Notes under the pieces: model-generated | Databases searched by the model: none | What the model was told of the DNA's origin: nothing | Seen by the model: the letters and a program-made list of their open reading frames with translations, nothing else | Made by a program: the position numbers and the translations under genes | Origin: Chryseobacterium sp. JV274 | Lineage (GTDB): Bacteria > Bacteroidota > Bacteroidia > Flavobacteriales > Weeksellaceae | DNA length: 64,000 bases | Reading direction: 5' to 3' | NCBI RefSeq assembly: GCF_903969135.1 | Contig: NZ_LR824569.1 | Coordinates: 5,105,001 to 5,169,000, forward strand | Part shown: positions 1 through 64,000 of the stretch, piece by piece | How positions within the stretch are numbered: the first letter of the stretch is position 1 | How the letters are laid out: each line of letters begins with the position of its first letter

Positions 1-939
1 ACTTCAGAAGGGTATTATGATTTCGTTCAAAATAAGTATATTTACAATTATACCGATCAGGTAGGGAACATCAGACTGGCGTATTACAAAGATGCTTCCG
101 GAAATGCAAAAATAGATAGAACAACGAACTATTATCCATTTGGGCTGGAGTTTGGCGGAGAATTGAGTACTGCCAACTCAATATCTCCAAACTACAAGTA
201 CTCTTCCCAAGGGCAGGAAAAGCAAACGGAAACAGGATGGAGTTCTTACCGTTGGAGAAATTATGATGCTGCAATGGGAAGGTTCTTTAATGTTGACCCG
301 TTAAGTGAAAAATACGCTTATCAGTCACATTATAATTTTGCTGAGAACAGAGTCGTTGATGGTAGAGAATTAGAGGGTCTTGAATGGGTTAAGAGCACCA
401 CACTAAATGATAATGGAACAAAGACATACACATTAAATGCTACTATCAACCTTGTGAATAGATCACAAAATTTAACTCCAGAAGGTTTAGAAGCATTTAA
501 AACGAATTTTGTTTCTCAAATGAAAGAATCATTTGGTGGGACTATGAATAATGGAGATAAAATAAAGGTGGGAAATATTAATTTTACAGATAAAGGAACT
601 TATACAATTGCATTAACAGATCAAATTTCCACAGAACAGTCAACCACTGAACTCGATAATGGATCTGAAATTAAAGGCTATACTTTTGGAGAGAATGGAA
701 ATAGTCAAGTTAATTATATGGAAACTGTTGTATCTGGCAAGATGACACCAGCGTATGCGACACATGAAGTTGGTCATTCTTTGGGACTTAAGCATCAAAG
801 TGATGATAGTAACAAGGTGAAAGATCAAGTAAAGACAGATAATCTAATGTTTGCTCCTCAATTTGAAATCTCTAAAAAGACAATACCAGAACAGAAACAA
901 ACTATAATAAAAAATATTCCTGATGAAAAAGCTAAGTAA
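1..939 (+). CDS. Rhs-family protein, C-terminal part, with metzincin-like protease tip (5' end outside window)
   Basis: The reading frame is open from base 1, so this is the 3' end of a longer gene. Codons up to about 384 encode the Rhs-associated core end (YNYTDQVGN, YYPFGLEFGGE, RWRNYDAAMGRFFNVDPLSEKY), the conserved sequence before the variable tip of polymorphic toxins. The remaining ~184 residues form a different domain with HEVGHSLGLKH (bases 763-795), a HExxHxxGxxH zinc site, and a following DNLMF that fits a metzincin Met-turn. The likely role is a delivered toxin tip with protease activity; this is inferred from motifs. The next gene overlaps its end by 17 bases, as toxin-immunity pairs often do. 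TTG at 163 is not a credible start because core homology continues upstream of it. Confidence 0.85.
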   Translation, partial: TSEGYYDFVQNKYIYNYTDQVGNIRLAYYKDASGNAKIDRTTNYYPFGLEFGGELSTANSISPNYKYSSQGQEKQTETGWSSYRWRNYDAAMGRFFNVDPLSEKYAYQSHYNFAENRVVDGRELEGLEWVKSTTLNDNGTKTYTLNATINLVNRSQNLTPEGLEAFKTNFVSQMKESFGGTMNNGDKIKVGNINFTDKGTYTIALTDQISTEQSTTELDNGSEIKGYTFGENGNSQVNYMETVVSGKMTPAYATHEVGHSLGLKHQSDDSNKVKDQVKTDNLMFAPQFEISKKTIPEQKQTIIKNIPDEKAK

Positions 940-1336
940 AATATTTTTCTTATCATTTATTATAATATTTACCTTTAGTTGCAGTAGCAATAAAGTGAGA
1001 TATACTTTTATTCCAGAAGAGAAGGATAATAAATCTATAAATGCTAATGATTTAAAACTACTTTTACATCTGTATAATGAAAAAGATATTCTTAAGAATA
1101 TTCTTATTAAAACAGATAGTGGAAATGTTTTATATTCCAATGAAGGAGTATTTAAGAAGAAGACAGAATTTAAAGAATTAGAGTTGCCCAAAGACACTAA
1201 ATCTCTTATTATCATTTATAATAATAAAAAGAATAGAATAGAAGTTAAGAAAAATTATAAATATCTCTATATTGAATTTAGAGGGAATGATTTATTGGAA
1301 ATAGTATACACAACTGAAAAGCCAGCCTTCACTTAA
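923..1336 (+). CDS. small lipoprotein, candidate immunity protein for the upstream metzincin tip
   Basis: A 137-residue protein with a lipoprotein signal: KK, a hydrophobic stretch, then FTFSC at about residues 16-20. The mature part is lysine-rich and of no family I recognise. The ATG lies inside the last codons of the rhs gene, so the two are translationally coupled. An exported lipoprotein next to a protease tip fits an immunity protein acting in the periplasm, but this is inferred from position only. A terminator-like hairpin follows. Confidence 0.7.
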   Translation: MKKLSKIFFLSFIIIFTFSCSSNKVRYTFIPEEKDNKSINANDLKLLLHLYNEKDILKNILIKTDSGNVLYSNEGVFKKKTEFKELELPKDTKSLIIIYNNKKNRIEVKKNYKYLYIEFRGNDLLEIVYTTEKPAFT

Positions 1337-1345
1337 AACATAAAG

Positions 1346-1368
1346 CCACTGCATTTGCGGTGGTTTTT
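1346..1368 (+). terminator. rho-independent terminator after rhs/lipoprotein pair
   Basis: CCACTGC and GCGGTGG form a 7-bp stem (one G-T pair) around a 4-base loop, followed by TTTTT. It lies 10 bases after the lipoprotein stop. Confidence 0.6.
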
Positions 1369-1525
1369 ATATTGTTCTGTTTTGTATTTGGAAACAGAAC
1401 AAGATTATTGCAGTATTCCCAATCATATTTTAGATAACCTAAATGATTATATTGCACTATTGAAAAAGCAGAATGAAGCTTTAGAAGAGGAAAATAAGAA
1501 GCTAAAACTCAATAAGAGAAATTAA
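1369..1525 (+). pseudogene. decayed coding remnant with coiled-coil-like end
   Basis: One frame reads ...DYCSIPNHILDNLNDYIALL and then a Lys/Glu-rich heptad-like tail (KKQNEALEEENKKLKLN) ending in a stop at about 1523-1525. No in-frame ATG precedes it and the terminator hairpin lies directly upstream. It looks like the 3' end of a lost gene. The source family cannot be told. Confidence 0.3.
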
Positions 1526-1564
1526 AAGCTGTTACCTTACAGCCGGAAGATATTCTGAAATAAA

Positions 1565-1589
1565 AATACCCCGCATTTTGCGGGGTATT
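1565..1589. terminator. bidirectional terminator between rhs module and XRE gene
   Basis: A perfect 11-bp stem (AATACCCCGCA / TGCGGGGTATT) with a 3-base loop and T-rich flanks. It sits between converging units and can serve both strands. Confidence 0.75.
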
Positions 1590-1611
1590 TATTTTTTAGA
1601 AAGTGTATTTT

Positions 1612-1944
1612 TTATGAATACGCTTTTTTAGCTTTATAATCACGAATTGTAAGATCAAGAAATCGAATGATAATTTCTTGATCTTCCTCGCTCATCTCCT
1701 GAATGATCTCAAATTTTTTGAGAAGTTCTTTATCTTTAATGGTTACCGTATCATCATTTAATAAGGCATCGCTGGAAACCCCCAAGGCATCTGCAATATT
1801 TTTAAGCACATCAGCGGGAGGAATACTGCTTCCCAATTCATAACGGGAAAGGCTTTTGCTATTCACCTGAGACTTTTCTGCAAGTTCAGCTTGTGAAAAC
1901 CCTTTCTGTTGTCTGTATAGCCTTATACGTTCTGCGATAGTCAT
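1612..1944 (-). CDS. XRE-family helix-turn-helix regulator
   Basis: A 110-residue protein. Residues 5-60 form a Cro/C1-type HTH (RIRLYRQQKGFSQAELAE, then SKSLSRYELGSSIPPADVL), followed by a short charged tail. It is divergent from the AAA ATPase gene at 2308, and the ~360-bp gap holds a promoter-like motif for that gene. The natural reading is a repressor controlling the recombinase element; this is inferred from layout. A gene in this setting could also be an antitoxin-like regulator, but no partner toxin is adjacent. Confidence 0.85.
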   Translation of the reverse strand: MTIAERIRLYRQQKGFSQAELAEKSQVNSKSLSRYELGSSIPPADVLKNIADALGVSSDALLNDDTVTIKDKELLKKFEIIQEMSEEDQEIIIRFLDLTIRDYKAKKAYS

Positions 1945-2031
1945 AAGTGAGATTTTTAGATATTAAACATCCTATAAATGCGAATTTAAGACAAATAAAA
2001 GCAGAATAAAAATATAAATCTCACAAAAGAC

Positions 2032-2062
2032 TTGTTTTGTATTCTCGTAATTGTTACTTTTG
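2032..2062 (+). promoter_or_regulatory. putative Bacteroidota promoter for the ATPase/recombinase operon
   Basis: TTG at 2032-2034 and TACTTTTG at 2055-2062 are 20 bases apart. This fits the Bacteroidota -33/-7 pattern (TTG, about 19-21 bases, TAnnTTTG). It lies between the divergent XRE gene and the ATPase gene, so the XRE protein could act here. The leader to the ATG at 2308 would be about 240 bases and holds no gene I trust. Confidence 0.4.
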
Positions 2063-2307
2063 GGACAAATATGAGACGTGAATTTTTTTTGATTTTTTAT
2101 TGATAAGAATATCAGCAATCATAAATGTATCATGTACAAACATTTTTACTCTATCATAAAAATAATTACAGAGGTACCGCGGAGAGCCCTGGGCAGGCAG
2201 AAATCTTATGATCTAAGCCTGTCCTTTTTTCAAAAGAGGAAATATCACCTATATCCGGATACCATAAAAACAGCATTCATACAATTATTTGATAAAAATA
2301 TATTACC

Positions 2308-3936
2308 ATGTTATTTACCAGAGACCATGCCAATCAGCTTACTTATGAAAATAAGATTCTGCATATCTCCGTATTGGGGGGCATCCGTTTAGAAGGATTA
2401 GACCGTTTACGGGTCACCTTAAAAATCCATCATCCTGAAACTCCGCTTGTCGCTGTACGTCACAATCTTGATCTCTACAATGATACACAGGTAGAAAAGC
2501 TGATCAGGAAAACCGCTTCGAAATTAGAAATAGGTCATTCCGTGATAGAAGCCTTCATTAATGAACTGATAGAAGAACTGGAAAAGTACAGGCTGGAGCA
2601 GATAGAAAACCAAAACAGTAAAGCTGAAGTAAAACTGCTGTCAGAAGAAGAAACGAGGGAATCACAGACATTTTTACAATCCGAAAACCTTTTGGAGCGT
2701 ACCAATGAGTTAATTGGTGAAAGCGGAATGATAGGCGAAGAAATTAACAGGTTAATCATGTATCTTATATTCACCAGCAGGAAGCGTGATCATCCCCTGC
2801 ACGTGGTGAGCCTGGGGAGCAGTGGAACGGGAAAAACCCATTTGCAGGAATCCATTGGAAACCTGATCCCGGAGGAAGAGAAGCTCGAAATCACCACCTT
2901 GTCAGAAAACGCATTTTATTACTTCGGCCAGCAGGAACTCAAAAACAAACTTATCTTAATAGAAGATCTGGACGGTGTTTTACAGGCATTATATCCGCTT
3001 AGAGAATTACAATCTAAAAAGAAAATATCCAAAACCATCGCTTTTAAAAACAGCAAAGGAGAAACCAAAAGCATCCCTATTACCGTAGAAGGTCCGGTAT
3101 GTGTAGCAGGCTGTACCACACAGGAAAGCATTTACGAAGATAACGCCAACAGGAGCTTTTTGCTTTATCTTGATGAAAGCCCGGAGCAGGACGAGCGTAT
3201 TATGGAATACCAAAGGAAACTATCTGCAGGGAGGATAGATACAACCCATAAACAAAATGCCATAAGAATATTACAGAACAGCCAGAGGCTATTGGAGAAT
3301 ATAAAGGTCATTAATCCTTATGCAGAATATTTACAGCTTCCCAAAGAAATACTGAAACCCAGAAGAACCAACGCCCACTACCTGCAATTTATAGAAGTAG
3401 TCACCTATTACAGCCAATACCAAAGAGAGAGAAAAGTAGATCAGTCCACAGGAGAAGAATACATAGAAACTACGATAGAAGATATAAAAAATGCCAACCA
3501 ATTACTGAAAGAAGTACTCATACGGAAAAGTGATTTACTCACCGGAAACAGCAGAAACCAACTAGAGAAATTTAAAGACAGTTTGGAGAATTTAGGACAT
3601 TCTTTTACCAATCTTCAGTTACGTTATATACTGAAAGTCACCAAAACCACGGCACAGCGCTATTTAAACCAATGGCAGGAAATAGGGCTGATCAAAAAAA
3701 TGCAGAACAAAGAAACGCAAACTTATTACTATCAATTGATTGATGAAAACGAATACAGGAATCTGGAAGCAAGCATTAACGAGGTTATGGAAAATGCATT
3801 ATTACAGATGGAAAACCGAAACACCGGAACATACCGAAACACTAGTATAGATGTGTCGGGTAAAGCCCCAATAGAAAAGCAAACTCAACAACCGAAACAG
3901 CGAAACACTAAAAAGAATAACCGGACTGAAAAATGA
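2308..3936 (+). CDS. AAA ATPase of a recombinase-associated mobile element
   Basis: A 542-residue protein. The N-terminal part (about 15-100) has HISVLGGIRLEGLDRLRVTL. A P-loop ATPase core follows, with Walker A GSSGTGKT (170-177) and Walker B LILIED (215-220). A winged-helix-like region lies near 430-470 (LRYILKVTKTTAQRYLNQWQ) and the tail is polar. A stop codon at 2293-2295 in this frame excludes an earlier start. Its last four bases overlap the first recombinase gene, so they form an operon. It probably works with the recombinases as a remodelling or target-selection ATPase. I know of no characterised member, so the exact function is open. Confidence 0.8.
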   Translation: MLFTRDHANQLTYENKILHISVLGGIRLEGLDRLRVTLKIHHPETPLVAVRHNLDLYNDTQVEKLIRKTASKLEIGHSVIEAFINELIEELEKYRLEQIENQNSKAEVKLLSEEETRESQTFLQSENLLERTNELIGESGMIGEEINRLIMYLIFTSRKRDHPLHVVSLGSSGTGKTHLQESIGNLIPEEEKLEITTLSENAFYYFGQQELKNKLILIEDLDGVLQALYPLRELQSKKKISKTIAFKNSKGETKSIPITVEGPVCVAGCTTQESIYEDNANRSFLLYLDESPEQDERIMEYQRKLSAGRIDTTHKQNAIRILQNSQRLLENIKVINPYAEYLQLPKEILKPRRTNAHYLQFIEVVTYYSQYQRERKVDQSTGEEYIETTIEDIKNANQLLKEVLIRKSDLLTGNSRNQLEKFKDSLENLGHSFTNLQLRYILKVTKTTAQRYLNQWQEIGLIKKMQNKETQTYYYQLIDENEYRNLEASINEVMENALLQMENRNTGTYRNTSIDVSGKAPIEKQTQQPKQRNTKKNNRTEK

Positions 3937-4877
3937 AAACCTTAGCATTACACAATACAAGATATGTGTATTTAGAAAAAGCCTTTGGAGAATGGCTCTC
4001 CACATTGGGGTATTCTAAAATGTCTGCATATAACTTACCGCATTATGTAAGAGAATTTTTACACTTTTTGGAAGAACGCAAGATTAGTGATCTTACCGGA
4101 TTGTCTTCTAAATACATCAGGGAATATTATTTTTATTTAACAACAAGAAAAAATTACAGAAAAGAGGGCGCTTTAAGCAGCGGCTATATCAACGGACAGT
4201 TTCTGGCACTGGATAAGTTCTTTGAGTTCCTGTATCATAAAGGGATGAAAAACCTTCCTTCCCTTCATCTGAAAAGACTGCAAAGCGAAAACCTAAAAAA
4301 AGAAATACTGACTATTGACGAAATAAAAGAATTGTACAAAGCATCCGAGGAGCAGGAATATATGACAGAGAAACAAGAGGCTCTGAATTATCAGGATAAA
4401 GTATTATTATCCGTTTATTATGCCTGCGGGCTTAGGAGAAGCGAGGGCATCGCCTTATGTATAGAAGATATCAACCTCGATACCCGAATCCTCCATGTAA
4501 AAAAAGGAAAAGGCGGAAAACAAAGATTAATCCCTTTCAGTCCATCTGTAAAAGAATGCTTTACCCTTTGGATTTATGAATACAGGATGCTTATTGCAAA
4601 AGACAAGACAGAATCCCGTTTGTTACTCAACCGCTACGGAAAACCTACAACAGGCGAGCTGATGAATAAAAGGCTGGCCAGTCTGATTACAAAAACAGAA
4701 AATCCCAAACTCAAAGAAAAACACATTACCCTGCATGGACTCAGGCACTCTATAGCTACCCATCTATTGGCAGGTGGAATGGATATACAGAAGGTACAAA
4801 AATTTTTAGGGCATACCAGTTTAGACACTACCCAGATCTATACCCACTTAGCCGAAGAAACCGAAAGCTCGATGTAG
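3933..4877 (+). CDS. tyrosine recombinase/integrase (catalytically complete)
   Basis: A 314-residue tyrosine recombinase with a SAM-like N-terminal domain (about 10-105) and a catalytic domain. The active-site set is present: Arg168 in ACGLRRSEG, Lys in the KKGKGGKQR loop, His268-x-x-Arg271 in LHGLRHS, His294 in LGHTS and Tyr303 in TQIYTH. Its start overlaps the ATPase gene by 4 bases, and the second recombinase begins 28 bases downstream. The three-gene set suggests a self-contained integrative element, reminiscent of elements with paired recombinases such as Tn554, although the ATPase partner differs from TnpC. Confidence 0.9.
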   Translation: MKTLALHNTRYVYLEKAFGEWLSTLGYSKMSAYNLPHYVREFLHFLEERKISDLTGLSSKYIREYYFYLTTRKNYRKEGALSSGYINGQFLALDKFFEFLYHKGMKNLPSLHLKRLQSENLKKEILTIDEIKELYKASEEQEYMTEKQEALNYQDKVLLSVYYACGLRRSEGIALCIEDINLDTRILHVKKGKGGKQRLIPFSPSVKECFTLWIYEYRMLIAKDKTESRLLLNRYGKPTTGELMNKRLASLITKTENPKLKEKHITLHGLRHSIATHLLAGGMDIQKVQKFLGHTSLDTTQIYTHLAEETESSM

Positions 4878-4905
4878 CCAATTTGAAAAGAAAACCCAAT
4901 ATCCT

Positions 4906-5844
4906 ATGTCAGATTTTAAATCCTATTTAAGACAAAACGGCTTAGCCAAAAGTACAATAGAGCACTATTATATACTGGCTATGGAATTTATTACTTTTTT
5001 AGACCGGGATCATACAGAAACAGAGAACTGCACAGAAAAAGAAATCCTCTCTTATATCCGGCTATTACAGGCAAGAAATACCATACAGGAAACCATACAG
5101 ATAAAAATGTTTGCCCTGAAGCACTTTTTTAATTACCAGATAGAAAAAGGAATACGGGACAGTAATCCGGTTAAGAATATCAAAATAAAGACCCATAGAA
5201 AACAGAATATTTACCCGGTATTATCTTCACAGGAACTGCAAGACCTTTACCATGGTTATGATACAGAAAAACCAGCCCTTCGTAATATAAAAAATAAGAT
5301 CCTCCACTATTATCGATTATGCAGAAAACGTAATAAAGCTATCCTGGGCATCCTGCTTTATCAGGGAGCTACTACCGCGGAGATCAAAAGGATACAAGTA
5401 CAGGATATAGACATCAGAAAAGGAACTATAGACATCAGGGGTGGGAAAATGGGAAAAGACAGAACCTTAGAACTCAAATCCCACCAGATCGTAGACCTTA
5501 TGGAGTACCTCTACACTACAAGAAAAGAACTCTTAAAATGCCAGCCTGAAGAAACAGAAATTTTGTTTTTAAGCACCCCCATCAGAGGACAAAACAAGGT
5601 TGAAACAGAAGAACCGCTGAATATATTTAACAAAATATTACAAGAACTGAAGATGCAAAATCCTAAGCTTATAAATCTACAGCAAATACGGGTATCGGTC
5701 ATTGTTAACTGGTTAAAGAAATACAATTTAAGACAGGTACAGTACAAAGCAGGGCACCGGAATATTTATTCTACAGAATCCTACTTAAAGAATGATGCTC
5801 AGGAACTTCAGGCCGAGATAGACAAATACCATCCGCTAGGGTAA
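4906..5844 (+). CDS. degenerate tyrosine recombinase, likely catalytically impaired partner
   Basis: A 312-residue protein of the same fold and length as its upstream neighbour. Only part of the active site remains. The first Arg is replaced by Thr (YQGATTAEI, residue 156) and the His of HxxR by Gln (QQIR, 259-262). Arg262, GH284 and Tyr293 (TESYLKND) are kept, with Lys in GGKMGKDR. The frame is intact without stops, so it is probably selected as a structural or accessory subunit rather than being a fresh pseudogene. Whether the Tyr still acts in trans cannot be told from sequence. Confidence 0.8.
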   Translation: MSDFKSYLRQNGLAKSTIEHYYILAMEFITFLDRDHTETENCTEKEILSYIRLLQARNTIQETIQIKMFALKHFFNYQIEKGIRDSNPVKNIKIKTHRKQNIYPVLSSQELQDLYHGYDTEKPALRNIKNKILHYYRLCRKRNKAILGILLYQGATTAEIKRIQVQDIDIRKGTIDIRGGKMGKDRTLELKSHQIVDLMEYLYTTRKELLKCQPEETEILFLSTPIRGQNKVETEEPLNIFNKILQELKMQNPKLINLQQIRVSVIVNWLKKYNLRQVQYKAGHRNIYSTESYLKNDAQELQAEIDKYHPLG

Positions 5845-5848
5845 AAAA

Positions 5849-6001
5849 CTAATTTTGTTCATACTCAAATACACCAATTATTTTACTGTTATAATGAAAT
5901 TTAACAGGTCGGTCTGTTGATGAAACTTTACAAATAATCAGATAAATAATAGTTAATGCAAGAACTATAGAGATCAATACGGAGATAATATTCTTTTTCA
6001 T
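5849..6001 (-). CDS. 50-residue single-pass membrane or exported protein
   Basis: An ORF of 50 codons starting MKKNIISVLISIVLALTIIY, a lysine start and a long hydrophobic helix, followed by a polar tail ending VFEYEQN. It is convergent with the second recombinase, whose stop is only 5 bases away. The codons look normal for this genome. No family is recognised. It may belong to the mobile element. Confidence 0.45.
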   Translation of the reverse strand: MKKNIISVLISIVLALTIIYLIICKVSSTDRPVKFHYNSKIIGVFEYEQN

Positions 6002-6244
6002 AGTGGTAATAATTTATATGACAAAGATTATGAATAGAAGTGAATGTTTTCTATAAAAGCCGTGCGGAAAATAAATGTTTTAACGTGTTGTAAATTAAAT
6101 AATTACAAGTGCTTGCGTAAAATTCTATTCGTAAATCATAAGCTCCAACGTTTGCATTTTGAGTTAAATATCCCGCCCCCAGCCACAAAAAAGACATTTT
6201 GCGCTCATTCTTTTCCTGAACTTCCCTAGGCTTTAATGCCCCAG

Positions 6245-6357
6245 CAAATTACATAATAAAATTATACGTGCATCCCCCGCAAAACGTTGCCCTCCACTCC
6301 GTAAACTTCGCTTCTGGCAAGCCCCTCGGCACCTATAATTTGACATTATGTAAAATG
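6245..6357. repeat. imperfect inverted repeat, 26/28-base arms around ~59-base loop
   Basis: The left arm (6245-6270) contains TTACATAAT and AAATTATA. The right arm (6330-6357) is its reverse complement with a 2-base gap and a few mismatches (about 22 pairs). The loop contains an inner TTGCC/GGCAA pair, so an extended cruciform or hairpin is possible. Confidence 0.6.
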
Positions 6358-6526
6358 CTTCCCTACGCTTCGTGCATGGCAACTCCGCTTCCAACGCTTT
6401 TAGCCAACATCTTTCCCGAATCTTTCCAGCACCGAAAAATACCTTTTTCTTCCGCGCTTCAACCACCCGAAATAAGGAAAAATGCGCCCGCCCTGAATCG
6501 CAGTTGAACTGGAGGTATGTTAAAGG

Positions 6527-6587
6527 ATGTGGATTTGTGGATAAAGCCAGGGCTTCTGCCTTCGTTATTTTACCCACAAGTCCACAT
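6527..6587. repeat. 19-bp inverted repeat (ATGTGGAyTTGTGGrTAAA type)
   Basis: Bases 6527-6545 and 6569-6587 are reverse complements at 17 of 19 positions and flank a 23-base GC-rich loop. No T-run follows, so this is not a simple terminator. Confidence 0.65.
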
Positions 6588-6658
6588 CTACAACAACAGC
6601 GACAACAATACCACCGAAACCACAAAATAAATCGAAAGAAAGTATATATTTGTAAAAT

Positions 6659-6685
6659 AATAGCCCACTTGGCAGGGTGGGCTAT
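6659..6685. repeat. 10-bp hairpin AATAGCCCAC/GTGGGCTATT
   Basis: A perfect stem with a short loop. No T-run follows on the plus strand. It may be a terminator reading from the minus strand (for the 30-codon ORF) or part of the structured end. Confidence 0.4.
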
Positions 6686-6737
6686 TGGAAATGAAATCGT
6701 TAAAGTGATTGCGCTACTATTGTTCGCGGTCACTTTT

Positions 6738-6830
6738 TTACTTCCCTGTATTCTTAGAAACAATAACAAAAGCCGTCATTGCTAAAATAATCAGTAGAAG
6801 CATCCCTAGAAAAAGAATATTACTCTCCAT
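6738..6830 (-). CDS. possible 30-residue single-helix membrane peptide
   Basis: ATG at 6830 opens MESNILFLGMLLLIILAMTA and runs to a TAA at 6738-6740, giving one hydrophobic helix with a short basic tail (VSKNTGK). Its shape is like small membrane subunits such as KdpF or CydX, but no partner complex is nearby. It may be chance. Confidence 0.3.
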   Translation of the reverse strand: MESNILFLGMLLLIILAMTAFVIVSKNTGK

Positions 6831-6840
6831 GTCACAAATA

Positions 6841-7295
6841 TAATATCATGTTTTATAAAAAATAGGTTTGCTAAAACCTTTGTGTAATAATACCGTGGTT
6901 ATTAAAAACAAAATAAAAAATCTCTCTATCAAAATCATTTAATACAGCAAATAAAAACATTGTCTGCTTACAAACAAAGTTATTTTTGCACGAGTTACTT
7001 ATATTTTGACCCGCTATAACACTATTTTAGCTTTAACATATTTATCTAGTAACTCTATCAGTATTTTATCCTTGTAAAACATCATCTTTAAACCTCCTGC
7101 AAAGAAAAATATTGTCTGTTAAACCTTAACTACTATTTTTGACATTAATTACTTTTTATCTAAAAAAATAGGGAAAACCCCATTTTTGGATTAACTGAAA
7201 AAGTATATTTTTGAAAGTTGGGTAAGCGAAGACGTTCATGAACAATTAAAAATTAGCCCATAAAGAAACCCATTAGCCTGTTGAAATTTGGCTGA
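6841..7295. other. AT-rich spacer without a gene
   Basis: About 450 AT-rich bases between the structured segment and the displaced rhs fragment. No ORF of note is seen. It holds a promoter-like motif at 7185-7213. It also contains the upstream boundary of the duplicated rhs core, which begins at 7302 after an in-frame TGA at 7293-7295. Confidence 0.5.
7185..7213 (+). promoter_or_regulatory. putative promoter upstream of displaced rhs tip module
   Basis: TTTG (7185-7188) and TATTTTTG (7206-7213) are 17 bases apart and match the Bacteroidota TTTG / TAnnTTTG pattern. It would transcribe the orphan rhs tip and its immunity genes. Confidence 0.4.
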
Positions 7296-8294
7296 AACAA
7301 TTATATTTACAATTATACCGATCAGGTAGGGAACATCAGACTGGCGTATTACAAAGATGCTTCCGGAAACCTGAAAATTGACAGAACCAACCATTACTAT
7401 CCTTTTGGACTAGAGTTTGGAGGAGAGTTGAGTACTGCTGTTTCAATAACACCAAACTATAAATATTCTAGCCAGGGACAGGAAAAACAAACTGAAACAG
7501 GATGGAGTTCTTTTAAATGGAGGAACTATGATGCTGCGATGGGGAGGTTCTTTAATGTTGACCCACTAAGTGAAAAATACAATACCTGGTCAACCTATGC
7601 TTTCAGTGGAAATAGAGTAGTTGATGCAAGAGAGTTGGAGGGATTGGAACCTCACGTGTTATTTAATACCAGAGAAAATGCTGCAGCAAATTTTGGACAA
7701 CAATATAATGGAAAGTCAATATTAAATAAACGTGAAATAGGAGCAGTGATTTACTTTAAATATGTGGATGGTAAAAAGTATTATGCTTATAATAATCCTA
7801 CAACAGGTGAAGCTCATGGTATTCCACAAGGTCTAAATATGAAACTACCAAAAGGTGCAGCTGCTTCCGCTTATATTCATGCCCATGGTAATGAAGACAA
7901 AGAGTATGATGATGAAAATTTTTCAGGAGATGCAAGTGGTGGTGGAGATAAAGGGGTTGCAAACAATCTTGGATTAGATGCTTTTCTTGTAACTCCTGGA
8001 GGCCAATTAAAATATTATGATTTAAGTTCTGATACAGAAAAAACATTAAGAACAAATATGCCAAGTGATCCTACTTCACCAGAAAGAAAGAATAGAATTA
8101 ATCCTATAGAAAACCCTAGACCTTCTTTAGGAGACTATAGGGCTAAACCTAAACCTTTTCCTAAATTGGATCCTATTTCTGATTATCTTCCCAAACCTGT
8201 TTTAGATGATGGTTTAAAATCAATAGAAGCTATGAGGCAAAATCGAGAACAGACACCATCGATAGATCGAAAACAATTACCACGTCACCAATAA
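7296..8294 (+). CDS. orphan Rhs core fragment with DUF4329 toxin tip
   Basis: From 7302 the sequence repeats the core end of the first rhs gene, with its first ~67 bases identical, then diverges after VVDARELEGLEP. The ~214-codon tip matches DUF4329: AAANFGQQYNGKSI, REIGAVIYF, AYIHAHGNED, FSGDASGGGDKGVANNLG. It ends in a proline-rich tail. DUF4329 is a tip domain of Rhs and polymorphic toxins, with a JAB-like peptidase fold suspected; the HAH motif would fit. An in-frame stop at 7293 and the absence of a good start mean it is a displaced cassette that recombination could join to the main rhs gene. TTG at 7428 would cut the core and is unlikely. Confidence 0.75.
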   Translation, partial: NNYIYNYTDQVGNIRLAYYKDASGNLKIDRTNHYYPFGLEFGGELSTAVSITPNYKYSSQGQEKQTETGWSSFKWRNYDAAMGRFFNVDPLSEKYNTWSTYAFSGNRVVDARELEGLEPHVLFNTRENAAANFGQQYNGKSILNKREIGAVIYFKYVDGKKYYAYNNPTTGEAHGIPQGLNMKLPKGAAASAYIHAHGNEDKEYDDENFSGDASGGGDKGVANNLGLDAFLVTPGGQLKYYDLSSDTEKTLRTNMPSDPTSPERKNRINPIENPRPSLGDYRAKPKPFPKLDPISDYLPKPVLDDGLKSIEAMRQNREQTPSIDRKQLPRHQ

Positions 8295-8304
8295 ATAATT
8301 TAAA

Positions 8305-8607
8305 ATGAAATATTATAGTTTTATATTGCTATTTTCCCTTGCTTGTTGTGAGCAACGAATATCTAATAAAAGTGAAAATAACATTACTGATAAAGAGATT
8401 GCAATTTCTGTAGCTGAAAAAAAATGGAATGAAGTTTATGGAAAATCAGCCATAAATGAACAAAAACCGTTCGTTGCAGAAAGGAAGAATGATAGTATTT
8501 GGACTGTGCATGGGAGTTTTCCTAAACCACCAGTAATAGGAGGTGTTGCTTATGCAGAAGTAAATGTAAAAACTAAAGAAGTGATTAAATATACCCATGG
8601 AGAGTAA
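8305..8607 (+). CDS. NTF2-fold immunity lipoprotein (Imm-NTF2-2 type)
   Basis: A 100-residue protein with a short signal and cysteines at 14-15 (LFSLACCE), so probably lipid-anchored. The rest fits the NTF2-fold immunity family: IAISVAEKKWNEVYGK, INEQKPFVAER, DSIWTVHGSFPK, GGVAYAEVNVKTKEVIKYTHGE. It starts 10 bases after the DUF4329 tip, the expected position for its cognate immunity protein. Pairing by adjacency is inferred. Confidence 0.8.
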   Translation: MKYYSFILLFSLACCEQRISNKSENNITDKEIAISVAEKKWNEVYGKSAINEQKPFVAERKNDSIWTVHGSFPKPPVIGGVAYAEVNVKTKEVIKYTHGE

Positions 8608-8999
8608 AAATAGTCCCAAACAAAAAGAGGTTTGAAAGCGTAATTGCATTGGAGCCTGTAGAAAGATATAAATACTTTATAAAAAAAGTAGCTGATTCTG
8701 AATTTTTTTATACTCTCACAGATGATAACGGGGATTACGTAGTATCAAAAATTAACGACGAAGAATTATTTCCTTTATGGAGTGCGAAGGAATATGCAGA
8801 ACTTTGTAAAGTTAGTGGATGGGAAAATTGTCAAGTTAAAAAGCTGGACTTGGATGATCTTGAAGATGAAATTATTGATTTTATTGCTGATCATGGTTAT
8901 TTAATTAATGTCTTTCCAGTTTTTGATAAAACGGGATTCGTGGTTGATCTAACAGAGTTCTCTAAGGATTTGAGCGAGGAGTTGAAGAATTATGGATAA
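8597..8999 (+). pseudogene. DUF2750 protein, copy 1, frameshifted near the N-terminus
   Basis: From 8625 onward the frame encodes a DUF2750 protein aligned with the two later copies: RFESVIALEPVERYKYFIKK, FPLWSAKEYAELCKVSGWEN, YLINVFPV. The only good ATG (8597, overlapping the previous stop) is in another frame and meets TGA at 8633-8635. Removing one A from the A5 run at 8622-8626 restores one 134-codon frame. A TTG at 8649 could still start a 116-residue protein lacking the conserved N-terminal helix. It is a broken gene, a slippage site or a sequencing error. The family is common among Rhs-linked immunity genes, but the target is unknown. Confidence 0.6.
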
Positions 9000-9086
9000 G
9001 TAAGTCATTAATAGTAACTATCTGAAATTTAAACATAATTAAATATCCAGAATTATAGAAATTCTTGAACCCTTACGGTAATAATT

Positions 9087-9120
9087 AAAGAAAGTGTCTT
9101 AAAATGGACACTTTCTTTTT
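9087..9120 (+). terminator. strong terminator after DUF2750 copy 1
   Basis: A 12-bp stem (AAAGAAAGTGTC / GACACTTTCTTT) with an 8-base loop and a T tail. Confidence 0.75.
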
Positions 9121-9156
9121 AAGATTATCTCAAAAAAGTACAGTTAACTAAAAAAT

Positions 9157-9792
9157 ATGATAAGATACAAAGGAATTGAAATAATCGTAAATGATAGTAC
9201 TTATGTTGAAACTAAAGAGCTAAATACTTATCTGGATAAAGAAATAAGAGTTGTAATTGGTGAAAATCAACCCGAAAACTACATAGAGGTTATTAAATAT
9301 ATTATAGATTATATTGTAGATAGTAAACCTGCTATTTCTGAAAACCAAAATATCGGCTACTATTCATGGCTTTTACAATTTAGACTGGATGAAGATAATT
9401 GCTATGATCTATATGAAGCAAACGCTGACGGCAGCGATTTTAATAAAGGTTGTGATACGGCAATTTCGGTTGTTAGACAGCAAGGAGAAATATGTTGGCA
9501 ACAAAATCTTATTCCTCTTTTTCCAAACTTCAACCAGTCAGTTGTTATATCAGATGGTGTTTATGAAGGAAAAGATATCGAAGGAATCAGATATGACTCA
9601 CCTCAAGATGAGAGTGGATGGTACCTTATCACGGATGACTATAATGACGATATTAAGTCATTAAAAATGGTGCATTTTTATCATGTTGCTTTTGCTCGTC
9701 CTGATATTTTAAAGTATTTAGCCATACCATTTGGATACAGATTTATCATGAAAGAAGGAAATATTGGAATATATAAGGATGAGGAGGAGTAA
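9157..9792 (+). CDS. Imm33/DUF2185-type immunity protein, copy 1
   Basis: A 211-residue protein. The N-terminal half is acidic (IEVIKYIIDYIVDSKP, YYSWLLQFRLDEDNCYDLYE). The C-terminal ~90 residues match the Imm33/DUF2185 domain: SDGVYEGKDIEGIRYDSP, DESGWYLITDDYND, FYHVAFARPDILKYLAIPFG. This domain is found in immunity proteins of polymorphic toxin systems. A near-identical paralog lies at 11801-12436, with the second halves almost the same at DNA level, so it is a recent duplication. No cognate toxin sits directly upstream; this is an orphan immunity gene in a bank. Confidence 0.75.
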   Translation: MIRYKGIEIIVNDSTYVETKELNTYLDKEIRVVIGENQPENYIEVIKYIIDYIVDSKPAISENQNIGYYSWLLQFRLDEDNCYDLYEANADGSDFNKGCDTAISVVRQQGEICWQQNLIPLFPNFNQSVVISDGVYEGKDIEGIRYDSPQDESGWYLITDDYNDDIKSLKMVHFYHVAFARPDILKYLAIPFGYRFIMKEGNIGIYKDEEE

Positions 9793-9844
9793 CTCCCAAT
9801 TAGAATGATATCATTAAAAGAAAGTTTGTAAATGTTTTGCTTAC

Positions 9845-9870
9845 TTAGGGTATTATTTTTAATACCCTAA
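9845..9870 (+). terminator. hairpin TTAGGGTATT/AATACCCTAA, copy 1
   Basis: A perfect 10-bp stem with a 6-base T-rich loop after the Imm33 gene. The same stem recurs at 10866-10892. Confidence 0.6.
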
Positions 9871-9912
9871 ATTTTAAATGCCAATACTACTTATAAAATT
9901 ACAGGAGAAAAT

Positions 9913-10398
9913 ATGAACAGCAATTATATTGATAGTGTCTTTCAAATGGTTAGATTCAATGAATTAGAAAACCTAAAGAAAATTGTAAATGAAACGAATG
10001 TAAATAGATTCGTGAATGAATATAAACAAAACCTTCTTCATGAAGCGGTTGCTTATGATGCATTAGAAATTTTGAATTATCTTTTATCTTGTAATATCAA
10101 TATTAACAAACAAGATGATGAGGGTAAAACGCCTTTGCACTATAGTGTAGATCATAATAATTATAAGTTTACTAAATTGTTATTAAATGCTAAAGGAATA
10201 GTGAAAGATATTAAAGATCAATATGGGAATAATGCAATGTGGGTTGCTGTTTTTAACGCAGATGGTGACTATAATATTGTTAAACTTCTAAAAGAATATG
10301 AAATTGATTCAACGTCTAAAAATAACAGTGATAGATCCCCATTAGATCTTGCGAAACAGTTTGATGATGAAGAAATGATTAAAATTCTTACTTCTTAA
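9913..10398 (+). CDS. ankyrin-repeat protein, probable immunity gene
   Basis: A 161-residue protein with about four ankyrin repeats. Typical segments are NLLHEAVAYDALEILNYLLS, GKTPLHYSVDHNNYKFTKLL, GNNAMWVAV...NIVKLLKEY and RSPLDLAKQFDDEEMIKIL. There is no signal peptide, so it is cytoplasmic. Ankyrin proteins of this size are a known immunity class in polymorphic toxin loci, and both neighbours here are immunity-like. The toxin it would bind is not identified. Confidence 0.75.
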   Translation: MNSNYIDSVFQMVRFNELENLKKIVNETNVNRFVNEYKQNLLHEAVAYDALEILNYLLSCNININKQDDEGKTPLHYSVDHNNYKFTKLLLNAKGIVKDIKDQYGNNAMWVAVFNADGDYNIVKLLKEYEIDSTSKNNSDRSPLDLAKQFDDEEMIKILTS

Positions 10399-10417
10399 TT
10401 ATAGATATAAAGAAATT

Positions 10418-10837
10418 ATGAAGCTTTTAATAATGTTTCCCTTTGTTCTGTCATTACTAGCTAATCCAAAAGAAATTGTTTCTGGAAAACTATCTTGCAG
10501 AGATTTTAAAAATGGAAAGTTTGTGCTAATAAATAAGAAGACAAATAAAAAGTATCTAATAGAAAAATCCAAAGATTTTCAGAAAGAAGAGGTTTTTGAT
10601 CTATCTACAAATATAAAGTTACAGAAGGATAGATACTATAAAATATTGTGGAAGAATGATTGTCAATTTACATTACTATTAGATCTTACCAAAAGCCAGC
10701 ATGACGAAGTTGACAAATATATTAATACTCATGGTGGGTACCTTTGTACAATCAAAAAGATAGAAGGAAAATGTGCTATTATTGAAACTCAATTTGAAGG
10801 AGATATTTTTGCTTCTGAAATTTGCAAAATCCGATAA
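10418..10837 (+). CDS. exported protein of unknown function
   Basis: A 139-residue protein with an N-terminal hydrophobic signal-like stretch (KLLIMFPFVLSLLANP) and a lysine-rich mature part containing four cysteines, with no lipobox. It starts 19 bases after the ankyrin gene and ends before the second TTAGGGTATT hairpin, so the two form one module. It could be a periplasmic immunity protein; no family is recognised. Confidence 0.6.
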   Translation: MKLLIMFPFVLSLLANPKEIVSGKLSCRDFKNGKFVLINKKTNKKYLIEKSKDFQKEEVFDLSTNIKLQKDRYYKILWKNDCQFTLLLDLTKSQHDEVDKYINTHGGYLCTIKKIEGKCAIIETQFEGDIFASEICKIR

Positions 10838-10865
10838 AAGATAAATTTACAAGCGTGTGGCTTAT

Positions 10866-10892
10866 TTAGGGTATTGTTTTTTAATACCCTAA
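10866..10892 (+). terminator. hairpin TTAGGGTATT/AATACCCTAA, copy 2
   Basis: Same 10-bp stem as at 9845-9870, with loop GTTTTTT and the same AAATTT-type flank. The shared sequence suggests the modules were duplicated together with their terminators. Confidence 0.6.
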
Positions 10893-10924
10893 ATTTCAAA
10901 ATCACACTTAAGTTGACTTAAAGT

Positions 10925-11311
10925 ATGGAGGGTACAAAAAAGAAAATAGAGAACATTTTAAGAATGTCAGAAGATGAAAGGTATAACTACTTCATCAGAA
11001 AAGTAGCAGATTTTGAAGAACTTTGGGGATTAAATGATGATGGTTGGGCTCTACTTGGAGATAATGATGATAATCGAATATTTCCCGTATGGCCAGAGAA
11101 AGAATTTGCTGTACTTTGCGCGGTTGATCAATGGAAAAATTATAAACCTGAGGTTATAACATTAGATAACTTTATTGAAAAATGGATTCCCGGAATGACC
11201 AATGACAAGACATTGGTAAATGTTTTTCTTACACCAAATGCGAAAGGAACGGTAACTTCACCAAAAGATCTTCTCGATTATTTACAAGAAGAATTAGAAC
11301 AGTATGAGTAA
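10925..11311 (+). CDS. DUF2750 family protein, copy 2
   Basis: A 128-residue protein covering the whole DUF2750 domain: MSEDERYNYFIRKVADFEEL, GWALLGDND, FPVWPEKEFAVLCAVDQWKN, KWIPGMTND, LVNVFLTPN. No signal is present, so it is cytoplasmic. Its stop shares one base with the ATG of copy 3 (TAATG), so the pair is translationally coupled. The role as immunity protein is inferred from the locus. Confidence 0.8.
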   Translation: MEGTKKKIENILRMSEDERYNYFIRKVADFEELWGLNDDGWALLGDNDDNRIFPVWPEKEFAVLCAVDQWKNYKPEVITLDNFIEKWIPGMTNDKTLVNVFLTPNAKGTVTSPKDLLDYLQEELEQYE

Positions 11312-11694
11312 TGAATCAAAGAGAAATTGAAAACATTTTAAGATTAGAGCCTATTAAAAGATATGAATACTTTATTAAGAAGGCTGCAGACTTTGAACAA
11401 CTTTGGACAATTATTGATCAGGATGGGGATTATGTTATTTCAGAAATTGATGAATTTAATCTTATATCATTTTGGCCTGCTGAGGAGTTTGTTACATTAT
11501 ATTTGGAAAGAGGTTGGGACGATTGCAAACCTATCAAATTAACTTTAGATGATTTAAAAGAAAATATATTCGATATTATTAATTCTGAAAATTATTTAAT
11601 TAATGTATTTCCTGTAAATGGGAAATCAGGATTTGTAGTAAATCTCGAAGAATTTAATCGAGATTTACAAGAAGAGCTAGATAAGATAGAATAA
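11311..11694 (+). CDS. DUF2750 family protein, copy 3
   Basis: A 127-residue DUF2750 protein with RLEPIKRYEYFIKKAADFEQ, SFWPAEEFVTLYLERGWDDC and YLINVFPVNGKSGF. It resembles the frameshifted copy 1 more than copy 2 (shared LEP, INVFPV and GFVVxL). It overlaps copy 2 by one base. Its N-terminal 13 residues align with the out-of-frame part of copy 1, which supports the frameshift call there. Confidence 0.8.
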   Translation: MNQREIENILRLEPIKRYEYFIKKAADFEQLWTIIDQDGDYVISEIDEFNLISFWPAEEFVTLYLERGWDDCKPIKLTLDDLKENIFDIINSENYLINVFPVNGKSGFVVNLEEFNRDLQEELDKIE

Positions 11695-11741
11695 TCCTGC
11701 TGTTGAGCGTCCCGCTCGTATCAAAAATAGAGTAATAACAG

Positions 11742-11768
11742 CCCTTGCAGAAATACAAGGGTTTGTTT
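11742..11768 (+). terminator. weak terminator after DUF2750 pair
   Basis: CCCTTG and CAAGGG form a 6-bp stem with an 8-base loop followed by TTTGTTTT. Just upstream (about 11705-11717) is a small GAGCG/CGCTC hairpin. Confidence 0.4.
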
Positions 11769-11800
11769 TAATCTATTTGGGTTTTATAATTAAAAAATAT

Positions 11801-12436
11801 ATGATAACATACAAAGGAATTCAAATATATATAATAGATAATCTTTATTTGGAAACAAAGGAATTAGATGCTTATATAACTAAAGAAATTAGAGTTGCCA
11901 TTGTTAATAATGAACCTGAAAAGTATATAGAGGTTATTAAATATATTATAGATTATATCGTAGATAGTAAACCAATTATTTCTGAAAATCAAAATATTGG
12001 CTATTATTCGTGGCTTTTGCAATTTAGACTGGATCAAGATAACTGTTATGATCTGTATGAGCCAAATGTAGACGGTAGCGATTTTAATAAAGGCTGTGAT
12101 ACAGCAATTTCGGTTGTTAGGCAGCAAAGCGAAACATGTTGGCAGCAGAATCTTATTCCTCTCTTTCCAAACTTCAATCAATCAGTTGTTATATCAGATG
12201 GTGTTTACGAAGGAAAGGATATTGAAGGAATTAGATATGATTCACCTCAAGATGAGAGTGGATGGTACCTTATCACGGATGATTATAATGACGATATTAA
12301 GTCATTAAAAATGGTGCATTTTTATCATGTTGCATTTGCTCGGCCTGATATTTTAAAGTACTTAGCAATACCTTCTGGATATAGATTCCTTATGAAAGAG
12401 GGAAAGATTGAAATTCGTCAGGATGATGAGGAATAA
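11801..12436 (+). CDS. Imm33/DUF2185-type immunity protein, copy 2
   Basis: A 211-residue paralog of the gene at 9157, with the same start (MITYKGIQI versus MIRYKGIEI) and length. The ATG at 11801 is chosen from this alignment; the frame is open further upstream with a TTG at 11777. The C-terminal domain (SDGVYEGKDIEGIRYDSP, DESGWYLITDDYND) is virtually unchanged, while the N-terminal third has diverged and is more AT-rich. The stronger drift at the N-terminus may reflect a different partner toxin. Confidence 0.75.
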   Translation: MITYKGIQIYIIDNLYLETKELDAYITKEIRVAIVNNEPEKYIEVIKYIIDYIVDSKPIISENQNIGYYSWLLQFRLDQDNCYDLYEPNVDGSDFNKGCDTAISVVRQQSETCWQQNLIPLFPNFNQSVVISDGVYEGKDIEGIRYDSPQDESGWYLITDDYNDDIKSLKMVHFYHVAFARPDILKYLAIPSGYRFLMKEGKIEIRQDDEE

Positions 12437-12511
12437 CTGTCAATTTAAAATTGATCACGTTTTACATTTGTTCATTTTACTTAAATAAAACCTGATATTG
12501 GAGTATTTTAT

Positions 12512-12543
12512 AAACACAGGCAATTTAATTGATTGTCTGTGTT
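12512..12543. terminator. bidirectional terminator between Imm33 and SUFU genes
   Basis: AAACACAGGCAAT pairs with ATTGTCTGTGTT (one mismatch) around a short AT loop, between converging genes. Confidence 0.6.
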
Positions 12544-12584
12544 ATTTCTTGGTGCACTGTAATTTTGTTATTGGAATATAATTT

Positions 12585-13178
12585 TTAAATGGCTGATGTT
12601 CTATTAATATCAAAAATGTCAATATCATTTTCCTGAAATATGTCTTCTAGTGCAGAACCCCCATTCTCCATTCTGTAATCAAGTTCTCTATCAGATATTG
12701 GGATGCACATAAGCCAATGAACCGTCTTAGTTTCAAGTTCCAATGATTTCAATTTATCTGCCCATAGAAATGGAGATACAAACATAATATGTTTCATCTC
12801 CGAAGTTTCATAATACATTTCGATAATCCGCATAAATACTGACCCCGGTTGGCACTCCCAACCATTCTTGGTAATATAAAACCCTGCTGTGGAAAGAATG
12901 TTAGATAACAGCTCAAATTCTTTATATCCACCAATAAGAAGTTCAATCGGAATATTTTTAAAGCTGCTGTCCTTCATTTCAATTTTGTTAGGGTAGTCAG
13001 AAACACCGATGGTGCCACAAAATTTTATTTTTGAGTAAAGCTGGTCATCACATGTAAGAATATCAATGAAATTTTTATTGAGTTCGTCCCAATGGCGATC
13101 AACTATTCTATTAATACCAACAACACTTGTTATATAGTTAACCAATTCTATGTTTTCAGTAGAAGTATGTTTGGACAT
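12585..13178 (-). CDS. suppressor-of-fused (SUFU) domain protein, probable immunity protein
   Basis: A 197-residue protein from the ATG at 13178. An upstream ATG at 13223 adds 15 poorly conserved residues and is less likely. It fits the bacterial SUFU family: an ELLIGGYKEFELLSN region, FVSPFLWADKL, VHWLMCIPISDRELDYRMEN and a C-terminal DIDIFDINRTSAI. SUFU-domain proteins are a known immunity class in contact-dependent toxin systems. It lies opposite to the other immunity genes, after a converging terminator, so it is a separate unit. Confidence 0.75.
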   Translation of the reverse strand: MSKHTSTENIELVNYITSVVGINRIVDRHWDELNKNFIDILTCDDQLYSKIKFCGTIGVSDYPNKIEMKDSSFKNIPIELLIGGYKEFELLSNILSTAGFYITKNGWECQPGSVFMRIIEMYYETSEMKHIMFVSPFLWADKLKSLELETKTVHWLMCIPISDRELDYRMENGGSALEDIFQENDIDIFDINRTSAI

Positions 13179-13572
13179 TAAATTAATTTTTATTAAATAT
13201 AAGATACTTTGGTTAATGTGCAATATGGGTAACAGATCGAGAAGGAACTTATAATACTTTTGATAGGGAATTCCGTAAAAAAGAGGAGTTTGTTATGGGG
13301 TTTTTACGGTGTGTTATTTACTGCATAAGGTATATTTTTGCTCAACTAAAAATCCTTGGAAAATTTTATACTTCAAAAATAGATTTACTGGAATTGATAG
13401 TTAGTTTTTCATAACAGAAAAATGGATGTGACTTACCAAATGACTAAAATAAAAGTCATTTGGTTTTTTATTATTACCTTTTGCATTTGGGAAACTTTTT
13501 TATTATTGCCAGTTCCAAAGGAGTGATCGTTTCTTGGTTTATGAGTTTCACCAATTATTATAACATTAGAAA
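13179..13572. other. spacer with a short decayed reading frame
   Basis: About 390 bases. One plus frame from about 13217 encodes a ~55-codon fragment without start (VTDREGTYNTFDREFRKKEE), possibly a remnant of a toxin or immunity gene. The terminator at 13436 follows. No intact gene is seen. Confidence 0.4.
13436..13469 (+). terminator. terminator before DUF6882 gene
   Basis: A perfect 10-bp stem CCAAATGACT/AGTCATTTGG with an 8-base loop and a TTTTTT tail. It would end the decayed frame upstream, supporting a former gene there. Confidence 0.6.
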
Positions 13573-14238
13573 ATGAATTACGAAGAATATAGTAAGACAA
13601 GATTAGACAGGTTAGTTGAATCCCAGAAGAAGTTTAAAGAAATTTATAAAATTGATTCTTATGAAAATTGGTTTTATGACAGTGAATTAGAACTTTTAAG
13701 GTTATATAACGATGATAATGATGAGGTGTATTTTAAATATGTTCCTGTCGGAAGCTATTCTTTAAAATCAAAAACCTGGATGTGGAGTTGGTTTAATAGC
13801 CATTCCATTGAAAAGAATAAAAATGAACTTCTGATAGTAAAAGAATTTGGCATTGAACATAATTATGAAAAACTTTACAATGGAACTTTCCCAGGTGATG
13901 AGTATGATGGGTGGGAATTATCTTCAATTTGTTTTGATTTTCTAAAAGGTGTTGGTGTGTATAAAGTTAATACTGATGATTTAGAAAAATACCTGTTAGT
14001 CATCAACGTTCCCGATGAACAATCATCAGAAGTAAAGATGATGAAGCAAAAAAAGGTTGATTGTGATAGTCATGGATATTCAAGACCTGCATTTGTATGT
14101 CAGCATTTAAATCTTGAAGTACCAAAAGGTTTTGAAGAAGCCTTTGATACTTATAAGGGGATGGAATTGGAAGAAGATGAAGATTTACAGGCTTGGTGTA
14201 GTGAATGTGAAAAAATCAGAGTTGAATCCGATGGTTGA
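13573..14238 (+). CDS. DUF6882 protein, C-terminal zinc ribbon cut by a premature TGA
   Basis: A 221-residue product. The N-terminal ~140 residues match DUF6882 (YEEYSKTRLDRLVESQKK, YENWFYDSELELLRL, VGSYSLKSKTWMWSW, DGWELSSICFDFLKG). A C-terminal domain follows, with DSHGYSRPAFVCQHL and AWCSECEKI. TGA at 14236-14238 comes right after ...VESDG, but the same frame continues as NEESEKFAGITLICENCYFE to a TAG at 14326-14328. The continuation supplies the second CxxC that would pair with CSEC. TGG to TGA is a one-base change, so this looks like a recent nonsense mutation. It is likely an immunity-type protein that has lost its metal site. Confidence 0.65.
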   Translation: MNYEEYSKTRLDRLVESQKKFKEIYKIDSYENWFYDSELELLRLYNDDNDEVYFKYVPVGSYSLKSKTWMWSWFNSHSIEKNKNELLIVKEFGIEHNYEKLYNGTFPGDEYDGWELSSICFDFLKGVGVYKVNTDDLEKYLLVINVPDEQSSEVKMMKQKKVDCDSHGYSRPAFVCQHLNLEVPKGFEEAFDTYKGMELEEDEDLQAWCSECEKIRVESDG

Positions 14239-14479
14239 AATGAGGAGTCTGAAAAATTCGCGGGGATAACACTGATATGTGAGAACTGTTATTTTGAATT
14301 GAAAGAATTCAATAAAAATATGCAATAGTTGAATAGATTTATCCGCACCAGAAATCAATAATATGACTTGAAGGATTCTACAGCAATGAAAATCAAAAGA
14401 AGCTAATTGTCAATGGAACTAATCAGCGTGATTGAATTGAATATAAAGATGAATTCTACTAAAAAACATATGAAAAATC

Positions 14480-15217
14480 ATGATAAAAATTAATCTACTT
14501 TTTGTTTTTATAAGTTCAATACTGTTTGGGCAGAATAAATGGAAAGACTCTATCGTATATAGCAGATATCCTGATGGGCAGCAGGCGTATATTGGTGGTA
14601 ATATCAAACTCTATAAAGATATACATGAACTTATAGGAAAAAAGAAACTTAATCCATGTGATAATAAGAAGGAATTATATATTGCAGAAGTTGTTGTTTA
14701 CCCTGATAAGACTATAAAGTTATTAAAAAAGTCAAATATAGAAAGTGCCCGGAAAAATAAATGTGCATTTGAATTGAGCCAAGCCGTTTTGGAAGATTTG
14801 CAAGGTTGGATTCCTGCAGAACTGGATGGAAAAAAAGTTCCGGTAATTCAAAAGATAATCATGTTTCCTGATAGTTTATTTGAAAACTATAAAGAAGGTT
14901 ATGATCCAATGAATTACTACGATAGGATAGCAGAATTTCCTGGTGGGAATGCGGTTTTTAAAGAACAGTTCAGCAGAAAGGTAAGTACTAATGGTTTTAA
15001 ATTTGATCGGTTTGGACGGATATATTTGAAATTTAAAGTGGATAAAAATGGTAAAGCTTTTGATTTTATAGTGAATCCAACATCAGGGAATATCGGTTTT
15101 GATAGAATGGTTATTAATGCTGCCAAAAGTATTAAAGGGACTTGGAGGCCGGGCAATATCCATGGCGTTAATGTAGAAACTAAGCTGGAAATTCCACTAA
15201 CAATTAATGACCATTAA
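14480..15217 (+). CDS. exported protein with TonB C-terminal-like domain
   Basis: A 245-residue protein with a signal peptide (IKINLLFVFISSILFGQ). The second half fits the TonB C-terminal fold: AEFPGGNAVFKEQFSRKV, IYLKFKVDKNGKAFDF, FDRMVINAAKSIKGTWRPGN, ETKLEIPLTI. There is no N-terminal TM anchor with a proline-rich linker, so it is not a full energy transducer. Such stand-alone proteins are common in Flavobacteriia, with unclear roles. The middle (60-130) looks like a degenerate first copy of the domain. Confidence 0.7.
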   Translation: MIKINLLFVFISSILFGQNKWKDSIVYSRYPDGQQAYIGGNIKLYKDIHELIGKKKLNPCDNKKELYIAEVVVYPDKTIKLLKKSNIESARKNKCAFELSQAVLEDLQGWIPAELDGKKVPVIQKIIMFPDSLFENYKEGYDPMNYYDRIAEFPGGNAVFKEQFSRKVSTNGFKFDRFGRIYLKFKVDKNGKAFDFIVNPTSGNIGFDRMVINAAKSIKGTWRPGNIHGVNVETKLEIPLTINDH

Positions 15218-16021
15218 AAACGGCTGTATAAAACTGGTGCCTGGATATTCAATATGAAACAATTACAGTTGTAGCTGCCTTTCAAATAAAAATTAACAAA
15301 TTAAAGCAAGACTAATGTGTTAATTTATCTTTTTTCTTAATCTAGTGAGTTTGCTTTCGAGTGTAAGCATTTCATGATTTTAATATGCTAAAATAATCAT
15401 TACACTGTTTTACAAGGCGGCTGTTGTGTCGGGATCTTTTAGATAAATTTTAGGGAGAGATAAGTGACAGGGAGCAATACGAATTGCTGGTAAAAAATCT
15501 TGAGAATGAAGACATAGCAGGGCTGAATAAATGGACCGTTATTGGAAAATATAGTATGAAGAATATTTTATCTAAAACAAGTTGGAATATATCATAGACT
15601 GGGTTGATGGATGAACGGTTCTGAGCCCGTCAATGCAAATGGTAATTTTGAACTGCGTTATCAGAAAATGAAATCTGTGTTCAGTGTATCATATAGCTTG
15701 TGATTTTTTTGATCAGATGAATAAACCAAGACCAAGCCAAGTTTCTAGGTTATTAAAAATTCAAGGAAGTCAACCTGTGCATTTTTGGAAGTCGTTCAGA
15801 GTTACCTTTAAAACTTACATTATTAATAAAGTGGAGTGAAATAGTATCTTATTGCTAATTACTAAACTTCTTTTTATATTTGTAATATTAAAACTAAAAT
15901 CGTTCTTTAAATCTTTTTGTTAGATTTTGTAGATTAAGATATTTATGGAATTGTGGCAAATTCGTGGCTATTGTTGAATCTGAAATTTAAATAGTATTCA
16001 TTTTCAACAATTTATATAAAA
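15218..16021. other. gene-poor decayed DNA at the island edge
   Basis: About 800 bases with no intact gene. Short frames without starts look like remnants, for example one at about 15462-15598 (REQYELLVKNLENEDIAGLN) and a 30-codon piece after the ATG at 15609-15611 ending VFSVSYSL. At 15953-15973 the motif GTGGCAAATTCGTGGC contains two GTGGC units, of the kind seen near recombinase-bound ends. The decay and the tRNA fragment that follows suggest the border of an integrated island. Confidence 0.45.
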
Positions 16022-16047
16022 TGGTTCGAATCCCTCACTCTCCGCAA
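16022..16047 (+). other. tRNA 3'-end fragment (T-loop and acceptor), probable attachment-site scar
   Basis: GGTTCGAATCCCTCACTCTC then CGCA has the T-loop TTCGAATCC and the acceptor 3' strand of a tRNA, best fitting tRNA-Ser. The preceding bases (TATAAAAT) do not make the 5' half of the T-stem, D-arm or anticodon, so this is not a working tRNA. Integrases that use tRNA genes leave such 3' fragments at the distal border. A terminator-like hairpin follows, as after a real tRNA. Confidence 0.6.
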
Positions 16048-16066
16048 ACTATTGAATTAAAATAGT

Positions 16067-16099
16067 AAAAAAGCTGTAAAATATTTTACAGCTTTTTTG
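16067..16099 (+). terminator. terminator downstream of tRNA fragment
   Basis: A perfect 16-bp palindrome (AAAAAAGCTGTAAAAT and its complement) with T6. Read from the tRNA fragment, it looks like a leftover tRNA-gene terminator. Confidence 0.6.
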
Positions 16100-16492
16100 T
16101 TTTGTGTAAGTACCAAATGTGCTAAATAATCATAATCTTAAAACGATCTGTTTACTATCCGGTAAAAAAATTAACTTGATCATTTTACTTCATTTGAAAG
16201 TATCCGAATGATACTAATATCAAAATCCTTAAAGAATCTTAAACTTATAAAAATCTATCAGAACATCGAAATCTATCGATAGGTTATGTTTTGCCTGATG
16301 GTGGAAAATCAACAATTTTGCAAAAATTATTATTGACCTGATGTTTACATCAATGAAAGTAAGATTCTAAAAACACATTTGCCTAATTAAAATCTGGTTT
16401 ATAAATTATTAAGATGATTTATGAAAGGTTGATTAATCTCACGTAAGAGTGAGGATTCACAACCTTTATTACCTCAAATTTTAAATGAGAAT
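16100..16492. other. spacer upstream of the C1q-like gene cluster
   Basis: About 390 AT-rich bases, presumably holding the promoter of the cluster. A short palindrome ATCTATCGATAG lies at about 16271-16282. No ORF or RNA gene is recognised. Confidence 0.4.
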
Positions 16493-17389
16493 ATGAGAAA
16501 AAAAACACATAAAGCACTGATCTTACCTTGTTGCTTCTTTATCGGTATATTGAATGCGCAAGTAGGAATGGGTACAAGTAACCCACAAGGGATTTTACAT
16601 GTAGATGGAGCTAAGGATAATTCTGCTTCAGGAGTACCAACGGCAACACAAGTTTCTAATGATGTTATTGTAAATAAAACAACAGGATTCATTGGTGCAG
16701 GCGTTCTTAATCCTAAGGTTCAGTTGGATATCAGATCAGCAGGAAGTGAAAATGCTCTTGGTTTAGGGACAACAATGATGTCGGCAACAACGGCAGGTGC
16801 GGGTGCTACACGATATGATATAAACAGTTTACCAGTGGGTGCTAAAATCGAAGTGTCTGATGGCGCAGTATGGCACAAAGCGTATATTGCCCCTCAAAAG
16901 GCTGTGATTGTTGTTCGTAAAATTGTAAGTCAGTCTATACCATCTGCTTCTGCAACAACCATTATTAACTGGAATGAGGTACGTGACATGAGCAATAGTT
17001 TTGATCCCAGCTCTGGCGAATTTACAGCTCCCCGAAACGGAACTTATACTTTTTTATTAACATTCAATTTTAACGGAGCAGTTATTAGTGATGGTTCAAG
17101 AGTTGAGTCACAATTTTATAATCCTACTACAAGCACTGTTCTTGCCAGTGTGTATAAAACTTTCGGTCAGTCTATGACAGGTACAGCTGATGACGCAAAT
17201 GCTATACGTTCAACACAGGCTGGAGGATCGAGTACTGTTACCCTTACTCTTACGGCAGGGACTAAAGTAAGTGTAAGATTATATCAAAATCTTACTTCAG
17301 GTGCTATTCCGCTTAGAGTTACTACAGATTCTTCGAATCCTGCAAATCCAGATGATGGATTTAACAATTTAACCATAATAGAACATTAA
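16493..17389 (+). CDS. secreted C1q-like domain protein 1
   Basis: A 298-residue protein with a signal peptide ending ...GILNAQ, then the flavobacterial VGMGTSNPQGILHVDG start seen in many cell-surface proteins. The C-terminal ~130 residues form a C1q/TNF-like jelly-roll, marked by SFDPSSGEFTAPRNGTYTFL and ending GFNNLTIIEH. It is first of three tandem paralogs (gaps of 10 bases each), so probably one transcript. No sorting domain is seen; the role is probably extracellular or surface binding. Confidence 0.75.
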   Translation: MRKKTHKALILPCCFFIGILNAQVGMGTSNPQGILHVDGAKDNSASGVPTATQVSNDVIVNKTTGFIGAGVLNPKVQLDIRSAGSENALGLGTTMMSATTAGAGATRYDINSLPVGAKIEVSDGAVWHKAYIAPQKAVIVVRKIVSQSIPSASATTIINWNEVRDMSNSFDPSSGEFTAPRNGTYTFLLTFNFNGAVISDGSRVESQFYNPTTSTVLASVYKTFGQSMTGTADDANAIRSTQAGGSSTVTLTLTAGTKVSVRLYQNLTSGAIPLRVTTDSSNPANPDDGFNNLTIIEH

Positions 17390-17399
17390 GATATAGACT

Positions 17400-18248
17400 A
17401 TGAAAAAGAAGATCAATATAACTTATAAACTATTTGCTTGTATTTTATTTTTTTCTGCAGCTAAAACAATGGCACAAACAGGTTTTTTTACTCCTACGCC
17501 GGCACAACCTCTACATATAGATGCAGGAAAAGATAATGGCTCAGCACCTGATGCAACAAAAATATCTAATGATGTTGTTGTTACATCAACTGGTCAGGTT
17601 GGCTTTGGACTTTTAAATCCCGTTACTAAAGTTGATCTGAGGTCTTCGTCTGATCAGGGAATTATTGGTTTAGGCAATAATACACAAAGCCCCTCTGCCG
17701 CAGGGGGAGGAGCAATACGTTATAATAACGGTGGATTTTTAGAATATTCCGACGGTGAACAATGGATAGCATTACCACTTACTGCTCCAACAAAAGCATT
17801 GGTAAATGCCAGTAAAGGCTCTGCACAAAGTATTCCAAGTGCAGCTTCAACAGTTATTACAGGATGGACAGAAACAGTTGATTTAGGGGCCGGTGCCAGT
17901 GGAGATTTTGATCCTTCCACAGGGGTTTTTAAAGCTCCCCGTGATGGTTTTTATCTGGTTTCTTTCAATATTACCCTGGCTAATGGAAATATCCCTAAAA
18001 ATACATTTGTCGAAACTGCAATAGAAAGCAGTCAAAGTACAGATAATATTCCTGTATTTAAAACTATAAATTCTTATCCTGCTTTTCAGGCTGGTGCAGT
18101 AAGTAATTATATAAGTGGTAACTGTAATGCTATCTTCAATCTTAAAAAAGATGATACTATAAAATTCAGCATAAGGCATAATATAGGCAGTGCCCGAAAT
18201 ACTTTGAATGACAGTAAATTAAATAATTTAAGTATAAGTGAATTGTAA
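17400..18248 (+). CDS. secreted C1q-like domain protein 2
   Basis: A 282-residue paralog with a signal peptide (FFSAAKTMAQ) and a PTPAQPLHIDAGKDNG repeat start. The conserved middle is GLLNPVTKVDLRSSS...AAGGGAIRYNNGGFLEYSDG. The C1q-like C-terminus has FDPSTGVFKAPRDGFYLVSF and ends LNNLSISEL. C1q-fold proteins form trimers, so the three paralogs could form a mixed trimer; this is a hypothesis from gene order only. Confidence 0.75.
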   Translation: MKKKINITYKLFACILFFSAAKTMAQTGFFTPTPAQPLHIDAGKDNGSAPDATKISNDVVVTSTGQVGFGLLNPVTKVDLRSSSDQGIIGLGNNTQSPSAAGGGAIRYNNGGFLEYSDGEQWIALPLTAPTKALVNASKGSAQSIPSAASTVITGWTETVDLGAGASGDFDPSTGVFKAPRDGFYLVSFNITLANGNIPKNTFVETAIESSQSTDNIPVFKTINSYPAFQAGAVSNYISGNCNAIFNLKKDDTIKFSIRHNIGSARNTLNDSKLNNLSISEL

Positions 18249-18258
18249 ACACGTAATA

Positions 18259-19167
18259 ATGGGACAAAAAAATAAAATAAAAAAATTGATCAGTGCTGTT
18301 ATTGCTTTGTCACTGAGTGTAACCTATATAAATGCTCAAATAGGAATAGGAGTACCCAATCCGTCAAATCCGCTTGAGGTTAAAACGGATGCCGGTAATA
18401 TTATAGTTAATAGTTCCGGAAAATTGGGGACTATGGTTGCCAATCCCAAAGTAGCTTTGGATCTACGCGGCGGAACAAATAGTTCTGTGGCTATTGGAAA
18501 TACTACGAAAACAGCTGCCCAGGCTGGGGCCGGAGCATTACGGTATATTGCAAGCCCGGCCATTGGGGTAAAGGGATATTTAGAATTTTCTGATGGTTCA
18601 AATTGGGTCAGTTTTTTTCCTAAAGGGAAACCGCGTATTATAGTAATGGCAAGTAAAACTACTCAGGATACCTATGTATTTGAAAGCGCAGTTCCTTCAG
18701 AAATAGGAACCAAATCCGGCATAGTGCAGAGAAGATCTTCTTATTTAACGAACTGGACTGAAAAATTAGACTCTGATTCTGGGGTTCCAACCTCAAATTT
18801 TGATCCGGCTACAGGTGAATTTACAGCACCACGCGATGGAGTTTATTTTGCAACATTTACTTTTGCATTACAATCCAGCCAGGTAAATACCGGGGCTAAC
18901 AATCAGACAGAAGCTATTTGGGAAGTTAGAGATTCTGCCGGAACAATTACCCAAAGAATAAAAACAAATAATGGGTATGCTTCTGATACCGGAGCCAGTC
19001 CCAATGCCGTACCGGTAGGTTCAGCCTGTACAGTAAGTGTATACCTGAATAAAGGTAGCAAACTAAGACCTTTTACCTGGATTACAGTAGCATTTGATGG
19101 TACAACCAGCCAGTTTGATGTATCAGGAAGTGGAGCTTACAATGCGCTTACGATAGTTGAACAATAA
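18259..19167 (+). CDS. secreted C1q-like domain protein 3
   Basis: A 302-residue paralog. The ATG at 18259 is preferred over an in-frame TTG at 18238 because it starts a clean signal peptide (MGQKNKIKKLISAVIALSLS...INAQ). It shares IGIGVPNPSNPLEVKTDAG, NPKVALDLRGG and the C1q motif FDPATGEFTAPRDGVYFATF, and ends AYNALTIVEQ. It is the last gene of the cluster, followed by a strong terminator. Confidence 0.75.
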   Translation: MGQKNKIKKLISAVIALSLSVTYINAQIGIGVPNPSNPLEVKTDAGNIIVNSSGKLGTMVANPKVALDLRGGTNSSVAIGNTTKTAAQAGAGALRYIASPAIGVKGYLEFSDGSNWVSFFPKGKPRIIVMASKTTQDTYVFESAVPSEIGTKSGIVQRRSSYLTNWTEKLDSDSGVPTSNFDPATGEFTAPRDGVYFATFTFALQSSQVNTGANNQTEAIWEVRDSAGTITQRIKTNNGYASDTGASPNAVPVGSACTVSVYLNKGSKLRPFTWITVAFDGTTSQFDVSGSGAYNALTIVEQ

Positions 19168-19207
19168 AGATATTTTAATAAGTTTGAACAATCTGATTTT
19201 AATTTTT

Positions 19208-19242
19208 AAGTCTCCCAGCTTGATTGCGGGAGACTTTTTTTT
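19208..19242 (+). terminator. terminator of the C1q-like cluster
   Basis: A 9-bp stem AAGTCTCCC/GGGAGACTT with an 11-base loop and a run of T. Confidence 0.8.
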
Positions 19243-19261
19243 GAATGAAAACGTAAACTTA

Positions 19262-19299
19262 AAATAAAAACCTGCAACTCATACGAATTACAGGTTTCT
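19262..19299 (-). terminator. terminator of the GG-leader peptide genes
   Basis: Read on the minus strand, AGAAACCTG and CAGGTTTTTATTTT make a stem and T tail just after the stop of the peptide gene at 19321. Confidence 0.6.
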
Positions 19300-19320
19300 A
19301 TTTTTGGAGAATACAGTGTT

Positions 19321-19467
19321 TTAACTTAAAATCTCACATGGTGCTATACAAATCACCCAGGGACATCTCTTTATTCCCGGAGGAGGGCAGCATGCTTCGG
19401 AACAACTTAATGCTCCGCCATTAATATTCTTCAACTGATCTCTTGAAATTTTTTTAGAATTTTTCAT
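19321..19467 (-). CDS. double-glycine-leader, cysteine-rich bacteriocin-like peptide
   Basis: 48 residues: leader MKNSKKISRDQLKNINGG, then a 30-residue core with six cysteines (SCSEACCPPP, KRCPWVICIAPCEI). The leader has the charged helix and GG cleavage motif of class II bacteriocin-like or microcin-like precursors, matched by a C39-peptidase ABC exporter in known systems. No exporter or modifying enzyme lies in this window, so processing would have to be by a gene elsewhere. It could also be a signalling peptide. Confidence 0.65.
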   Translation of the reverse strand: MKNSKKISRDQLKNINGGALSCSEACCPPPGIKRCPWVICIAPCEILS

Positions 19468-19494
19468 AGTCAAGTAATTGAATTAAACTAAAAC

Positions 19495-19638
19495 TTAAGG
19501 TTGGTTTCCACCACCACATCCATCGTATGGCATACATTGCCACTTTCCGCCGATTAAGCAAAGCTGTCCGCCTCTGCAGTCAATTCCACCCTTGATTGTT
19601 TTCAAATCCTGTCTTTCGATTTTCTTTAAATTTTTCAT
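19495..19638 (-). CDS. double-glycine-leader peptide, glycine/cysteine-rich
   Basis: 47 residues: leader MKNLKKIERQDLKTIKGG and a 29-residue core with four cysteines (DCRGG, LCLIGGKWQCMPYDGCGGG). The leader aligns with that of the peptide gene 27 bases downstream (MKN-KKI-R--LK-I-GG), while the cores differ entirely. This pattern is typical of precursor families sharing one exporter. The two are probably co-transcribed from upstream of 19638. Confidence 0.65.
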   Translation of the reverse strand: MKNLKKIERQDLKTIKGGIDCRGGQLCLIGGKWQCMPYDGCGGGNQP

Positions 19639-19923
19639 AATAATATAGGTTTAGTTCTATTCGAAATTAATCAATTTTTATCAACTGTTGTAGAATTATC
19701 ATGAAAATATTTATTTTCAATCAGTTTATTGTTTAATATTTTCCTTTAGAATTTCTATAATTAAACAAAATATAATGTATGTGAAGTAGGTTAAATAAGC
19801 CTTGTTAAAGGAATGCACAAAGAATTGATTTCTTTTGAGTAAAATCTTGTCTTGTGACAAGTTGGATTTCGTAATGACTTGCTAATTTTGGTTAAAAGTT
19901 TAATGACCAAATCCGATAATATT

Positions 19924-20796
19924 ATGAAAAGTCTATTCAAATTCTCAACCCTATTGAAATCATTACTGATTTTAATGATTACCATTATCACATCACAGGT
20001 ATATGGACAAAAAGTGAAACCTTCTGAAAGTGGCTATGCACCTGCTAACGGCAGCAAAGTTTATTATGAAGTCTATGGTAAAGGGAAGCCCATCGTATTA
20101 TTGCATGGTGCTTTCATGACTATTGATACCAATTGGGGACAGCTGATTCCTGAACTGTCAAAAAACAGGAAAGTAATCGCTGTTGAATTACAGGGACACG
20201 GGCATACTCCGTTTTCAGAACGAAAATTATCACATACTGCTTTGGCAAGTGATGTGACAGAGGTAATGAATTATCTGAAAATTGATAAGGCAGATGTGGC
20301 AGGATATAGCTTTGGGGGAGCAATCGCTTATCAGCTGGCAATACAAAGCCCGGAAAGGCTGAACAAACTAGTTATTATTTCTTCAACGTATAAAAATAGC
20401 GGCTGGCTTCCTGAAGTAAATAATGCATTTAAAGGAATGAAACCTGAACTCTTTATGAACAGCCCTATGCATACTGCTTATGATGCCGTAGCGCCTGATA
20501 AAACAAAATGGACAAAGTTTCTGGAGCAGATGATAGCCACAGCTGGACAGCCATTTGATCTGGGTGATGATAATATTTCTAAAATTTCAGCACCAGTTTT
20601 AATTATAGCAGGTGACAATGATGGATTGGATAAAACCGAACTATCAAAAACCTATAAATTATTGGGAGGTGGAGTGTCTGCAGATATGGGACCTATGCCA
20701 AAATCCCAATTGGCTATTGTTCCGGGGCAAAGCCATGTCAGCCTGATGATGCAGATAGCAACAATTCTGAACTATCTGAACAGCTTTTTACAATAA
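19924..20796 (+). CDS. exported alpha/beta hydrolase
   Basis: A 290-residue protein from the ATG at 19924, chosen because it gives a signal peptide (SLFKFSTLLKSLLILMITII...QVYGQ). The catalytic set of the fold is visible: LLHGAF oxyanion loop, nucleophile Ser in GYSFGGA, Asp in AGDNDGLD and His in PGQSHVSLM. The substrate is unknown, with esterase or lactonase as options. The DHFR-like gene follows 32 bases on. Confidence 0.8.
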   Translation: MKSLFKFSTLLKSLLILMITIITSQVYGQKVKPSESGYAPANGSKVYYEVYGKGKPIVLLHGAFMTIDTNWGQLIPELSKNRKVIAVELQGHGHTPFSERKLSHTALASDVTEVMNYLKIDKADVAGYSFGGAIAYQLAIQSPERLNKLVIISSTYKNSGWLPEVNNAFKGMKPELFMNSPMHTAYDAVAPDKTKWTKFLEQMIATAGQPFDLGDDNISKISAPVLIIAGDNDGLDKTELSKTYKLLGGGVSADMGPMPKSQLAIVPGQSHVSLMMQIATILNYLNSFLQ

Positions 20797-20828
20797 TCAG
20801 ATACAATATCATTTATAAATTGAATATC

Positions 20829-21422
20829 ATGAGAAAAATAACTGTCATATCAATGATTACAATGGATGGTGTCATGCAGGCACCCGGCGGTCCTGAAGAA
20901 GATACATCCGAAAACTTTAAATATGGTGGATGGACTGTATCGTATGGTGATGAGCTTTTCGGTGAAATCATGCAGGAAGAAATGAAACAGACTGACTATC
21001 TTCTGGGAAGAAAAACATTCGATATTTTTTCATCTTACTGGCCTCAGCACGCTGAATTCTGGCCGGGAATCAACGAAGGGAATAAGTATATTCTGTCTCA
21101 GTCTATAGAGAATTCAGATTGGAAGAATACATTTTTTCTCAAAAATCTGGATGATATCCGGAAGCTTAAGCAATCAGAAGGTGCTGATATTCAGATTTGG
21201 GGCAGCAGTGAACTTATTCATCTGCTGTTGAAGAATGACCTTGTAGATGAACTTCGTCTAAAAATCTATCCGTTGATTCTTGGTGAAGGAAAAAAACTGT
21301 TTGACGATAATTCTGTTCCGTCTGCTTTTGCCCTCACGGAAAGCCATGTAACATCAAAAGGAGTTATTATAGCTAACTACAAACGTTCTGGTGAGATTGT
21401 GACAGGCAATGTTGAAATGTAA
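20829..21422 (+). CDS. dihydrofolate reductase-fold (RibD C-terminal) family protein
   Basis: A 197-residue protein from the ATG at 20829; an in-frame TTG at 20820 is less likely. Family signs are the start RKITVISMITMDGVMQAPGG, LLGRKTFDIFSSYWP, DIQIWGSSELIHLLL and DELRLKIYPLILGEGKKLF. It binds NADPH in known relatives; the substrate of this stand-alone group is not known. It is not the folate enzyme itself. Confidence 0.85.
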   Translation: MRKITVISMITMDGVMQAPGGPEEDTSENFKYGGWTVSYGDELFGEIMQEEMKQTDYLLGRKTFDIFSSYWPQHAEFWPGINEGNKYILSQSIENSDWKNTFFLKNLDDIRKLKQSEGADIQIWGSSELIHLLLKNDLVDELRLKIYPLILGEGKKLFDDNSVPSAFALTESHVTSKGVIIANYKRSGEIVTGNVEM

Positions 21423-21472
21423 ATAGAGGCCTTTCATTAATTTTTATTTTTTACAACTGTTAAACCTACAAT

Positions 21473-21841
21473 ATGGATACGAAATTTGAAGCAGGAATAA
21501 ATATTGCCATAAAAATTCCCAAAAGTAAATATGACAAAACGGTAGTCTTTTACAGAGACATCCTAAAACTGAACGTCGAAGAAAAACCGATTAATAATCC
21601 AACGGTTTCCAGAACCCATGAGGTAAAATTCGGGAATAATATCATCTGGCTGGACTGTGTAGATAATTATACCCATTCCGAAACCTGGTTACAGCTTACA
21701 GTTCCTGATGTAGAGCAAGCTACAGAATACCTTCGGTCAAACGGAGTAGAAACCTGTGACGAAATTGAAGAGCTTCCCGAAAATATGCATTGGATTACCG
21801 ATCCTGCCGGCACAGTCTTCAATCTACAGGAAAGAAAATAG
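21473..21841 (+). CDS. VOC-superfamily (glyoxalase/dioxygenase-like) protein
   Basis: A 122-residue single-domain protein: INIAIKIPKSKYDKTVVFYR, VKFGNNIIWLDCVD, ETWLQLTVPDVEQATEYL and HWITDPAGTVFNLQ are typical of the beta-alpha-beta-beta-beta units. The usual C-terminal metal Glu is not clear, so it may not be a classical glyoxalase. It lies in the same direction as the hydrolase and DHFR-like genes. Confidence 0.75.
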   Translation: MDTKFEAGINIAIKIPKSKYDKTVVFYRDILKLNVEEKPINNPTVSRTHEVKFGNNIIWLDCVDNYTHSETWLQLTVPDVEQATEYLRSNGVETCDEIEELPENMHWITDPAGTVFNLQERK

Positions 21842-21939
21842 CAAAAGAAAGAAAGACGATGTAGAAAATTGCTTAGAATATGGTTTTAATCAAAAAATTA
21901 ATATCTTTAACCATCAAATCATTAAATTTTAAACAATTC

Positions 21940-22482
21940 ATGAAGACGAAAACATTAACTTTCATCTTAACCCTCTTTTTTCAACTGGTAAGTATCACTG
22001 CATTTTCTCAGAAAACAGCTGCTCTGAACTCTTTATTAGATAAAAATACAGAATTTATTTTTCCGCAGACTCCCGATAAAATATCAAAAGCACTGAACAT
22101 AAAAACTGTTTTTTATGAAGATGCCAATGAAGAGAAATACGCGAAATGGCCTATGAAGACAGGATTGGAACTCTATTGCAGCCTGGGTAAAAACAATATT
22201 GTTGATGAGATGTTTTTTACCATTTCAGACAATAAATCCGTAGTGGTAGAAGGACTTCCATTTGGCCTTATCATGAATAAAAGTACATTGCAGGACAGTA
22301 AAACTAAGTTCAGTAAATACAATGCTAAAACGCAGAAACTTGGTGCAGACAGTGAATTTCCGGGAGGCTCAAAACTGATTTTTAAGAAAGGAAAACGGTT
22401 TGCAACCTTGTTTTTTGATAATAAAAATCTGCTAAAATCTTTAGGACTTACTACAGAACTTATTGATCCGGCTGTCAATTAA
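21940..22482 (+). CDS. exported protein of unknown function
   Basis: A 180-residue product from the ATG at 21940, where a clear signal peptide starts (KTKTLTFILTLFFQLVSITAFSQ). A farther upstream start at 21880 would bury it. The mature part has no motif I know; YCSLGKNNIVDEMFFTISDN and FGLIMNKSTLQDSKTKFSKY are representative. A terminator follows, so it ends this gene group. Confidence 0.6.
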   Translation: MKTKTLTFILTLFFQLVSITAFSQKTAALNSLLDKNTEFIFPQTPDKISKALNIKTVFYEDANEEKYAKWPMKTGLELYCSLGKNNIVDEMFFTISDNKSVVVEGLPFGLIMNKSTLQDSKTKFSKYNAKTQKLGADSEFPGGSKLIFKKGKRFATLFFDNKNLLKSLGLTTELIDPAVN

Positions 22483-22505
22483 TTTCAACAGCTTTCAAAT
22501 ACTAT

Positions 22506-22535
22506 AAAATCCGTCACTTTTTTGGCGGATTTTTT
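22506..22535 (+). terminator. terminator
   Basis: AAAATCCG/CGGATTTT stem with a 12-base loop and a T6 tail after the unknown exported gene. Confidence 0.75.
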
Positions 22536-22703
22536 CAATGTATTGAATGAAGTGCCACCGTGTAAAAATGATCTCTTTCATTCATCCGTAAAAATCCTCC
22601 ATTCATTTCTTTATTTCCTGAGTTCATTGTTTTCTGATTGAACCACAGAAGCAGATAGAATAACTTTGACATATCAAAACAGAAATAATTAACATCATAA
22701 ACT

Positions 22704-23447
22704 ATGAACAGAGAATTAATTTTATTAAGAACATTTGCTTTTACAGCAGTTATTGGAATTGTATTTTTAACAGCTTCAGCTTTCAAAACAGACGGACATG
22801 AGAAATTCACAGAGATTGATGTTGAAAGAATCAATATTGTTGAAAAAGACGGTACTGTAAAGATGATCATTACCAATGTAGAAAAATTTCCCAACGGAGA
22901 AGATAAAATAAACGGTAATCCTACCAATAAAACAAGAAAAAAACGCTCAGGAATGCTTTTCTTCAATGAAGACGGAATAGAATGTGGAGGTTTTATTTAT
23001 GATGGGCAGAAAAATAAAAACGGGCACAGCTCGGGATTATCCCTTACTTATGATCAGTATAACGGTGATCAGGTAATGCAGCTTTTGACTCAGGATTATA
23101 AGAAAGGAGATAAAAGAGTAGTGGCAAGCGGGCTTTATTTCAATGACCGCCCATCAAAAGAATCACAAATAAAAACCGGGGAAATAATGGCAGAGCTGAA
23201 CCAGATAAAAGATCCGGAAGCTGCTCAGAAAAAATATAAAGAATATGAACAGCAGGGACTGATTGGAGGAGCACCAAGAATGATGCTTGGGAAAACCAAA
23301 GATGAACATAACGGATTGTTTTTATTCGACAGTAAAGGCCAGCCGCGAGACAGATTCTGTGTAGATAAAAATAACGAAGCAAAACTGGATTTCTTAGATG
23401 ATGAAGGAAACGTTACCGCATCATTTCCTGAAAAGAAAAAAAAATAA
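22704..23447 (+). CDS. membrane-anchored or exported protein, unknown
   Basis: A 247-residue protein with an N-terminal hydrophobic segment (FAFTAVIGIVFLTASAF) and a hydrophilic rest with Asp/Gly turns: EIDVERINIVEKDGTVKM, MLFFNEDGIECGGFIYDG, GLFLFDSKGQPRDRFCVD. The repeated beta-strand/turn pattern suggests a repeat fold. It lies 64 bases before the LytS-type kinase, separated by a terminator hairpin. Confidence 0.6.
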   Translation: MNRELILLRTFAFTAVIGIVFLTASAFKTDGHEKFTEIDVERINIVEKDGTVKMIITNVEKFPNGEDKINGNPTNKTRKKRSGMLFFNEDGIECGGFIYDGQKNKNGHSSGLSLTYDQYNGDQVMQLLTQDYKKGDKRVVASGLYFNDRPSKESQIKTGEIMAELNQIKDPEAAQKKYKEYEQQGLIGGAPRMMLGKTKDEHNGLFLFDSKGQPRDRFCVDKNNEAKLDFLDDEGNVTASFPEKKKK

Positions 23448-23458
23448 TACAAAGAAAC

Positions 23459-23486
23459 AGCCCTGTAAAAATATAGGGCTATTTTT
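23459..23486 (+). terminator. terminator
   Basis: AGCCCT/AGGGCT stem with a 10-base A/T loop and an ATTTTTG tail. Confidence 0.65.
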
Positions 23487-23511
23487 GCAAAAAAGACCAT
23501 TCAGAAAGCCG

Positions 23512-24534
23512 ATGAAAACCATTGTAAAACGGATTAATCAAAACAGGTATTTTCTTCTGTTTATCCTTTTGTTTGCCTATGTACAATCTATTCATACCCG
23601 TATTGGGATAAGAAGAACATTAGACTGGTATATTTTTACTCCGGAAGCTGCAGTTGTCACTCTTATTAGTGCCTGTATCTTGTTTTTTGTGATCGATTTT
23701 TTCATTAAAAACTGGCAGAAGTCATCAACATTCAGCATCACAGAAATCCTTAAAATATTCAGTTCATCACTGTTGACCTATCTTGTGGTGATGAAGATAA
23801 TAGGCTTTTTGATTGCCTTTGCTTTTGGAAAGATTGAGAAGAATTTTAATCAGGAAGTTGTTATTCTTTCCACTTTTTCAGATTTGATCGGGGGCTTTAT
23901 TTATGGAAGTTTTTTTCTGGCATACCGTTACTACAAAAAGAATACAGACTATCAGAAACAGCTTGCTCTTTATGATCATGCATTGTCTGAAAGTAAAATT
24001 AATCAGCTGAAAGCGCAGCTTAATCCTCATTTTTTGTTCAATAATCTCAATATTCTGGACCAGCTCATAGAAGAAGATAAACGAAAAGCTTCCGACTTTC
24101 TTAACGAATTTGCAGAGATATACCGCTATGTTTTAGATGTTTCCGATAAAAAATTAGTAGCAGTGGAAGAAGAGCTTGCTTTTGCAGAGAAATATTTTAA
24201 TCTGATCCAGTACAAATACGGAAATGCCTATTCATTAGAAATAAATCATATAAGATCCCCAGGAAATATTATCCCGTTATCATTACAGCTGCTTTTGGAA
24301 AATGCAGTTCAGCATAATCTTGGAACGCTTACAAATCCAGTTGTAGTCACCATAAATCTGGATCAGACAATAACCGTTTCAAATAATGTTATACCGAAGC
24401 GTAACAGTAAAAAAACGTCTGGAAGAGCGTTGAACAATCTTAAAGAACAATATACGTTATTAACCGACCGACAGGTAGAAATATTAAAAACAGAAACCGG
24501 ATTTTCAGTAACACTTCCTATAATTCCAGTATAA
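23512..24534 (+). CDS. LytS/YehU-type sensor histidine kinase
   Basis: A 340-residue protein from the ATG at 23512, chosen because the membrane part begins there; codons upstream overlap a terminator. Four hydrophobic helices (about 13-30, 45-64, 83-106, 117-140) precede a His_kinase domain with QLNPHFLFNNLN (His173), then an ATPase region with LQLLLENAVQHN and a short RALNNLKEQY end. The partner LytTR regulator begins 4 bases after its stop. The signal is unknown. Confidence 0.85.
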   Translation: MKTIVKRINQNRYFLLFILLFAYVQSIHTRIGIRRTLDWYIFTPEAAVVTLISACILFFVIDFFIKNWQKSSTFSITEILKIFSSSLLTYLVVMKIIGFLIAFAFGKIEKNFNQEVVILSTFSDLIGGFIYGSFFLAYRYYKKNTDYQKQLALYDHALSESKINQLKAQLNPHFLFNNLNILDQLIEEDKRKASDFLNEFAEIYRYVLDVSDKKLVAVEEELAFAEKYFNLIQYKYGNAYSLEINHIRSPGNIIPLSLQLLLENAVQHNLGTLTNPVVVTINLDQTITVSNNVIPKRNSKKTSGRALNNLKEQYTLLTDRQVEILKTETGFSVTLPIIPV

Positions 24535-24538
24535 AAAT

Positions 24539-25306
24539 ATGATAAAAGTTATAATTATCGAAGACGAAATTCCTGCCAGAAACAAATTAAAACGTTTTAT
24601 CAGCGAATTGGAAGAACCGGTTGAGATCGTTGCAGAGATTGATACCGTAGAAGAAGCCGTTACTTTTTTTAAAAATTCAACAGTAGACCTGATCTTTTCT
24701 GATATAGAATTATTGGATGGAAATGCCTTTGAAATCTACAGTCAGGTGAACATTTCAAGCCCGATAATTTTCACAACCGCTTACGATCAGTATTGGATGA
24801 ATGCCTTTGAAAGTAATGGTATAGAATATCTTTTAAAACCATTTTCACAGGAACGTTTCCAAAAAGCATGGGGTAAATTTCTTTTATTAAGAACTTCTGC
24901 ATCAGAACAGAATGATGTCCTGATAAAACTTCAGCAAATGCTCAATAACAGTCATCCAGAGAAAAAATATAAAAAAAGATTTACGGTCTCCTCACATCAG
25001 GGAACTTATTTTGTAAATACTGAAGAGATCACTTTCTTTGAAGCAGAAGAGGGAATTGTCTTTGCTTTTGATACTGCAGGAAAAAAACATCTGTTGAATG
25101 AATCTACACTAAAAGAAATTGAAAATCAGCTTAGTCCTTCGGATTTTTTCAGAATTAACCGAAGTGAAATCGTTCAGAAAATACATATTGAAAGGATAGA
25201 GCGTTACAACAGAAATACACAGTCTATCCAGATAAAAGGACATAAAATCCACCTTATCACAAGCCAGAGTAATACCTCTGCTTTCAGAAAATGGATTGAA
25301 GAATAA
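24539..25306 (+). CDS. LytTR-family response regulator
   Basis: A 255-residue protein with a receiver domain (1-120; acidic pocket EDE 8-10, phospho-acceptor Asp55 in IFSDIELLDG, Lys in LLKPFS) and a C-terminal LytTR DNA-binding domain (about 150-255; VNTEEITFFEAEEG, STLKEIENQL, FFRINRSEIVQ, IERYNRNTQSIQIKGHKIHL). It is the partner of the kinase just upstream. The target genes are not known. Confidence 0.9.
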   Translation: MIKVIIIEDEIPARNKLKRFISELEEPVEIVAEIDTVEEAVTFFKNSTVDLIFSDIELLDGNAFEIYSQVNISSPIIFTTAYDQYWMNAFESNGIEYLLKPFSQERFQKAWGKFLLLRTSASEQNDVLIKLQQMLNNSHPEKKYKKRFTVSSHQGTYFVNTEEITFFEAEEGIVFAFDTAGKKHLLNESTLKEIENQLSPSDFFRINRSEIVQKIHIERIERYNRNTQSIQIKGHKIHLITSQSNTSAFRKWIEE

Positions 25307-25663
25307 AGATTAAATTTTTGACTGAAAATGATATAAAAAAGATCATTTGAAGCCAGAAAATGAGCATCCATTATCGCTAAAAAAAAAGTTTTAAAAAACG
25401 CTTCAATTCCAGAATGAAAAACAATAACAAGTAGACAGTTTCTTTGAACTTGTCTGATTTTTTCACGACATATCTTGTGGATTTTGTAACAAAAAATGGG
25501 CAGGATAATCTAAATTATAATGTCTGTTGGGTGAAGAATGTATTTTTAATAATAACATAATCAATGGATTATGATTAAATAATTATTGTTTGCATAAAAT
25601 ATCTTTCATGTTTTTATAAAATACCTATATTTACCACCAAGGAGTTCTTAACATCTTCTTTAT
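25307..25663. other. AT-rich spacer upstream of cobalamin riboswitch
   Basis: About 350 bases between the response regulator and the riboswitch, presumably holding the promoter of the riboswitch RNA. No gene is seen and no clean -33/-7 pair could be assigned. Confidence 0.4.
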
Positions 25664-25885
25664 CAACCGAAACTGGTTACACTTAGCTGTGTCTTAAAAG
25701 GGAATCGTGTGCAAATCACGAACTGTCGCGCAACTGTAAGTAACATCAAGGTTTTTATCAAAAAAGGTCCACTGTATACCTCGTTATATGGGAAGGGCGA
25801 TAAAAACTGTTACAAGTCAGGAGACCTGCCTATTTCGAATTGACGATGCTTTCGCGGTCTGAAGCTTATAGTCAGGTATGATACG
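25664..25885 (+). promoter_or_regulatory. cobalamin (B12) riboswitch upstream of the methylcitrate-cycle genes
   Basis: All core elements are present in order: GGGAATCGTGTG, TCACGAACTGTCGCGCAACT, GTAAGTAAC, CCACTG, GGGAAGG and the B12 box CAAGTCAGGAGACCTGCC (25813-25830). After the box comes a GACGATGCTTTCGCGGTC hairpin (the P13-type element) conserved with the second riboswitch in this window. It lies about 200 bases before a 70-codon ORF and 420 before prpB. High B12 is expected to lower expression downstream. The choice between transcriptional and translational control is not clear, since no T-run terminator is seen. Confidence 0.9.
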
Positions 25886-26083
25886 ATATGGATAACAGTG
25901 GGATCAATATATTTTGTCAGCTCGTGTTATTTTTGTGATGCAGATAAGTAGTGGAGCGGTATGCTCTTTCATTATCGTGTATTCATCGTATTTTTCCTTT
26001 TCCATATTTTTCTTTCTCACAGGCATTGTGAAGTTTATCAGGAACTTTTTATGAGGATTTAATCAATATAAAAAGTTAAAAAA

Positions 26084-26296
26084 ATGTATCCATTCGATTT
26101 CGATTATTCATACAGCAGCAGACTTGGAAATAAACAGATTGGCACGGAGATAATGGCTCTGAATTCCGGATTACAAAAATCGATTAAAACAAATCAGTTA
26201 CTTTTTGATTTCCTTTTTAACATATCATGCAATGCCGGTAGCTATTGTGATGCCTGTTCATGGTTTTCTGTAAAACAAATTTCAACTAAACAATAA
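26084..26296 (+). CDS. 70-codon ORF between riboswitch and prpB, unknown
   Basis: Starts at an ATG behind an A-rich stretch of the same kind as before metE and ends 8 bases before prpB. The product ([20 protein letters not shown]... ending [14 protein letters not shown] then SVKQISTKQ) has three cysteines near the end, a tyrosine-rich start and no membrane helix or known domain. Its place as first gene after the riboswitch suggests a real gene or a regulatory leader ORF coupled to prpB. I do not recognise it. Confidence 0.45.
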
Positions 26297-26304
26297 ATAT
26301 TATA

Positions 26305-27201
26305 ATGACTACAAGTGAAAGTTTGAAGTCTCCCGGTATGAAATTTCGGGAGGCCATGCGAAAAGAAAGTCCTCTTCAGATTGTTGGCACCATCAATGCC
26401 AATCATGCATTGTTAGCACAGCAGGTAGGTTTTAATGCAATTTATCTTTCAGGAGGCGGTGTTGCTGCGGGTTCTCTGGGGATTCCGGATCTAGGAATTA
26501 CCACGCTGGAAGATGTATTGATTGATGTTCAGCGTATCACGAATGTTTGCGATGTACCGCTCATGGTAGATGTTGATACCGGATTCGGACCTTCAGCATT
26601 CAATGTGGCAAGAACTGTAAAGTCACTGATTAAAGCTGGAGCTGCGGCCCTCCATATTGAAGACCAGGTAGGGGCAAAACGCTGTGGACACCGCCCGGGA
26701 AAAGAAGTGGTAACCAAAGAAGAAATGGTAGACAGACTGAAAGCAGCGGTAGATGCCCGTACCGATGAAAATTTTGTAATTGGTGCCCGTACCGATGCAT
26801 TTGCTAATGAAGGATTGGAAAAAACATTGGAAAGAGCAGCAGCTTATAAAGAAGCTGGAGCAGATTTTATTTTTGCAGAAGCCGTTCCTGACTTAAGCTT
26901 TTATCACAAGTTTGTTGAAGCTGCAGGAGTTCCAGTGCTGGCTAATATTACCGAATTCGGGATGATCAGAATGTACACGGTGGAAGAATTAAAAAATGCA
27001 GGCGTGGGACTGATCCTTTATCCGCTTTCTGCTTTCCGTGCTGCCAATAAAGCCGCTCAAAATGTATATGAACACCTTCGTAAAGACGGAACACAGATCA
27101 ATGTATTGGATACTATGCAAACCAGGGAAGAACTCTATCAAAGCATCGGATACTATGACTACGAACAAAAATTAGACAACCTTTTTAAACAAAATAATTG
27201 A
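26305..27201 (+). CDS. prpB: methylisocitrate lyase
   Basis: A 298-residue enzyme of the isocitrate lyase/PEP mutase family. It splits 2-methylisocitrate into pyruvate and succinate, the last step of the methylcitrate cycle. Family signs: [48 protein letters not shown] (active-site Cys loop), [12 protein letters not shown] and [13 protein letters not shown]. The length is normal for PrpB. The prpC start (27204) follows the stop by two bases. Confidence 0.95.
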
Positions 27202-27203
27202 TA

Positions 27204-28358
27204 ATGTCAACTAACAGTGAACCCACATTTAAACCTAAAAAAAGCGTTGCGCTTTCAGGGGTAGCAGCAGGTAATACGGCTCTTTGCAGTGTCGGAAAAA
27301 GTGGAAACGATCTCCATTACAGAGGATATGATATTCTGGATCTGGCAGAGAAAGCACAGTTTGAAGAAGTAGCTTATCTTTTGATCTACGGCCAGCTGCC
27401 AACCGGAGCACAATTGAAAAACTATAAAGCCAAACTAAAATCTTTGAGAGGGCTGCCTCATTCTGTGAGAAATATTCTTAAGAGTATTCCTGCAGCGGCT
27501 CATCCCATGGATGTCATGCGTTCCATGGTTTCTGCTATCGGAAGTATTCAGCCAGAAAAAGATGATCATAATATGGCGGGAGCAAGAGATATTGCAGACA
27601 AATTACTGGCATCTTTCAGCTCAGGTCTGTTATATTGGTATCATTATACCCATAATGGAAAAGAAATTGACGTAGAAACCGATGATGATACAATAGGAGG
27701 GCATTTCCTTCACCTGCTGCATGGGAAAAAACCTGCAGATTCCTGGGTAAAAGCAATGGAAATCTCGTTAAACCTCTATGCAGAACATGAATTTAATGCC
27801 TCAACATTTACCAGCCGTGTGATTGCCGGAACAGGATCTGATATTTACTCTGCAATTACCGGAGCAATTGGTGCTTTGAGAGGACCTAAACATGGTGGGG
27901 CAAATGAAGTTGCTTTTGAAATCCAAAGCCGCTACAATTCTCCTGATGAAGCAGAAAGCGATATTCGCAAGCGTATTGTGAACAAAGAAGTGATTATTGG
28001 CTTTGGACACCCGGTGTATACCATTTCAGATCCGAGAAACGTCGTGATTAAAAAAGTGGCGAAAGAACTTTCTGAAGAAGCAGGAGATATGCTGCTGTAT
28101 AATATTGCTGAAAGATTGGAAACGATCATGTGGGAAGAAAAGAAAATGTTCCCGAATCTGGATTGGTTCTCCGCTGTTTCTTACCATCTGATGGGAGTGC
28201 CTACTCTGATGTTTACTCCGTTATTTGTCATTTCAAGAGTGACCGGATGGAGTGCTCATATTATAGAACAGAGACAGGATGGAAAGATTATCCGTCCAAG
28301 TGCCAATTATACAGGGCCTGAAAACAAAGAATTTGTGTCCATCAACGACCGGAAATAA
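27204..28358 (+). CDS. prpC: 2-methylcitrate synthase
   Basis: A 384-residue citrate synthase-family enzyme (start ATG 27204; an in-frame TTG 6 bases upstream is unlikely). Signs: [40 protein letters not shown] (His), [13 protein letters not shown] (His), [14 protein letters not shown] (His/Asp region) and a C-terminal [16 protein letters not shown]. Citrate synthases and methylcitrate synthases are not told apart by these motifs; the prpB/prpD context decides for propionyl-CoA plus oxaloacetate. Confidence 0.9.
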
Positions 28359-28452
28359 TGGAAAATAGAATGTCGGAAATGAAAAAACAATAATTCATTT
28401 TCAATTTTCCACTCTTAACTTTTAATTAATTAAAATTTTTCAATAATAAAAA

Positions 28453-29904
28453 ATGAGTTCACACATCTCAAACGAAAGACCACAACCCGATCAGGTATTA
28501 ACAGACATTGCAGACTATGTTTTAAATTACGAAATTAAAAATGACTTAGCATGGAAGACCGCTCACTACTGTCTTCTGGATACAATCGGCTGTGGGCTGG
28601 AAGCATTGACTTACCCGGCATGTACAAAACTTTTAGGACCTGTGGTAAAAGGGACAGTAGTTCCTAACGGCGCAAAAGTACCGGGTACCCAATTCCAGCT
28701 GGATCCCATTCAGGCAGCGTTCAATATCGGAGCGATCATCCGTTGGCTGGACTTCAATGATACATGGCTGGCAGCAGAATGGGGACATCCTTCTGATAAC
28801 CTTGGAGGGATTCTGGCGACCGCAGACTGGTTATCCAGAACAAATATTGCAGAAGGAAAATCACCTTTAAAAATGAAGAAGGTACTGGAAGCAATGATCA
28901 TGGCTCACGAAATTCAGGGCGTAATGGCATTGGAAAATTCATTCAATAAAGTAGGACTGGATCACGTTTTATTGGTAAAATTAGCTTCCACAGCAGTTGT
29001 AGGAAAGCTGGTCGGATTAAACCGTGATGAAATTGTCAATGCCGTGTCACTGGCTTTTGTGGACGGACAGTCTTTAAGAACTTACCGTCACGCTCCCAAT
29101 ACAGGTTCCCGTAAATCATGGGCGGCAGGAGATGCTACCTCAAGGGCAGTACGTCTTGCCCTGATTGCAAAAACAGGAGAAATGGGCTATCCATCTGTAT
29201 TGACAGCAAAAACATGGGGATTCTATGATGTTTCCTTCAAAGGGAATGAATTCAAATTCCAGAGAGAATACAGTTCTTATGTAATGGAAAATGTACTCTT
29301 TAAAATTTCTTTCCCTGCCGAATTTCACTCGCAGACTGCAGTAGAAGCCGCAATGACATTACACGCAACTTTAAGAGGCCTTGGAAAAACAACAAATGAT
29401 ATCGAAAAAATTACCATCCGTACCCATGAAGCTGCTATTAGAATTATTGACAAAAAAGGTCCGTTAAATAACCCTGCTGACCGTGACCACTGCATCCAAT
29501 ATATGGTAGCTGTACCATTGATCTATGGAAGATTAACCGCTGCCGATTACGAAGATAACATCGCTTCAGATCCAAGAATTGATGTACTTCGTGACAAAAT
29601 TGAATGTGTGGAAGATGTTCAGTTTACTGCAGATTATCATGATCCGGAAAAACGCTCCATTGCCAATGCGATGACGGTAGAACTTAATGACGGAACTGTT
29701 TTAGACGAAATAGTGGTAGAATATCCTATTGGTCACAAACGAAGAAGAGACGAAGGTATTCCTGAACTGATCAAGAAATATAAAGTCAATCTTGCCCGTA
29801 TTTTCCCGGAAAAACAACAAAGAACAATCCTTGAAAATTCATTGGAATATGACACATTAGTGAATCTTAACGTCAATGAATTTGTAGATTTTTTAGTCAT
29901 TTAA
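28453..29904 (+). CDS. prpD: 2-methylcitrate dehydratase
   Basis: A 483-residue MmgE/PrpD-family protein, of normal length. Signs: [52 protein letters not shown]-like [37 protein letters not shown] and [14 protein letters not shown]. It makes 2-methylaconitate from 2-methylcitrate. No acnD/prpF pair is seen in the window, so hydration to methylisocitrate would be by PrpD-type activity or an aconitase elsewhere. It is 94 bases after prpC. Confidence 0.95.
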
Positions 29905-30037
29905 AATCAAAAGAGATGGAGAATTGAATATCAAAATGTTTTTAAAGAATAGTCGATATTTTTTTTGGAAATGATCAATTCTCCATTCTCATTTTTATGA
30001 TTAAAACTTTCAATGCTCCATTTTAATTTAAAAAATT

Positions 30038-31534
30038 ATGTCACAAAAAATAAAAATATTAATCAATGGAAATTTTACAGAAAGTAAAACGAAAAACTAT
30101 CTTCCTGTAGAAAATCCTGCTTCACAGGAGATTCTGGCAGAAGTTCCTCTCACGGAATTGTCTGAAATAGATGAAGCTATTGAAGCCGCTGCAGAAACTT
30201 TCAAAATATGGAAAGAAGTTGCCACTCCGGAAAGAGCAAGACTATTTCTGAAATACCAGCATCTTTTAAAAGAACATCAAAAAGAAATTGCGGAAATCCT
30301 TTCCAAAGAAAACGGAAAAACCTTTGCAGATGCTATGGGAGATGTTTGGCGCGGCATAGAAGTCGTAGAGCATGCCTGTAATATTCCGACCCTGATGATG
30401 GGGGAAACAGTAGAAAACGTAGCAAGAGGAGTAGATACCTACAGTTACATTCAGCCTCTTGGGGTCTGTGCAGGAATTACTCCTTTCAACTTCCCGGCCA
30501 TGATTCCTTTGTGGATGTTTCCTATGGCGATAGCATGCGGTAATACCTTTATCTTAAAACCTTCAGAGCAGACTCCTATGACCTCCATGAAAATGGCAGA
30601 ACTGTTTTTGGAGGCAGGTTTTCCTAAAGGTGTTTTAAATATTGTTCACGGTACCAAAGATCAGGTAAATCATATTTTGAATCATGCCGACATCAGGGCT
30701 ATTTCATTTGTAGGCTCTGTACCGGTTGCAGAACATGTCTACCGCACCGGAACCGATAATCTCAAAAGAGTTCAGGCTTTTGGCGGAGCTAAAAATCATA
30801 TGGTAGTTATGCCCGATGCCAATAAAAGTCAGGTGATTAATAATCTGGTAGGAGCTTCCTGTGGTGCGGCCGGTCAGCGTTGTATGGCGATCAGTGTGGC
30901 TGTATTGGTAGGAGAGTCTCAAAATTGGATAGAAGATATTAAAACTGCTTTAAGTACAGTAAAGCCAGGGGTCTGGTCTGATGAATCAGCTGCATTTGGC
31001 CCATTGATCAATAAGCAATCTAAAGAGAAAGTAGTAAGGTTGATCAAAAGTGCCTACGATCAGGGAGCAGAAGTCCTCCTGGATGGAAGCAGCTATACCG
31101 TAGAAGGCTATGAAAACGGATATTTTGTAGGCCCTACCTTATTTAGCAGTGTTTCTGTGGATATGGACATCTACAAAGAAGAAATTTTCGGGCCGGCATT
31201 GCTGTTATTAAAGGCAGAAACCTTAGATGAAGCGATAAGGATCATTAATGAAAACCCATACGGAAACGGAACCTCAATTTTTACTAATTCAGGAGCCGCT
31301 GCAAGAAAATTCCAGCATGAAATTGAAGTAGGGCAGATTGGTGTCAACCTTCCGATTCCTGTTCCGCTGCCATTTTTCTCTTTTACGGGATGGCGGAAAT
31401 CATTCTTTGGCGATCTGCACTCTTATGGAAAACAAGGCGTTCGTTTCTATACCGAAACCAAAACCATTACCGCCCGCTGGTTTGAAGAAGATGTGCCGGG
31501 AGGAAGTGTGAATATGACCATCAACTTAAAATAA
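30038..31534 (+). CDS. mmsA: CoA-acylating methylmalonate-semialdehyde dehydrogenase
   Basis: A 498-residue ALDH-superfamily enzyme that turns methylmalonate semialdehyde into propionyl-CoA plus CO2, the last step of valine degradation. Signs: [62 protein letters not shown], catalytic Cys in [15 protein letters not shown] and [20 protein letters not shown] near the end. The GQRCMA form and the GW-K-S-FGD end are typical for MmsA rather than other ALDHs. It feeds the prp genes just upstream. Confidence 0.95.
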
Positions 31535-31632
31535 TGTAAAACGGATAATTGAGATAATTAGCCTTCTCAATGATCCATTTTTTTACATTCAATTATTCAT
31601 TCTCAATTCAAATAAATTTTCAATTTAATACT

Positions 31633-32793
31633 ATGGAGTTTAACCTAAATGAAGATCAGCTGGCATTTCAGGATGCTGCGAGAAAGTTTGCTGAAAAAGA
31701 GCTGTTTCCATATGCTTCAGAATGGGATGCTGAAAAGAAATTTCCCAAAGAAGCTATTGTTAAGGCCGGAGAATTGGGCTTCTGTGGTATATACACCAGT
31801 GAAGAAGCCGGAGGATTGGGACTATCACGGTTGGATGCTGCCATTATATTTGAAGAATTAGCAGCAGCATGTCCTTCTACTACAGCCTATATTACCATAC
31901 ACAACATGGTTTCATGGATGGTTGATGAATTTGGAACTGATGAAATCAGGAAAAAATTATGTCCGGATCTGGCATCAGGCAGACTCTTGGGCTCCTATTG
32001 CCTTACTGAACCAGGCTCAGGCTCAGATGCAGCAGGTTTGAAAACAACAGCCGTCAAAAAAGGAAATAAATATAGTATTAATGGAACCAAAGCATTTATC
32101 TCCGGGGCAGGTGAAAGTGATATATTAATTGTCATGGCCCGTACGGGAGAATCTGGCACCAAAGGAATCAGTGCATTTGTAGTACCTGCAGATGCTTCGG
32201 GAATCAGTTTAGGAGAAAAAGAAAAAAAGCTGGGCTGGAATACACAGCCGACCCGTTTTGTGTTTTTAGATCATGTGGAAGTAGAAGAGAAATATCTTTT
32301 AGGTACATTAGGGGAAGGATTTAAAATAGCTCTGAAAGGATTGGACGGAGGCCGCATCAATATTGGCACATGTTCCGTAGGAGCAGCACAGGGAGCAATC
32401 AATCAGGCTCAGCGCTATATGCATGAAAGGCAGCAGTTCGGAAAATCTTTGGCCCAGTTTCAGTCTCTTCAATTTAAAATTGCAGATATGGTGACGGAGT
32501 TGGTCGCAGCCCGTCAAATGGTACAGTTGGCAGCATTTAAGCTTGATTCCAAAGATCCCAATGCCACTACTTATTGTGCCATGGCGAAAAGATTGGCTAC
32601 GGATATGAGCTTTAATATATGCAACGAGGCCCTTCAGATCTTAGGCGGCTATGGCTGTACACAGGATTTTCCGGTTGAAAGGCTGATGCGTGATGCCAGA
32701 GTACATCAGGTAGTGGAAGGAACCAATGAAATTATGAAACTCGTGATTTCAAGAAAGATCCTTGAAGAAGGAGCCACTTTACAAATAAGATGA
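31633..32793 (+). CDS. acyl-CoA dehydrogenase, probably isobutyryl-CoA dehydrogenase
   Basis: A 386-residue FAD acyl-CoA dehydrogenase from the ATG at 31633; the upstream ATG at 31570 adds a non-homologous stretch. Signs: LVNEDQ-like LNEDQLAFQDAARKFAEKEL, LTEPGSGSDAAGLKTTA, KGISAFVVPAD, ERQQFGKSLAQFQSLQFKIA and the catalytic-base region LRDARVHQVVEGTNEIMK (RDAR...EGTNEI). Substrate isobutyryl-CoA is inferred from the valine-pathway context; isovaleryl or 2-methylbutyryl-CoA is also possible. Confidence 0.85.
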   Translation: MEFNLNEDQLAFQDAARKFAEKELFPYASEWDAEKKFPKEAIVKAGELGFCGIYTSEEAGGLGLSRLDAAIIFEELAAACPSTTAYITIHNMVSWMVDEFGTDEIRKKLCPDLASGRLLGSYCLTEPGSGSDAAGLKTTAVKKGNKYSINGTKAFISGAGESDILIVMARTGESGTKGISAFVVPADASGISLGEKEKKLGWNTQPTRFVFLDHVEVEEKYLLGTLGEGFKIALKGLDGGRINIGTCSVGAAQGAINQAQRYMHERQQFGKSLAQFQSLQFKIADMVTELVAARQMVQLAAFKLDSKDPNATTYCAMAKRLATDMSFNICNEALQILGGYGCTQDFPVERLMRDARVHQVVEGTNEIMKLVISRKILEEGATLQIR

Positions 32794-32819
32794 TAAACAG
32801 AGTTTTCATATTTAACTTA

Positions 32820-33064
32820 GAAGCTGTTTAAACTTTATTATTAATTATTTTAACCACAAAAGACACAAAAGCTTTTATTTTAAAACACTTTAGTTCACTT
32901 AAGTAAGGCTAAAATGATGTCTCAGAAAAGCTCACATAAGATGAAAGTCAAAGATTTTCACAAAACTTAGGTGTACTTTTTATCCATAAAGCCAGGCACT
33001 AAAGAAACTTAAGTGTTTAAAACTTTTGTGACTTTTGTGGTTTGATAAAGTTTAGACAACTTTT
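32820..33064. repeat. long inverted-repeat element in the spacer
   Basis: The two ends of this 317-base spacer are imperfect reverse complements over about 60-70 bases. The left arm reads AACTTTATTATT...AACCACAAAAGACACAAAAG. The right arm reads CTTTTGTGACTTTTGTGGTT...ATAAAGTTTAGACAAC. The middle has no ORF. This is the form of a mobile palindromic element (MITE or REP-like). It splits the valine cluster between the dehydrogenase and hydrolase genes and may affect their co-transcription. Confidence 0.55.
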
Positions 33065-33110
33065 TAATAATAATTTTCAATTTTCAACTCTCAATTTTTA
33101 ATTAAATACC

Positions 33111-34208
33111 ATGAGTGTAATTATAACAGAAATAAAAAATAAGGTCGGGATTATTACTCTGAACTCTGAGAAAACCCTCAATTCGCTGTCATTGGAAATG
33201 ATAGAAGAACTGAAAGTTATCTTGGAAAACTGGAAGACTTCTGATGAAGTAGCCTGTATATTCCTTCAGGGAGCTGGCGAAAAAGCATTCTGTGCAGGTG
33301 GTGATGTAAGAAAATTACATGATGCTATTATTGCGCAGCGTAAAGTAGATGCTTCAAAGGTTCCACAGGACTGTTTCGACTTCTTTTCAAAAGAATATCA
33401 GGTAGACTATGCCATTCATACATATCCAAAACCTGTCATCGTCTGGGGACACGGAATCGTTATGGGAGGCGGAATTGGTTTAATGGTAGGATCCTCACAC
33501 CGCATCGTTACAGAAAAAAGTAAACTGGCAATGCCTGAAATTACAATTGGACTGTATCCTGATGTAGGGGGAACCTGCTTTTTGAATAAAATGCCTTCCG
33601 CCTATGGAGTTTATTTAGGATTAACAGGCGCAAGACTGGATGGAGCAGATTGTAAATTCTTAGGACTGGCAGATTATTTTATAGAATCTTCCTCAAAAGA
33701 AACTGTTCTGAATGCCCTTCAACAGGTAGACTGGGACGGAGCATCTCATAAAACTGTTTCCCATATTCTCGAAAATATTTCAAAAGAAGTCATTATTCCT
33801 GAGTCTCAGGCGGAATTACACGCTTCTTTTATCAAGCAGTTTGAAGAAATCAACTCTCTGGAAGATTTCAGAAAAATATTGATCAGCCATAATGATAAAG
33901 ATGAATGGATTAATAACGGTGTGAAAAGCTTTGAAGCCGGATCTCCAAGTTCAGCGCACATTATTTTCAGACAATTGAAACAAGGTAAAGATCTAAGCCT
34001 TGAAGAGGTTTTTCAATCTGAACTGAATCTGTCGTGTCAGTGCTGTATCCACCCTGATTTTGCAGAAGGAGTAAGAGCATTATTGGTAGACAAAGACATG
34101 TCTCCGAAATGGCATCCCGCAACATGGAAAGAGATTACGGAAGAATGGATAGATTCTTACTTTAAAGAATTGAAAATGGAAAATGAAACATTGAGAATGG
34201 AGATTTAA
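33111..34208 (+). CDS. 3-hydroxyisobutyryl-CoA hydrolase
   Basis: A 365-residue crotonase-fold protein. Signs: GIITLNSEKTLNSLSLEMIE, GAGEKAFCAGGDVRKLHD, WGHGIVMGGGIGLMVGSSHR, MPEITIGLYPDVGGTCFL and the C-terminal extension with CCIHPDFAEGVRALLVDKD that marks the hydrolase rather than plain hydratases. It releases 3-hydroxyisobutyrate for MmsB. The length matches the family (about 350-380). Confidence 0.9.
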   Translation: MSVIITEIKNKVGIITLNSEKTLNSLSLEMIEELKVILENWKTSDEVACIFLQGAGEKAFCAGGDVRKLHDAIIAQRKVDASKVPQDCFDFFSKEYQVDYAIHTYPKPVIVWGHGIVMGGGIGLMVGSSHRIVTEKSKLAMPEITIGLYPDVGGTCFLNKMPSAYGVYLGLTGARLDGADCKFLGLADYFIESSSKETVLNALQQVDWDGASHKTVSHILENISKEVIIPESQAELHASFIKQFEEINSLEDFRKILISHNDKDEWINNGVKSFEAGSPSSAHIIFRQLKQGKDLSLEEVFQSELNLSCQCCIHPDFAEGVRALLVDKDMSPKWHPATWKEITEEWIDSYFKELKMENETLRMEI

Positions 34209-34299
34209 GTATTGAAAATAAGACTTTTATGACATTCATAGATGTTTTTAATCAATAGAGAACTTTGAACCCTCAACTTTAAACTTTAAACTAAAAATT

Positions 34300-35184
34300 A
34301 TGTCAAATATAGCATTCATAGGATTAGGAAATATGGGTGGGCCAATGGCTATTAACCTGATCAAAAAAGGTCATCACGTTGTGGGTTTTGACCTTTCGGA
34401 GGAAGCTTTGAAAATACTGGTGTCAGAAGGAGGAAAGGCTGCAGGATCTGCTGTGGCCGCTTCTGAGGATGCAGATGTAGTGATTTCAATGCTGCCTTCC
34501 GGAAAACACGTAGCTGATCTTTATTCAGAAGATTTTATGAGCAGCCTGAAACCAAACACATTATTAATTGACAGCAGTACCATTGATGCAGTTACAGCCC
34601 GTACAGTGGCTGAACTTGCTGCTTCAAAAGGCTGCAGAATGATAGATGCACCCGTTTCCGGAGGAACTGCCGGAGCTCAGGCAGGTACACTCACCTTTAT
34701 TGTGGGTGGTAAACAGGAAGACTACGAAAAAGCCAGGCCGATACTCAAGTGTATGGGACAGAATATATTTCATGCCGGAGAATCCGGGGCGGGTCAGGTT
34801 GCTAAGATCTGTAATAATATGCTGTTGGCCATTCACATGATCGGAACTTCAGAAGCTATCAATCTGGGGGTGAAACATGGTCTTAATCCTCAGGTTTTAA
34901 GTGAGATTATGCAGAAGAGTTCCGGGAAAAACTGGTCCTTGGATGTTTATAATCCCTATCCGGGAGTAATGGAAAATGCTCCGGCTTCCCGTAATTATTC
35001 TGGTGGTTTTGCCGTAGACCTGATGACAAAAGATCTGGGCCTTGCTGCAGAAGCGGGTTTGGAAACCAAAACATCTACACCTCTTGGCAATACCGCATTG
35101 AATTTGTACAGAATGTGGAGCGAATCCGGAAATGGAAAAACAGACTTTTCAAGTATTATTCAATTTCTAAACAGAGACCTTTAA
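34300..35184 (+). CDS. mmsB: 3-hydroxyisobutyrate dehydrogenase
   Basis: A 294-residue beta-hydroxyacid dehydrogenase. NAD(P)-binding FIGLGNMGGPMAINLIKKGH at the N-terminus; DAPVSGGTAGAQAGTLTFIV substrate loop; catalytic Lys in GAGQVAKICNNMLL; C-terminal YSGGFAVDLMTKDLGLA. It oxidises 3-hydroxyisobutyrate to methylmalonate semialdehyde, the substrate of MmsA. Starts 91 bases after the hydrolase. Confidence 0.92.
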   Translation: MSNIAFIGLGNMGGPMAINLIKKGHHVVGFDLSEEALKILVSEGGKAAGSAVAASEDADVVISMLPSGKHVADLYSEDFMSSLKPNTLLIDSSTIDAVTARTVAELAASKGCRMIDAPVSGGTAGAQAGTLTFIVGGKQEDYEKARPILKCMGQNIFHAGESGAGQVAKICNNMLLAIHMIGTSEAINLGVKHGLNPQVLSEIMQKSSGKNWSLDVYNPYPGVMENAPASRNYSGGFAVDLMTKDLGLAAEAGLETKTSTPLGNTALNLYRMWSESGNGKTDFSSIIQFLNRDL

Positions 35185-35251
35185 AAATTGAATAGAAGGT
35201 AAATACTGTCTATGATTACTTTTTAATAATTATCAACTATCAATTAAAAAA

Positions 35252-36034
35252 ATGACTTTCGAAACATTATTATATCAACAAAACGGACCTGTCGGAACGC
35301 TGACGATAAACCGTCCGCAGGCATTAAACTCCTTGAATGAACAGGTTTTACAGGAACTGAAATCATTTGCCAGCAAGATAAGATCAGATAAAAATATCAG
35401 AGTATTAATTATTACCGGTTCCGGGGAAAAAGCTTTTGTTGCAGGGGCTGACATTAAAGCCATGCAGCAAATGACTCCCGCAGAAGCAGAGACTTTTTCT
35501 ATTGCTGCACAAACTGCTTTTAATGCTATTGAAGAACTTCCGTTTGCTGTGATAGCTGCTGTGAACGGTTTTGCATTGGGAGGAGGGTGTGAACTGGCAT
35601 TATCCTGTGATATTATCCTGGCTAGCGGGAAAGCAAAATTTGGACTCCCTGAAGTGACATTAGGATTATTGCCTTGTTTTGGCGGAACCCAGCGTCTGCC
35701 AAGAGCTATCGGATTATACAAAGCAAGGGAAATGGTTTTCTCCGGAGAATTTTATTCCGCAGAAGCTTGTAAAGATTTTGGTTTTGTCAATCATGTTTTT
35801 GCGCCCGAAGAATTACTCAACGAAGCTCAAAAACTGGCAGAAACAATTGCCGCAAGAGGACCTGTAGCTGTGGCAAAAGCAAAACAGTCTTTAAATACAG
35901 GATTTGAACTGCACATTACGGATGGGTTAAAACAGGAAGCTGCATTATTCGGAGAGTTGTTTACAACAGAAGACCACCATGAAGGTATCGGGGCATTTAT
36001 AGAAAAAAGAACCCCGGACTTTAAAGGAAATTAA
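35252..36034 (+). CDS. enoyl-CoA hydratase (probably methacrylyl-CoA hydratase)
   Basis: A 260-residue crotonase-family enzyme with both catalytic glutamates expected: GGGCELALSCDIILAS (Glu) and FGLPEVTLGLLPCFGGTQRL (Glu). CoA-binding signs are SLNEQVLQELKSF and GEKAFVAGADIKAMQ. In this cluster it would hydrate methacrylyl-CoA to 3-hydroxyisobutyryl-CoA. It is the last gene of the run; the Lrp gene converges on it. Confidence 0.88.
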   Translation: MTFETLLYQQNGPVGTLTINRPQALNSLNEQVLQELKSFASKIRSDKNIRVLIITGSGEKAFVAGADIKAMQQMTPAEAETFSIAAQTAFNAIEELPFAVIAAVNGFALGGGCELALSCDIILASGKAKFGLPEVTLGLLPCFGGTQRLPRAIGLYKAREMVFSGEFYSAEACKDFGFVNHVFAPEELLNEAQKLAETIAARGPVAVAKAKQSLNTGFELHITDGLKQEAALFGELFTTEDHHEGIGAFIEKRTPDFKGN

Positions 36035-36039
36035 TACAT

Positions 36040-36117
36040 TGGAAGATAGAGAATTGAAAATAGCATGGTTTAAGTTAAGTATCATTTTCCATTTTCAATT
36101 CTCAATTTTCCATTTTT
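36040..36117. repeat. short palindromic spacer repeat (GGARaATTGAGAATTG type)
   Basis: Left arm TGGAAGATAGAGAATTGAAA and right arm TTTTCAATTCTCAATTTTCC are imperfect reverse complements. Related pairs occur in most spacers of this cluster: 28359-28400, 29913-29990, 31540-31590. Confidence 0.5.
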
Positions 36118-36118
36118 A

Positions 36119-36580
36119 TTATATGGTGATTCCATGATTGTTTTTCACCTCAGCCATGACAAACGTACTGTGAGTGCTCCCTATAGAATCTACAGATCCC
36201 AGTTTATTAAACACAAAATCCTGGTAATGTTTCATATCCCGTACCTGAACTTTCAGAAGAAAATCAAAATCTCCGGAAATATTGTAGCATTCTGCAACTT
36301 CTTCAATTTCTAAAATTTCTTTCACAAAATCATAACCTACAGATCGGTCGTGAATTTTCAGCTTAATCTGACAGAAAACCGTAAACCCACGGTTGAGTTT
36401 TTCAGCATCAAGAACAGCGGCATATCTTTTCACAAACCCTTCCTGTTCCAATCTTTTTACTCTTTCAAAAACAGGTGAAGTGGAGAGGTTCACTTCTTTA
36501 GCAAGCTCTTTAACGGTCAGTTTTGCATTTTTCTGGAGCAGCCTCAGCAGCTGTACATCCTTATCATCGAGTTGTTCCAC
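36119..36580 (-). CDS. Lrp/AsnC-family transcriptional regulator
   Basis: A 153-residue regulator with an AsnC-type winged HTH (DVQLLRLLQKNAKLTVKELA, STSPVFERVKRLEQEGFVKR) and a RAM ligand-binding domain (CYNISGDFDFLLKVQVRDMK). The family senses amino acids, so control of the adjacent valine catabolic genes, with valine or another branched-chain amino acid as ligand, is a reasonable inference. It converges on the enoyl-CoA hydratase gene. Confidence 0.9.
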   Translation of the reverse strand: MEQLDDKDVQLLRLLQKNAKLTVKELAKEVNLSTSPVFERVKRLEQEGFVKRYAAVLDAEKLNRGFTVFCQIKLKIHDRSVGYDFVKEILEIEEVAECYNISGDFDFLLKVQVRDMKHYQDFVFNKLGSVDSIGSTHSTFVMAEVKNNHGITI

Positions 36581-36682
36581 AGAATATTATTCTTTTAGAT
36601 TATAAAAACAGTCAAATGTAAAGAATTATATGCTTTTTACTGTGTTTTTTAAAGTTTATTTTGCTTAATTAATTAGCTTTTA

Positions 36683-36712
36683 TTGTGTGTTTATTCTGTA
36701 TTGTTAATTTTA
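36683..36712 (+). promoter_or_regulatory. putative promoter of the metE riboswitch RNA
   Basis: TTG (36683-36685) and TAATTTTA (36705-36712) are 19 bases apart and match the Bacteroidota promoter pattern with one deviation in TAnnTTTG. It is about 80 bases before the riboswitch core. Confidence 0.4.
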
Positions 36713-36784
36713 CACAAGATTAAAAACTTTTACTGATGACTATCATTACAGGTAAAAGTACAGTTCTTTAGAGATACTTCATCA

Positions 36785-36992
36785 AACAGGAAAGGTTTTA
36801 CGTAACGTAGATTAATAGGGAATCGTGTGAGAATCACGAGCTGTCGCGCAACTGTAAGTAACATACCAAAGGTTTCTGTCCTTATATATCCACTGCCAAA
36901 AGCGGGAAGGATGATGGAAACTGTTACAAGTCAGGAGACCTGCCTTTACTGAATTGACGATGCTTTCGCGGTCTGAAGCTTTGGGTCATACA
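36785..36992 (+). promoter_or_regulatory. cobalamin (B12) riboswitch upstream of metE
   Basis: Same ordered elements as the first: GGGAATCGTGTG, TCACGAGCTGTCGCGCAACT, GTAAGTAACA, CCACTGCC, CGGGAAGG and B12 box CAAGTCAGGAGACCTGCC (36927-36944), then the GACGATGCTTTCGCGGTC hairpin. About 31 bases after the box are identical to the first riboswitch. metE starts about 145 bases after this. B12 repression of metE is a classic use of this riboswitch. Confidence 0.93.
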
Positions 36993-37135
36993 GATGATAT
37001 ATCGGATTTATACACTTTCTCTGTAAGGGAATTGTATTGTTTGTTATATCATGATCCTGAAATTTTTATCCGTTAAAACATTACGAAGCATTTTTAAAAG
37101 ACTTTACCATTAAGTTTAATTAAAAAGTAAAAAAA

Positions 37136-39439
37136 ATGCAAACTCACATTCTGGGCTATCCGCGTATTGGTAGCAAAAGAGAACTCAAAAAAGCCTGCGA
37201 GCAATATTGGTCAGGTAAAATCCTTTTGGAAGAACTTCTGAATACGGGCAGAAATATCTGTAACCAAAACTGGAACATTCAGAAAGAAGCCGGTATAGAC
37301 CTTATTCCCTGTAATGATTTTTCATATTATGATCAGGTATTGGATATGAGTCTTGTGGTAGGGGCAATTCCCACACGTTATCATGAAGTAGTGCTTAAAA
37401 AAAACAATTCTGAGCTGGATCTTTATTTTGCCATGGCAAGAGGATATCAGAAAGAAGGACTGGATATCACAGCGATGGAAATGACAAAATGGTTTGATAC
37501 CAATTATCACTATATCGTTCCCGAGTTTTATAAAAATCAACAGTTTAAACTGAGTTCAGATAAAATTTTCAATGAATTTGCAGGAGCAAAGCAGGCAGGA
37601 ATCAATGCAAAACCGGTCATTATCGGACTAGTTTCTTATCTGTTGTTAGGAAAAGAGAAAGAAGAAGGATTTGATAAACTGGATCTCGCTGGAAACCTTC
37701 TTTCCGTATATACAGAGATTTTAACAAAACTTCAGGAGCAGGGTGCAGAATGGATTCAGTTTGATGAACCTTTTCTGGCATTGGATTTAACGGAGAAAGC
37801 AAAAGAAACATATCATTTTATTTATACCGAAATAAGAAAACGCTTTCCGAAACTGAAATTTATTATTGCCACTTATTTTGACGGATTAAAAGATAATGGA
37901 TCACTTGCGGTATCACTTCCTGTGAATACTTTACACATTGATTTGGTTAGAAACCCTGAACAGTTAGATGATATTCTGAATGTCATTCCGGAAAGCTTAG
38001 GCCTTTCATTGGGTGTGGTTGACGGAAGAAATATCTGGAAAAATGATTATGAAAAGTCTTTGTCTTTCATTCAAAAAGCAGTTGAGAAATTAGGATCTGA
38101 AAGGGTTTTAATTGCTCCTTCCTCTTCATTACTTCATTCACCTTGTGATCTGGATTTTGAAACCACACTTAATCCGGAAATTAAAAACTGGCTGGCTTTT
38201 GCCAAACAAAAAGTGGCAGAAGTGGTAACGCTTAAAGAACTGGCATCCGGAACAGAGAATAAACAGATTCTTGCCGCTTTTGAAGATAATAAAAAAGCAA
38301 TTGCAAGCAGAAGAACATCTTCTCTTATTCATAATGATGACGTGAAGCAAAGAGCAAATGCGGTTACTGAAAAAGATGCTCAAAGGATAAATACTTTCAA
38401 AATCCGTAAAGAAGAACAACAGAAAGTACTGCAGCTTCCTTTATTCCCAACAACAACCATTGGGTCATTCCCGCAGACCACTGAGGTAAGAAGCTGGAGA
38501 GCAAAATTCAAAAAAGGAGAGCTGACGGCAGAGCAGTATGATACCTTACTGAAAGAAGAGACCCAGAGAACGATTAACTGGCAGGAAGAAATAGGGATAG
38601 ATGTATTGGTTCACGGGGAATTTGAACGTAATGATATGGTGGAATATTTCGGAGAGCAGCTGGAAGGTTTTGTATTTACAAAAAATGGCTGGGTACAAAG
38701 CTACGGAAGCCGTTGTGTAAAGCCTCCTGTGATCTTCGGTGATGTTTCCCGCCCGACACCAATGACGGTATATTGGTCCCAATATGCACAATCCCAGACT
38801 GAAAAATGGGTAAAAGGAATGCTCACAGGTCCTGTTACGATCTTACAATGGTCTTTTGTACGTGATGATCAGCCCCGTTCAGAGACGTGTAAGCAAATTG
38901 CTCTGGCTATCCGTGATGAGGTTGCGGATCTTGAAAAAGCAGGAATCAGAATTATTCAGATTGATGAGCCTGCGATAAGAGAAGGGCTTCCGTTAAGAAA
39001 GACAGACTGGCAGAACTATCTGAAATGGGCCGTAGAAGCTTTCAGAATTTCAGCAAGCGGAGTGGAAGATGCTACACAGATTCATACCCATATGTGCTAT
39101 TCGGAATTCAATGATATTATTGAAAATATTGCTGATATGGATGCAGATGTGATTACCATAGAATGTTCCCGTTCTCAGATGGAACTGCTGAATGCTTTTG
39201 CAGATTTCAGATATCCGAATGAAATTGGTCCCGGAGTATACGATATCCATTCCCCAAGGGTTCCGTCAAAAGAAGAAATGATTGAACTGTTGAGAAAAGC
39301 TCAAAACGTAATTCCTGCCAATCAGCTTTGGGTAAATCCGGACTGCGGACTGAAAACAAGACACTGGGAAGAAACAGAAAAAGCTTTGATTGCAATGGTG
39401 GCCGCGGCTAAAGAAGCCTCCGTAGAATATGCACTTTAA
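37136..39439 (+). CDS. metE: cobalamin-independent methionine synthase
   Basis: A 767-residue protein of full MetE length, with two barrels. N-terminal: LGYPRIGSKRELKKACEQYW. C-terminal: PTTTIGSFPQTTEVRSWRAK, GEFERNDMVEYFGEQLEGF, GSRCVKPPVIFGDVSRPTPM, MLTGPVTILQWSFVRDDQPR, QIDEPAIREGLP, THMCYSEFNDI (zinc His/Cys) and WVNPDCGLKTR (zinc Cys). It transfers a methyl group from methyl-tetrahydropteroyl-polyglutamate to homocysteine without B12. A cobalamin riboswitch lies in its leader. Confidence 0.97.
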   Translation: MQTHILGYPRIGSKRELKKACEQYWSGKILLEELLNTGRNICNQNWNIQKEAGIDLIPCNDFSYYDQVLDMSLVVGAIPTRYHEVVLKKNNSELDLYFAMARGYQKEGLDITAMEMTKWFDTNYHYIVPEFYKNQQFKLSSDKIFNEFAGAKQAGINAKPVIIGLVSYLLLGKEKEEGFDKLDLAGNLLSVYTEILTKLQEQGAEWIQFDEPFLALDLTEKAKETYHFIYTEIRKRFPKLKFIIATYFDGLKDNGSLAVSLPVNTLHIDLVRNPEQLDDILNVIPESLGLSLGVVDGRNIWKNDYEKSLSFIQKAVEKLGSERVLIAPSSSLLHSPCDLDFETTLNPEIKNWLAFAKQKVAEVVTLKELASGTENKQILAAFEDNKKAIASRRTSSLIHNDDVKQRANAVTEKDAQRINTFKIRKEEQQKVLQLPLFPTTTIGSFPQTTEVRSWRAKFKKGELTAEQYDTLLKEETQRTINWQEEIGIDVLVHGEFERNDMVEYFGEQLEGFVFTKNGWVQSYGSRCVKPPVIFGDVSRPTPMTVYWSQYAQSQTEKWVKGMLTGPVTILQWSFVRDDQPRSETCKQIALAIRDEVADLEKAGIRIIQIDEPAIREGLPLRKTDWQNYLKWAVEAFRISASGVEDATQIHTHMCYSEFNDIIENIADMDADVITIECSRSQMELLNAFADFRYPNEIGPGVYDIHSPRVPSKEEMIELLRKAQNVIPANQLWVNPDCGLKTRHWEETEKALIAMVAAAKEASVEYAL

Positions 39440-39469
39440 AAAAACTTTAAAATAATTATATTCAACAAT

Positions 39470-39511
39470 TCAGATCGTGTTATGATTTTCATAGCACGAT
39501 CTGTTATTTTA
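39470..39511 (+). terminator. metE terminator
   Basis: A 10-bp stem ACAGATCGTG/CACGATCTGT with an inner TATG/CATA pair and a TTATTTT tail. Confidence 0.75.
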
Positions 39512-39633
39512 AAAGGATAAAAATAGGGTGATCATTTAATATTCTATTCATTTTTATATAGTATTTTTGCTGCCCGATGTATTTTGACAGATATGAGTCT
39601 TAAAAATACATTGAAAAACTGATAACCTTAAAT

Positions 39634-40344
39634 ATGAAAGAATCATTTTCTGAAATGAGATCAGAAACCTACAGCCCGGAATACATAGCCAGAATAAGAT
39701 GGAGTATTGTCATTCTTTTTGCGGTCATTGCTGTTGTTTTACTGGGATTTTTTATTGATGCTGTTTCACATACTTCTACAGATACCGCATCTGACATGAT
39801 CTTCTTTTTATTCTTTTTGATTACTGGCCTGCTGGCAGGGTGGCTGGCTTATCAAATGATCAGAAATCAGGATGAGAAAATCAGTGGTCTGCTGATCAAT
39901 CATCAGGGAATCCTGTTTCTCAACAGAAAAGAGAAAATACTGTCAGAAATTAAATACCAGGATTTGATCAAAAGCAAGGACTCCTATACAAAAGATATTT
40001 ATTCAGAATCTCAGAATCTCGGAAAATATAGTAATTTCAGAAAAAATCTATATGTTCATGAAAAAGATGAAACCGGAAAACCCAAAAAGAAACTGATCAA
40101 TCTGGATGTGATTCCACTTAAAAACCGGTATGATCTTATTGGACATTTTCTGAAAGGAGTACAGACTTTTCGCCCCGATCTCAAAATTGATTCTGAGGTT
40201 TACAAGGATTTTTATCTTGATGAGAAAACATTACGCTATGCTCCTGACCACCTTAAAAGCGATATGAAAGTGAAAATTATTACAATAGCTGTTGTCATTC
40301 TGGTGATCATCGCTTTCAGATACATTTTTTTAGATGAAGTCTAA
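39634..40344 (+). CDS. membrane protein, unknown
   Basis: A 236-residue protein with two N-terminal helices (about 25-45 and 58-78: SIVILFAVIAVVLLGFF, IFFLFFLITGLLAGWLAY), a ~130-residue hydrophilic domain likely on one face of the membrane (ISGLLINHQGILFLNRKEKI, IPLKNRYDLIGHFLKG) and a C-terminal helix (ITIAVVILVIIAFRYIF). No family is recognised. It converges on the AraC gene with one base between the stops. Confidence 0.65.
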   Translation: MKESFSEMRSETYSPEYIARIRWSIVILFAVIAVVLLGFFIDAVSHTSTDTASDMIFFLFFLITGLLAGWLAYQMIRNQDEKISGLLINHQGILFLNRKEKILSEIKYQDLIKSKDSYTKDIYSESQNLGKYSNFRKNLYVHEKDETGKPKKKLINLDVIPLKNRYDLIGHFLKGVQTFRPDLKIDSEVYKDFYLDEKTLRYAPDHLKSDMKVKIITIAVVILVIIAFRYIFLDEV

Positions 40345-40345
40345 G

Positions 40346-41143
40346 TTATTTTGCCTGTAATGAGCTTGGTGGATAGCCAAACTGCTTTTTAAATGCAAAG
40401 GAGAAATGAGATAAATTTTCAAAGCCCAAATCCAGATAAATATCGGAAACCGATCTCTCTTTTTGGGTAAGCAGAAAATGAGCTTCCTTCAATCGCCGAA
40501 GCTGCAGCCATTGTCTTGGCGGTATCCCGAATATCTTTTGAAAATCTCTTTTAAAGGCAGACAGACTTCGCCCTGTTAAATAAGCAAATCGTTCTACATT
40601 GACATTGAAATGAAAGTTTTTGTTCATAAAAGTTTCAATATCTATTTTGTAAGGCTCAGAAAAATCAAATAAAATATCTTTAAGACCCGGATCATCACTC
40701 AGCATCAGAAGTAAAGCTTCTTTCTGTTTGAGACGCAGAAGTTCTGTAGAAGCAGGAAGTTCTTCATAGGCCAGTAAAGAGTACATAAAAGAAGTTAATG
40801 CCTTTTGATCCGGTTTTATAAAAGCCGGAATATTATCCTTCTTCTCTGCCTGATATCCATACTCACGGCTGAAATCACGTAAGATGGCTTCATCAAAATA
40901 AATGGTTACCGTTCTTATCTCTCCATCTTTAGGAGGGTATTTTGCAAACTTCAGGAGACGGTTTTTTCTTGCAGAATAAAGTTCCCCTTCTTTAAATATC
41001 GTCTTTGTGGTACCGTCATTCAGTTCCATTTCCCCGGAAATAACCAGTCCCAGACTATGGATTCGTGCAAATTGTTCTCCTTCCCTGAATTCTGAAAAAT
41101 GACAGGAGTAATTGATAGGTAAAAGAATATTATTTTCGCTCAT
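40346..41143 (-). CDS. AraC-family transcriptional regulator
   Basis: A 265-residue regulator with an N-terminal cupin-like part (HSLGLVISGEMELNDGTTKT) and a C-terminal double HTH (FNVNVERFAYLTGRSLSAFK, FGIPPRQWLQLRRLKEAHFL, VSDIYLDLGFENLSHFSFAF, KKQFGYPP). The aldehyde dehydrogenase gene on the same strand lies 128 bases upstream, so it may control that gene or share its transcript. Confidence 0.85.
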   Translation of the reverse strand: MSENNILLPINYSCHFSEFREGEQFARIHSLGLVISGEMELNDGTTKTIFKEGELYSARKNRLLKFAKYPPKDGEIRTVTIYFDEAILRDFSREYGYQAEKKDNIPAFIKPDQKALTSFMYSLLAYEELPASTELLRLKQKEALLLMLSDDPGLKDILFDFSEPYKIDIETFMNKNFHFNVNVERFAYLTGRSLSAFKRDFQKIFGIPPRQWLQLRRLKEAHFLLTQKERSVSDIYLDLGFENLSHFSFAFKKQFGYPPSSLQAK

Positions 41144-41271
41144 GGCTCAGACAGTTATTTCTTGATCGATTCTTTTTTCAAACTTACAAAACTTTTTTAG
41201 TATCAATAATGGATTACATATTGTTTAAATCCTCGAAGCCTGCTATTGCACAGACTCTGAGGATTTTAATA

Positions 41272-42687
41272 TCAGACAAGAATGGTCTTGGGTTCAAGAT
41301 AAGCCTCCAATCCGAACACACCATACTCACGGCCGATACCACTTTGCTTAAACCCACCGAAAGGAGCATAAGGATCATGTGAAAATCCATTGATACAGAT
41401 TCTTCCGGCATCAATCTGTGCAGCAATACGTTCTGCATGCTCTTTATCAGAAGAACTGATGTAAGCTGCCAGACCATAAGTGGTGTCATTGGCAATAGCA
41501 ACCGCTTCCTCTTCATTAGCATAAGGAATGATAGACAGTACCGGCCCGAAGATTTCCTCCTGAGCGATACGCATATCATTACGAACATTGGTAAAGATGG
41601 TTGCTTTTACAAAATTACCATTTTCAAGACCTTCCGGTTTACCTTCACCACCTGCGAGCAGCGTTGCGCCTTCTTCCTGACCAAGACGGATGTAGCTTTG
41701 TACTCTTTCAAACTGCTTGGTGCTTACCATAGGTCCTACAAGGGTATCTTCTTCATTAGGGTTTCCCACTTTTACCTGTTCCGCCGCTTTTTTAGCCAGT
41801 TCATTCACTTCATTCAATCTGTTGATAGGAACAAGCAGGCGGGTAGGAGCGATGCAAGCCTGTCCGTTGTTCATATAGGCTCCGAAAACAGCCATAGGAA
41901 TAGCTTTTTCCAGATCGGCATCTTCAAGAATGATATTCGGAGACTTTCCGCCAAGTTCAAGAGTTACTCTTTTCATAGTATCTACGGCTCCTTTGGCAAT
42001 AGCTTTTCCTGTAACTGTGGATCCGGTGAAAGAAATTTTTGCGATATCGGGATGCTGGGTAATTTCTACACCTACTACATTTCCTAACCCATTTACAATA
42101 TTGAATATCCCTGCAGGCAAACCGGCTTCATGGAAACATTCAGTAAGCAGCTGAGTTTGTGCAGCACTCATTTCACTTGGTTTGATGACGGCTGTACATC
42201 CGGCGGCAATAGCGGTAGCCAGTTTGTTGCAGATAAAACTGTTGCTGGCATTCCATGGGGTAATGATTCCTACCACTCCCAAAGATTCAAAACGTACTTT
42301 AGAATGGCCGACTGTTTTTTCAAAGTCATATGATTCCAGAGTCGTAATGGTTGTTGTAAAGGCTGAAATTGCATTTTGAACACTCATTCTGCAGAACTGC
42401 AGGGTTCCTCCATATTCATTTACCATCACAGAAATCAGTTCATTTTCCCGCTTGCTCACAGCTTCATGCAGTTTTTGAAGTAAACCGATACGTTCTTCTT
42501 TTGTAGTTTTTGAAAAGGTTGTAAAAGCTTTCTTCGCTGCAGCGATGGCCATTCGGGTGTCTTCTTCATTTCCCAGAACAACTTCTCCTGTTTTTTGATT
42601 GGTCGTAGGATTGATAAGGTCAAATGTTTCTGTTCCATTCGGTGTAACAAATTCACCGTTGATGTAAATTTTATTAATCTGTTTCAT
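41272..42687 (-). CDS. NAD(P)-dependent aldehyde dehydrogenase family protein
   Basis: A 471-residue ALDH. Signs: GVVGIITPWNASNSFICNKL, VIKPSEMSAAQTQLL, ISFTGSTVTGKAIAKGAVD, catalytic Glu in VTLELGGKSPNI and catalytic Cys in NNGQACIAPTRLLV, then EEIFGPVLSIIPY. The substrate is unknown. The gene is complete; an open frame on the opposite strand inside it is a shadow. Confidence 0.88.
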   Translation of the reverse strand: MKQINKIYINGEFVTPNGTETFDLINPTTNQKTGEVVLGNEEDTRMAIAAAKKAFTTFSKTTKEERIGLLQKLHEAVSKRENELISVMVNEYGGTLQFCRMSVQNAISAFTTTITTLESYDFEKTVGHSKVRFESLGVVGIITPWNASNSFICNKLATAIAAGCTAVIKPSEMSAAQTQLLTECFHEAGLPAGIFNIVNGLGNVVGVEITQHPDIAKISFTGSTVTGKAIAKGAVDTMKRVTLELGGKSPNIILEDADLEKAIPMAVFGAYMNNGQACIAPTRLLVPINRLNEVNELAKKAAEQVKVGNPNEEDTLVGPMVSTKQFERVQSYIRLGQEEGATLLAGGEGKPEGLENGNFVKATIFTNVRNDMRIAQEEIFGPVLSIIPYANEEEAVAIANDTTYGLAAYISSSDKEHAERIAAQIDAGRICINGFSHDPYAPFGGFKQSGIGREYGVFGLEAYLEPKTILV

Positions 42688-43208
42688 TTTGATGATTTTA
42701 ATATGACAAAGTTCGTCAGAAACAGAAAGGACAGGTTTGTTGTATGGTTCAATTTTTATTTGTTGTATGGTTCATTTTTAGAGACCAATTTGTATGGGAA
42801 ATATAAGCTGTTTGTTTTTCTTTTTTGAATTAATATGAAAAAATGACCCGTTCTTCCCTGAAATTGACTACTTTTATCATAACCAAGTAAATAGTCGTTT
42901 TGAGAACAACACTTAAACTTATTACTGCTTAGTATCAGTCTCCGTAACCACAGGCTGATCGTTCTTTCGTTTGGGTAATTCTACCCGAACAGGTTTTCAT
43001 TTCATCATATTATGTATTGCATTGCCTGCCAAAGGCAGCTATATCTGTTGTTTTTGTCTTCATCATTATGATTTTAAAAGACTGAAATACAGTTCAAATT
43101 ATACCTTAAGAATAGTTTGTGGGTAAATCTCAGATGTATCAACCTTCTTGTAATGCGTGAATAATATGGAAAAAATCCAACAAAGAATAGCAAGCACGAT
43201 TATAAGTA
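42688..43208. other. spacer with no intact gene
   Basis: About 520 bases between divergent genes. The part next to the aldehyde dehydrogenase should hold its promoter. A minus-strand fragment around 42925-43000 (PVRVELPKRKNDQPVVTETD) has no start and a stop just before it; it may be a gene remnant. No RNA or repeat is recognised. Confidence 0.4.
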
Positions 43209-43853
43209 ATGAGTACAAAACATATTTGGGAGGTAAAAGCGAAAAATACTCCCTTACTAAAAAAGAAATGCAATCATTGTAACAGTGACAGATTTTATTG
43301 CAGCGATAAATTCAGATTGAATGCTCAAAAAAAGAATATAGATATATGGTTGATTTACCGATGTGTAAAATGCAGCAACACCTATAACATGACTGTTTTT
43401 TCAAGAATAAGAACAGAATCTGTCAGTAAAGAACTGTTCAATAAATTTTCAGAAAACGATACGGAAATTGCCTGGGAATATGCTTTTTCACAGGAAATAA
43501 GAAAGAAAAATAATGTAGAAGCAGATCTGGAAAGCGTAGCATATGAAATTCTATACAATACCATTCCTGTTGAAGATCTGATCAATATGGACGGTGAAAT
43601 CATTTCGTTTCAGATACAATGTTCTTTTGATTTTAACGTAAGAGCTTCAACTGTTATCAGGACATGCTTAGGTCTTTCGTCATCTAAATTGAACCTTCTG
43701 CTTGATTCAGGTACAGTTTATTTTAACGGAAAACCTTTACAGAAGAAATACAAGATTAAAAACGGTGATACTGTTAACATCAACACAAAAGCGCTGATCG
43801 ACATCTATCTTATTGGGAAAGAGGAATTATTTCTCAAAACCGCAGATGAATAA
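43209..43853 (+). CDS. DUF1062 family protein
   Basis: A 214-residue protein. N-terminal two-CxxC zinc-ribbon-like part (KKCNHCNSDRFYCSDKFRLN, IDIWLIYRCVKCSNTYNM) typical of DUF1062. C-terminal part (about 145-200; RASTVIRTCLGLSSSKLNLL, GTVYFNGKPLQKKYKIKNGD) resembles an S4-like RNA-binding fold. Function unknown; the two modules suggest nucleic-acid binding. Confidence 0.8.
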   Translation: MSTKHIWEVKAKNTPLLKKKCNHCNSDRFYCSDKFRLNAQKKNIDIWLIYRCVKCSNTYNMTVFSRIRTESVSKELFNKFSENDTEIAWEYAFSQEIRKKNNVEADLESVAYEILYNTIPVEDLINMDGEIISFQIQCSFDFNVRASTVIRTCLGLSSSKLNLLLDSGTVYFNGKPLQKKYKIKNGDTVNINTKALIDIYLIGKEELFLKTADE

Positions 43854-43862
43854 TAAAAGAAG

Positions 43863-43893
43863 AGCCTCCTGATGATTATCGGGAGGCTTTTTT
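43863..43893. terminator. bidirectional terminator between DUF1062 and sigma factor genes
   Basis: AGCCTCC/GGAGGCT stem with a 12-base loop and a T7 run on the plus strand; T-rich on the minus side as well. Confidence 0.7.
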
Positions 43894-45135
43894 ATGTTGA
43901 AATTTACTTTGTTTTAAAAGATTAACCTGTTTCTGTAAAGTCTGTTTTTCCGGCTTTGATTTGGTCAGACGGATTGCTTCTTCAAAATGATAAATCGCCT
44001 GATCCGGATGGATTTCAGAATATAAATATCCCAGCAGCCCATGATAATATTCGTTGCCGGTGAGATTAAGCTTTTCTGCTTCAGGAAAAGCAATCTCATT
44101 TCCATACACTTTGGAAAAAGCAAAAGCTCTGTTTAAGGCAGTAACCGGAGAATATTCAATGATAGCAAGCTGATTGTACAGGTTTAAAATTTGCTGCCAT
44201 TTATCTTTGGCAGATGAAGTATGCCAATATGCAATACCTGCTTCCAGATGATATTTTGAAACAGAAGTATTGTTGGCCTGGCAGGCTTCTATCAGGTAAT
44301 AATTGCCTTTTTCAATCAAATTTTTATCCCATAATGTTTCGTCCTGCTCATCAAAAAGAATGGCTTCTCCTTCATCATTGGTCCGGGCATCAAGCCTTGA
44401 GCTCTGAAAACACATCAAAGCCAGCAGTGCATTGGTTTTCGGGATGTTGGTAAACTGATTGTCAGTAAGAATCAGGGTAAGTCTTATGGCTTCCAGGCAA
44501 AGATCTTTACGGATTAAAAGGTTATCCGTTCTGGAAAAATAGCCTTCATTAAACAATAAATATAAAGTAGTCAACACCGTTTCCAATCGCTGGTGAATAT
44601 CCTGTTCACTTAAAGAATCTATTGTAAAATGGTGTGTTCTGAGAGCTTCCCGGCCCCGTTGCAAACGTTTTTTGATAGTCTCGGTTTTAGAAAGAAAAGC
44701 ATTGGCGATCTCTTCCACACTGAAGCCGCAGAGAATCTGAAGAGCCAGACATATTTGAGCTTCTTGGGAATTGACAGGATTACAGGTTACAAAAATCATT
44801 TCCAGCTGGCTGTCAGAGATATTTTTGGTATCGAAATCTAGGGTTGGATATTCTTTTTCGGTGGTTCTTACCTCTTCTTTTTTGTTTTTTTCAATAATGG
44901 AAAGGTGCTTGAAATAATCTTTTGCTTTATTCTTAGCCACTGTATAAAGCCAGGCTGCAGGATTATCAGGAAGTCCGTTTACCACCCAATATTCTGAAGC
45001 TTTCAGAAAGGTTTCGCTGGCAATATCTTCTGCAATTTCGATATGTTTGATATCAAAACTTCTGCAAAGTACAGCAACGATTTTACTGTACTCGGTTCTG
45101 AATAAATGCGGCGTTATTTCATTCGGATTGGTCAT
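43876..45135 (-). CDS. ECF sigma factor with C-terminal TPR-like extension (ECF42 type)
   Basis: A 419-residue sigma factor, much longer than ordinary ECFs (about 200). Region 2: EIAEDIASETFLKASEYWVV, PAAWLYTVAKNKAKDYFKH. Region 4: QICLALQILCGFSVEEIANA, FLSKTETIKKRLQRGREALR. The remaining ~230 residues are helical (LYLLFNEGYF, GNEYYHGLLGYLYSEIHPDQ, AIYHFEEAIRLTKSKPEKQT), TPR-like. A YCII/DGPF gene lies 32 bases upstream in the same direction. This layout is known for the ECF42 group, in which the extension replaces a classical anti-sigma factor. Confidence 0.88.
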   Translation of the reverse strand: MTNPNEITPHLFRTEYSKIVAVLCRSFDIKHIEIAEDIASETFLKASEYWVVNGLPDNPAAWLYTVAKNKAKDYFKHLSIIEKNKKEEVRTTEKEYPTLDFDTKNISDSQLEMIFVTCNPVNSQEAQICLALQILCGFSVEEIANAFLSKTETIKKRLQRGREALRTHHFTIDSLSEQDIHQRLETVLTTLYLLFNEGYFSRTDNLLIRKDLCLEAIRLTLILTDNQFTNIPKTNALLALMCFQSSRLDARTNDEGEAILFDEQDETLWDKNLIEKGNYYLIEACQANNTSVSKYHLEAGIAYWHTSSAKDKWQQILNLYNQLAIIEYSPVTALNRAFAFSKVYGNEIAFPEAEKLNLTGNEYYHGLLGYLYSEIHPDQAIYHFEEAIRLTKSKPEKQTLQKQVNLLKQSKFQHKKASR

Positions 45136-45167
45136 GGTTGATGAAAAGACTGTATCAAAGGTAGTTA

Positions 45168-45509
45168 TTACAATTTACTGATTTCCCTTACTTCTACACT
45201 TCCCCCAAATAACAGGATAGGACATTCTTTACATAAAGCAGTCGCTTCTTCAATAGATTCCGCATTGATAAGCGTGTATCCCATGATAGATTCTTTAATC
45301 TCAGTGTAAGGACCATCAGAAATTATTCCGTCGGATTTTACAACCTGTCCTGTATTTTCCAGGCGGTTTCCTCTGTCTGCCAGTTTATTCTGCGCAGCAA
45401 TTCCTGTGATCCAGTTCATCCATTTCTGAGTGTTGGCCTGCATTTGTTCCGGTGATGTCTTGGGCATAGACTTGTAGTCTGCACGGAAGACTAATAAGAA
45501 TTCTTTCAT
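45168..45509 (-). CDS. YCII-related (DGPF-domain) protein
   Basis: A 113-residue protein from the ATG at 45509; the in-frame TTG at 45518 is less likely. Signs: EFLLVFRADYKSMPKTSPEQ, KWMNWITGIAAQNKLADRGN, ISDGPYTEIKESIMGYTLIN, EATALCKECPIL. The DGPY motif marks the DGPF branch usually found beside ECF42 sigma factors; it is first in the pair and probably co-transcribed. Confidence 0.88.
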   Translation of the reverse strand: MKEFLLVFRADYKSMPKTSPEQMQANTQKWMNWITGIAAQNKLADRGNRLENTGQVVKSDGIISDGPYTEIKESIMGYTLINAESIEEATALCKECPILLFGGSVEVREISKL

Positions 45510-45588
45510 TGTATTCAAATTTTTGATTCATCTTGATGACGACCAATTTTCCTTAATGGGGACAATTGTTTTAATATAAATATCAGAA

Positions 45589-46500
45589 TTATTTCAAATT
45601 CATAGTAGTTCTGAAAACACATACTGCATTTCCGGTAATACGGATGATATCGGGTTGGCTGTCTCTTACGCTAACTTGTACTTTTACTTCACCAATCCTG
45701 TTGATGGCTTCCCCTTGTTTTCCGGTAAATTCAAAAATATCAGCAGCAGTTTCTCTGATCTTGTTCTGAATAAGATAACCTCCCAGAGGACCATTTGCAT
45801 TTCCGGTAACCGGATCTTCGGAAATACCGATAGCGGGTGCAAACATCCTTCCATGGGTTAATATCTCTTTTTCATCTGTATCGAAAGTAAATACAAAATA
45901 TCCGTTACAGCCAATTTCTTTACTGAGCTTTGTCAAAGCAGCAAGATCAGGAACCAGATGATTTAAGGTCATATTGCTTTTAATACCGATTATTACTTTT
46001 GAATGTCCTGTAGAAGCGATCTGTACGGGACATTTTTCATCAAGATCATCCATTGTCAGTCCCAGGGCAAGCACAATTCTTTGGGTCATTGAAGTATCAA
46101 AAGCTGGGCTCAGCTCAAATTTTCCCTGTGTCATGGTGATGAGATAATCATTGTTTTCTCTTTCTATATGAATTGGTAATATTCCGATTTGTGTTTTGAT
46201 TTTAACGATGCAGGAATCCAGGTGGTCTTCCTGAGCTTTTGCGTAAAGCGCAGCAATGGTAGCGTGTCCGCAGGATGGAACTTCTGTAGTAGGGGTAAAA
46301 TATCTGACCTGATAATCAAAATTTTCTTTGGGATTATCAGACCTGAAAACAAATGCAGTTTCAGAATTATTAAGCTCTCTGGCAACGAGCTGCATTTCTT
46401 CAGACGTCATATTTTCAGCATTTAATACAACTCCTGCAGGATTTCCTTTGAATTTCTCTTTGGTAAAAGAATCAATTTGGTAGACGATAACTTCTTTCAT
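45589..46500 (-). CDS. PhzF-family isomerase-like protein
   Basis: A 303-residue protein from the ATG at 46500; the longer frame up to 46575 adds unrelated residues. Signs: VYQIDSFTKEKFKGNPAGVV, ELNNSETAFVF (catalytic Glu), VRYFTPTTEVPSCGHATIAA (PSCGHAT) and AIGISEDPVTGNANGPLGGY (DPVTG). The family includes PhzF of phenazine synthesis; no phenazine genes are seen here, so the substrate is unknown. Confidence 0.88.
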   Translation of the reverse strand: MKEVIVYQIDSFTKEKFKGNPAGVVLNAENMTSEEMQLVARELNNSETAFVFRSDNPKENFDYQVRYFTPTTEVPSCGHATIAALYAKAQEDHLDSCIVKIKTQIGILPIHIERENNDYLITMTQGKFELSPAFDTSMTQRIVLALGLTMDDLDEKCPVQIASTGHSKVIIGIKSNMTLNHLVPDLAALTKLSKEIGCNGYFVFTFDTDEKEILTHGRMFAPAIGISEDPVTGNANGPLGGYLIQNKIRETAADIFEFTGKQGEAINRIGEVKVQVSVRDSQPDIIRITGNAVCVFRTTMNLK

Positions 46501-46639
46501 ATGGGTGATTAAGTTTACTGTAAAAATACGGAATGAAACCGGTGATCCGATGCCTGTTTTATTGTCATTTGGCAAAAAAATAAATCAGAATCCGGAGATC
46601 CTGATTTATCAATTAGTGAATAGAAAATTTCAAGGTATT

Positions 46640-47041
46640 TTAATCCCACTTATTCTGGGTAGAAACTGCATATTTCCCGGCTCCTGTAAAGAAAAAGCTT
46701 AGACTTACCAGCATATAGATCACCAGTAATTCCAAAGCCCACCCACCGAATTCATTAAGTTTGAAAATATTAGCCGTCTGTGCAAGAATAGTGGCTGTGA
46801 AGCAATTGACTGCAAAAACTAATCCAGCCAGTCTGGCCCTGAATCCCACAATCAGCATAACAGGAGCTATAATTTCTCCTGCAAAGACCCCATATGCAAA
46901 GAAAGATGGTAAACCATGCATAGCCATCATATCCTTAATAAATCCAACTCCATGGATCAGTTTGCTGATTCCGTAAACCGACATGGGAAATCCGATGGCT
47001 ATTCTGCAGATAAGCATTCCTAAATCAATGTTCTTTTTCAT
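46640..47041 (-). CDS. DoxX-family membrane protein
   Basis: A 133-residue protein with four hydrophobic helices and DoxX-type segments (ICRIAIGFPMSVYGISKLIH, FFAYGVFAGEIIAPVMLIVG, RLAGLVFAVNCFTATILA). It starts 13 bases after the gene at 47055-47675, likely one transcript. The role of DoxX proteins is linked to redox or thiol stress in some bacteria, but is not fixed. Confidence 0.8.
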   Translation of the reverse strand: MKKNIDLGMLICRIAIGFPMSVYGISKLIHGVGFIKDMMAMHGLPSFFAYGVFAGEIIAPVMLIVGFRARLAGLVFAVNCFTATILAQTANIFKLNEFGGWALELLVIYMLVSLSFFFTGAGKYAVSTQNKWD

Positions 47042-47054
47042 TTCTTATAATTAT

Positions 47055-47675
47055 TTAAAAGTTATATTTTATAAATGCCCCGATATTTTCCAGGGTCTTT
47101 TTTCCGTTGTTAAACTGATCAAAATTGGAAGCGAGTCCATACATCATTTTATCTTGTTTTACACCAATTCTGATAAACTGGAGTCCTCTGGGATACCCAC
47201 TGTCATCCAGGTTTCCAATTGCCAGTACACTGAAATATCCTTTAAGGTTTTCTGTGAGATAAGGAGTATATTCAAATGATATAGACTGTTCCAGCGAAAA
47301 CCCTTTCTGGTAGGTAGTTCCAATAGAGTAGGAGAGAGAATAGCTGGACTGGATGATTTTGTATTGCAGATAAGCACTGAAAAATGCTCCTGGATTTTTC
47401 ATTCCAAATGCCGCATTGGCGCTAAGTCTTCTGGTAAAGCTATAAGCGAGGGTATTTCTGATAAAAAATATATTTTCTTTGTCTTTGGTGTATTCTGTAT
47501 CAAACAAAGTAAGATTGTTCAATTTCAGCTGTTCATTCAGTTGATAATTGACATTATGCATATAGGTATACGACCGATGTCCTAAAACAAGATCGGGAGT
47601 ATAGGAAAGTTTCTGTGCATTCAGATTCAGGGAAGCTGATGCAAGAGTTGTTATTGTGATGATTTTTGCCTTCAT
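47055..47675 (-). CDS. predicted outer-membrane beta-barrel protein
   Basis: A 206-residue protein with a signal peptide (IITITTLASASLNLNAQ) and alternating amphipathic strands, ending in ...AFIKYNF with the terminal aromatic residue typical of outer-membrane barrels. Segments such as LAYSFTRRLSANAAFG and GLQFIRIGVKQDKMMYG fit strands. Function unknown. Its Crp-type neighbour lies upstream. Confidence 0.65.
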   Translation of the reverse strand: MKAKIITITTLASASLNLNAQKLSYTPDLVLGHRSYTYMHNVNYQLNEQLKLNNLTLFDTEYTKDKENIFFIRNTLAYSFTRRLSANAAFGMKNPGAFFSAYLQYKIIQSSYSLSYSIGTTYQKGFSLEQSISFEYTPYLTENLKGYFSVLAIGNLDDSGYPRGLQFIRIGVKQDKMMYGLASNFDQFNNGKKTLENIGAFIKYNF

Positions 47676-47739
47676 ATTTCACTCATTAAATTCTGTGAGC
47701 AAAATTATTCGGGCTGGAACGGAATAAACTTAAGAAATC

Positions 47740-48342
47740 TTAAGAAAGGTCAAACAGGTGTTTTTTTCTAAGATAACTCAAGTATTCTACTGTGATTCCC
47801 AGATAGGAAGCAATCATGTATTGAGGAAAACGCTGCTCAATATTGCGGTAGGTTGTGACGAATGTCCGGTATTTAGTATAGGCATCAACCCTTGAATGCT
47901 CAAAAGTTCTTTCCTGTAACGTAACATACGCAGATTGCATTTTCAGGCGCCAGAATTCTGAAATGGCCGGAACTTCTTTGTATAATACTTCCAAATGACT
48001 TTTACTGATCTGTATAATCGTGGTATCTTCATTAGCCTGAATAAACATTCTTGAAGGTAATTCGCTCAGATAGCTGTACAGATCATTTACCCACCAGTTC
48101 TCAATACCTAACTGGGTGGTGTTTTCTTTTCCTTTTTCATCAATATGATAGGCGAACAGACTTCCCTTAGCAATGAAGCGCATGTGTCTGGAAACCTGTC
48201 CTTCACGAAGCAGATACTCTTTCTTTTTGAGCTGTATAATTTCTAATTTTGAAGTAATGCAATCAATATCCTTATCTTCTAAAGAAACGATTTCCTTAAA
48301 ATGTTCTATCAGCTGTAAAAGTATAGTATCTGTATCTGTCAT
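47740..48342 (-). CDS. Crp/Fnr-family regulator
   Basis: A 200-residue protein with a cyclic-nucleotide-binding-like domain (LREGQVSRHMRFIAKGSLFA, NTTQLGIENWWVNDLYSYL) and a C-terminal winged HTH-like end (RFPQYMIASYLGITVEYLSY, LRKKHLFDLS), shorter than in Crp. This form is common in Bacteroidota, often next to genes for redox or transport. It may control the barrel/DoxX pair 64 bases downstream. Confidence 0.85.
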   Translation of the reverse strand: MTDTDTILLQLIEHFKEIVSLEDKDIDCITSKLEIIQLKKKEYLLREGQVSRHMRFIAKGSLFAYHIDEKGKENTTQLGIENWWVNDLYSYLSELPSRMFIQANEDTTIIQISKSHLEVLYKEVPAISEFWRLKMQSAYVTLQERTFEHSRVDAYTKYRTFVTTYRNIEQRFPQYMIASYLGITVEYLSYLRKKHLFDLS

Positions 48343-48499
48343 GAGGTATTGAGTTCTGTTCCCAACGATTATGGTAAGGGCGAACTACGGGTGCAAATTT
48401 ACATAAATATTAAAAATTGCAGGAAGAACAAAGGCTTAACCTCAGTTGAAAGAACACAGTTGAAGTCAGAAATGATACTTTTTTAAGTAAAAAAAGAAT

Positions 48500-48937
48500 T
48501 TATCTGGCCTGTCCGATATCCAGTTTATCAAATTTCCCTTCTGCATTTTTATGGAATTTGAAGTAAGTCTGAAATGTTCCCCATTTTCCGGCTTTAAAAT
48601 TACCATATATGTTTTTTCCATCATTTTCTACGCGGTCTATGCTGAGAAACATCTCATTACCCAGAGCATTGGAGAAGAAAGATTTGAAATCTATGGAATT
48701 ACCGTCGTCTGTCATTGCAGGATTTTCTGTAAAGAAGCTATACCAGCTTTTATCACCGTTTTGTAAAGCTTCTATGGCTTTTTTTACTTCAGGGTCTGTT
48801 ATTTTTGATAAGTCCATTATTTGTTGTTTTTTTGAAAGTTGTGGTTCTTGATTTTGTTTTTTTTTGTTTGTGTTTTGTCCACAGGCTATACAGGAGAAGC
48901 CTGTCAGGAATATGATGATTAACTTATAGGCTCTCAT
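48500..48937 (-). CDS. lipoprotein, unknown
   Basis: A 145-residue protein with lipobox SCIAC at about 15-19, a low-complexity N/K/Q linker, then a compact domain (DPEVKKAIEALQNGDKSWYS, FFTENPAMTDDGNSIDFKSF, GKWGTFQTYFKFHKNAEGKF) of SnoaL/NTF2-like look. It follows the DoxX-like gene by 5 bases, so they form one unit. Confidence 0.65.
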   Translation of the reverse strand: MRAYKLIIIFLTGFSCIACGQNTNKKKQNQEPQLSKKQQIMDLSKITDPEVKKAIEALQNGDKSWYSFFTENPAMTDDGNSIDFKSFFSNALGNEMFLSIDRVENDGKNIYGNFKAGKWGTFQTYFKFHKNAEGKFDKLDIGQAR

Positions 48938-48942
48938 TGGTT

Positions 48943-49290
48943 TTAGCTTTTAAGAGGATGTTGCAGATAAATAATAAGCAGATTCAGACAAAGAAAAGGA
49001 AGTTCTATCATAGCACCTTTCAGGTCTTTATTTAAAAGCTGAAAACAGATAATCAAAAGGATGCCGGCTGCCATCAGAAAATTTCCCCAGACAAATGTTT
49101 TTGGAAATAAAATCATTACAGAAGCCAGTATAGTAAACGCTCCGTTGATCATAAGTCCTGTTTTGTCAAATCCCCATTTTCCGAACATTTCTGTCATTTC
49201 AGGTTTACCGGAAATCATAGCAATTCCTTGTTTGAAGCCCATAAAGACAGCAAATAGAATCAATGCAGAATTAATAATCTTTAGAATCAT
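48943..49290 (-). CDS. DoxX-like small membrane protein
   Basis: A 115-residue protein with four helices (ILKIINSALILFAVFMGFKQ, GLMINGAFTILASVMILFP, WGNFLMAAGILLIICFQLL, LPFLCLNLLIIYL). The GKWGFDKTGL loop is like DoxX-like relatives. First gene of a two-gene unit with the lipoprotein. Confidence 0.7.
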   Translation of the reverse strand: MILKIINSALILFAVFMGFKQGIAMISGKPEMTEMFGKWGFDKTGLMINGAFTILASVMILFPKTFVWGNFLMAAGILLIICFQLLNKDLKGAMIELPFLCLNLLIIYLQHPLKS

Positions 49291-49405
49291 TGATGTGTTT
49301 TTTATATTATTAATACAAATATCAATGAAATTAATGATATATCAATGGTGAAGTTTTCGGAATTTATTATAAATGAAAAAGATGTGGATTCTGTATGCTT
49401 TATTC

Positions 49406-49447
49406 TAAAAAGAAGACCACAATTTAACTTGTAAATTGTGGTCTTCT
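49406..49447 (-). terminator. terminator of the gene at 49469-49882
   Basis: A perfect 16-bp stem (AGAAGACCACAATTTA and complement) with a short loop; read on the minus strand it is followed by TTTTTAG. Confidence 0.75.
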
Positions 49448-49468
49448 ACAGCTTTAGAACCATTTAAA

Positions 49469-49882
49469 CTACGATTCTGTTTTCAAATAACCATAATGCA
49501 AAGCTGTTTCTTTTCCGAACAGGCTTGAGAAAATATTCTGAAACTCATGGATGTACCTGCACTTTATAGCGTTCCCATATATTTTCAGACCTTCCAGTAT
49601 TTTTCTGGAACTCAGGTCTATATCGTATTTTATAAAAGATTCCGGTCTTTCGTACCGTATACTCTTATCCGAACTGTACGTTCTTGAGAATCCCAGTTTT
49701 TCAAGCCATTCTTCTGTTATTTTAATAGGTCTGATAGAAGCTGCCGGGACTGAGATACTTTGAATATCATTTTCAATTTTAACAAAATAAGCCTGCTCGA
49801 CATTGTGAAAGATCTCGGAGATTATATAAATCTGATTATTATACTCCACCAAGTTCTTGATTTTTAAATCTGCTACGTTCAT
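49469..49882 (-). CDS. conserved Bacteroidota protein, unknown
   Basis: A 137-residue protein from the ATG at 49882, chosen because family members start M-x-x-x-DL-I-NLV. Signs: VADLKIKNLVEYNNQIYIIS, SIRPIKITEEWLEKLGFSRT. This family is frequent in Bacteroidota and their phages, without a known function. A GTACAAACAG-like upstream region holds no clear promoter. Confidence 0.6.
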   Translation of the reverse strand: MNVADLKIKNLVEYNNQIYIISEIFHNVEQAYFVKIENDIQSISVPAASIRPIKITEEWLEKLGFSRTYSSDKSIRYERPESFIKYDIDLSSRKILEGLKIYGNAIKCRYIHEFQNIFSSLFGKETALHYGYLKTES

Positions 49883-50079
49883 GATATTTTGATTTTTAGG
49901 TGATGATATAGTCCTGTACAAACAGCAAATACTATGCCCGGCATTACATTGTTGTACCCTGTTTTAGTGAAGGTTAGGTTAAATTTTTACTATAAAAAAT
50001 TAATAATATGTTAAAATAGTAGGCTCATAAGTGAATGATAGCATGTTGCCAAAAAAATGGATGTGGTATGTATGTGGTA

Positions 50080-51282
50080 CTAGTTTCTTGTTCTTGCTTT
50101 AGGTACTACATTGGCTGTGGCTAACAGAAGGGCTGTGATAACCGCTATGATAAGAATTCCTATGAAGACATTCCAGGAATAAGCATGAAGGAGATAACCG
50201 GTACCGCTGCCCAAAATACTTGAACCAAAATAGTAAAACAGCCAGTAAATAGAAGTGGCTGAAGATTTTCCGCGTTTGGCATACAATGCAGTCATCTGGC
50301 TGGCCATTGTGTGGGCTGCGAAAAAAGAAAGGGTAAAAAGACCGAGCCCGAAAATAAGAATATAAATATTTTCGGATAATAACAATGCCGCACCGGTGAG
50401 CATAAATAAAATAGAGCCTTTCAGGATATTGTTCATGGGAAATCTTCTGGAAAGACGGCCAACGATCATTGTTCCAAAGACCCCGAAAATATACATGAGA
50501 AAGATAAAAGCAATGATAAAGTGGCTTAATGAAAATGGTTTTGCTTCCAGTCTGAATGTCAGGTAATTATAAACACTCACAAAAACACCCATCAGTAAAG
50601 CTGCTGTACAATATAACCGAAGCATGTAAGGATTGGTCAGGAAAAACTTCATCTGTTTTACCTTAAGATGATAATCTGTTTTCTGTGGATTGAAAAACCT
50701 TGATTCCGGGAACAGTTTCCAGAATATAACTCCCAGAATGAAGCTTTCTATCCCTATAAAAAGTACCGCATTGCGCCATCCGAATTCACCGGCAAAAAGA
50801 GTCGCCATTATTCTTCCGCTCATTCCTCCGATGGTATTACCACTAAGATACATGCTGATAGCTGCCGGTACTGCCAGAGCATTCACTTCCTCTGTGAGAT
50901 AGGCCAGAGCAACCGCCGAAACTCCGGAAACAACAAAACCCTTCAGTACTCCGATAGCGATCAGGAGGCTTAAGCTCGGGATCCAGGTGGAAATAATGGT
51001 AAGTATGGCAGATGAAATCAATGAAAAGACCATCAGACCTTTTCTGGAATAGCTGTCTGCTTTAAAAGCAAAAAACAGTAATCCCAATGCCATACCTATT
51101 GTGGAGGAAGATACAAGAAGGGAAGTATCACCTACAGACACCCCGAACTGTTCTGCAGCCATAGGCAGCATCGGCTGGAAAAGATAAAGCTGAGCAAAAA
51201 CAGAAAGTCCCGAAAAGAAAATACAAAGTTTTATATATCGGAAACGTGAGCTTCCCTGACTGGCTTTTTCAGATGAATTCAT
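50080..51282 (-). CDS. MFS transporter
   Basis: A 400-residue protein with 12 predicted helices. The start is the ATG at 51282; the TTG 12 bases before is less likely. Signs: YLFQPMLPMAAEQFGVSVGD, GLLFFAFKADSYSRKGLMVF (loop 2-3 motif), GNTIGGMSGRIMATLFAGEF, GRLSRRFPMNN. The YLFQPMLP start and layout fit the YnfM-like arabinose-efflux branch of drug/sugar exporters. The AraC gene 115 bases upstream, same strand, may regulate it. Confidence 0.85.
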   Translation of the reverse strand: MNSSEKASQGSSRFRYIKLCIFFSGLSVFAQLYLFQPMLPMAAEQFGVSVGDTSLLVSSSTIGMALGLLFFAFKADSYSRKGLMVFSLISSAILTIISTWIPSLSLLIAIGVLKGFVVSGVSAVALAYLTEEVNALAVPAAISMYLSGNTIGGMSGRIMATLFAGEFGWRNAVLFIGIESFILGVIFWKLFPESRFFNPQKTDYHLKVKQMKFFLTNPYMLRLYCTAALLMGVFVSVYNYLTFRLEAKPFSLSHFIIAFIFLMYIFGVFGTMIVGRLSRRFPMNNILKGSILFMLTGAALLLSENIYILIFGLGLFTLSFFAAHTMASQMTALYAKRGKSSATSIYWLFYYFGSSILGSGTGYLLHAYSWNVFIGILIIAVITALLLATANVVPKARTRN

Positions 51283-51397
51283 GATTTTTTGCAATTAAAA
51301 TGCAGTGGTTAAACAGAAAAATTGAGTTCTGTAAATTTCCTGATTATTTTTCGGATTTAAAAATCATAATTTCAATCATATGTATTGGTGAAAAAAA

Positions 51398-52381
51398 TCA
51401 ATGCATCTGTAAACTGCTGATGTATTCTGAGGGAGTAATGCCCTCCATCTGTTTGAATACCCTGTTGAAAGTAGACTGATTTGAAAATCCCGCTTCGGTG
51501 TAAATATACATAAGAGTTACCTTCTCAATATCATTTTCAGTAAGCAGTCTTTTCACACACTCAATCCTGTGCATATTCAGATAATTATTGAAATTGGGAT
51601 ATCCCTTTACCCGGATTGATTTTGAGATATAACTGCTGTTGATATCCATTTCTGCAGAAAGTTTTGAAATATTGAAATTAACATCTTTATACAGCTGTTT
51701 TTCTCTCATTACAAGCTCAATTTTCTCAAACAACTCATCTGCAAAAGGAGCTTTTTCTGTTACAAGGATTGGCTGAACTTCCGGATTCAGAGCTTTCTCT
51801 TTAATTTCATGGTAAATTTCAACTCTTTTTATTTTGTCTTTAAAATAGATCAGAAGGGATATTACGGCTACATTAGAAACCATAAGGATTGTATCTGTAA
51901 TTCTTACATCATCCTGACTGTGCAGAGGGAAGTTAAAGCTGAAATTTTTTGAAATAAGATAGCCTGCAATAATATTCAATAATACAAATATGCTGTAGAT
52001 AAAGACGTATTTCCTCTGAAAGAAAACATATGCCGCCAGCGGAATCGGGATAAGCCAGACAAAACTTGCTATAGAATTGTTCCAGAAAGCCAGCATGATA
52101 TAAAAATTAAAAAGGGTTGCAATGATAATATAGGAATGTACCATTACATTTATTGAATACGTCTTACGTACAATGAGGTAAGTGTAGACCATTAAAAAAA
52201 GTCCTCCAAAAAGATACCAGGCCATTATTTTATCCGGGATGATAAAAGTAAATATCAAACCAAATACGGCAAGAATAACAGACATCAGAATGTTGTAATA
52301 ATATACCAGATGTTTTTTGTACTGTTCAATTTTTATGTCTTTTGCGGTATTCATTTGTGGTAACATATAATTTTTAATCAT
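51398..52381 (-). CDS. AraC-family regulator with N-terminal membrane domain
   Basis: A 327-residue protein (ATG at 52381; a further ATG 15 bases on is also possible). Six hydrophobic helices in the first ~190 residues (YYNILMSVILAVFGLIFTFI, WYLFGGLFLMVYTYLIV, VWLIPIPLAAYVFFQRKYVF) precede an AraC HTH (NFNISKLSAEMDINSSYISK, VTLMYIYTEAGFSNQSTFNR, VFKQMEGITPSEYI). Regulators of this build sense a membrane or envelope signal in Bacteroidota. It is divergent from the secreted gene at 52614. Confidence 0.85.
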   Translation of the reverse strand: MIKNYMLPQMNTAKDIKIEQYKKHLVYYYNILMSVILAVFGLIFTFIIPDKIMAWYLFGGLFLMVYTYLIVRKTYSINVMVHSYIIIATLFNFYIMLAFWNNSIASFVWLIPIPLAAYVFFQRKYVFIYSIFVLLNIIAGYLISKNFSFNFPLHSQDDVRITDTILMVSNVAVISLLIYFKDKIKRVEIYHEIKEKALNPEVQPILVTEKAPFADELFEKIELVMREKQLYKDVNFNISKLSAEMDINSSYISKSIRVKGYPNFNNYLNMHRIECVKRLLTENDIEKVTLMYIYTEAGFSNQSTFNRVFKQMEGITPSEYISSLQMH

Positions 52382-52494
52382 TTCAATTCGCTTTATAACA
52401 GTCAAATATCAAAAAATGACTATGATAAAATATTGATTGTTAGTTATTTGTGTTTTGATGAGCCGTTTCCGGGTTTTCATTGATTATTAAGGAA

Positions 52495-52521
52495 TTTGAT
52501 TTATCCGTGCAGATAACTTTG
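52495..52521 (+). promoter_or_regulatory. possible promoter of the secreted protein gene at 52614
   Basis: TAACTTTG (52514-52521) fully matches the Bacteroidota -7 box TAnnTTTG. A TTTG at 52495 is only 15 bases away, shorter than the usual 17-21, so the pairing is uncertain. Confidence 0.35.
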
Positions 52522-52613
52522 CACCAGCTAGCTCAACCAAGGTTTATTGATTACCTATCAATTGATCCACATGATTTATTCACCCCTTAATAATTTTAAA
52601 CAAATATACTAAA

Positions 52614-53459
52614 ATGAAGAAAATAAAATTAACTCTTGCCAGCATAATGATGAGCTTCTCAATAGCGGCATATTCCCAAGTAGGGATCAATACAGATTCC
52701 CCTAAAGTAACATTACATGTGGAAGGAAAACCAGATATTGCTACCATTCCTGATGGAGTAATGGCTCCCAGGGTAACGGGCGATCAACTGAAGGCGAAGG
52801 ATAACGTCTATCTGACTGAGCAGACAGGAGCTTTAGTCTATGTGACCCAAGCTGTGACGATGCCTTCTGTAAAAACGGCAAAGGTAGATAAAGCCGGCTA
52901 TTATATGTTCAATGGAACCACCTGGAAGTTTGCATTTGGAGGTAAAGACGACGATATTACAATTGGTGATCTAATTTACTATCATGGAAGCATTCCTGCA
53001 GGTACCTCCGGAGCGGGTACGTTGGCCAGTACCTATCTCTCTGATCTTCCCGTGCTGGGAGGTTTCTTAAGACTAGACGCTCAATTCAACAGCAGTTCAG
53101 CAGGTACAGGGTCAGCCACGACTTTTAATCCACGACTTTATAATGCAGGTACTTCAGACGTGAAAATCTGGGTTTCGGAAATGTCTACCCATACCGGTGA
53201 TTCTGACAACGGGAATATTAAACTGTCGCCAGGTGCCTACAGACAGTTTGATGACGGAGTTTATCTTACACAGACCCATAATGAGACGGTAACATTTGAT
53301 ATTACCATACAGGAACCGGAGCCAAGATGGTACAGAGTGTATTATGCATTCCGTGTAGACAACAAATCTACAACAGGAAGCAGTGATGCCACTACAACGG
53401 ATTCCAATACTTCTGATAACACAAGAGAATTGTTTCTATCTGTTCAGAGGTTATATTAA
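52614..53459 (+). CDS. secreted protein with flavobacterial VGINTDSP start
   Basis: A 281-residue protein with a signal peptide (KLTLASIMMSFSIAAYSQ) and the VGINTDSPKVTLHVEGKPD start also found in the C1q-like cluster at 16.5 kb. The C-terminal ~160 residues (DITIGDLIYYHGSIPAGTSG, SAGTGSATTFNPRLYNAGTS, RWYRVYYAFRVDNKSTTG) look beta-rich, without the C1q motif. Role unknown; probably extracellular. Confidence 0.65.
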   Translation: MKKIKLTLASIMMSFSIAAYSQVGINTDSPKVTLHVEGKPDIATIPDGVMAPRVTGDQLKAKDNVYLTEQTGALVYVTQAVTMPSVKTAKVDKAGYYMFNGTTWKFAFGGKDDDITIGDLIYYHGSIPAGTSGAGTLASTYLSDLPVLGGFLRLDAQFNSSSAGTGSATTFNPRLYNAGTSDVKIWVSEMSTHTGDSDNGNIKLSPGAYRQFDDGVYLTQTHNETVTFDITIQEPEPRWYRVYYAFRVDNKSTTGSSDATTTDSNTSDNTRELFLSVQRLY

Positions 53460-53554
53460 CAGAGCATTTTTCTATGATTCTAAAAACACATTGATTCTAT
53501 AAAAAAATAAACAGATCAACGGGTGAAAACTCTAATGAGATTTGTGTTTTTTCT

Positions 53555-53590
53555 GGGGCAGGAATAATAGGAGATTCCGGCCCCGTTTTT
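53555..53590 (+). terminator. terminator of the secreted protein gene
   Basis: GGGGC/GCCCC outer stem with GGAAT/ATTCC inner stem, then TTTTTT. It ends at the stop of the response regulator on the other strand. Confidence 0.7.
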
Positions 53591-54201
53591 TAATGCATCA
53601 TTTCGTAAGCCTTGATCAGTTCTGCAATATTGGCGACATCAAGCTTTTGAAAAATTCTCTTTTTGTAAGTACTCACGGTAGACATCTGGATATTAAGCCT
53701 GTTGGCAATTTCAAGATTTCCGTTTCCGTCGGCAAGAAGCTTAAAGATTTCATATTCACGGGATGACAGCTTTTCTACAGGATTGTTTCTTTTGTTTTGG
53801 ATAATAAGACCAATCAGTTCTGCAGGATAAAAATATCCTTTTTCAATCACTGTTTTCACTGCATTTTTGATTTCTTCCTCACTGCTTTGCTTATTCAGAT
53901 AACCTTCAGCACCCTCTCTGATATATTGGATGGCGACATCTTTATCATATCCTGAAAAGATAAGAATCTTGAGGTCATTCTGTATATTTTTAAGCTCCGG
54001 AATCATTTTTTTATACTGAGTTCCAGGCATATCAATGTCTAGAATAAGTAGGTCATAATGTGAACTGCCAAGCTTTTTTTTCACCTGGTCATAGTTTTCT
54101 GCAAAATCTATTTTCAACTCCGGATAAGCAGTTTCAAGAACCAGAGAGGTTCCTGCTCTTACTACATAATGATCATCAGCGATTAAAATTCTTTCATTCA
54201 T
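53590..54201 (-). CDS. NarL/LuxR-type response regulator
   Basis: A 203-residue protein: receiver (1-120; acidic ADD 8-10, phospho-acceptor Asp55 in LLILDIDMPG, Lys in YLNKQSS) and LuxR HTH (KLSSREYEIFKLLADGNGNL, EIANRLNIQMSTVSTYKKRI). The hybrid-type sensor gene ends 5 bases upstream, so they form an operon and pair. Confidence 0.9.
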   Translation of the reverse strand: MNERILIADDHYVVRAGTSLVLETAYPELKIDFAENYDQVKKKLGSSHYDLLILDIDMPGTQYKKMIPELKNIQNDLKILIFSGYDKDVAIQYIREGAEGYLNKQSSEEEIKNAVKTVIEKGYFYPAELIGLIIQNKRNNPVEKLSSREYEIFKLLADGNGNLEIANRLNIQMSTVSTYKKRIFQKLDVANIAELIKAYEMMH

Positions 54202-54206
54202 AGAGA

Positions 54207-57197
54207 TTAGTTTTTATTGAGTATTATTTTCACAACCGTTCCTGAAGGTTGGTTTTGGCTGAAACTGATTTCAGCGTTGATCTTTTTCACCAGATGAATG
54301 ACCATATGCAGACCAAGACCTTTCCCTTTGAAGCTGGGTGTCTCCAGTGTAGGATTTCTGAACAGGTTCATATAAATAGCAATCTGTTCTGCGGACATTC
54401 CGATACCTGTATCAGAGATTATGATTGTGGATTTTTGTTGGTTTTCTGTAATATTCAGGCTTATATTTCCTTCAAACGTATTTTTCACAGCATTATCAAG
54501 GATATTATGAATAATGGCGGTTAAAATACTTTCGTTTACTTTAGAGTACACAATATGTTCAGTAAGCTGGGTGATTGTTGTTCCCTGCTCTTTGGCAATT
54601 TCACAGAATAGCCTGTTTTTGATTTCCAGAATTCTGTTGACAGGATATTCCTTTTCTTCAAAAATATTCTCCGCTTTGTAAAGCTCAGTATATTCTTTTA
54701 AATTCAGGGTAAACTGATAAAGCTGTTCCGAAGATTTATAAATACTGTCAAAATATTTCTTCTGAAGTTCCAGATCATCAGACTCATGAAGCCTCTGGGA
54801 AAGCATGGCGATAAACCGGATAGGAGTTGTGATGTCGTGGCTGATGGTTTCCACCAGTTTTTTCTGATATTCCGTTTCTTTTTGCAGATTGCTTTTTACC
54901 ACTTCAAGATGAAGAGAAGTTTCTTTCAGTTCAGAGTTTTTATTACGAACAATTTGCTTTAATGCTTTATTCTTTATTCTTAAAAAGTTGGTAGTCAGCT
55001 GAACAATGATAATAATGATAATCAGTATAATCACAGAAACAGACACCCTGAACAATAATGTCTGATAAAAAAGAGGCTGAATGTTGAAGCGGATTGTCTT
55101 TATCTCATACTTCCCGTCCGGAGAAATAAGTATTCTTATGCTGAGCGTATATTCACCCGGAGAAAGATTACTGATGGTGTATTTTAATTCGCTTCCTGTT
55201 GGGATCTGTTCCCACTCAGTATTTTCCTTTCCCGATATTTTCCCTTCGATATACAGGTTTTCCGGATTAGAAAAATAGGGGATATCAATAAAAACATCCG
55301 CAGTTTTATAATCATTCTTGAAATCAAGGGTCTGACGAAAATACTGAGGTTCAGAATTTCCTATTTTTACCCTTTCAATATAAATTTTATTCCTTTCCGG
55401 ATAATAAGTCCTAATATTGTCCGGGTTGAAAAACACAAATCCGTCCATTGATGGAAATACAAATTCTCCATTCTCCAAAGCGTAAGCATTGGGCTCTGAG
55501 CTGCCATTGAATTCATTCGTCAGGAAGCCGTCTCTCTTAGTGAAACGGTAATAAAAGACCGGAGTTTTTCTATTTTCTGCATACTGCAGCAGTTGTTTTT
55601 TAGGAACTTTAAAAAGGCCATTGTTGGAAGAAATCCAGTAAGCACCTTTTTGATCTTCAAGCATATAATGAGCCGATTGCAAATAACCATTTCTGTCATT
55701 CGGCATCTTGATGAGTTTGTGGTTTTTGAAAAGATAAAATCCATTTTTATTCGTAGTAATCCAGATCAGATTATCCTTTGTTCTGAAAATACTTTTGACA
55801 TGAATATTTTTGATGATTGGAGTTATTGTATTGCTTCCCAGCATTACCGAATACAAACCGTCACTGTTGCCGGTCAGAATTTCATGGTCACTGTATTGGA
55901 AAAAAATATTGACAAAACTTTTAAAATTATAAGTGAAATCCGGATTGGTAAACAGATTTTTTTTATAAAGACGAAGTTGTGTACCCGAAAGATCCGTAAA
56001 TGTAGTGCCATAAATACTTCCGCTTTTCATAAAAGCTTCGAATCCTTTACCTATGAAAGTTGAGTCCTTCCTTTTATACCCCGAATTTTTGTAATATCTG
56101 ATAATACTGTTTCTCTTTCTGATCAGAATATTTTCGGAATCGTCATACATCATCAGATAATTGTCATTGCATCCGAACAGGTGTTTATTGACAATACCGT
56201 TTTTCCCAAATTCTGTTCCATCCTCTGCGATGATTGTACTGTTACTGAACGGAAGGGAAGCGTAATACACATTGTTGGAAAAATCTGCTTCTTTCTTTGA
56301 AATATAAAAATTGGTAAGCTTAAGTACATTAAGCCCGTTGTTAAGTGTTCCCAGATAAAGTTTATTAAAGTCTTTATCAAAAAACATAGAACAGTAAGAG
56401 TGATCGCCGATTTCCTCAAACTTAATGAGAAATCTTAAACGGAGATTCTTTTCGTTACCCTCTAAAATATAAATATTATCATGATTGATGATAAAAGTCT
56501 GATTGGTAATTTGCTGCCAATAGATTTTGGTGTCCGGATGATTAAAAAGTGTTGGTTCTTCAGAAACAGAAAGCTGTCCTTTATAGATAGAATAGGTTTT
56601 CCTTTTCTTCAGATCATTAATAAAAAGAGTGCCATTCAGGACAAAAATATTATTCAGATCCTTATTGGTAAATGGGATTGCTATTCTGGTCTCCTTTTTT
56701 CCTTCTTTATAGATGATCGTATTCTTTTCTGTAAAATAATAGGATGCATTCTTAAGCTGTATAAAATACTGAATATCATTATAAAAGCTTGATGTTATAA
56801 TATTATTGGCAATCCGCTGTACAATAGCATTGCCATTGGAAAAAGCCATTTTATCATCCCCCGTAAGATTGGAAAGTTTTGGAAACCTGTTTTTAATAAT
56901 TATTTTATTCTCCTGGAAATTATTAAGGACCGTAATGCTGTCCAGAAGCGGATCACCAATAAATTCCCCAAAATGAAGATTGTTTACTTTGAAATTATTA
57001 AAAGTAATAAATGAACTTCCGTCATATCGTACAAGACCGTTCTCTGTGGAGATCCAGATAAAACCATATTTATCTTTAACAATGGCCTTTGCACTGCTTT
57101 GCGGAAGCCCATTGTCTATATTGTACCACGTAGAAGTGTGGCTCTGTCCGTAAATGTTTAAATAGATGCAAGCAAATATAAATGCCCAAACTCTCAT
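54207..57197 (-). CDS. two-component sensor with beta-propeller, Y_Y_Y and histidine kinase domains
   Basis: A 996-residue protein. Signal peptide (RVWAFIFACIYLNIYGQ), then a long periplasmic beta-propeller (starting WYNIDNGLPQSSAKAIVKDK with further reg_prop-like units IWITTNKNGFYLFKNHK and AYWISSNNGLFKVPKKQ), a Y_Y_Y domain near 640-700, one membrane helix near 720-740, coiled coil, and a kinase with His787 (ETISHDITTP), HNILDNA, DTGIGM and GKGLGLHM boxes. It lacks its own receiver, so it pairs with the separate regulator downstream. Sensors of this shape detect glycans or other surface signals in Bacteroidota; the ligand here is unknown. Confidence 0.88.
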   Translation of the reverse strand: MRVWAFIFACIYLNIYGQSHTSTWYNIDNGLPQSSAKAIVKDKYGFIWISTENGLVRYDGSSFITFNNFKVNNLHFGEFIGDPLLDSITVLNNFQENKIIIKNRFPKLSNLTGDDKMAFSNGNAIVQRIANNIITSSFYNDIQYFIQLKNASYYFTEKNTIIYKEGKKETRIAIPFTNKDLNNIFVLNGTLFINDLKKRKTYSIYKGQLSVSEEPTLFNHPDTKIYWQQITNQTFIINHDNIYILEGNEKNLRLRFLIKFEEIGDHSYCSMFFDKDFNKLYLGTLNNGLNVLKLTNFYISKKEADFSNNVYYASLPFSNSTIIAEDGTEFGKNGIVNKHLFGCNDNYLMMYDDSENILIRKRNSIIRYYKNSGYKRKDSTFIGKGFEAFMKSGSIYGTTFTDLSGTQLRLYKKNLFTNPDFTYNFKSFVNIFFQYSDHEILTGNSDGLYSVMLGSNTITPIIKNIHVKSIFRTKDNLIWITTNKNGFYLFKNHKLIKMPNDRNGYLQSAHYMLEDQKGAYWISSNNGLFKVPKKQLLQYAENRKTPVFYYRFTKRDGFLTNEFNGSSEPNAYALENGEFVFPSMDGFVFFNPDNIRTYYPERNKIYIERVKIGNSEPQYFRQTLDFKNDYKTADVFIDIPYFSNPENLYIEGKISGKENTEWEQIPTGSELKYTISNLSPGEYTLSIRILISPDGKYEIKTIRFNIQPLFYQTLLFRVSVSVIILIIIIIIVQLTTNFLRIKNKALKQIVRNKNSELKETSLHLEVVKSNLQKETEYQKKLVETISHDITTPIRFIAMLSQRLHESDDLELQKKYFDSIYKSSEQLYQFTLNLKEYTELYKAENIFEEKEYPVNRILEIKNRLFCEIAKEQGTTITQLTEHIVYSKVNESILTAIIHNILDNAVKNTFEGNISLNITENQQKSTIIISDTGIGMSAEQIAIYMNLFRNPTLETPSFKGKGLGLHMVIHLVKKINAEISFSQNQPSGTVVKIILNKN

Positions 57198-57812
57198 AGA
57201 TGTGCAAAACTGATCTTTATCTCCTGCACTAGTGCAAGAGACGGTTAATAATAGTGTTTGTACAAGTCAATGTTTTTTTAATGGGCAGGAACGATTGAAA
57301 ATAAATTTTTATCATTGAAGTTTTCAGGTCTTTTGTGTTTTATATTTTTTGATTGTGTAAAAATAGTGAAATTATGGAGATAAATCAGTATCCCAAAATC
57401 TGTTTTGTACAAGTTTTATCCCGGTTTGCTGACGATAGGGTACATAAAATTTTCCAAAACATTATAATATTTCAATAATAAGTGATAAATTTATACTGAA
57501 TTCATTTTGAAATTCCTTCTACAAATCTCAGTGCTGTACAGAACTTATGATTGGTTTTAGGATTTTGAAAATAATAAATATTTATGCTTTTGTATTTTTT
57601 TTAAGAGTTGCTGATAAATAGTTTTTAGTTTTAATTAATTGCTTTTTGTAGTAAAAATTTGACAAAAAGCTGGGGTTAATTCTACATGATATCTTTGCTA
57701 GGGCTTATGAATATTCATATTTTTGCAAAAATATTTTCACAACGATTAAAGAAGATTTATTGTATAAATAATGATTCTAAGAACACAAACGGTTTTATCT
57801 CAAAAAAACAGA

Positions 57813-57845
57813 AGAGGCTGCATCAAAAGTAACGCCTCTTTTTTA
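57813..57845 (+). terminator. terminator-like hairpin with no gene upstream on this strand
   Basis: AGAGGC/GCCTCT stem, 15-base loop and T6. No plus-strand gene precedes it, so it may belong to a lost gene or a small RNA. Confidence 0.5.
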
Positions 57846-57880
57846 TTTCCGGATTTCAGAAATTTCGTTTTTAAACATAC

Positions 57881-57905
57881 AAAAACCTCCCATAGATACG
57901 GGAGG
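57881..57905 (-). terminator. terminator of the DUF1349 gene
   Basis: CCTCCC/GGGAGG stem with an 8-base loop; on the minus strand it is followed by TTTTTG, 40 bases after the gene's stop. Confidence 0.7.
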
Positions 57906-57944
57906 CGAATTAAACTGATTGTATATTGAAGTGTAATTCAATCG

Positions 57945-58592
57945 TTATTGATGAGTTTCAAGCCACTTTAGCCTGCGCTCATCCGGAAGATGTTTTACGG
58001 TAAAGTTCTCAAAAACAGCATTGAAACCCTGTCCGTCAGGGCAGGCGGCCATTAAGCCAACCATTACCGGAGTATTATCCTGAAGAGGTGCATTCCGCAT
58101 CATGATATAATTTTTATCATCAAAAGAATAAAATATTTCCACAGCATCCAGCCTTCTCACGGCTTTTATCCATACTGCAGGAGGTGTTTTCTCTAATGTT
58201 ATGACACTCCAGTCACTTTTGTTGTGAGTTACTACAGTACTGAGGTTGTACTTGCCGTCTACAAATTCCACTCCAGCTTTGATGTAATGTTCTTTGTCAG
58301 TTCTCAGCATAAGACCCATCTGATCGAATCTGGCCTTGTAACTGCCGGTGATTTTCACTTTTGCTTCAAATTCACCGCCATAAGTGGTGTAATAAAAAGG
58401 AGCATCATCCACCGTAAATCCATAATGTGAAACTCTCCAGTAATCGCTCTGCGGCGTCACAAACATCGAAAGGCTGTTATTTTTGATTTCCCATTTTTCA
58501 GGCTCATTGAACCAGGTCATTTTTTCCAGGCTCTGGGCAGAAAGCTTTTGAATCAGGAATAGGGCACAAAAGCCTAAAATCAATTTCTTCAT
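57945..58592 (-). CDS. exported DUF1349 protein (concanavalin-like fold)
   Basis: A 215-residue protein with a signal peptide (KLILGFCALFLIQKLSAQ). DUF1349 signs: MTWFNEPEKWEIKNNSLSMF, TDYWRV-like SDYWRVSHYGFTVDDAPFYY, FDQMGLMLRTDKEHYIKAGV, WSVITLEKTPPAVWIKAVRR, GLMAACPDGQGFNAVFENFT. The family has a sugar-binding-like jelly-roll; a glycan role is possible. Divergent from the LuxR-type gene at 58681. Confidence 0.82.
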   Translation of the reverse strand: MKKLILGFCALFLIQKLSAQSLEKMTWFNEPEKWEIKNNSLSMFVTPQSDYWRVSHYGFTVDDAPFYYTTYGGEFEAKVKITGSYKARFDQMGLMLRTDKEHYIKAGVEFVDGKYNLSTVVTHNKSDWSVITLEKTPPAVWIKAVRRLDAVEIFYSFDDKNYIMMRNAPLQDNTPVMVGLMAACPDGQGFNAVFENFTVKHLPDERRLKWLETHQ

Positions 58593-58680
58593 TCTCTTTG
58601 GATAAATTCTAAGGGTAAATTATTATTTTAGCAAAAGTATTATTAAACCTTATTCGCGTCAATACTGATAAATAACCATT

Positions 58681-59418
58681 ATGGAAATCCGTGAACAGCT
58701 CAGCGATAAATTACTCGATAACGCTTCCAGAAAATGCATCCTTGATATAGAAGTCTATAAGCAAAGAGCACTTGCGTACTCTCAGATGGAAGGAGCAATA
58801 TGTGTACTGAGCGATATGCAGGCGAATAAAAGCTTTATTTATAAATCTGCAGCCGCTGGAGAACTTGGACTCACTATGGGAGAAAATCCCACAGAAATAG
58901 ATTCTATCTGGGAAGAAGAGATGCTGAAAAAGATCCATCCGGATGACCGTCTGAAGAAATATATCCATGAACTCCGTTTTTTCAAATTAATGGATGCTAT
59001 GGAAATGGAACAGCGTACAGAATACAGTGTGGTGTCAAAAATCAGGATGAAAGATAAAGATGGCGAGTACCGCTGGGTAAAACACCGTATGTTTTATGTG
59101 TATTCGCCTTCCAATGGCAGACTGAGGCTGGCTCTCTGCCTTTACAATATTGCTCTGGCTTCATCTGCGGTTCCTGATTTTATGATTATCAATACAATAA
59201 AGGGAGAAGTTGTTGTAAAAGATAAACTTGATTATAAAAATATTCTGAGTCCCAGAGAACTTGAAGTTTTGAAATTTGTGGGAGAGGGCTATGCCAGCAA
59301 AGAAATTGCAGATATACTTTTCATAAGTATCAATACTGTCAGCAGACACCGTCAGAATATTCTGGAAAAACTAAAAGTAAAAAATTCTACACAAGCTTTC
59401 AAAGATAGTTTTTATTAA
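58681..59418 (+). CDS. LuxR-type regulator with PAS-like N-terminal domain
   Basis: A 245-residue protein. PAS_3-like sensor region (about 75-155: IDSIWEEEMLKKIHPDDRLK, SKIRMKDKDGEYRWVKHRMF) and C-terminal GerE HTH (NILSPRELEVLKFVGEGYAS, KEIADILFISINTVSRHRQN, ILEKLKVKNS). Such LuxR regulators in Bacteroidota work without a kinase. It is divergent from the DUF1349 gene (88 bases), a possible target. Confidence 0.85.
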   Translation: MEIREQLSDKLLDNASRKCILDIEVYKQRALAYSQMEGAICVLSDMQANKSFIYKSAAAGELGLTMGENPTEIDSIWEEEMLKKIHPDDRLKKYIHELRFFKLMDAMEMEQRTEYSVVSKIRMKDKDGEYRWVKHRMFYVYSPSNGRLRLALCLYNIALASSAVPDFMIINTIKGEVVVKDKLDYKNILSPRELEVLKFVGEGYASKEIADILFISINTVSRHRQNILEKLKVKNSTQAFKDSFY

Positions 59419-59511
59419 CTACTTAGCTTTAAATATCCGAAAAGTTCACCATGTTATTTTGTATCTTATGATTAATTTTATACCTTGAATATAGATTAGC
59501 AAGAAAAATAC

Positions 59512-59868
59512 ATGATGAAAAGAAGTGAAGAAATTACCCGTCAATATTTTACCTTTCTGGACAAGCACATTCAGGAGGTTATTTCCGGAACTGTTCCGGA
59601 TTTTATGGAGCTGAACGAAATTGCCGGAGAGCTTGCTGTCTCTCATAAACATCTCACTGATACCATTAAAAAAGAAACCGGAGAGCACCCCTGCTATTTT
59701 TATGATGGAAAAATTATCGAACAGGCCAAAAAGATGCTCATCAATTCCGATAAATCTATAGCAGAAGTTGCCCGTATTTTTACATATGACCCATCCAATT
59801 TTTCAAAATTTTTCAAAAAAATGACCGGTTTTACTCCCGGAAAATTCAGGAATTCCAACAAAATTTAA
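59512..59868 (+). CDS. small AraC-type HTH regulator
   Basis: A 118-residue protein nearly limited to the AraC DNA-binding domain: MELNEIAGELAVSHKHLTDT, GEHPCYFYDGKIIEQAKKML, KSIAEVARIFTYDPSNFSKF, FKKMTGFTPGKFRNS. There is no sensor domain. The target is unknown. Confidence 0.82.
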   Translation: MMKRSEEITRQYFTFLDKHIQEVISGTVPDFMELNEIAGELAVSHKHLTDTIKKETGEHPCYFYDGKIIEQAKKMLINSDKSIAEVARIFTYDPSNFSKFFKKMTGFTPGKFRNSNKI

Positions 59869-60296
59869 CCTGCTTATTTTATTTCTTTAAAATTGCTGTG
59901 GGAGGGAATTTGTGACGATTTTCATCTCTTGGTAGGGATTTAAGCATGCCGGATTTTCCATTATAATGAGTGTTTTAGTGAATAATCATCGGAAAACAGC
60001 CTGAAAATAATCTTTTATAAATGAGATGGTTGTAAGGAATAACCGCCTTTTTTTATTATTTATTTATTAATATTTCTTTATTGTTTACTTTTTTTGTTAA
60101 ATTTAGGTAAGAAAAAACTAATTAATTCAATAGGAAAAAAAAGTTAAAAAGGGACAGATATATAAAATAGTTTGGTTACCAGATAATAAGAATAAATTAT
60201 TGTGTCTTTAATAATATTTAATCTTATTGCAGGCGTTTAAGCCCTCTAAATAGTTATATATTTGTTTCTTTTAAACCACAACAAACAAGATTAAGG
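59869..60296. other. spacer with promoter region of the alpha-oxoamine synthase gene
   Basis: About 430 very AT-rich bases. TTTA (60236-60239) and TATATTTG (60257-60264) 17 bases apart make a good promoter candidate. A weak hairpin (GGTT/AACC, 60028-60044) with T7 may end the preceding gene's transcript. No ORF seen. Confidence 0.45.
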
Positions 60297-61553
60297 ATGA
60301 GCATCAATTTCACAACAGCAACTATTAAAGACTTTGAGAATATACCAGATAATAATATGGCTCAAAGGGCTGAAATTTTTTATGAATATTTAGACTACGT
60401 AAAGTCTAATGGACACATGAATTACAGACTGAAGAATACTTCAGGAACCAATGCGATACTGAATGTAAATATTGCAAACCAAAACAGAGAATTTGTTAGT
60501 TTTGTATCAAGTGATTATTTAGGATTTACGCAGCATCCAAAAGTAAAACAAGCTGCTATTGAAGGAATCGAAAAATATGGTACAGGTACAGGAGCTACTC
60601 CTCTCATCGGGGGATATTTTGATTACCATAATGCTTTAGAAAAAAGAATTTCAAGTTTTTTTAAAAGAACAGAAGATGAAGCCGTAGTATTTACTACCGG
60701 TTATACTGCTAATAGTGCGAGTTTACAGTGTTTAATGCAGAAAGAAGATCTTGCTATTTTAGATATGGCAGTACATGCCAGTGTACACGAAGGATGCGCT
60801 TTTACCAATAAAAAAACTTTTCCGCACAATAATTTGGAATCTTTGGAACACATTTTGAAGGTATCTGAAAATCTGTACCGTACGAAACTCGTTATTGTGG
60901 ACGGAGTGTATTCCCAGGATGGTGATACCTCCCGTATTAATGAGATCTACAATCTTGTGAAAAAGTATAATGCCTTTCTAATGGTAGACGATGTACATGG
61001 CGTTGGTATCCTTGGAGAAACAGGCAGAGGTACTTTGGAACAGGCTGGTTTATTAGATAAAGTAGACATCATCACGGGAACATTCAGTAAAACGTTTGGA
61101 AACCTTGGTGGATATGTCATTGCCGATAAAAAATTGGCTGCATTTATCAGATTCCATTCCCGTCAGCAGATTTTCTCAGCAACAGCTCCACCATCATCCG
61201 CAGGAATTGTTAAAGCCATTGATTTAATAGATGAAGAACCTATCTGGAGAGAAAAACTCTGGAGCAATATCAATTATTTCAAAAAAGGACTTGATGATCT
61301 TGGATTGGATACCGGAGTTACCTGTTCCGCAATTATTCCAGTGAAAATAGGAGATCCCTATGTAACAGGTGAAGCAGGAAAACTACTAATAGAAAAAGGA
61401 ATCTACACCAACCCGATTCTTTATCCGGCTGTACCAAGAAAAGATGCGCGTATCAGGATGAGTGTAACCGCAAGACACGAAAAAGAACATCTCGACAAAA
61501 CGCTTAACGCGTTTGATGATATTAATAAAAAATTGCATATTGCAAAAAAATAA
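60297..61553 (+). CDS. alpha-oxoamine synthase (serine palmitoyltransferase / KBL / AONS family)
   Basis: A 418-residue PLP enzyme. Signs: FVSFVSSDYLGFTQHPKVKQ, YGTGTGATPLIGGYFDYHNA, VDGVYSQDGDTSRINEIYN, LMVDDVHGVGILGETGRG (DDxHG) and PLP lysine in GTFSKTFGNLGGYV. The family joins an amino acid with an acyl-CoA. In flavobacteria the likely products are sphingolipid or sulfonolipid bases (serine or cysteate palmitoyltransferase), though the substrate cannot be told from sequence. The TetR gene starts 5 bases after. Confidence 0.85.
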   Translation: MSINFTTATIKDFENIPDNNMAQRAEIFYEYLDYVKSNGHMNYRLKNTSGTNAILNVNIANQNREFVSFVSSDYLGFTQHPKVKQAAIEGIEKYGTGTGATPLIGGYFDYHNALEKRISSFFKRTEDEAVVFTTGYTANSASLQCLMQKEDLAILDMAVHASVHEGCAFTNKKTFPHNNLESLEHILKVSENLYRTKLVIVDGVYSQDGDTSRINEIYNLVKKYNAFLMVDDVHGVGILGETGRGTLEQAGLLDKVDIITGTFSKTFGNLGGYVIADKKLAAFIRFHSRQQIFSATAPPSSAGIVKAIDLIDEEPIWREKLWSNINYFKKGLDDLGLDTGVTCSAIIPVKIGDPYVTGEAGKLLIEKGIYTNPILYPAVPRKDARIRMSVTARHEKEHLDKTLNAFDDINKKLHIAKK

Positions 61554-61558
61554 TAATT

Positions 61559-62191
61559 ATGCCTAGAAAAGTAGTGCAGGGCCCCATTAGGGACAAAGAA
61601 AAAACAAAGCAAAAACTGCTTGCTGCAGTTGGTAAAATTTTAAGAGTAAAAGGATACTCCGGACTAAAAGTAAGTAAAATTGCCGCAGTGGCCGGATTTG
61701 ATAAAAAATTGATCTATGAGTACTTTGGAAGTACTGATAAACTGATTGATGAATATATCAAATCTCAGGATTACTGGAGCCAGGTCAATCAGGACGTTGA
61801 TATGGATTTCTCTGACGGTGGACACGAACTTACTAAAATGGTTGTACTCAACCAGTTCGAAAACCTGAAGAAGAATAAAGAACTTCAGAAGATTATCCTG
61901 TGGGAGCTTTCAGAAAGTAAACCTATTCTTAAGAAATTAGTTGAACAACGTGAAGAGGTAGGAGAAGTTTTATTTGGGAATATCTCAGATCCTTATTTTG
62001 GTGAAGGGGTAGCTACAAGACACAGGGCAATTATGGCTTTGATTGTTTCCGGGGCTTACTATCTTAACCTTTATACAGGATATAACGCAAACAAGTTCTG
62101 CGGTATTGACCTGAAAACTGAAGAAGGTAGAAAAGAGATTGAAAGTGCTATTGTTGAGTTGATTGACTTTGCATACAGCAAAAAAAAGTAG
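61559..62191 (+). CDS. TetR/AcrR-family regulator
   Basis: A 210-residue protein with an N-terminal TetR HTH (KQKLLAAVGKILRVKGYSGL, KVSKIAAVAGFDKKLIYEYF, GSTDKLIDEYI) and an all-helical ligand domain. It is 5 bases after the alpha-oxoamine synthase gene and probably co-transcribed, so it could regulate that gene in answer to a lipid signal; this is inferred. Confidence 0.88.
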   Translation: MPRKVVQGPIRDKEKTKQKLLAAVGKILRVKGYSGLKVSKIAAVAGFDKKLIYEYFGSTDKLIDEYIKSQDYWSQVNQDVDMDFSDGGHELTKMVVLNQFENLKKNKELQKIILWELSESKPILKKLVEQREEVGEVLFGNISDPYFGEGVATRHRAIMALIVSGAYYLNLYTGYNANKFCGIDLKTEEGRKEIESAIVELIDFAYSKKK

Positions 62192-62289
62192 GGATTAAAA
62201 GTTTTCCGATTTAAACAGAAATACGTTTTTTGTTGATATTTGAAAACTTTTAATTTTCAAATTAAAACTATATTTCTTATTTTTGACCA

Positions 62290-63989
62290 ATGGAAAATTT
62301 TATAGTATCTGCAAGAAAATATCGTCCTCAGGAGTTTGATACGGTTGTAGGGCAATCCCATATTACGGATACTTTAGAACATGCAATTGAAGAAAGTCAA
62401 TTAGCTCAGGCATTACTTTTTTGTGGTCCTCGTGGTGTGGGTAAAACTACTTGTGCCAGAATTCTTGCAAGAAAAATCAATGAGAAAGATGGCTCGGTTT
62501 CAGAAGATGGCTTTGCTTATAATATCTATGAGCTGGATGCTGCATCCAATAACTCTGTAGATGATATAAGGGAACTGATAGATCAGGTAAGATTTGCACC
62601 TCAGGTTGGTAAATACAAAGTATATATCATAGATGAGGTCCATATGCTGTCTTCTGCCGCTTTCAATGCTTTCCTTAAAACACTGGAAGAGCCACCTGCC
62701 CATGCCATCTTTATTCTGGCAACAACAGAGAAACATAAAATTATTCCAACAATTTTATCCCGTTGTCAGATCTATGACTTCAAGAGAATTGTCATTGAAG
62801 ATATCCAGAATCATCTGAGAAATATTGCTCAAAAAGAAAATATCCAGTATGAAGATGATGCATTGTACCTGATTGCTCAGAAAGCTGACGGGGCACTAAG
62901 AGATGCGCTTTCTATCTTCGACAGGCTTTCTACATTCTCCCAGAAAAATATTACGCTGGCAAAAGCAGCCGAAGTACTGAATATTCTGGATTACGATCAA
63001 TACCTCAATATTGTAGATCTTGCCAAGGAAAACAAAATTCCTGAAGTGCTTTTTGCGTTCAATGAAATTGTAAAAAAAGGATTTGATCCCCATATTTTTA
63101 TTGCCGGATTAGGAAATCATTTCAGAGACCTGATGATGGCGCAGAATGCTTCTACGATCGACCTCATTGAAGTAGGAGAGAAGACGAAATCCAAATTTAT
63201 AGAACAGGGACAGAAGTGGGCTGCCCAGCAGCTGATTGATGGCATTGAAATCTGCAACCATGCAGATATTAATTATAAGAATTCCAAAAACCCAAGACTT
63301 ACGGTTGAAATTGCATTAATGCAGCTTGCTTCACTGACAGCTAATTTAGGCGATACTAAAAAAAAAAGTTCCTGATTCTGGCTCCGTTTCTTAGTGAGAA
63401 ACAGGAGGTGAAGATACCGGAAAAAACTCCGGAGAAAAAAGAAGTTAAAGCAGAACAAAAGCCTGCTGCTTTGGAACAAGTTGAGGAAACTTTAGTAACA
63501 AAAACAACCAGGCCATTATCAAGACCGGGAATTTCTTCCGGTTTCAGCATCAATTCTTTCCTGAATAAAGAAGATAAAGTGGAAACAACAGAAGATGTTG
63601 TTGTGAAAACTGAACATCTTCCTCAAAACCATTTTACAGATACAGATCTGCAGATGGAATGGAAAATTATGCTTAAACAGCTTCAGGTAAAAAATAACTT
63701 TGTATTTAACGCAGTAAAAACATTCAAACTGGAAAAAGCTGCAGAAAATAAAATCAAAGTTTTATTCCCTTCAGATTCTGCCAAAGTAGAATTTGATAAA
63801 ATAAGCGGAGAATTTTTTAATCATTTTAAAAGAAAAATTCAAAACCATAGAATTGAGGTAGAATACGTCAGAGACGTTGAAAACCTGAAGATTGAAGTGG
63901 TGACCAAGAGGAAAATGTTTGAAAAAATGATCGAAAAAAATCCACTTTTAAAAGATCTTGATGATTTAATGAAGTTTGATTTGACATAA
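62290..63989 (+). CDS. dnaX: DNA polymerase III subunits gamma/tau, with -1 frameshift site
   Basis: In the first frame 62290-63375 encodes 361 residues: clamp-loader ATPase with FCGPRGVGKTTCARILARKI (Walker A), IIDEVHMLSSAAFNAFLKTL (DExH-type box) and the SRC motif in PTILSRCQIYDFKRI. It ends in TGA just after an A10 run (63358-63367). The -1 frame is open from there to 63989 and gives KKKKFLILAPFLSEKQ... and the tau tail (DTDLQMEWKIMLKQLQ, EVEYVRDVENLKIEV). Slippage would make a ~566-residue tau, and no slippage a 361-residue gamma. The zinc-finger cysteines of classical DnaX near residue 60 are not seen; the segment is shortened (INEKDGSVSEDGFAYNIYEL). Confidence 0.9.
63358..63407 (+). promoter_or_regulatory. 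candidate dnaX frameshift signal: A10G slippery run plus hairpin
   Basis: A10 (63358-63367) then G is a strong slippery sequence for -1 ribosomal or polymerase slippage. The zero frame stops at TGA 7 bases after the run's G. At 63382-63407 CTCCGTTTCT and AGAAACAGGAG form a 10-bp stem with a single bulged A and a 5-base loop, 13 bases after the run. Confidence 0.65.
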
Positions 63990-64000
63990 TTTTTATATAT

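Follow-up and report, generated by a model that had tools for sequence, protein, structure and literature searches.

A complete cobalamin riboswitch before the methylcitrate cycle genes prpBCD of Chryseobacterium sp. JV274, with a predicted role in the choice between two propionyl-CoA routes

The propionate shunt of Caenorhabditis elegans is a B12-free propionate route which is opened at low B12. In Mycobacterium tuberculosis, B12 represses prpR-prpDC-metE, and PrpC and PrpD are undetected in its presence (PMC10924821). Isozymes of B12-dependent enzymes have been named as a class of riboswitch target in a study of 255 genomes (PMC3766115); the terms propion, methylcitrate and prp are absent from its main text. 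No report of a cobalamin riboswitch before prp genes was found in the accessible part of the open-licence literature, and such a mention may exist in the surveys of 2003–2004. In the preliminary description of the locus, too, the pairing was not known as a textbook case. B12 repression of prpDC in the absence of a riboswitch there is known in M. tuberculosis (PMC10924821; PMC4428469).

The DNA analysed here (the window) is a stretch of 64,000 nucleotides from the genome of Chryseobacterium sp. JV274, which consists of a single contig of 5.23 Mb. The best-matching named prpB loci were those of Chryseobacterium at 97% identity (prpB scan, best 80 of 152 loci). The window was found to possess a complete cobalamin riboswitch before prpBCD, which is very probably an AdoCbl OFF switch choosing between two routes for propionyl-CoA; the ligand, the direction of control and the route through the leader are those which we infer. 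With AdoCbl plentiful, the riboswitch would shut prpBCD off and, B12 being sufficient, propionyl-CoA would pass through the B12-dependent methylmalonyl-CoA mutase. Only with B12 short would prpBCD be on and propionyl-CoA be taken by the B12-free methylcitrate cycle.

The riboswitch, its leader and the prp genes

The aptamer was matched by RF00174 from end to end (25657–25847; model positions 1–189 of 189, not cut off; gathering threshold 31.5, E-value 7.9e-23), starting 7 nt earlier than had been noted before. The B12 box GTCAGGAGACCTGCC is present, and the RF00174 alignment contains both the box, as CAGGAGACCUGCC, and the conserved CCACUG core. The features of the locus are collected in Table 1. 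The preliminary description of a complete B12 riboswitch with its B12 box, a short ORF, prpB, prpC and, 94 nt on, prpD was thus borne out by the RF00174 match, the open frame and the NCBIfam matches, each of prpB, prpC and prpD being above its cut-off. The ATG of prpC was read from the sequence, with the NCBIfam scan of this gene beginning at 27207.

Table 1. Features of the prp and metE loci in the window.
Feature	Position	Strand	Evidence or remark
Putative promoter -7-like TATATTTA, Bacteroidota type	25626..25633	+	8 letters conserved before aptamer
Cobalamin riboswitch aptamer, RF00174	25657..25847	+	96.6 bits
L5 loop letters CGCG	25727..25730	+	
P13-like hairpin GCTTTCGCGGTCTGAAGC	25848..25865	+	loop CGCG at 25853–25856 able to pair with L5
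Hairpin then U tract, terminator-like	25878..25935	+	-10.1 kcal/mol, 0/20 shuffles as good
TTGTGAAG element	26026..26033	+	complementary to P13 5' side including G-U pairs (by eye)
AU hairpin AACTTTTTAT...ATAAAAAGTT, just 5' of small ORF	26043..26077	+	seen in sequences
Small ORF, 70 codons, stop 8 nt 5' of prpB start	26084..26296	+	open frame
prpB, 2-methylisocitrate lyase	26305..27201	+	NF008455 508.9 bits, cut-off 353
prpC, 2-methylcitrate synthase	27204..28358	+	NF009006 700.2 bits, cut-off 550
prpD, 2-methylcitrate dehydratase	28453..29904	+	NF006943 881.2 bits, cut-off 575
Second cobalamin riboswitch, before metE	36776..36961	+	RF00174 96.3 bits
metE	37136–39439		NF003556 1169.1 bits

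A kissing arrangement of L5 and L13 has been described for the cobalamin riboswitch family (PMC9600662). By sequence, such a pair would be available in 23/23 prp leaders, in which the L5 and L13 letters are identical and complementary. Both btuB riboswitches of the host genome have different letters at these loops and pairing is still possible, with 4 and 3 pairs by eye. The sequence TATATTTA, which we take to be a putative -7-like promoter element of Bacteroidota type, is identical in the window, 18 named Chryseobacterium leaders and 3 Elizabethkingia leaders, at ~24–38 nt 5' of the aptamer.

Genes for methylmalonate-semialdehyde dehydrogenase, an acyl-CoA dehydrogenase (over no single cut-off), 3-hydroxyisobutyryl-CoA hydrolase and 3-hydroxyisobutyrate dehydrogenase are located 3' of prpD. 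This group looks like a set for valine breakdown, which is a source of propionyl-CoA. Between 28300 and 36800 there was no excess of terminator-like sites (6, with 6.7 expected from shuffles), and metE lies ~11 kb from prpB. The valine-degradation genes, the second RF00174 match before metE and three more in the genome had been missed in the preliminary description.

The aptamer end and the prpB start are 457 nt apart in the window. Hairpins with a 3' U tract reached -6 kcal/mol or better in 14/19 Chryseobacterium prp leaders, but in only 8/19 were 0 or 1 of 20 shuffles as good; none was found in the 4 Elizabethkingia and Pedobacter prp leaders. The exact form of the hairpin in the window had a probability of 0.11 when the aptamer and leader were folded together. 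An antiterminator formed by the CCACUG core and the 5' arm of this hairpin was rejected (7 complementary bases in the window; probability 0.0 in 15/15 leaders), and a search for aptamer-leader duplexes was too permissive for any result to be drawn from it. The letters CAGGT, 3' of the P13-like hairpin, were predicted to pair with ACCTG of the B12 box with a probability of 0.42–0.81 in 10/15 leaders and ~0 in the other 5. The TTGTGAAG element is a possible anti-L13 candidate on the basis of its complementarity. Elements of this type were found in 18/19 Chryseobacterium prp leaders, 0/4 other prp leaders and 9/10 metE leaders, and the start of the small ORF was detected in 16/19 Chryseobacterium prp leaders, both with patterns composed after the sequences had been viewed, which favours agreement.

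The leader ends with GCATTGTGAAG, the AU hairpin and AAAAAAATG, and a similar layout is seen 5' of metE start codons, so that the start of the small ORF corresponds to that of metE. The chance of 70 open codons in this frame is ~0.004, and the end of the ORF is no more than 15 nt from the start of prpB in 13/19 Chryseobacterium prp leaders; it is missing from all 4 Elizabethkingia and Pedobacter leaders. A conserved function of its peptide is unsupported (dN/dS 0.38–1.24 over 20 pairs), and the sole Pfam match, to DotA, was rejected at 19.8 bits, below the cut-off of 25. With the small ORF stopping at the start codon of prpB, an effect on it would be carried on to prpB, and a translation relay from the small ORF to prpB is plausible from this arrangement. 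The favoured route to prpB is control inside the leader, which may act through the U-tract hairpin or where the small ORF begins.

A long leader with a separate open frame would also suit a real riboswitch whose effect is limited to the small ORF or the leader RNA, with prpBCD being transcribed from a promoter of their own inside the 457 nt. A motif which we take to be a Bacteroidota-type promoter occurs in 2/23 prp leaders (L023, L026), and a scan of the window leader with this motif found none. The riboswitch is located 198–462 nt from prpB, measured from the aptamer end, in 22/22 riboswitch-bearing loci (best 80 of 152) and tracks the mutase (see below), which a riboswitch unrelated to prp leaves unexplained, and we regard a separate promoter as improbable. 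Of the terminator and separate promoter which the preliminary description had named as speaking against its reading, the terminator part has a counterpart in the U-tract hairpin, which may itself be part of the switch; for the promoter part, there is no motif in the window leader and TATATTTA lies 5' of the aptamer.

Non-classical cobalamin riboswitches exist, and one in Listeria is described as controlling an antisense RNA (PMC11575231). That the prp riboswitch turns the genes on with B12, or acts through antisense RNA, is nevertheless very improbable, as the minus-strand frames over the window leader are short (40 and 54 aa), the layout is like that of the metE leader and the prp enzymes form the B12-free route. 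We return below to the OFF direction, for which the metE riboswitches also speak.

Methylmalonyl-CoA mutase in genomes with the prp riboswitch

The host genome encodes a full methylmalonyl-CoA mutase (725-aa frame, PF01642 and PF02310, NF006944 1250.5 bits), so that the B12-dependent counterpart of the methylcitrate route is present in the same genome as the prp riboswitch. A fused IcmF (1654.2 bits) and a 399-aa small-subunit-like protein are also encoded. Five RF00174 matches were found in this genome, at a hotdog thioesterase, two TonB receptors (taken as BtuB), prpB and metE. CbiD was not found in the host genome, in line with the 0.6% of Bacteroidetes predicted to be cobamide makers (PMC6461909).

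The named survey comprised the best 80 of 152 prpB loci, all from Bacteroidota by title except one titled only bacterium A37T11. A riboswitch just upstream of prpB on the plus strand was found in 22/80 of these, namely in 18/18 loci labelled Chryseobacterium, 3/3 of Elizabethkingia and 1/4 of Pedobacter (P. cryoconitis M2T3). At three further loci, from Mucilaginibacter (L036, L041) and Chitinophagaceae (L051), a riboswitch near prpB is on the other strand and precedes metE. A full-length mutase (a match of 740 bits or more, searched in 79 of the 80 genomes with L073 left out) was found in 21/22 genomes with the prp riboswitch and 1/57 of the others (Fisher p 6e-17, relatedness ignored). The riboswitch at the B12-free alternative is thus found almost only where the B12-dependent counterpart exists. 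The exceptions are Hydrotalea, with a mutase but without a riboswitch at prp, and Chryseobacterium sp. ISL-6, with the prp riboswitch, IcmF and the small subunit, in which a full-length mutase was not found. Ilyomonas, without a prp riboswitch, has a mutase match interrupted by two stops (444.7 and 153.4 bits), which would be a further exception if counted.

A search for all riboswitches covered 39 of the 80 genomes and gave 78 matches: 60 were classified by the downstream gene, 6 were classified separately, 4 were the known prp ones and 8 were set aside (5 from G120 and 1 each from G140, G152 and G156). RF00174 matches occur elsewhere in 27/35 of the searched genomes without a prp riboswitch, which indicates that the lack of a riboswitch at prp is specific.

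In a family sample of 120 genomes, 10 have prpB at 80% identity or more, of which 6/10 have a riboswitch 0.3–0.5 kb upstream among the matches listed. A full-length mutase is present in 6/6 of the riboswitch-bearing genomes vs 0/4 of the riboswitch-free ones, for which 2.5 kb or more was read upstream of prpB. Several sample genomes share coordinates with the named set, so that the two surveys overlap; the riboswitch-bearing lineages are related and are not independent tests, and with most of the 22 loci belonging to one clade the association rests on few independent events.

Alternatively, the riboswitch may mark B12 economy in general, the tie to the mutase being only shared ancestry of Chryseobacterium and Elizabethkingia. 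The two related genera account for 21/22 riboswitch-bearing loci, and riboswitches of the same genomes are also located at btuB-like genes and metE. However, the tie is repeated within a species of another lineage, as P. cryoconitis M2T3 possesses both mutase and prp riboswitch and P. cryoconitis S3M1 neither. Similarly G023, which shares its genus group with four riboswitch-bearing Elizabethkingia-like genomes, has lost or lacks both the riboswitch and the full-length mutase. Shared ancestry as the whole explanation is therefore unlikely and, even if true, would leave prpB under a B12 riboswitch.

The mutase-type protein of M2T3 has 515 aa (TIGR00641 758.9 bits; NF006944 659.4 bits, cut-off 876) and carries the tyrosine and arginine motifs of methylmalonyl-CoA mutases. 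A separate 140-aa B12-binding protein is also encoded, and both are missing from S3M1. The Hydrotalea mutase is similar, the catalytic proteins of the two having 515–521 aa (659.4 and 664.2 of 876 bits) with a separate B12-binding protein. As they are below the full-length cut-off and have the B12-binding part as a separate protein, these could be another acyl-CoA mutase. The four riboswitches of M2T3 precede prpB, a thioesterase, a TonB receptor and a periplasmic binding protein. Three were found in S3M1, at the receptor and the binding protein as in M2T3 and at a methionine-synthase locus (L144) made up of a 91-aa metE-like piece and mesX.

IcmF was rejected as the B12-dependent counterpart, since IcmF-like matches occur both with and without a prp riboswitch and do not explain the pattern. 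In Myroides, of which one species was read (M. odoratus, L135:1723-4529), two adjacent PF01642 proteins of 477 and 453 aa have no B12-binding domain, and the larger is without what is presumably the arginine motif of mutases. The pair was not counted as a working mutase on these grounds; next to a uridine-kinase-like gene, it is a candidate for a decayed or repurposed mutase pair. If it does work as a mutase, there would be four more genomes with a mutase and without a prp riboswitch.

The preferred reading, in which the riboswitch selects between the mutase and the methylcitrate cycle, had been put forward in the preliminary description and is supported by the RF00174 match, the mutase gene, which that description had proposed to look for as mutA/mutB, and the prp-leader survey. 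The ligand, the OFF direction and a response of prpB to B12 are predictions.

Other riboswitch targets and origin of the prp riboswitch

The thioesterase of the host genome (PF03061 71.1 bits, cut-off 20.6) resembles YciA, below the curated cut-off (55.7 of 162 bits). A thioesterase of 93.7–100% identity is located behind a riboswitch in 12/12 genomes of the genus (50 riboswitch matches), at a distance of 102–120 nt (L001:1501-2183 and 11 more), and one is also found in M2T3 and ISL-6 (L141, L151). The remaining targets in the 12 genomes are btuB-like genes (12), second btuB-like genes (8), metE (10) and prpB (2), with other secreted proteins behind 6 of the 50 matches. A full-length mutase is present in all 12, and prpB at 80% identity or more was not found in two of them, G020 and G060. 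Among the 28 genomes of the named set that hold the 60 classified matches, the thioesterase is a target in one, ISL-6. Elizabethkingia miricola has a mutase, but of its five riboswitches the three examined do not precede a thioesterase (a fourth is at prp, and a fifth, below the cut-off, was set aside). The thioesterase target therefore tracks the mutase only in part. We infer that the enzyme may free CoA during B12 shortage.

Several other proteins were observed behind riboswitches. A family of secreted proteins of ~370 aa (L099, L102, L115, L116, L119), with only a Por_Secre_tail domain in L099, contains candidate B12 uptake or surface proteins. In L101 the gene encodes a DUF5074 protein with a secretion tail, which may be a BtuG-like surface protein that binds B12. 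Genes for mesX (PF08908) were found in L177 (Pedobacter sp. BAL39) and L144 (P. cryoconitis S3M1), so that another B12-free methionine route may be under riboswitch control.

In a midpoint-rooted tree of 78 riboswitches, aligned by sequence only, the prp and metE riboswitches formed one group (0.993). The prp riboswitch of Pedobacter was placed among those of metE (0.819) and not with the remaining prp riboswitches, which were themselves only weakly grouped (0.323). Such a placement is consistent with recruitment of the prp riboswitch from metE leaders, possibly on more than one occasion. The closeness of metE to prpB in the window and in L036, L041 and L051, where the riboswitch-led metE is on the other strand, offers a possible account of how prp acquired a metE-type riboswitch. 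As metE is a known OFF target (PMC9600662), the grouping is counted in favour of an OFF switch at prp.

A wider proposal, on which we are almost evenly divided and lean slightly against, is that of a B12-scarcity regulon, in which riboswitches would switch on the methylcitrate cycle and a YciA-like CoA-freeing thioesterase and would come and go with the mutase. The prp riboswitch would have arisen from metE leaders at least twice, and the relay ORF of Chryseobacterium would be kept open for translation to the prpB start and not for its peptide.

Significance and comparison with known systems

If the locus works as predicted, one RNA picks between two complete propionyl-CoA pathways by the availability of a scavenged vitamin, which would add an alternative pathway to the targets of cobalamin riboswitches, alongside uptake, synthesis and single isozymes. 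A single transcript would then report on the B12 status of these bacteria. The thioesterase, itself behind a riboswitch of this type, is an unexplained target which can be tested directly.

The metE riboswitch is similar to that at prp in RNA family and in the logic of shutting off a B12-free alternative, and that of the host genome also has a related leader layout and is grouped with it in the tree. However, metE is one isozyme, whereas a whole alternative pathway lies behind the prp riboswitch, with a long leader and, in most Chryseobacterium, a small ORF. A B12-free enzyme is also located behind the ribonucleotide reductase riboswitches of Ilyomonas (L164) and Hydrotalea (L162), both PF00268; in contrast to prp, these belong to another metabolism, and neither organism has a riboswitch at prp. 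The propionate shunt of C. elegans differs in being that of an animal, with other enzymes and with transcription factors in place of a riboswitch.

Closest in outcome is M. tuberculosis, where, as predicted here, B12 lowers the methylcitrate enzymes and the mutase route is used (PMC10924821). Its riboswitches are reported only at metE and PPE2 (PMC4428469) and prpDC answers to the protein PrpR, unlike the arrangement in Chryseobacterium, which, if the prediction is true, would be an RNA-based answer of Bacteroidota to a problem which M. tuberculosis solves with no prp riboswitch.
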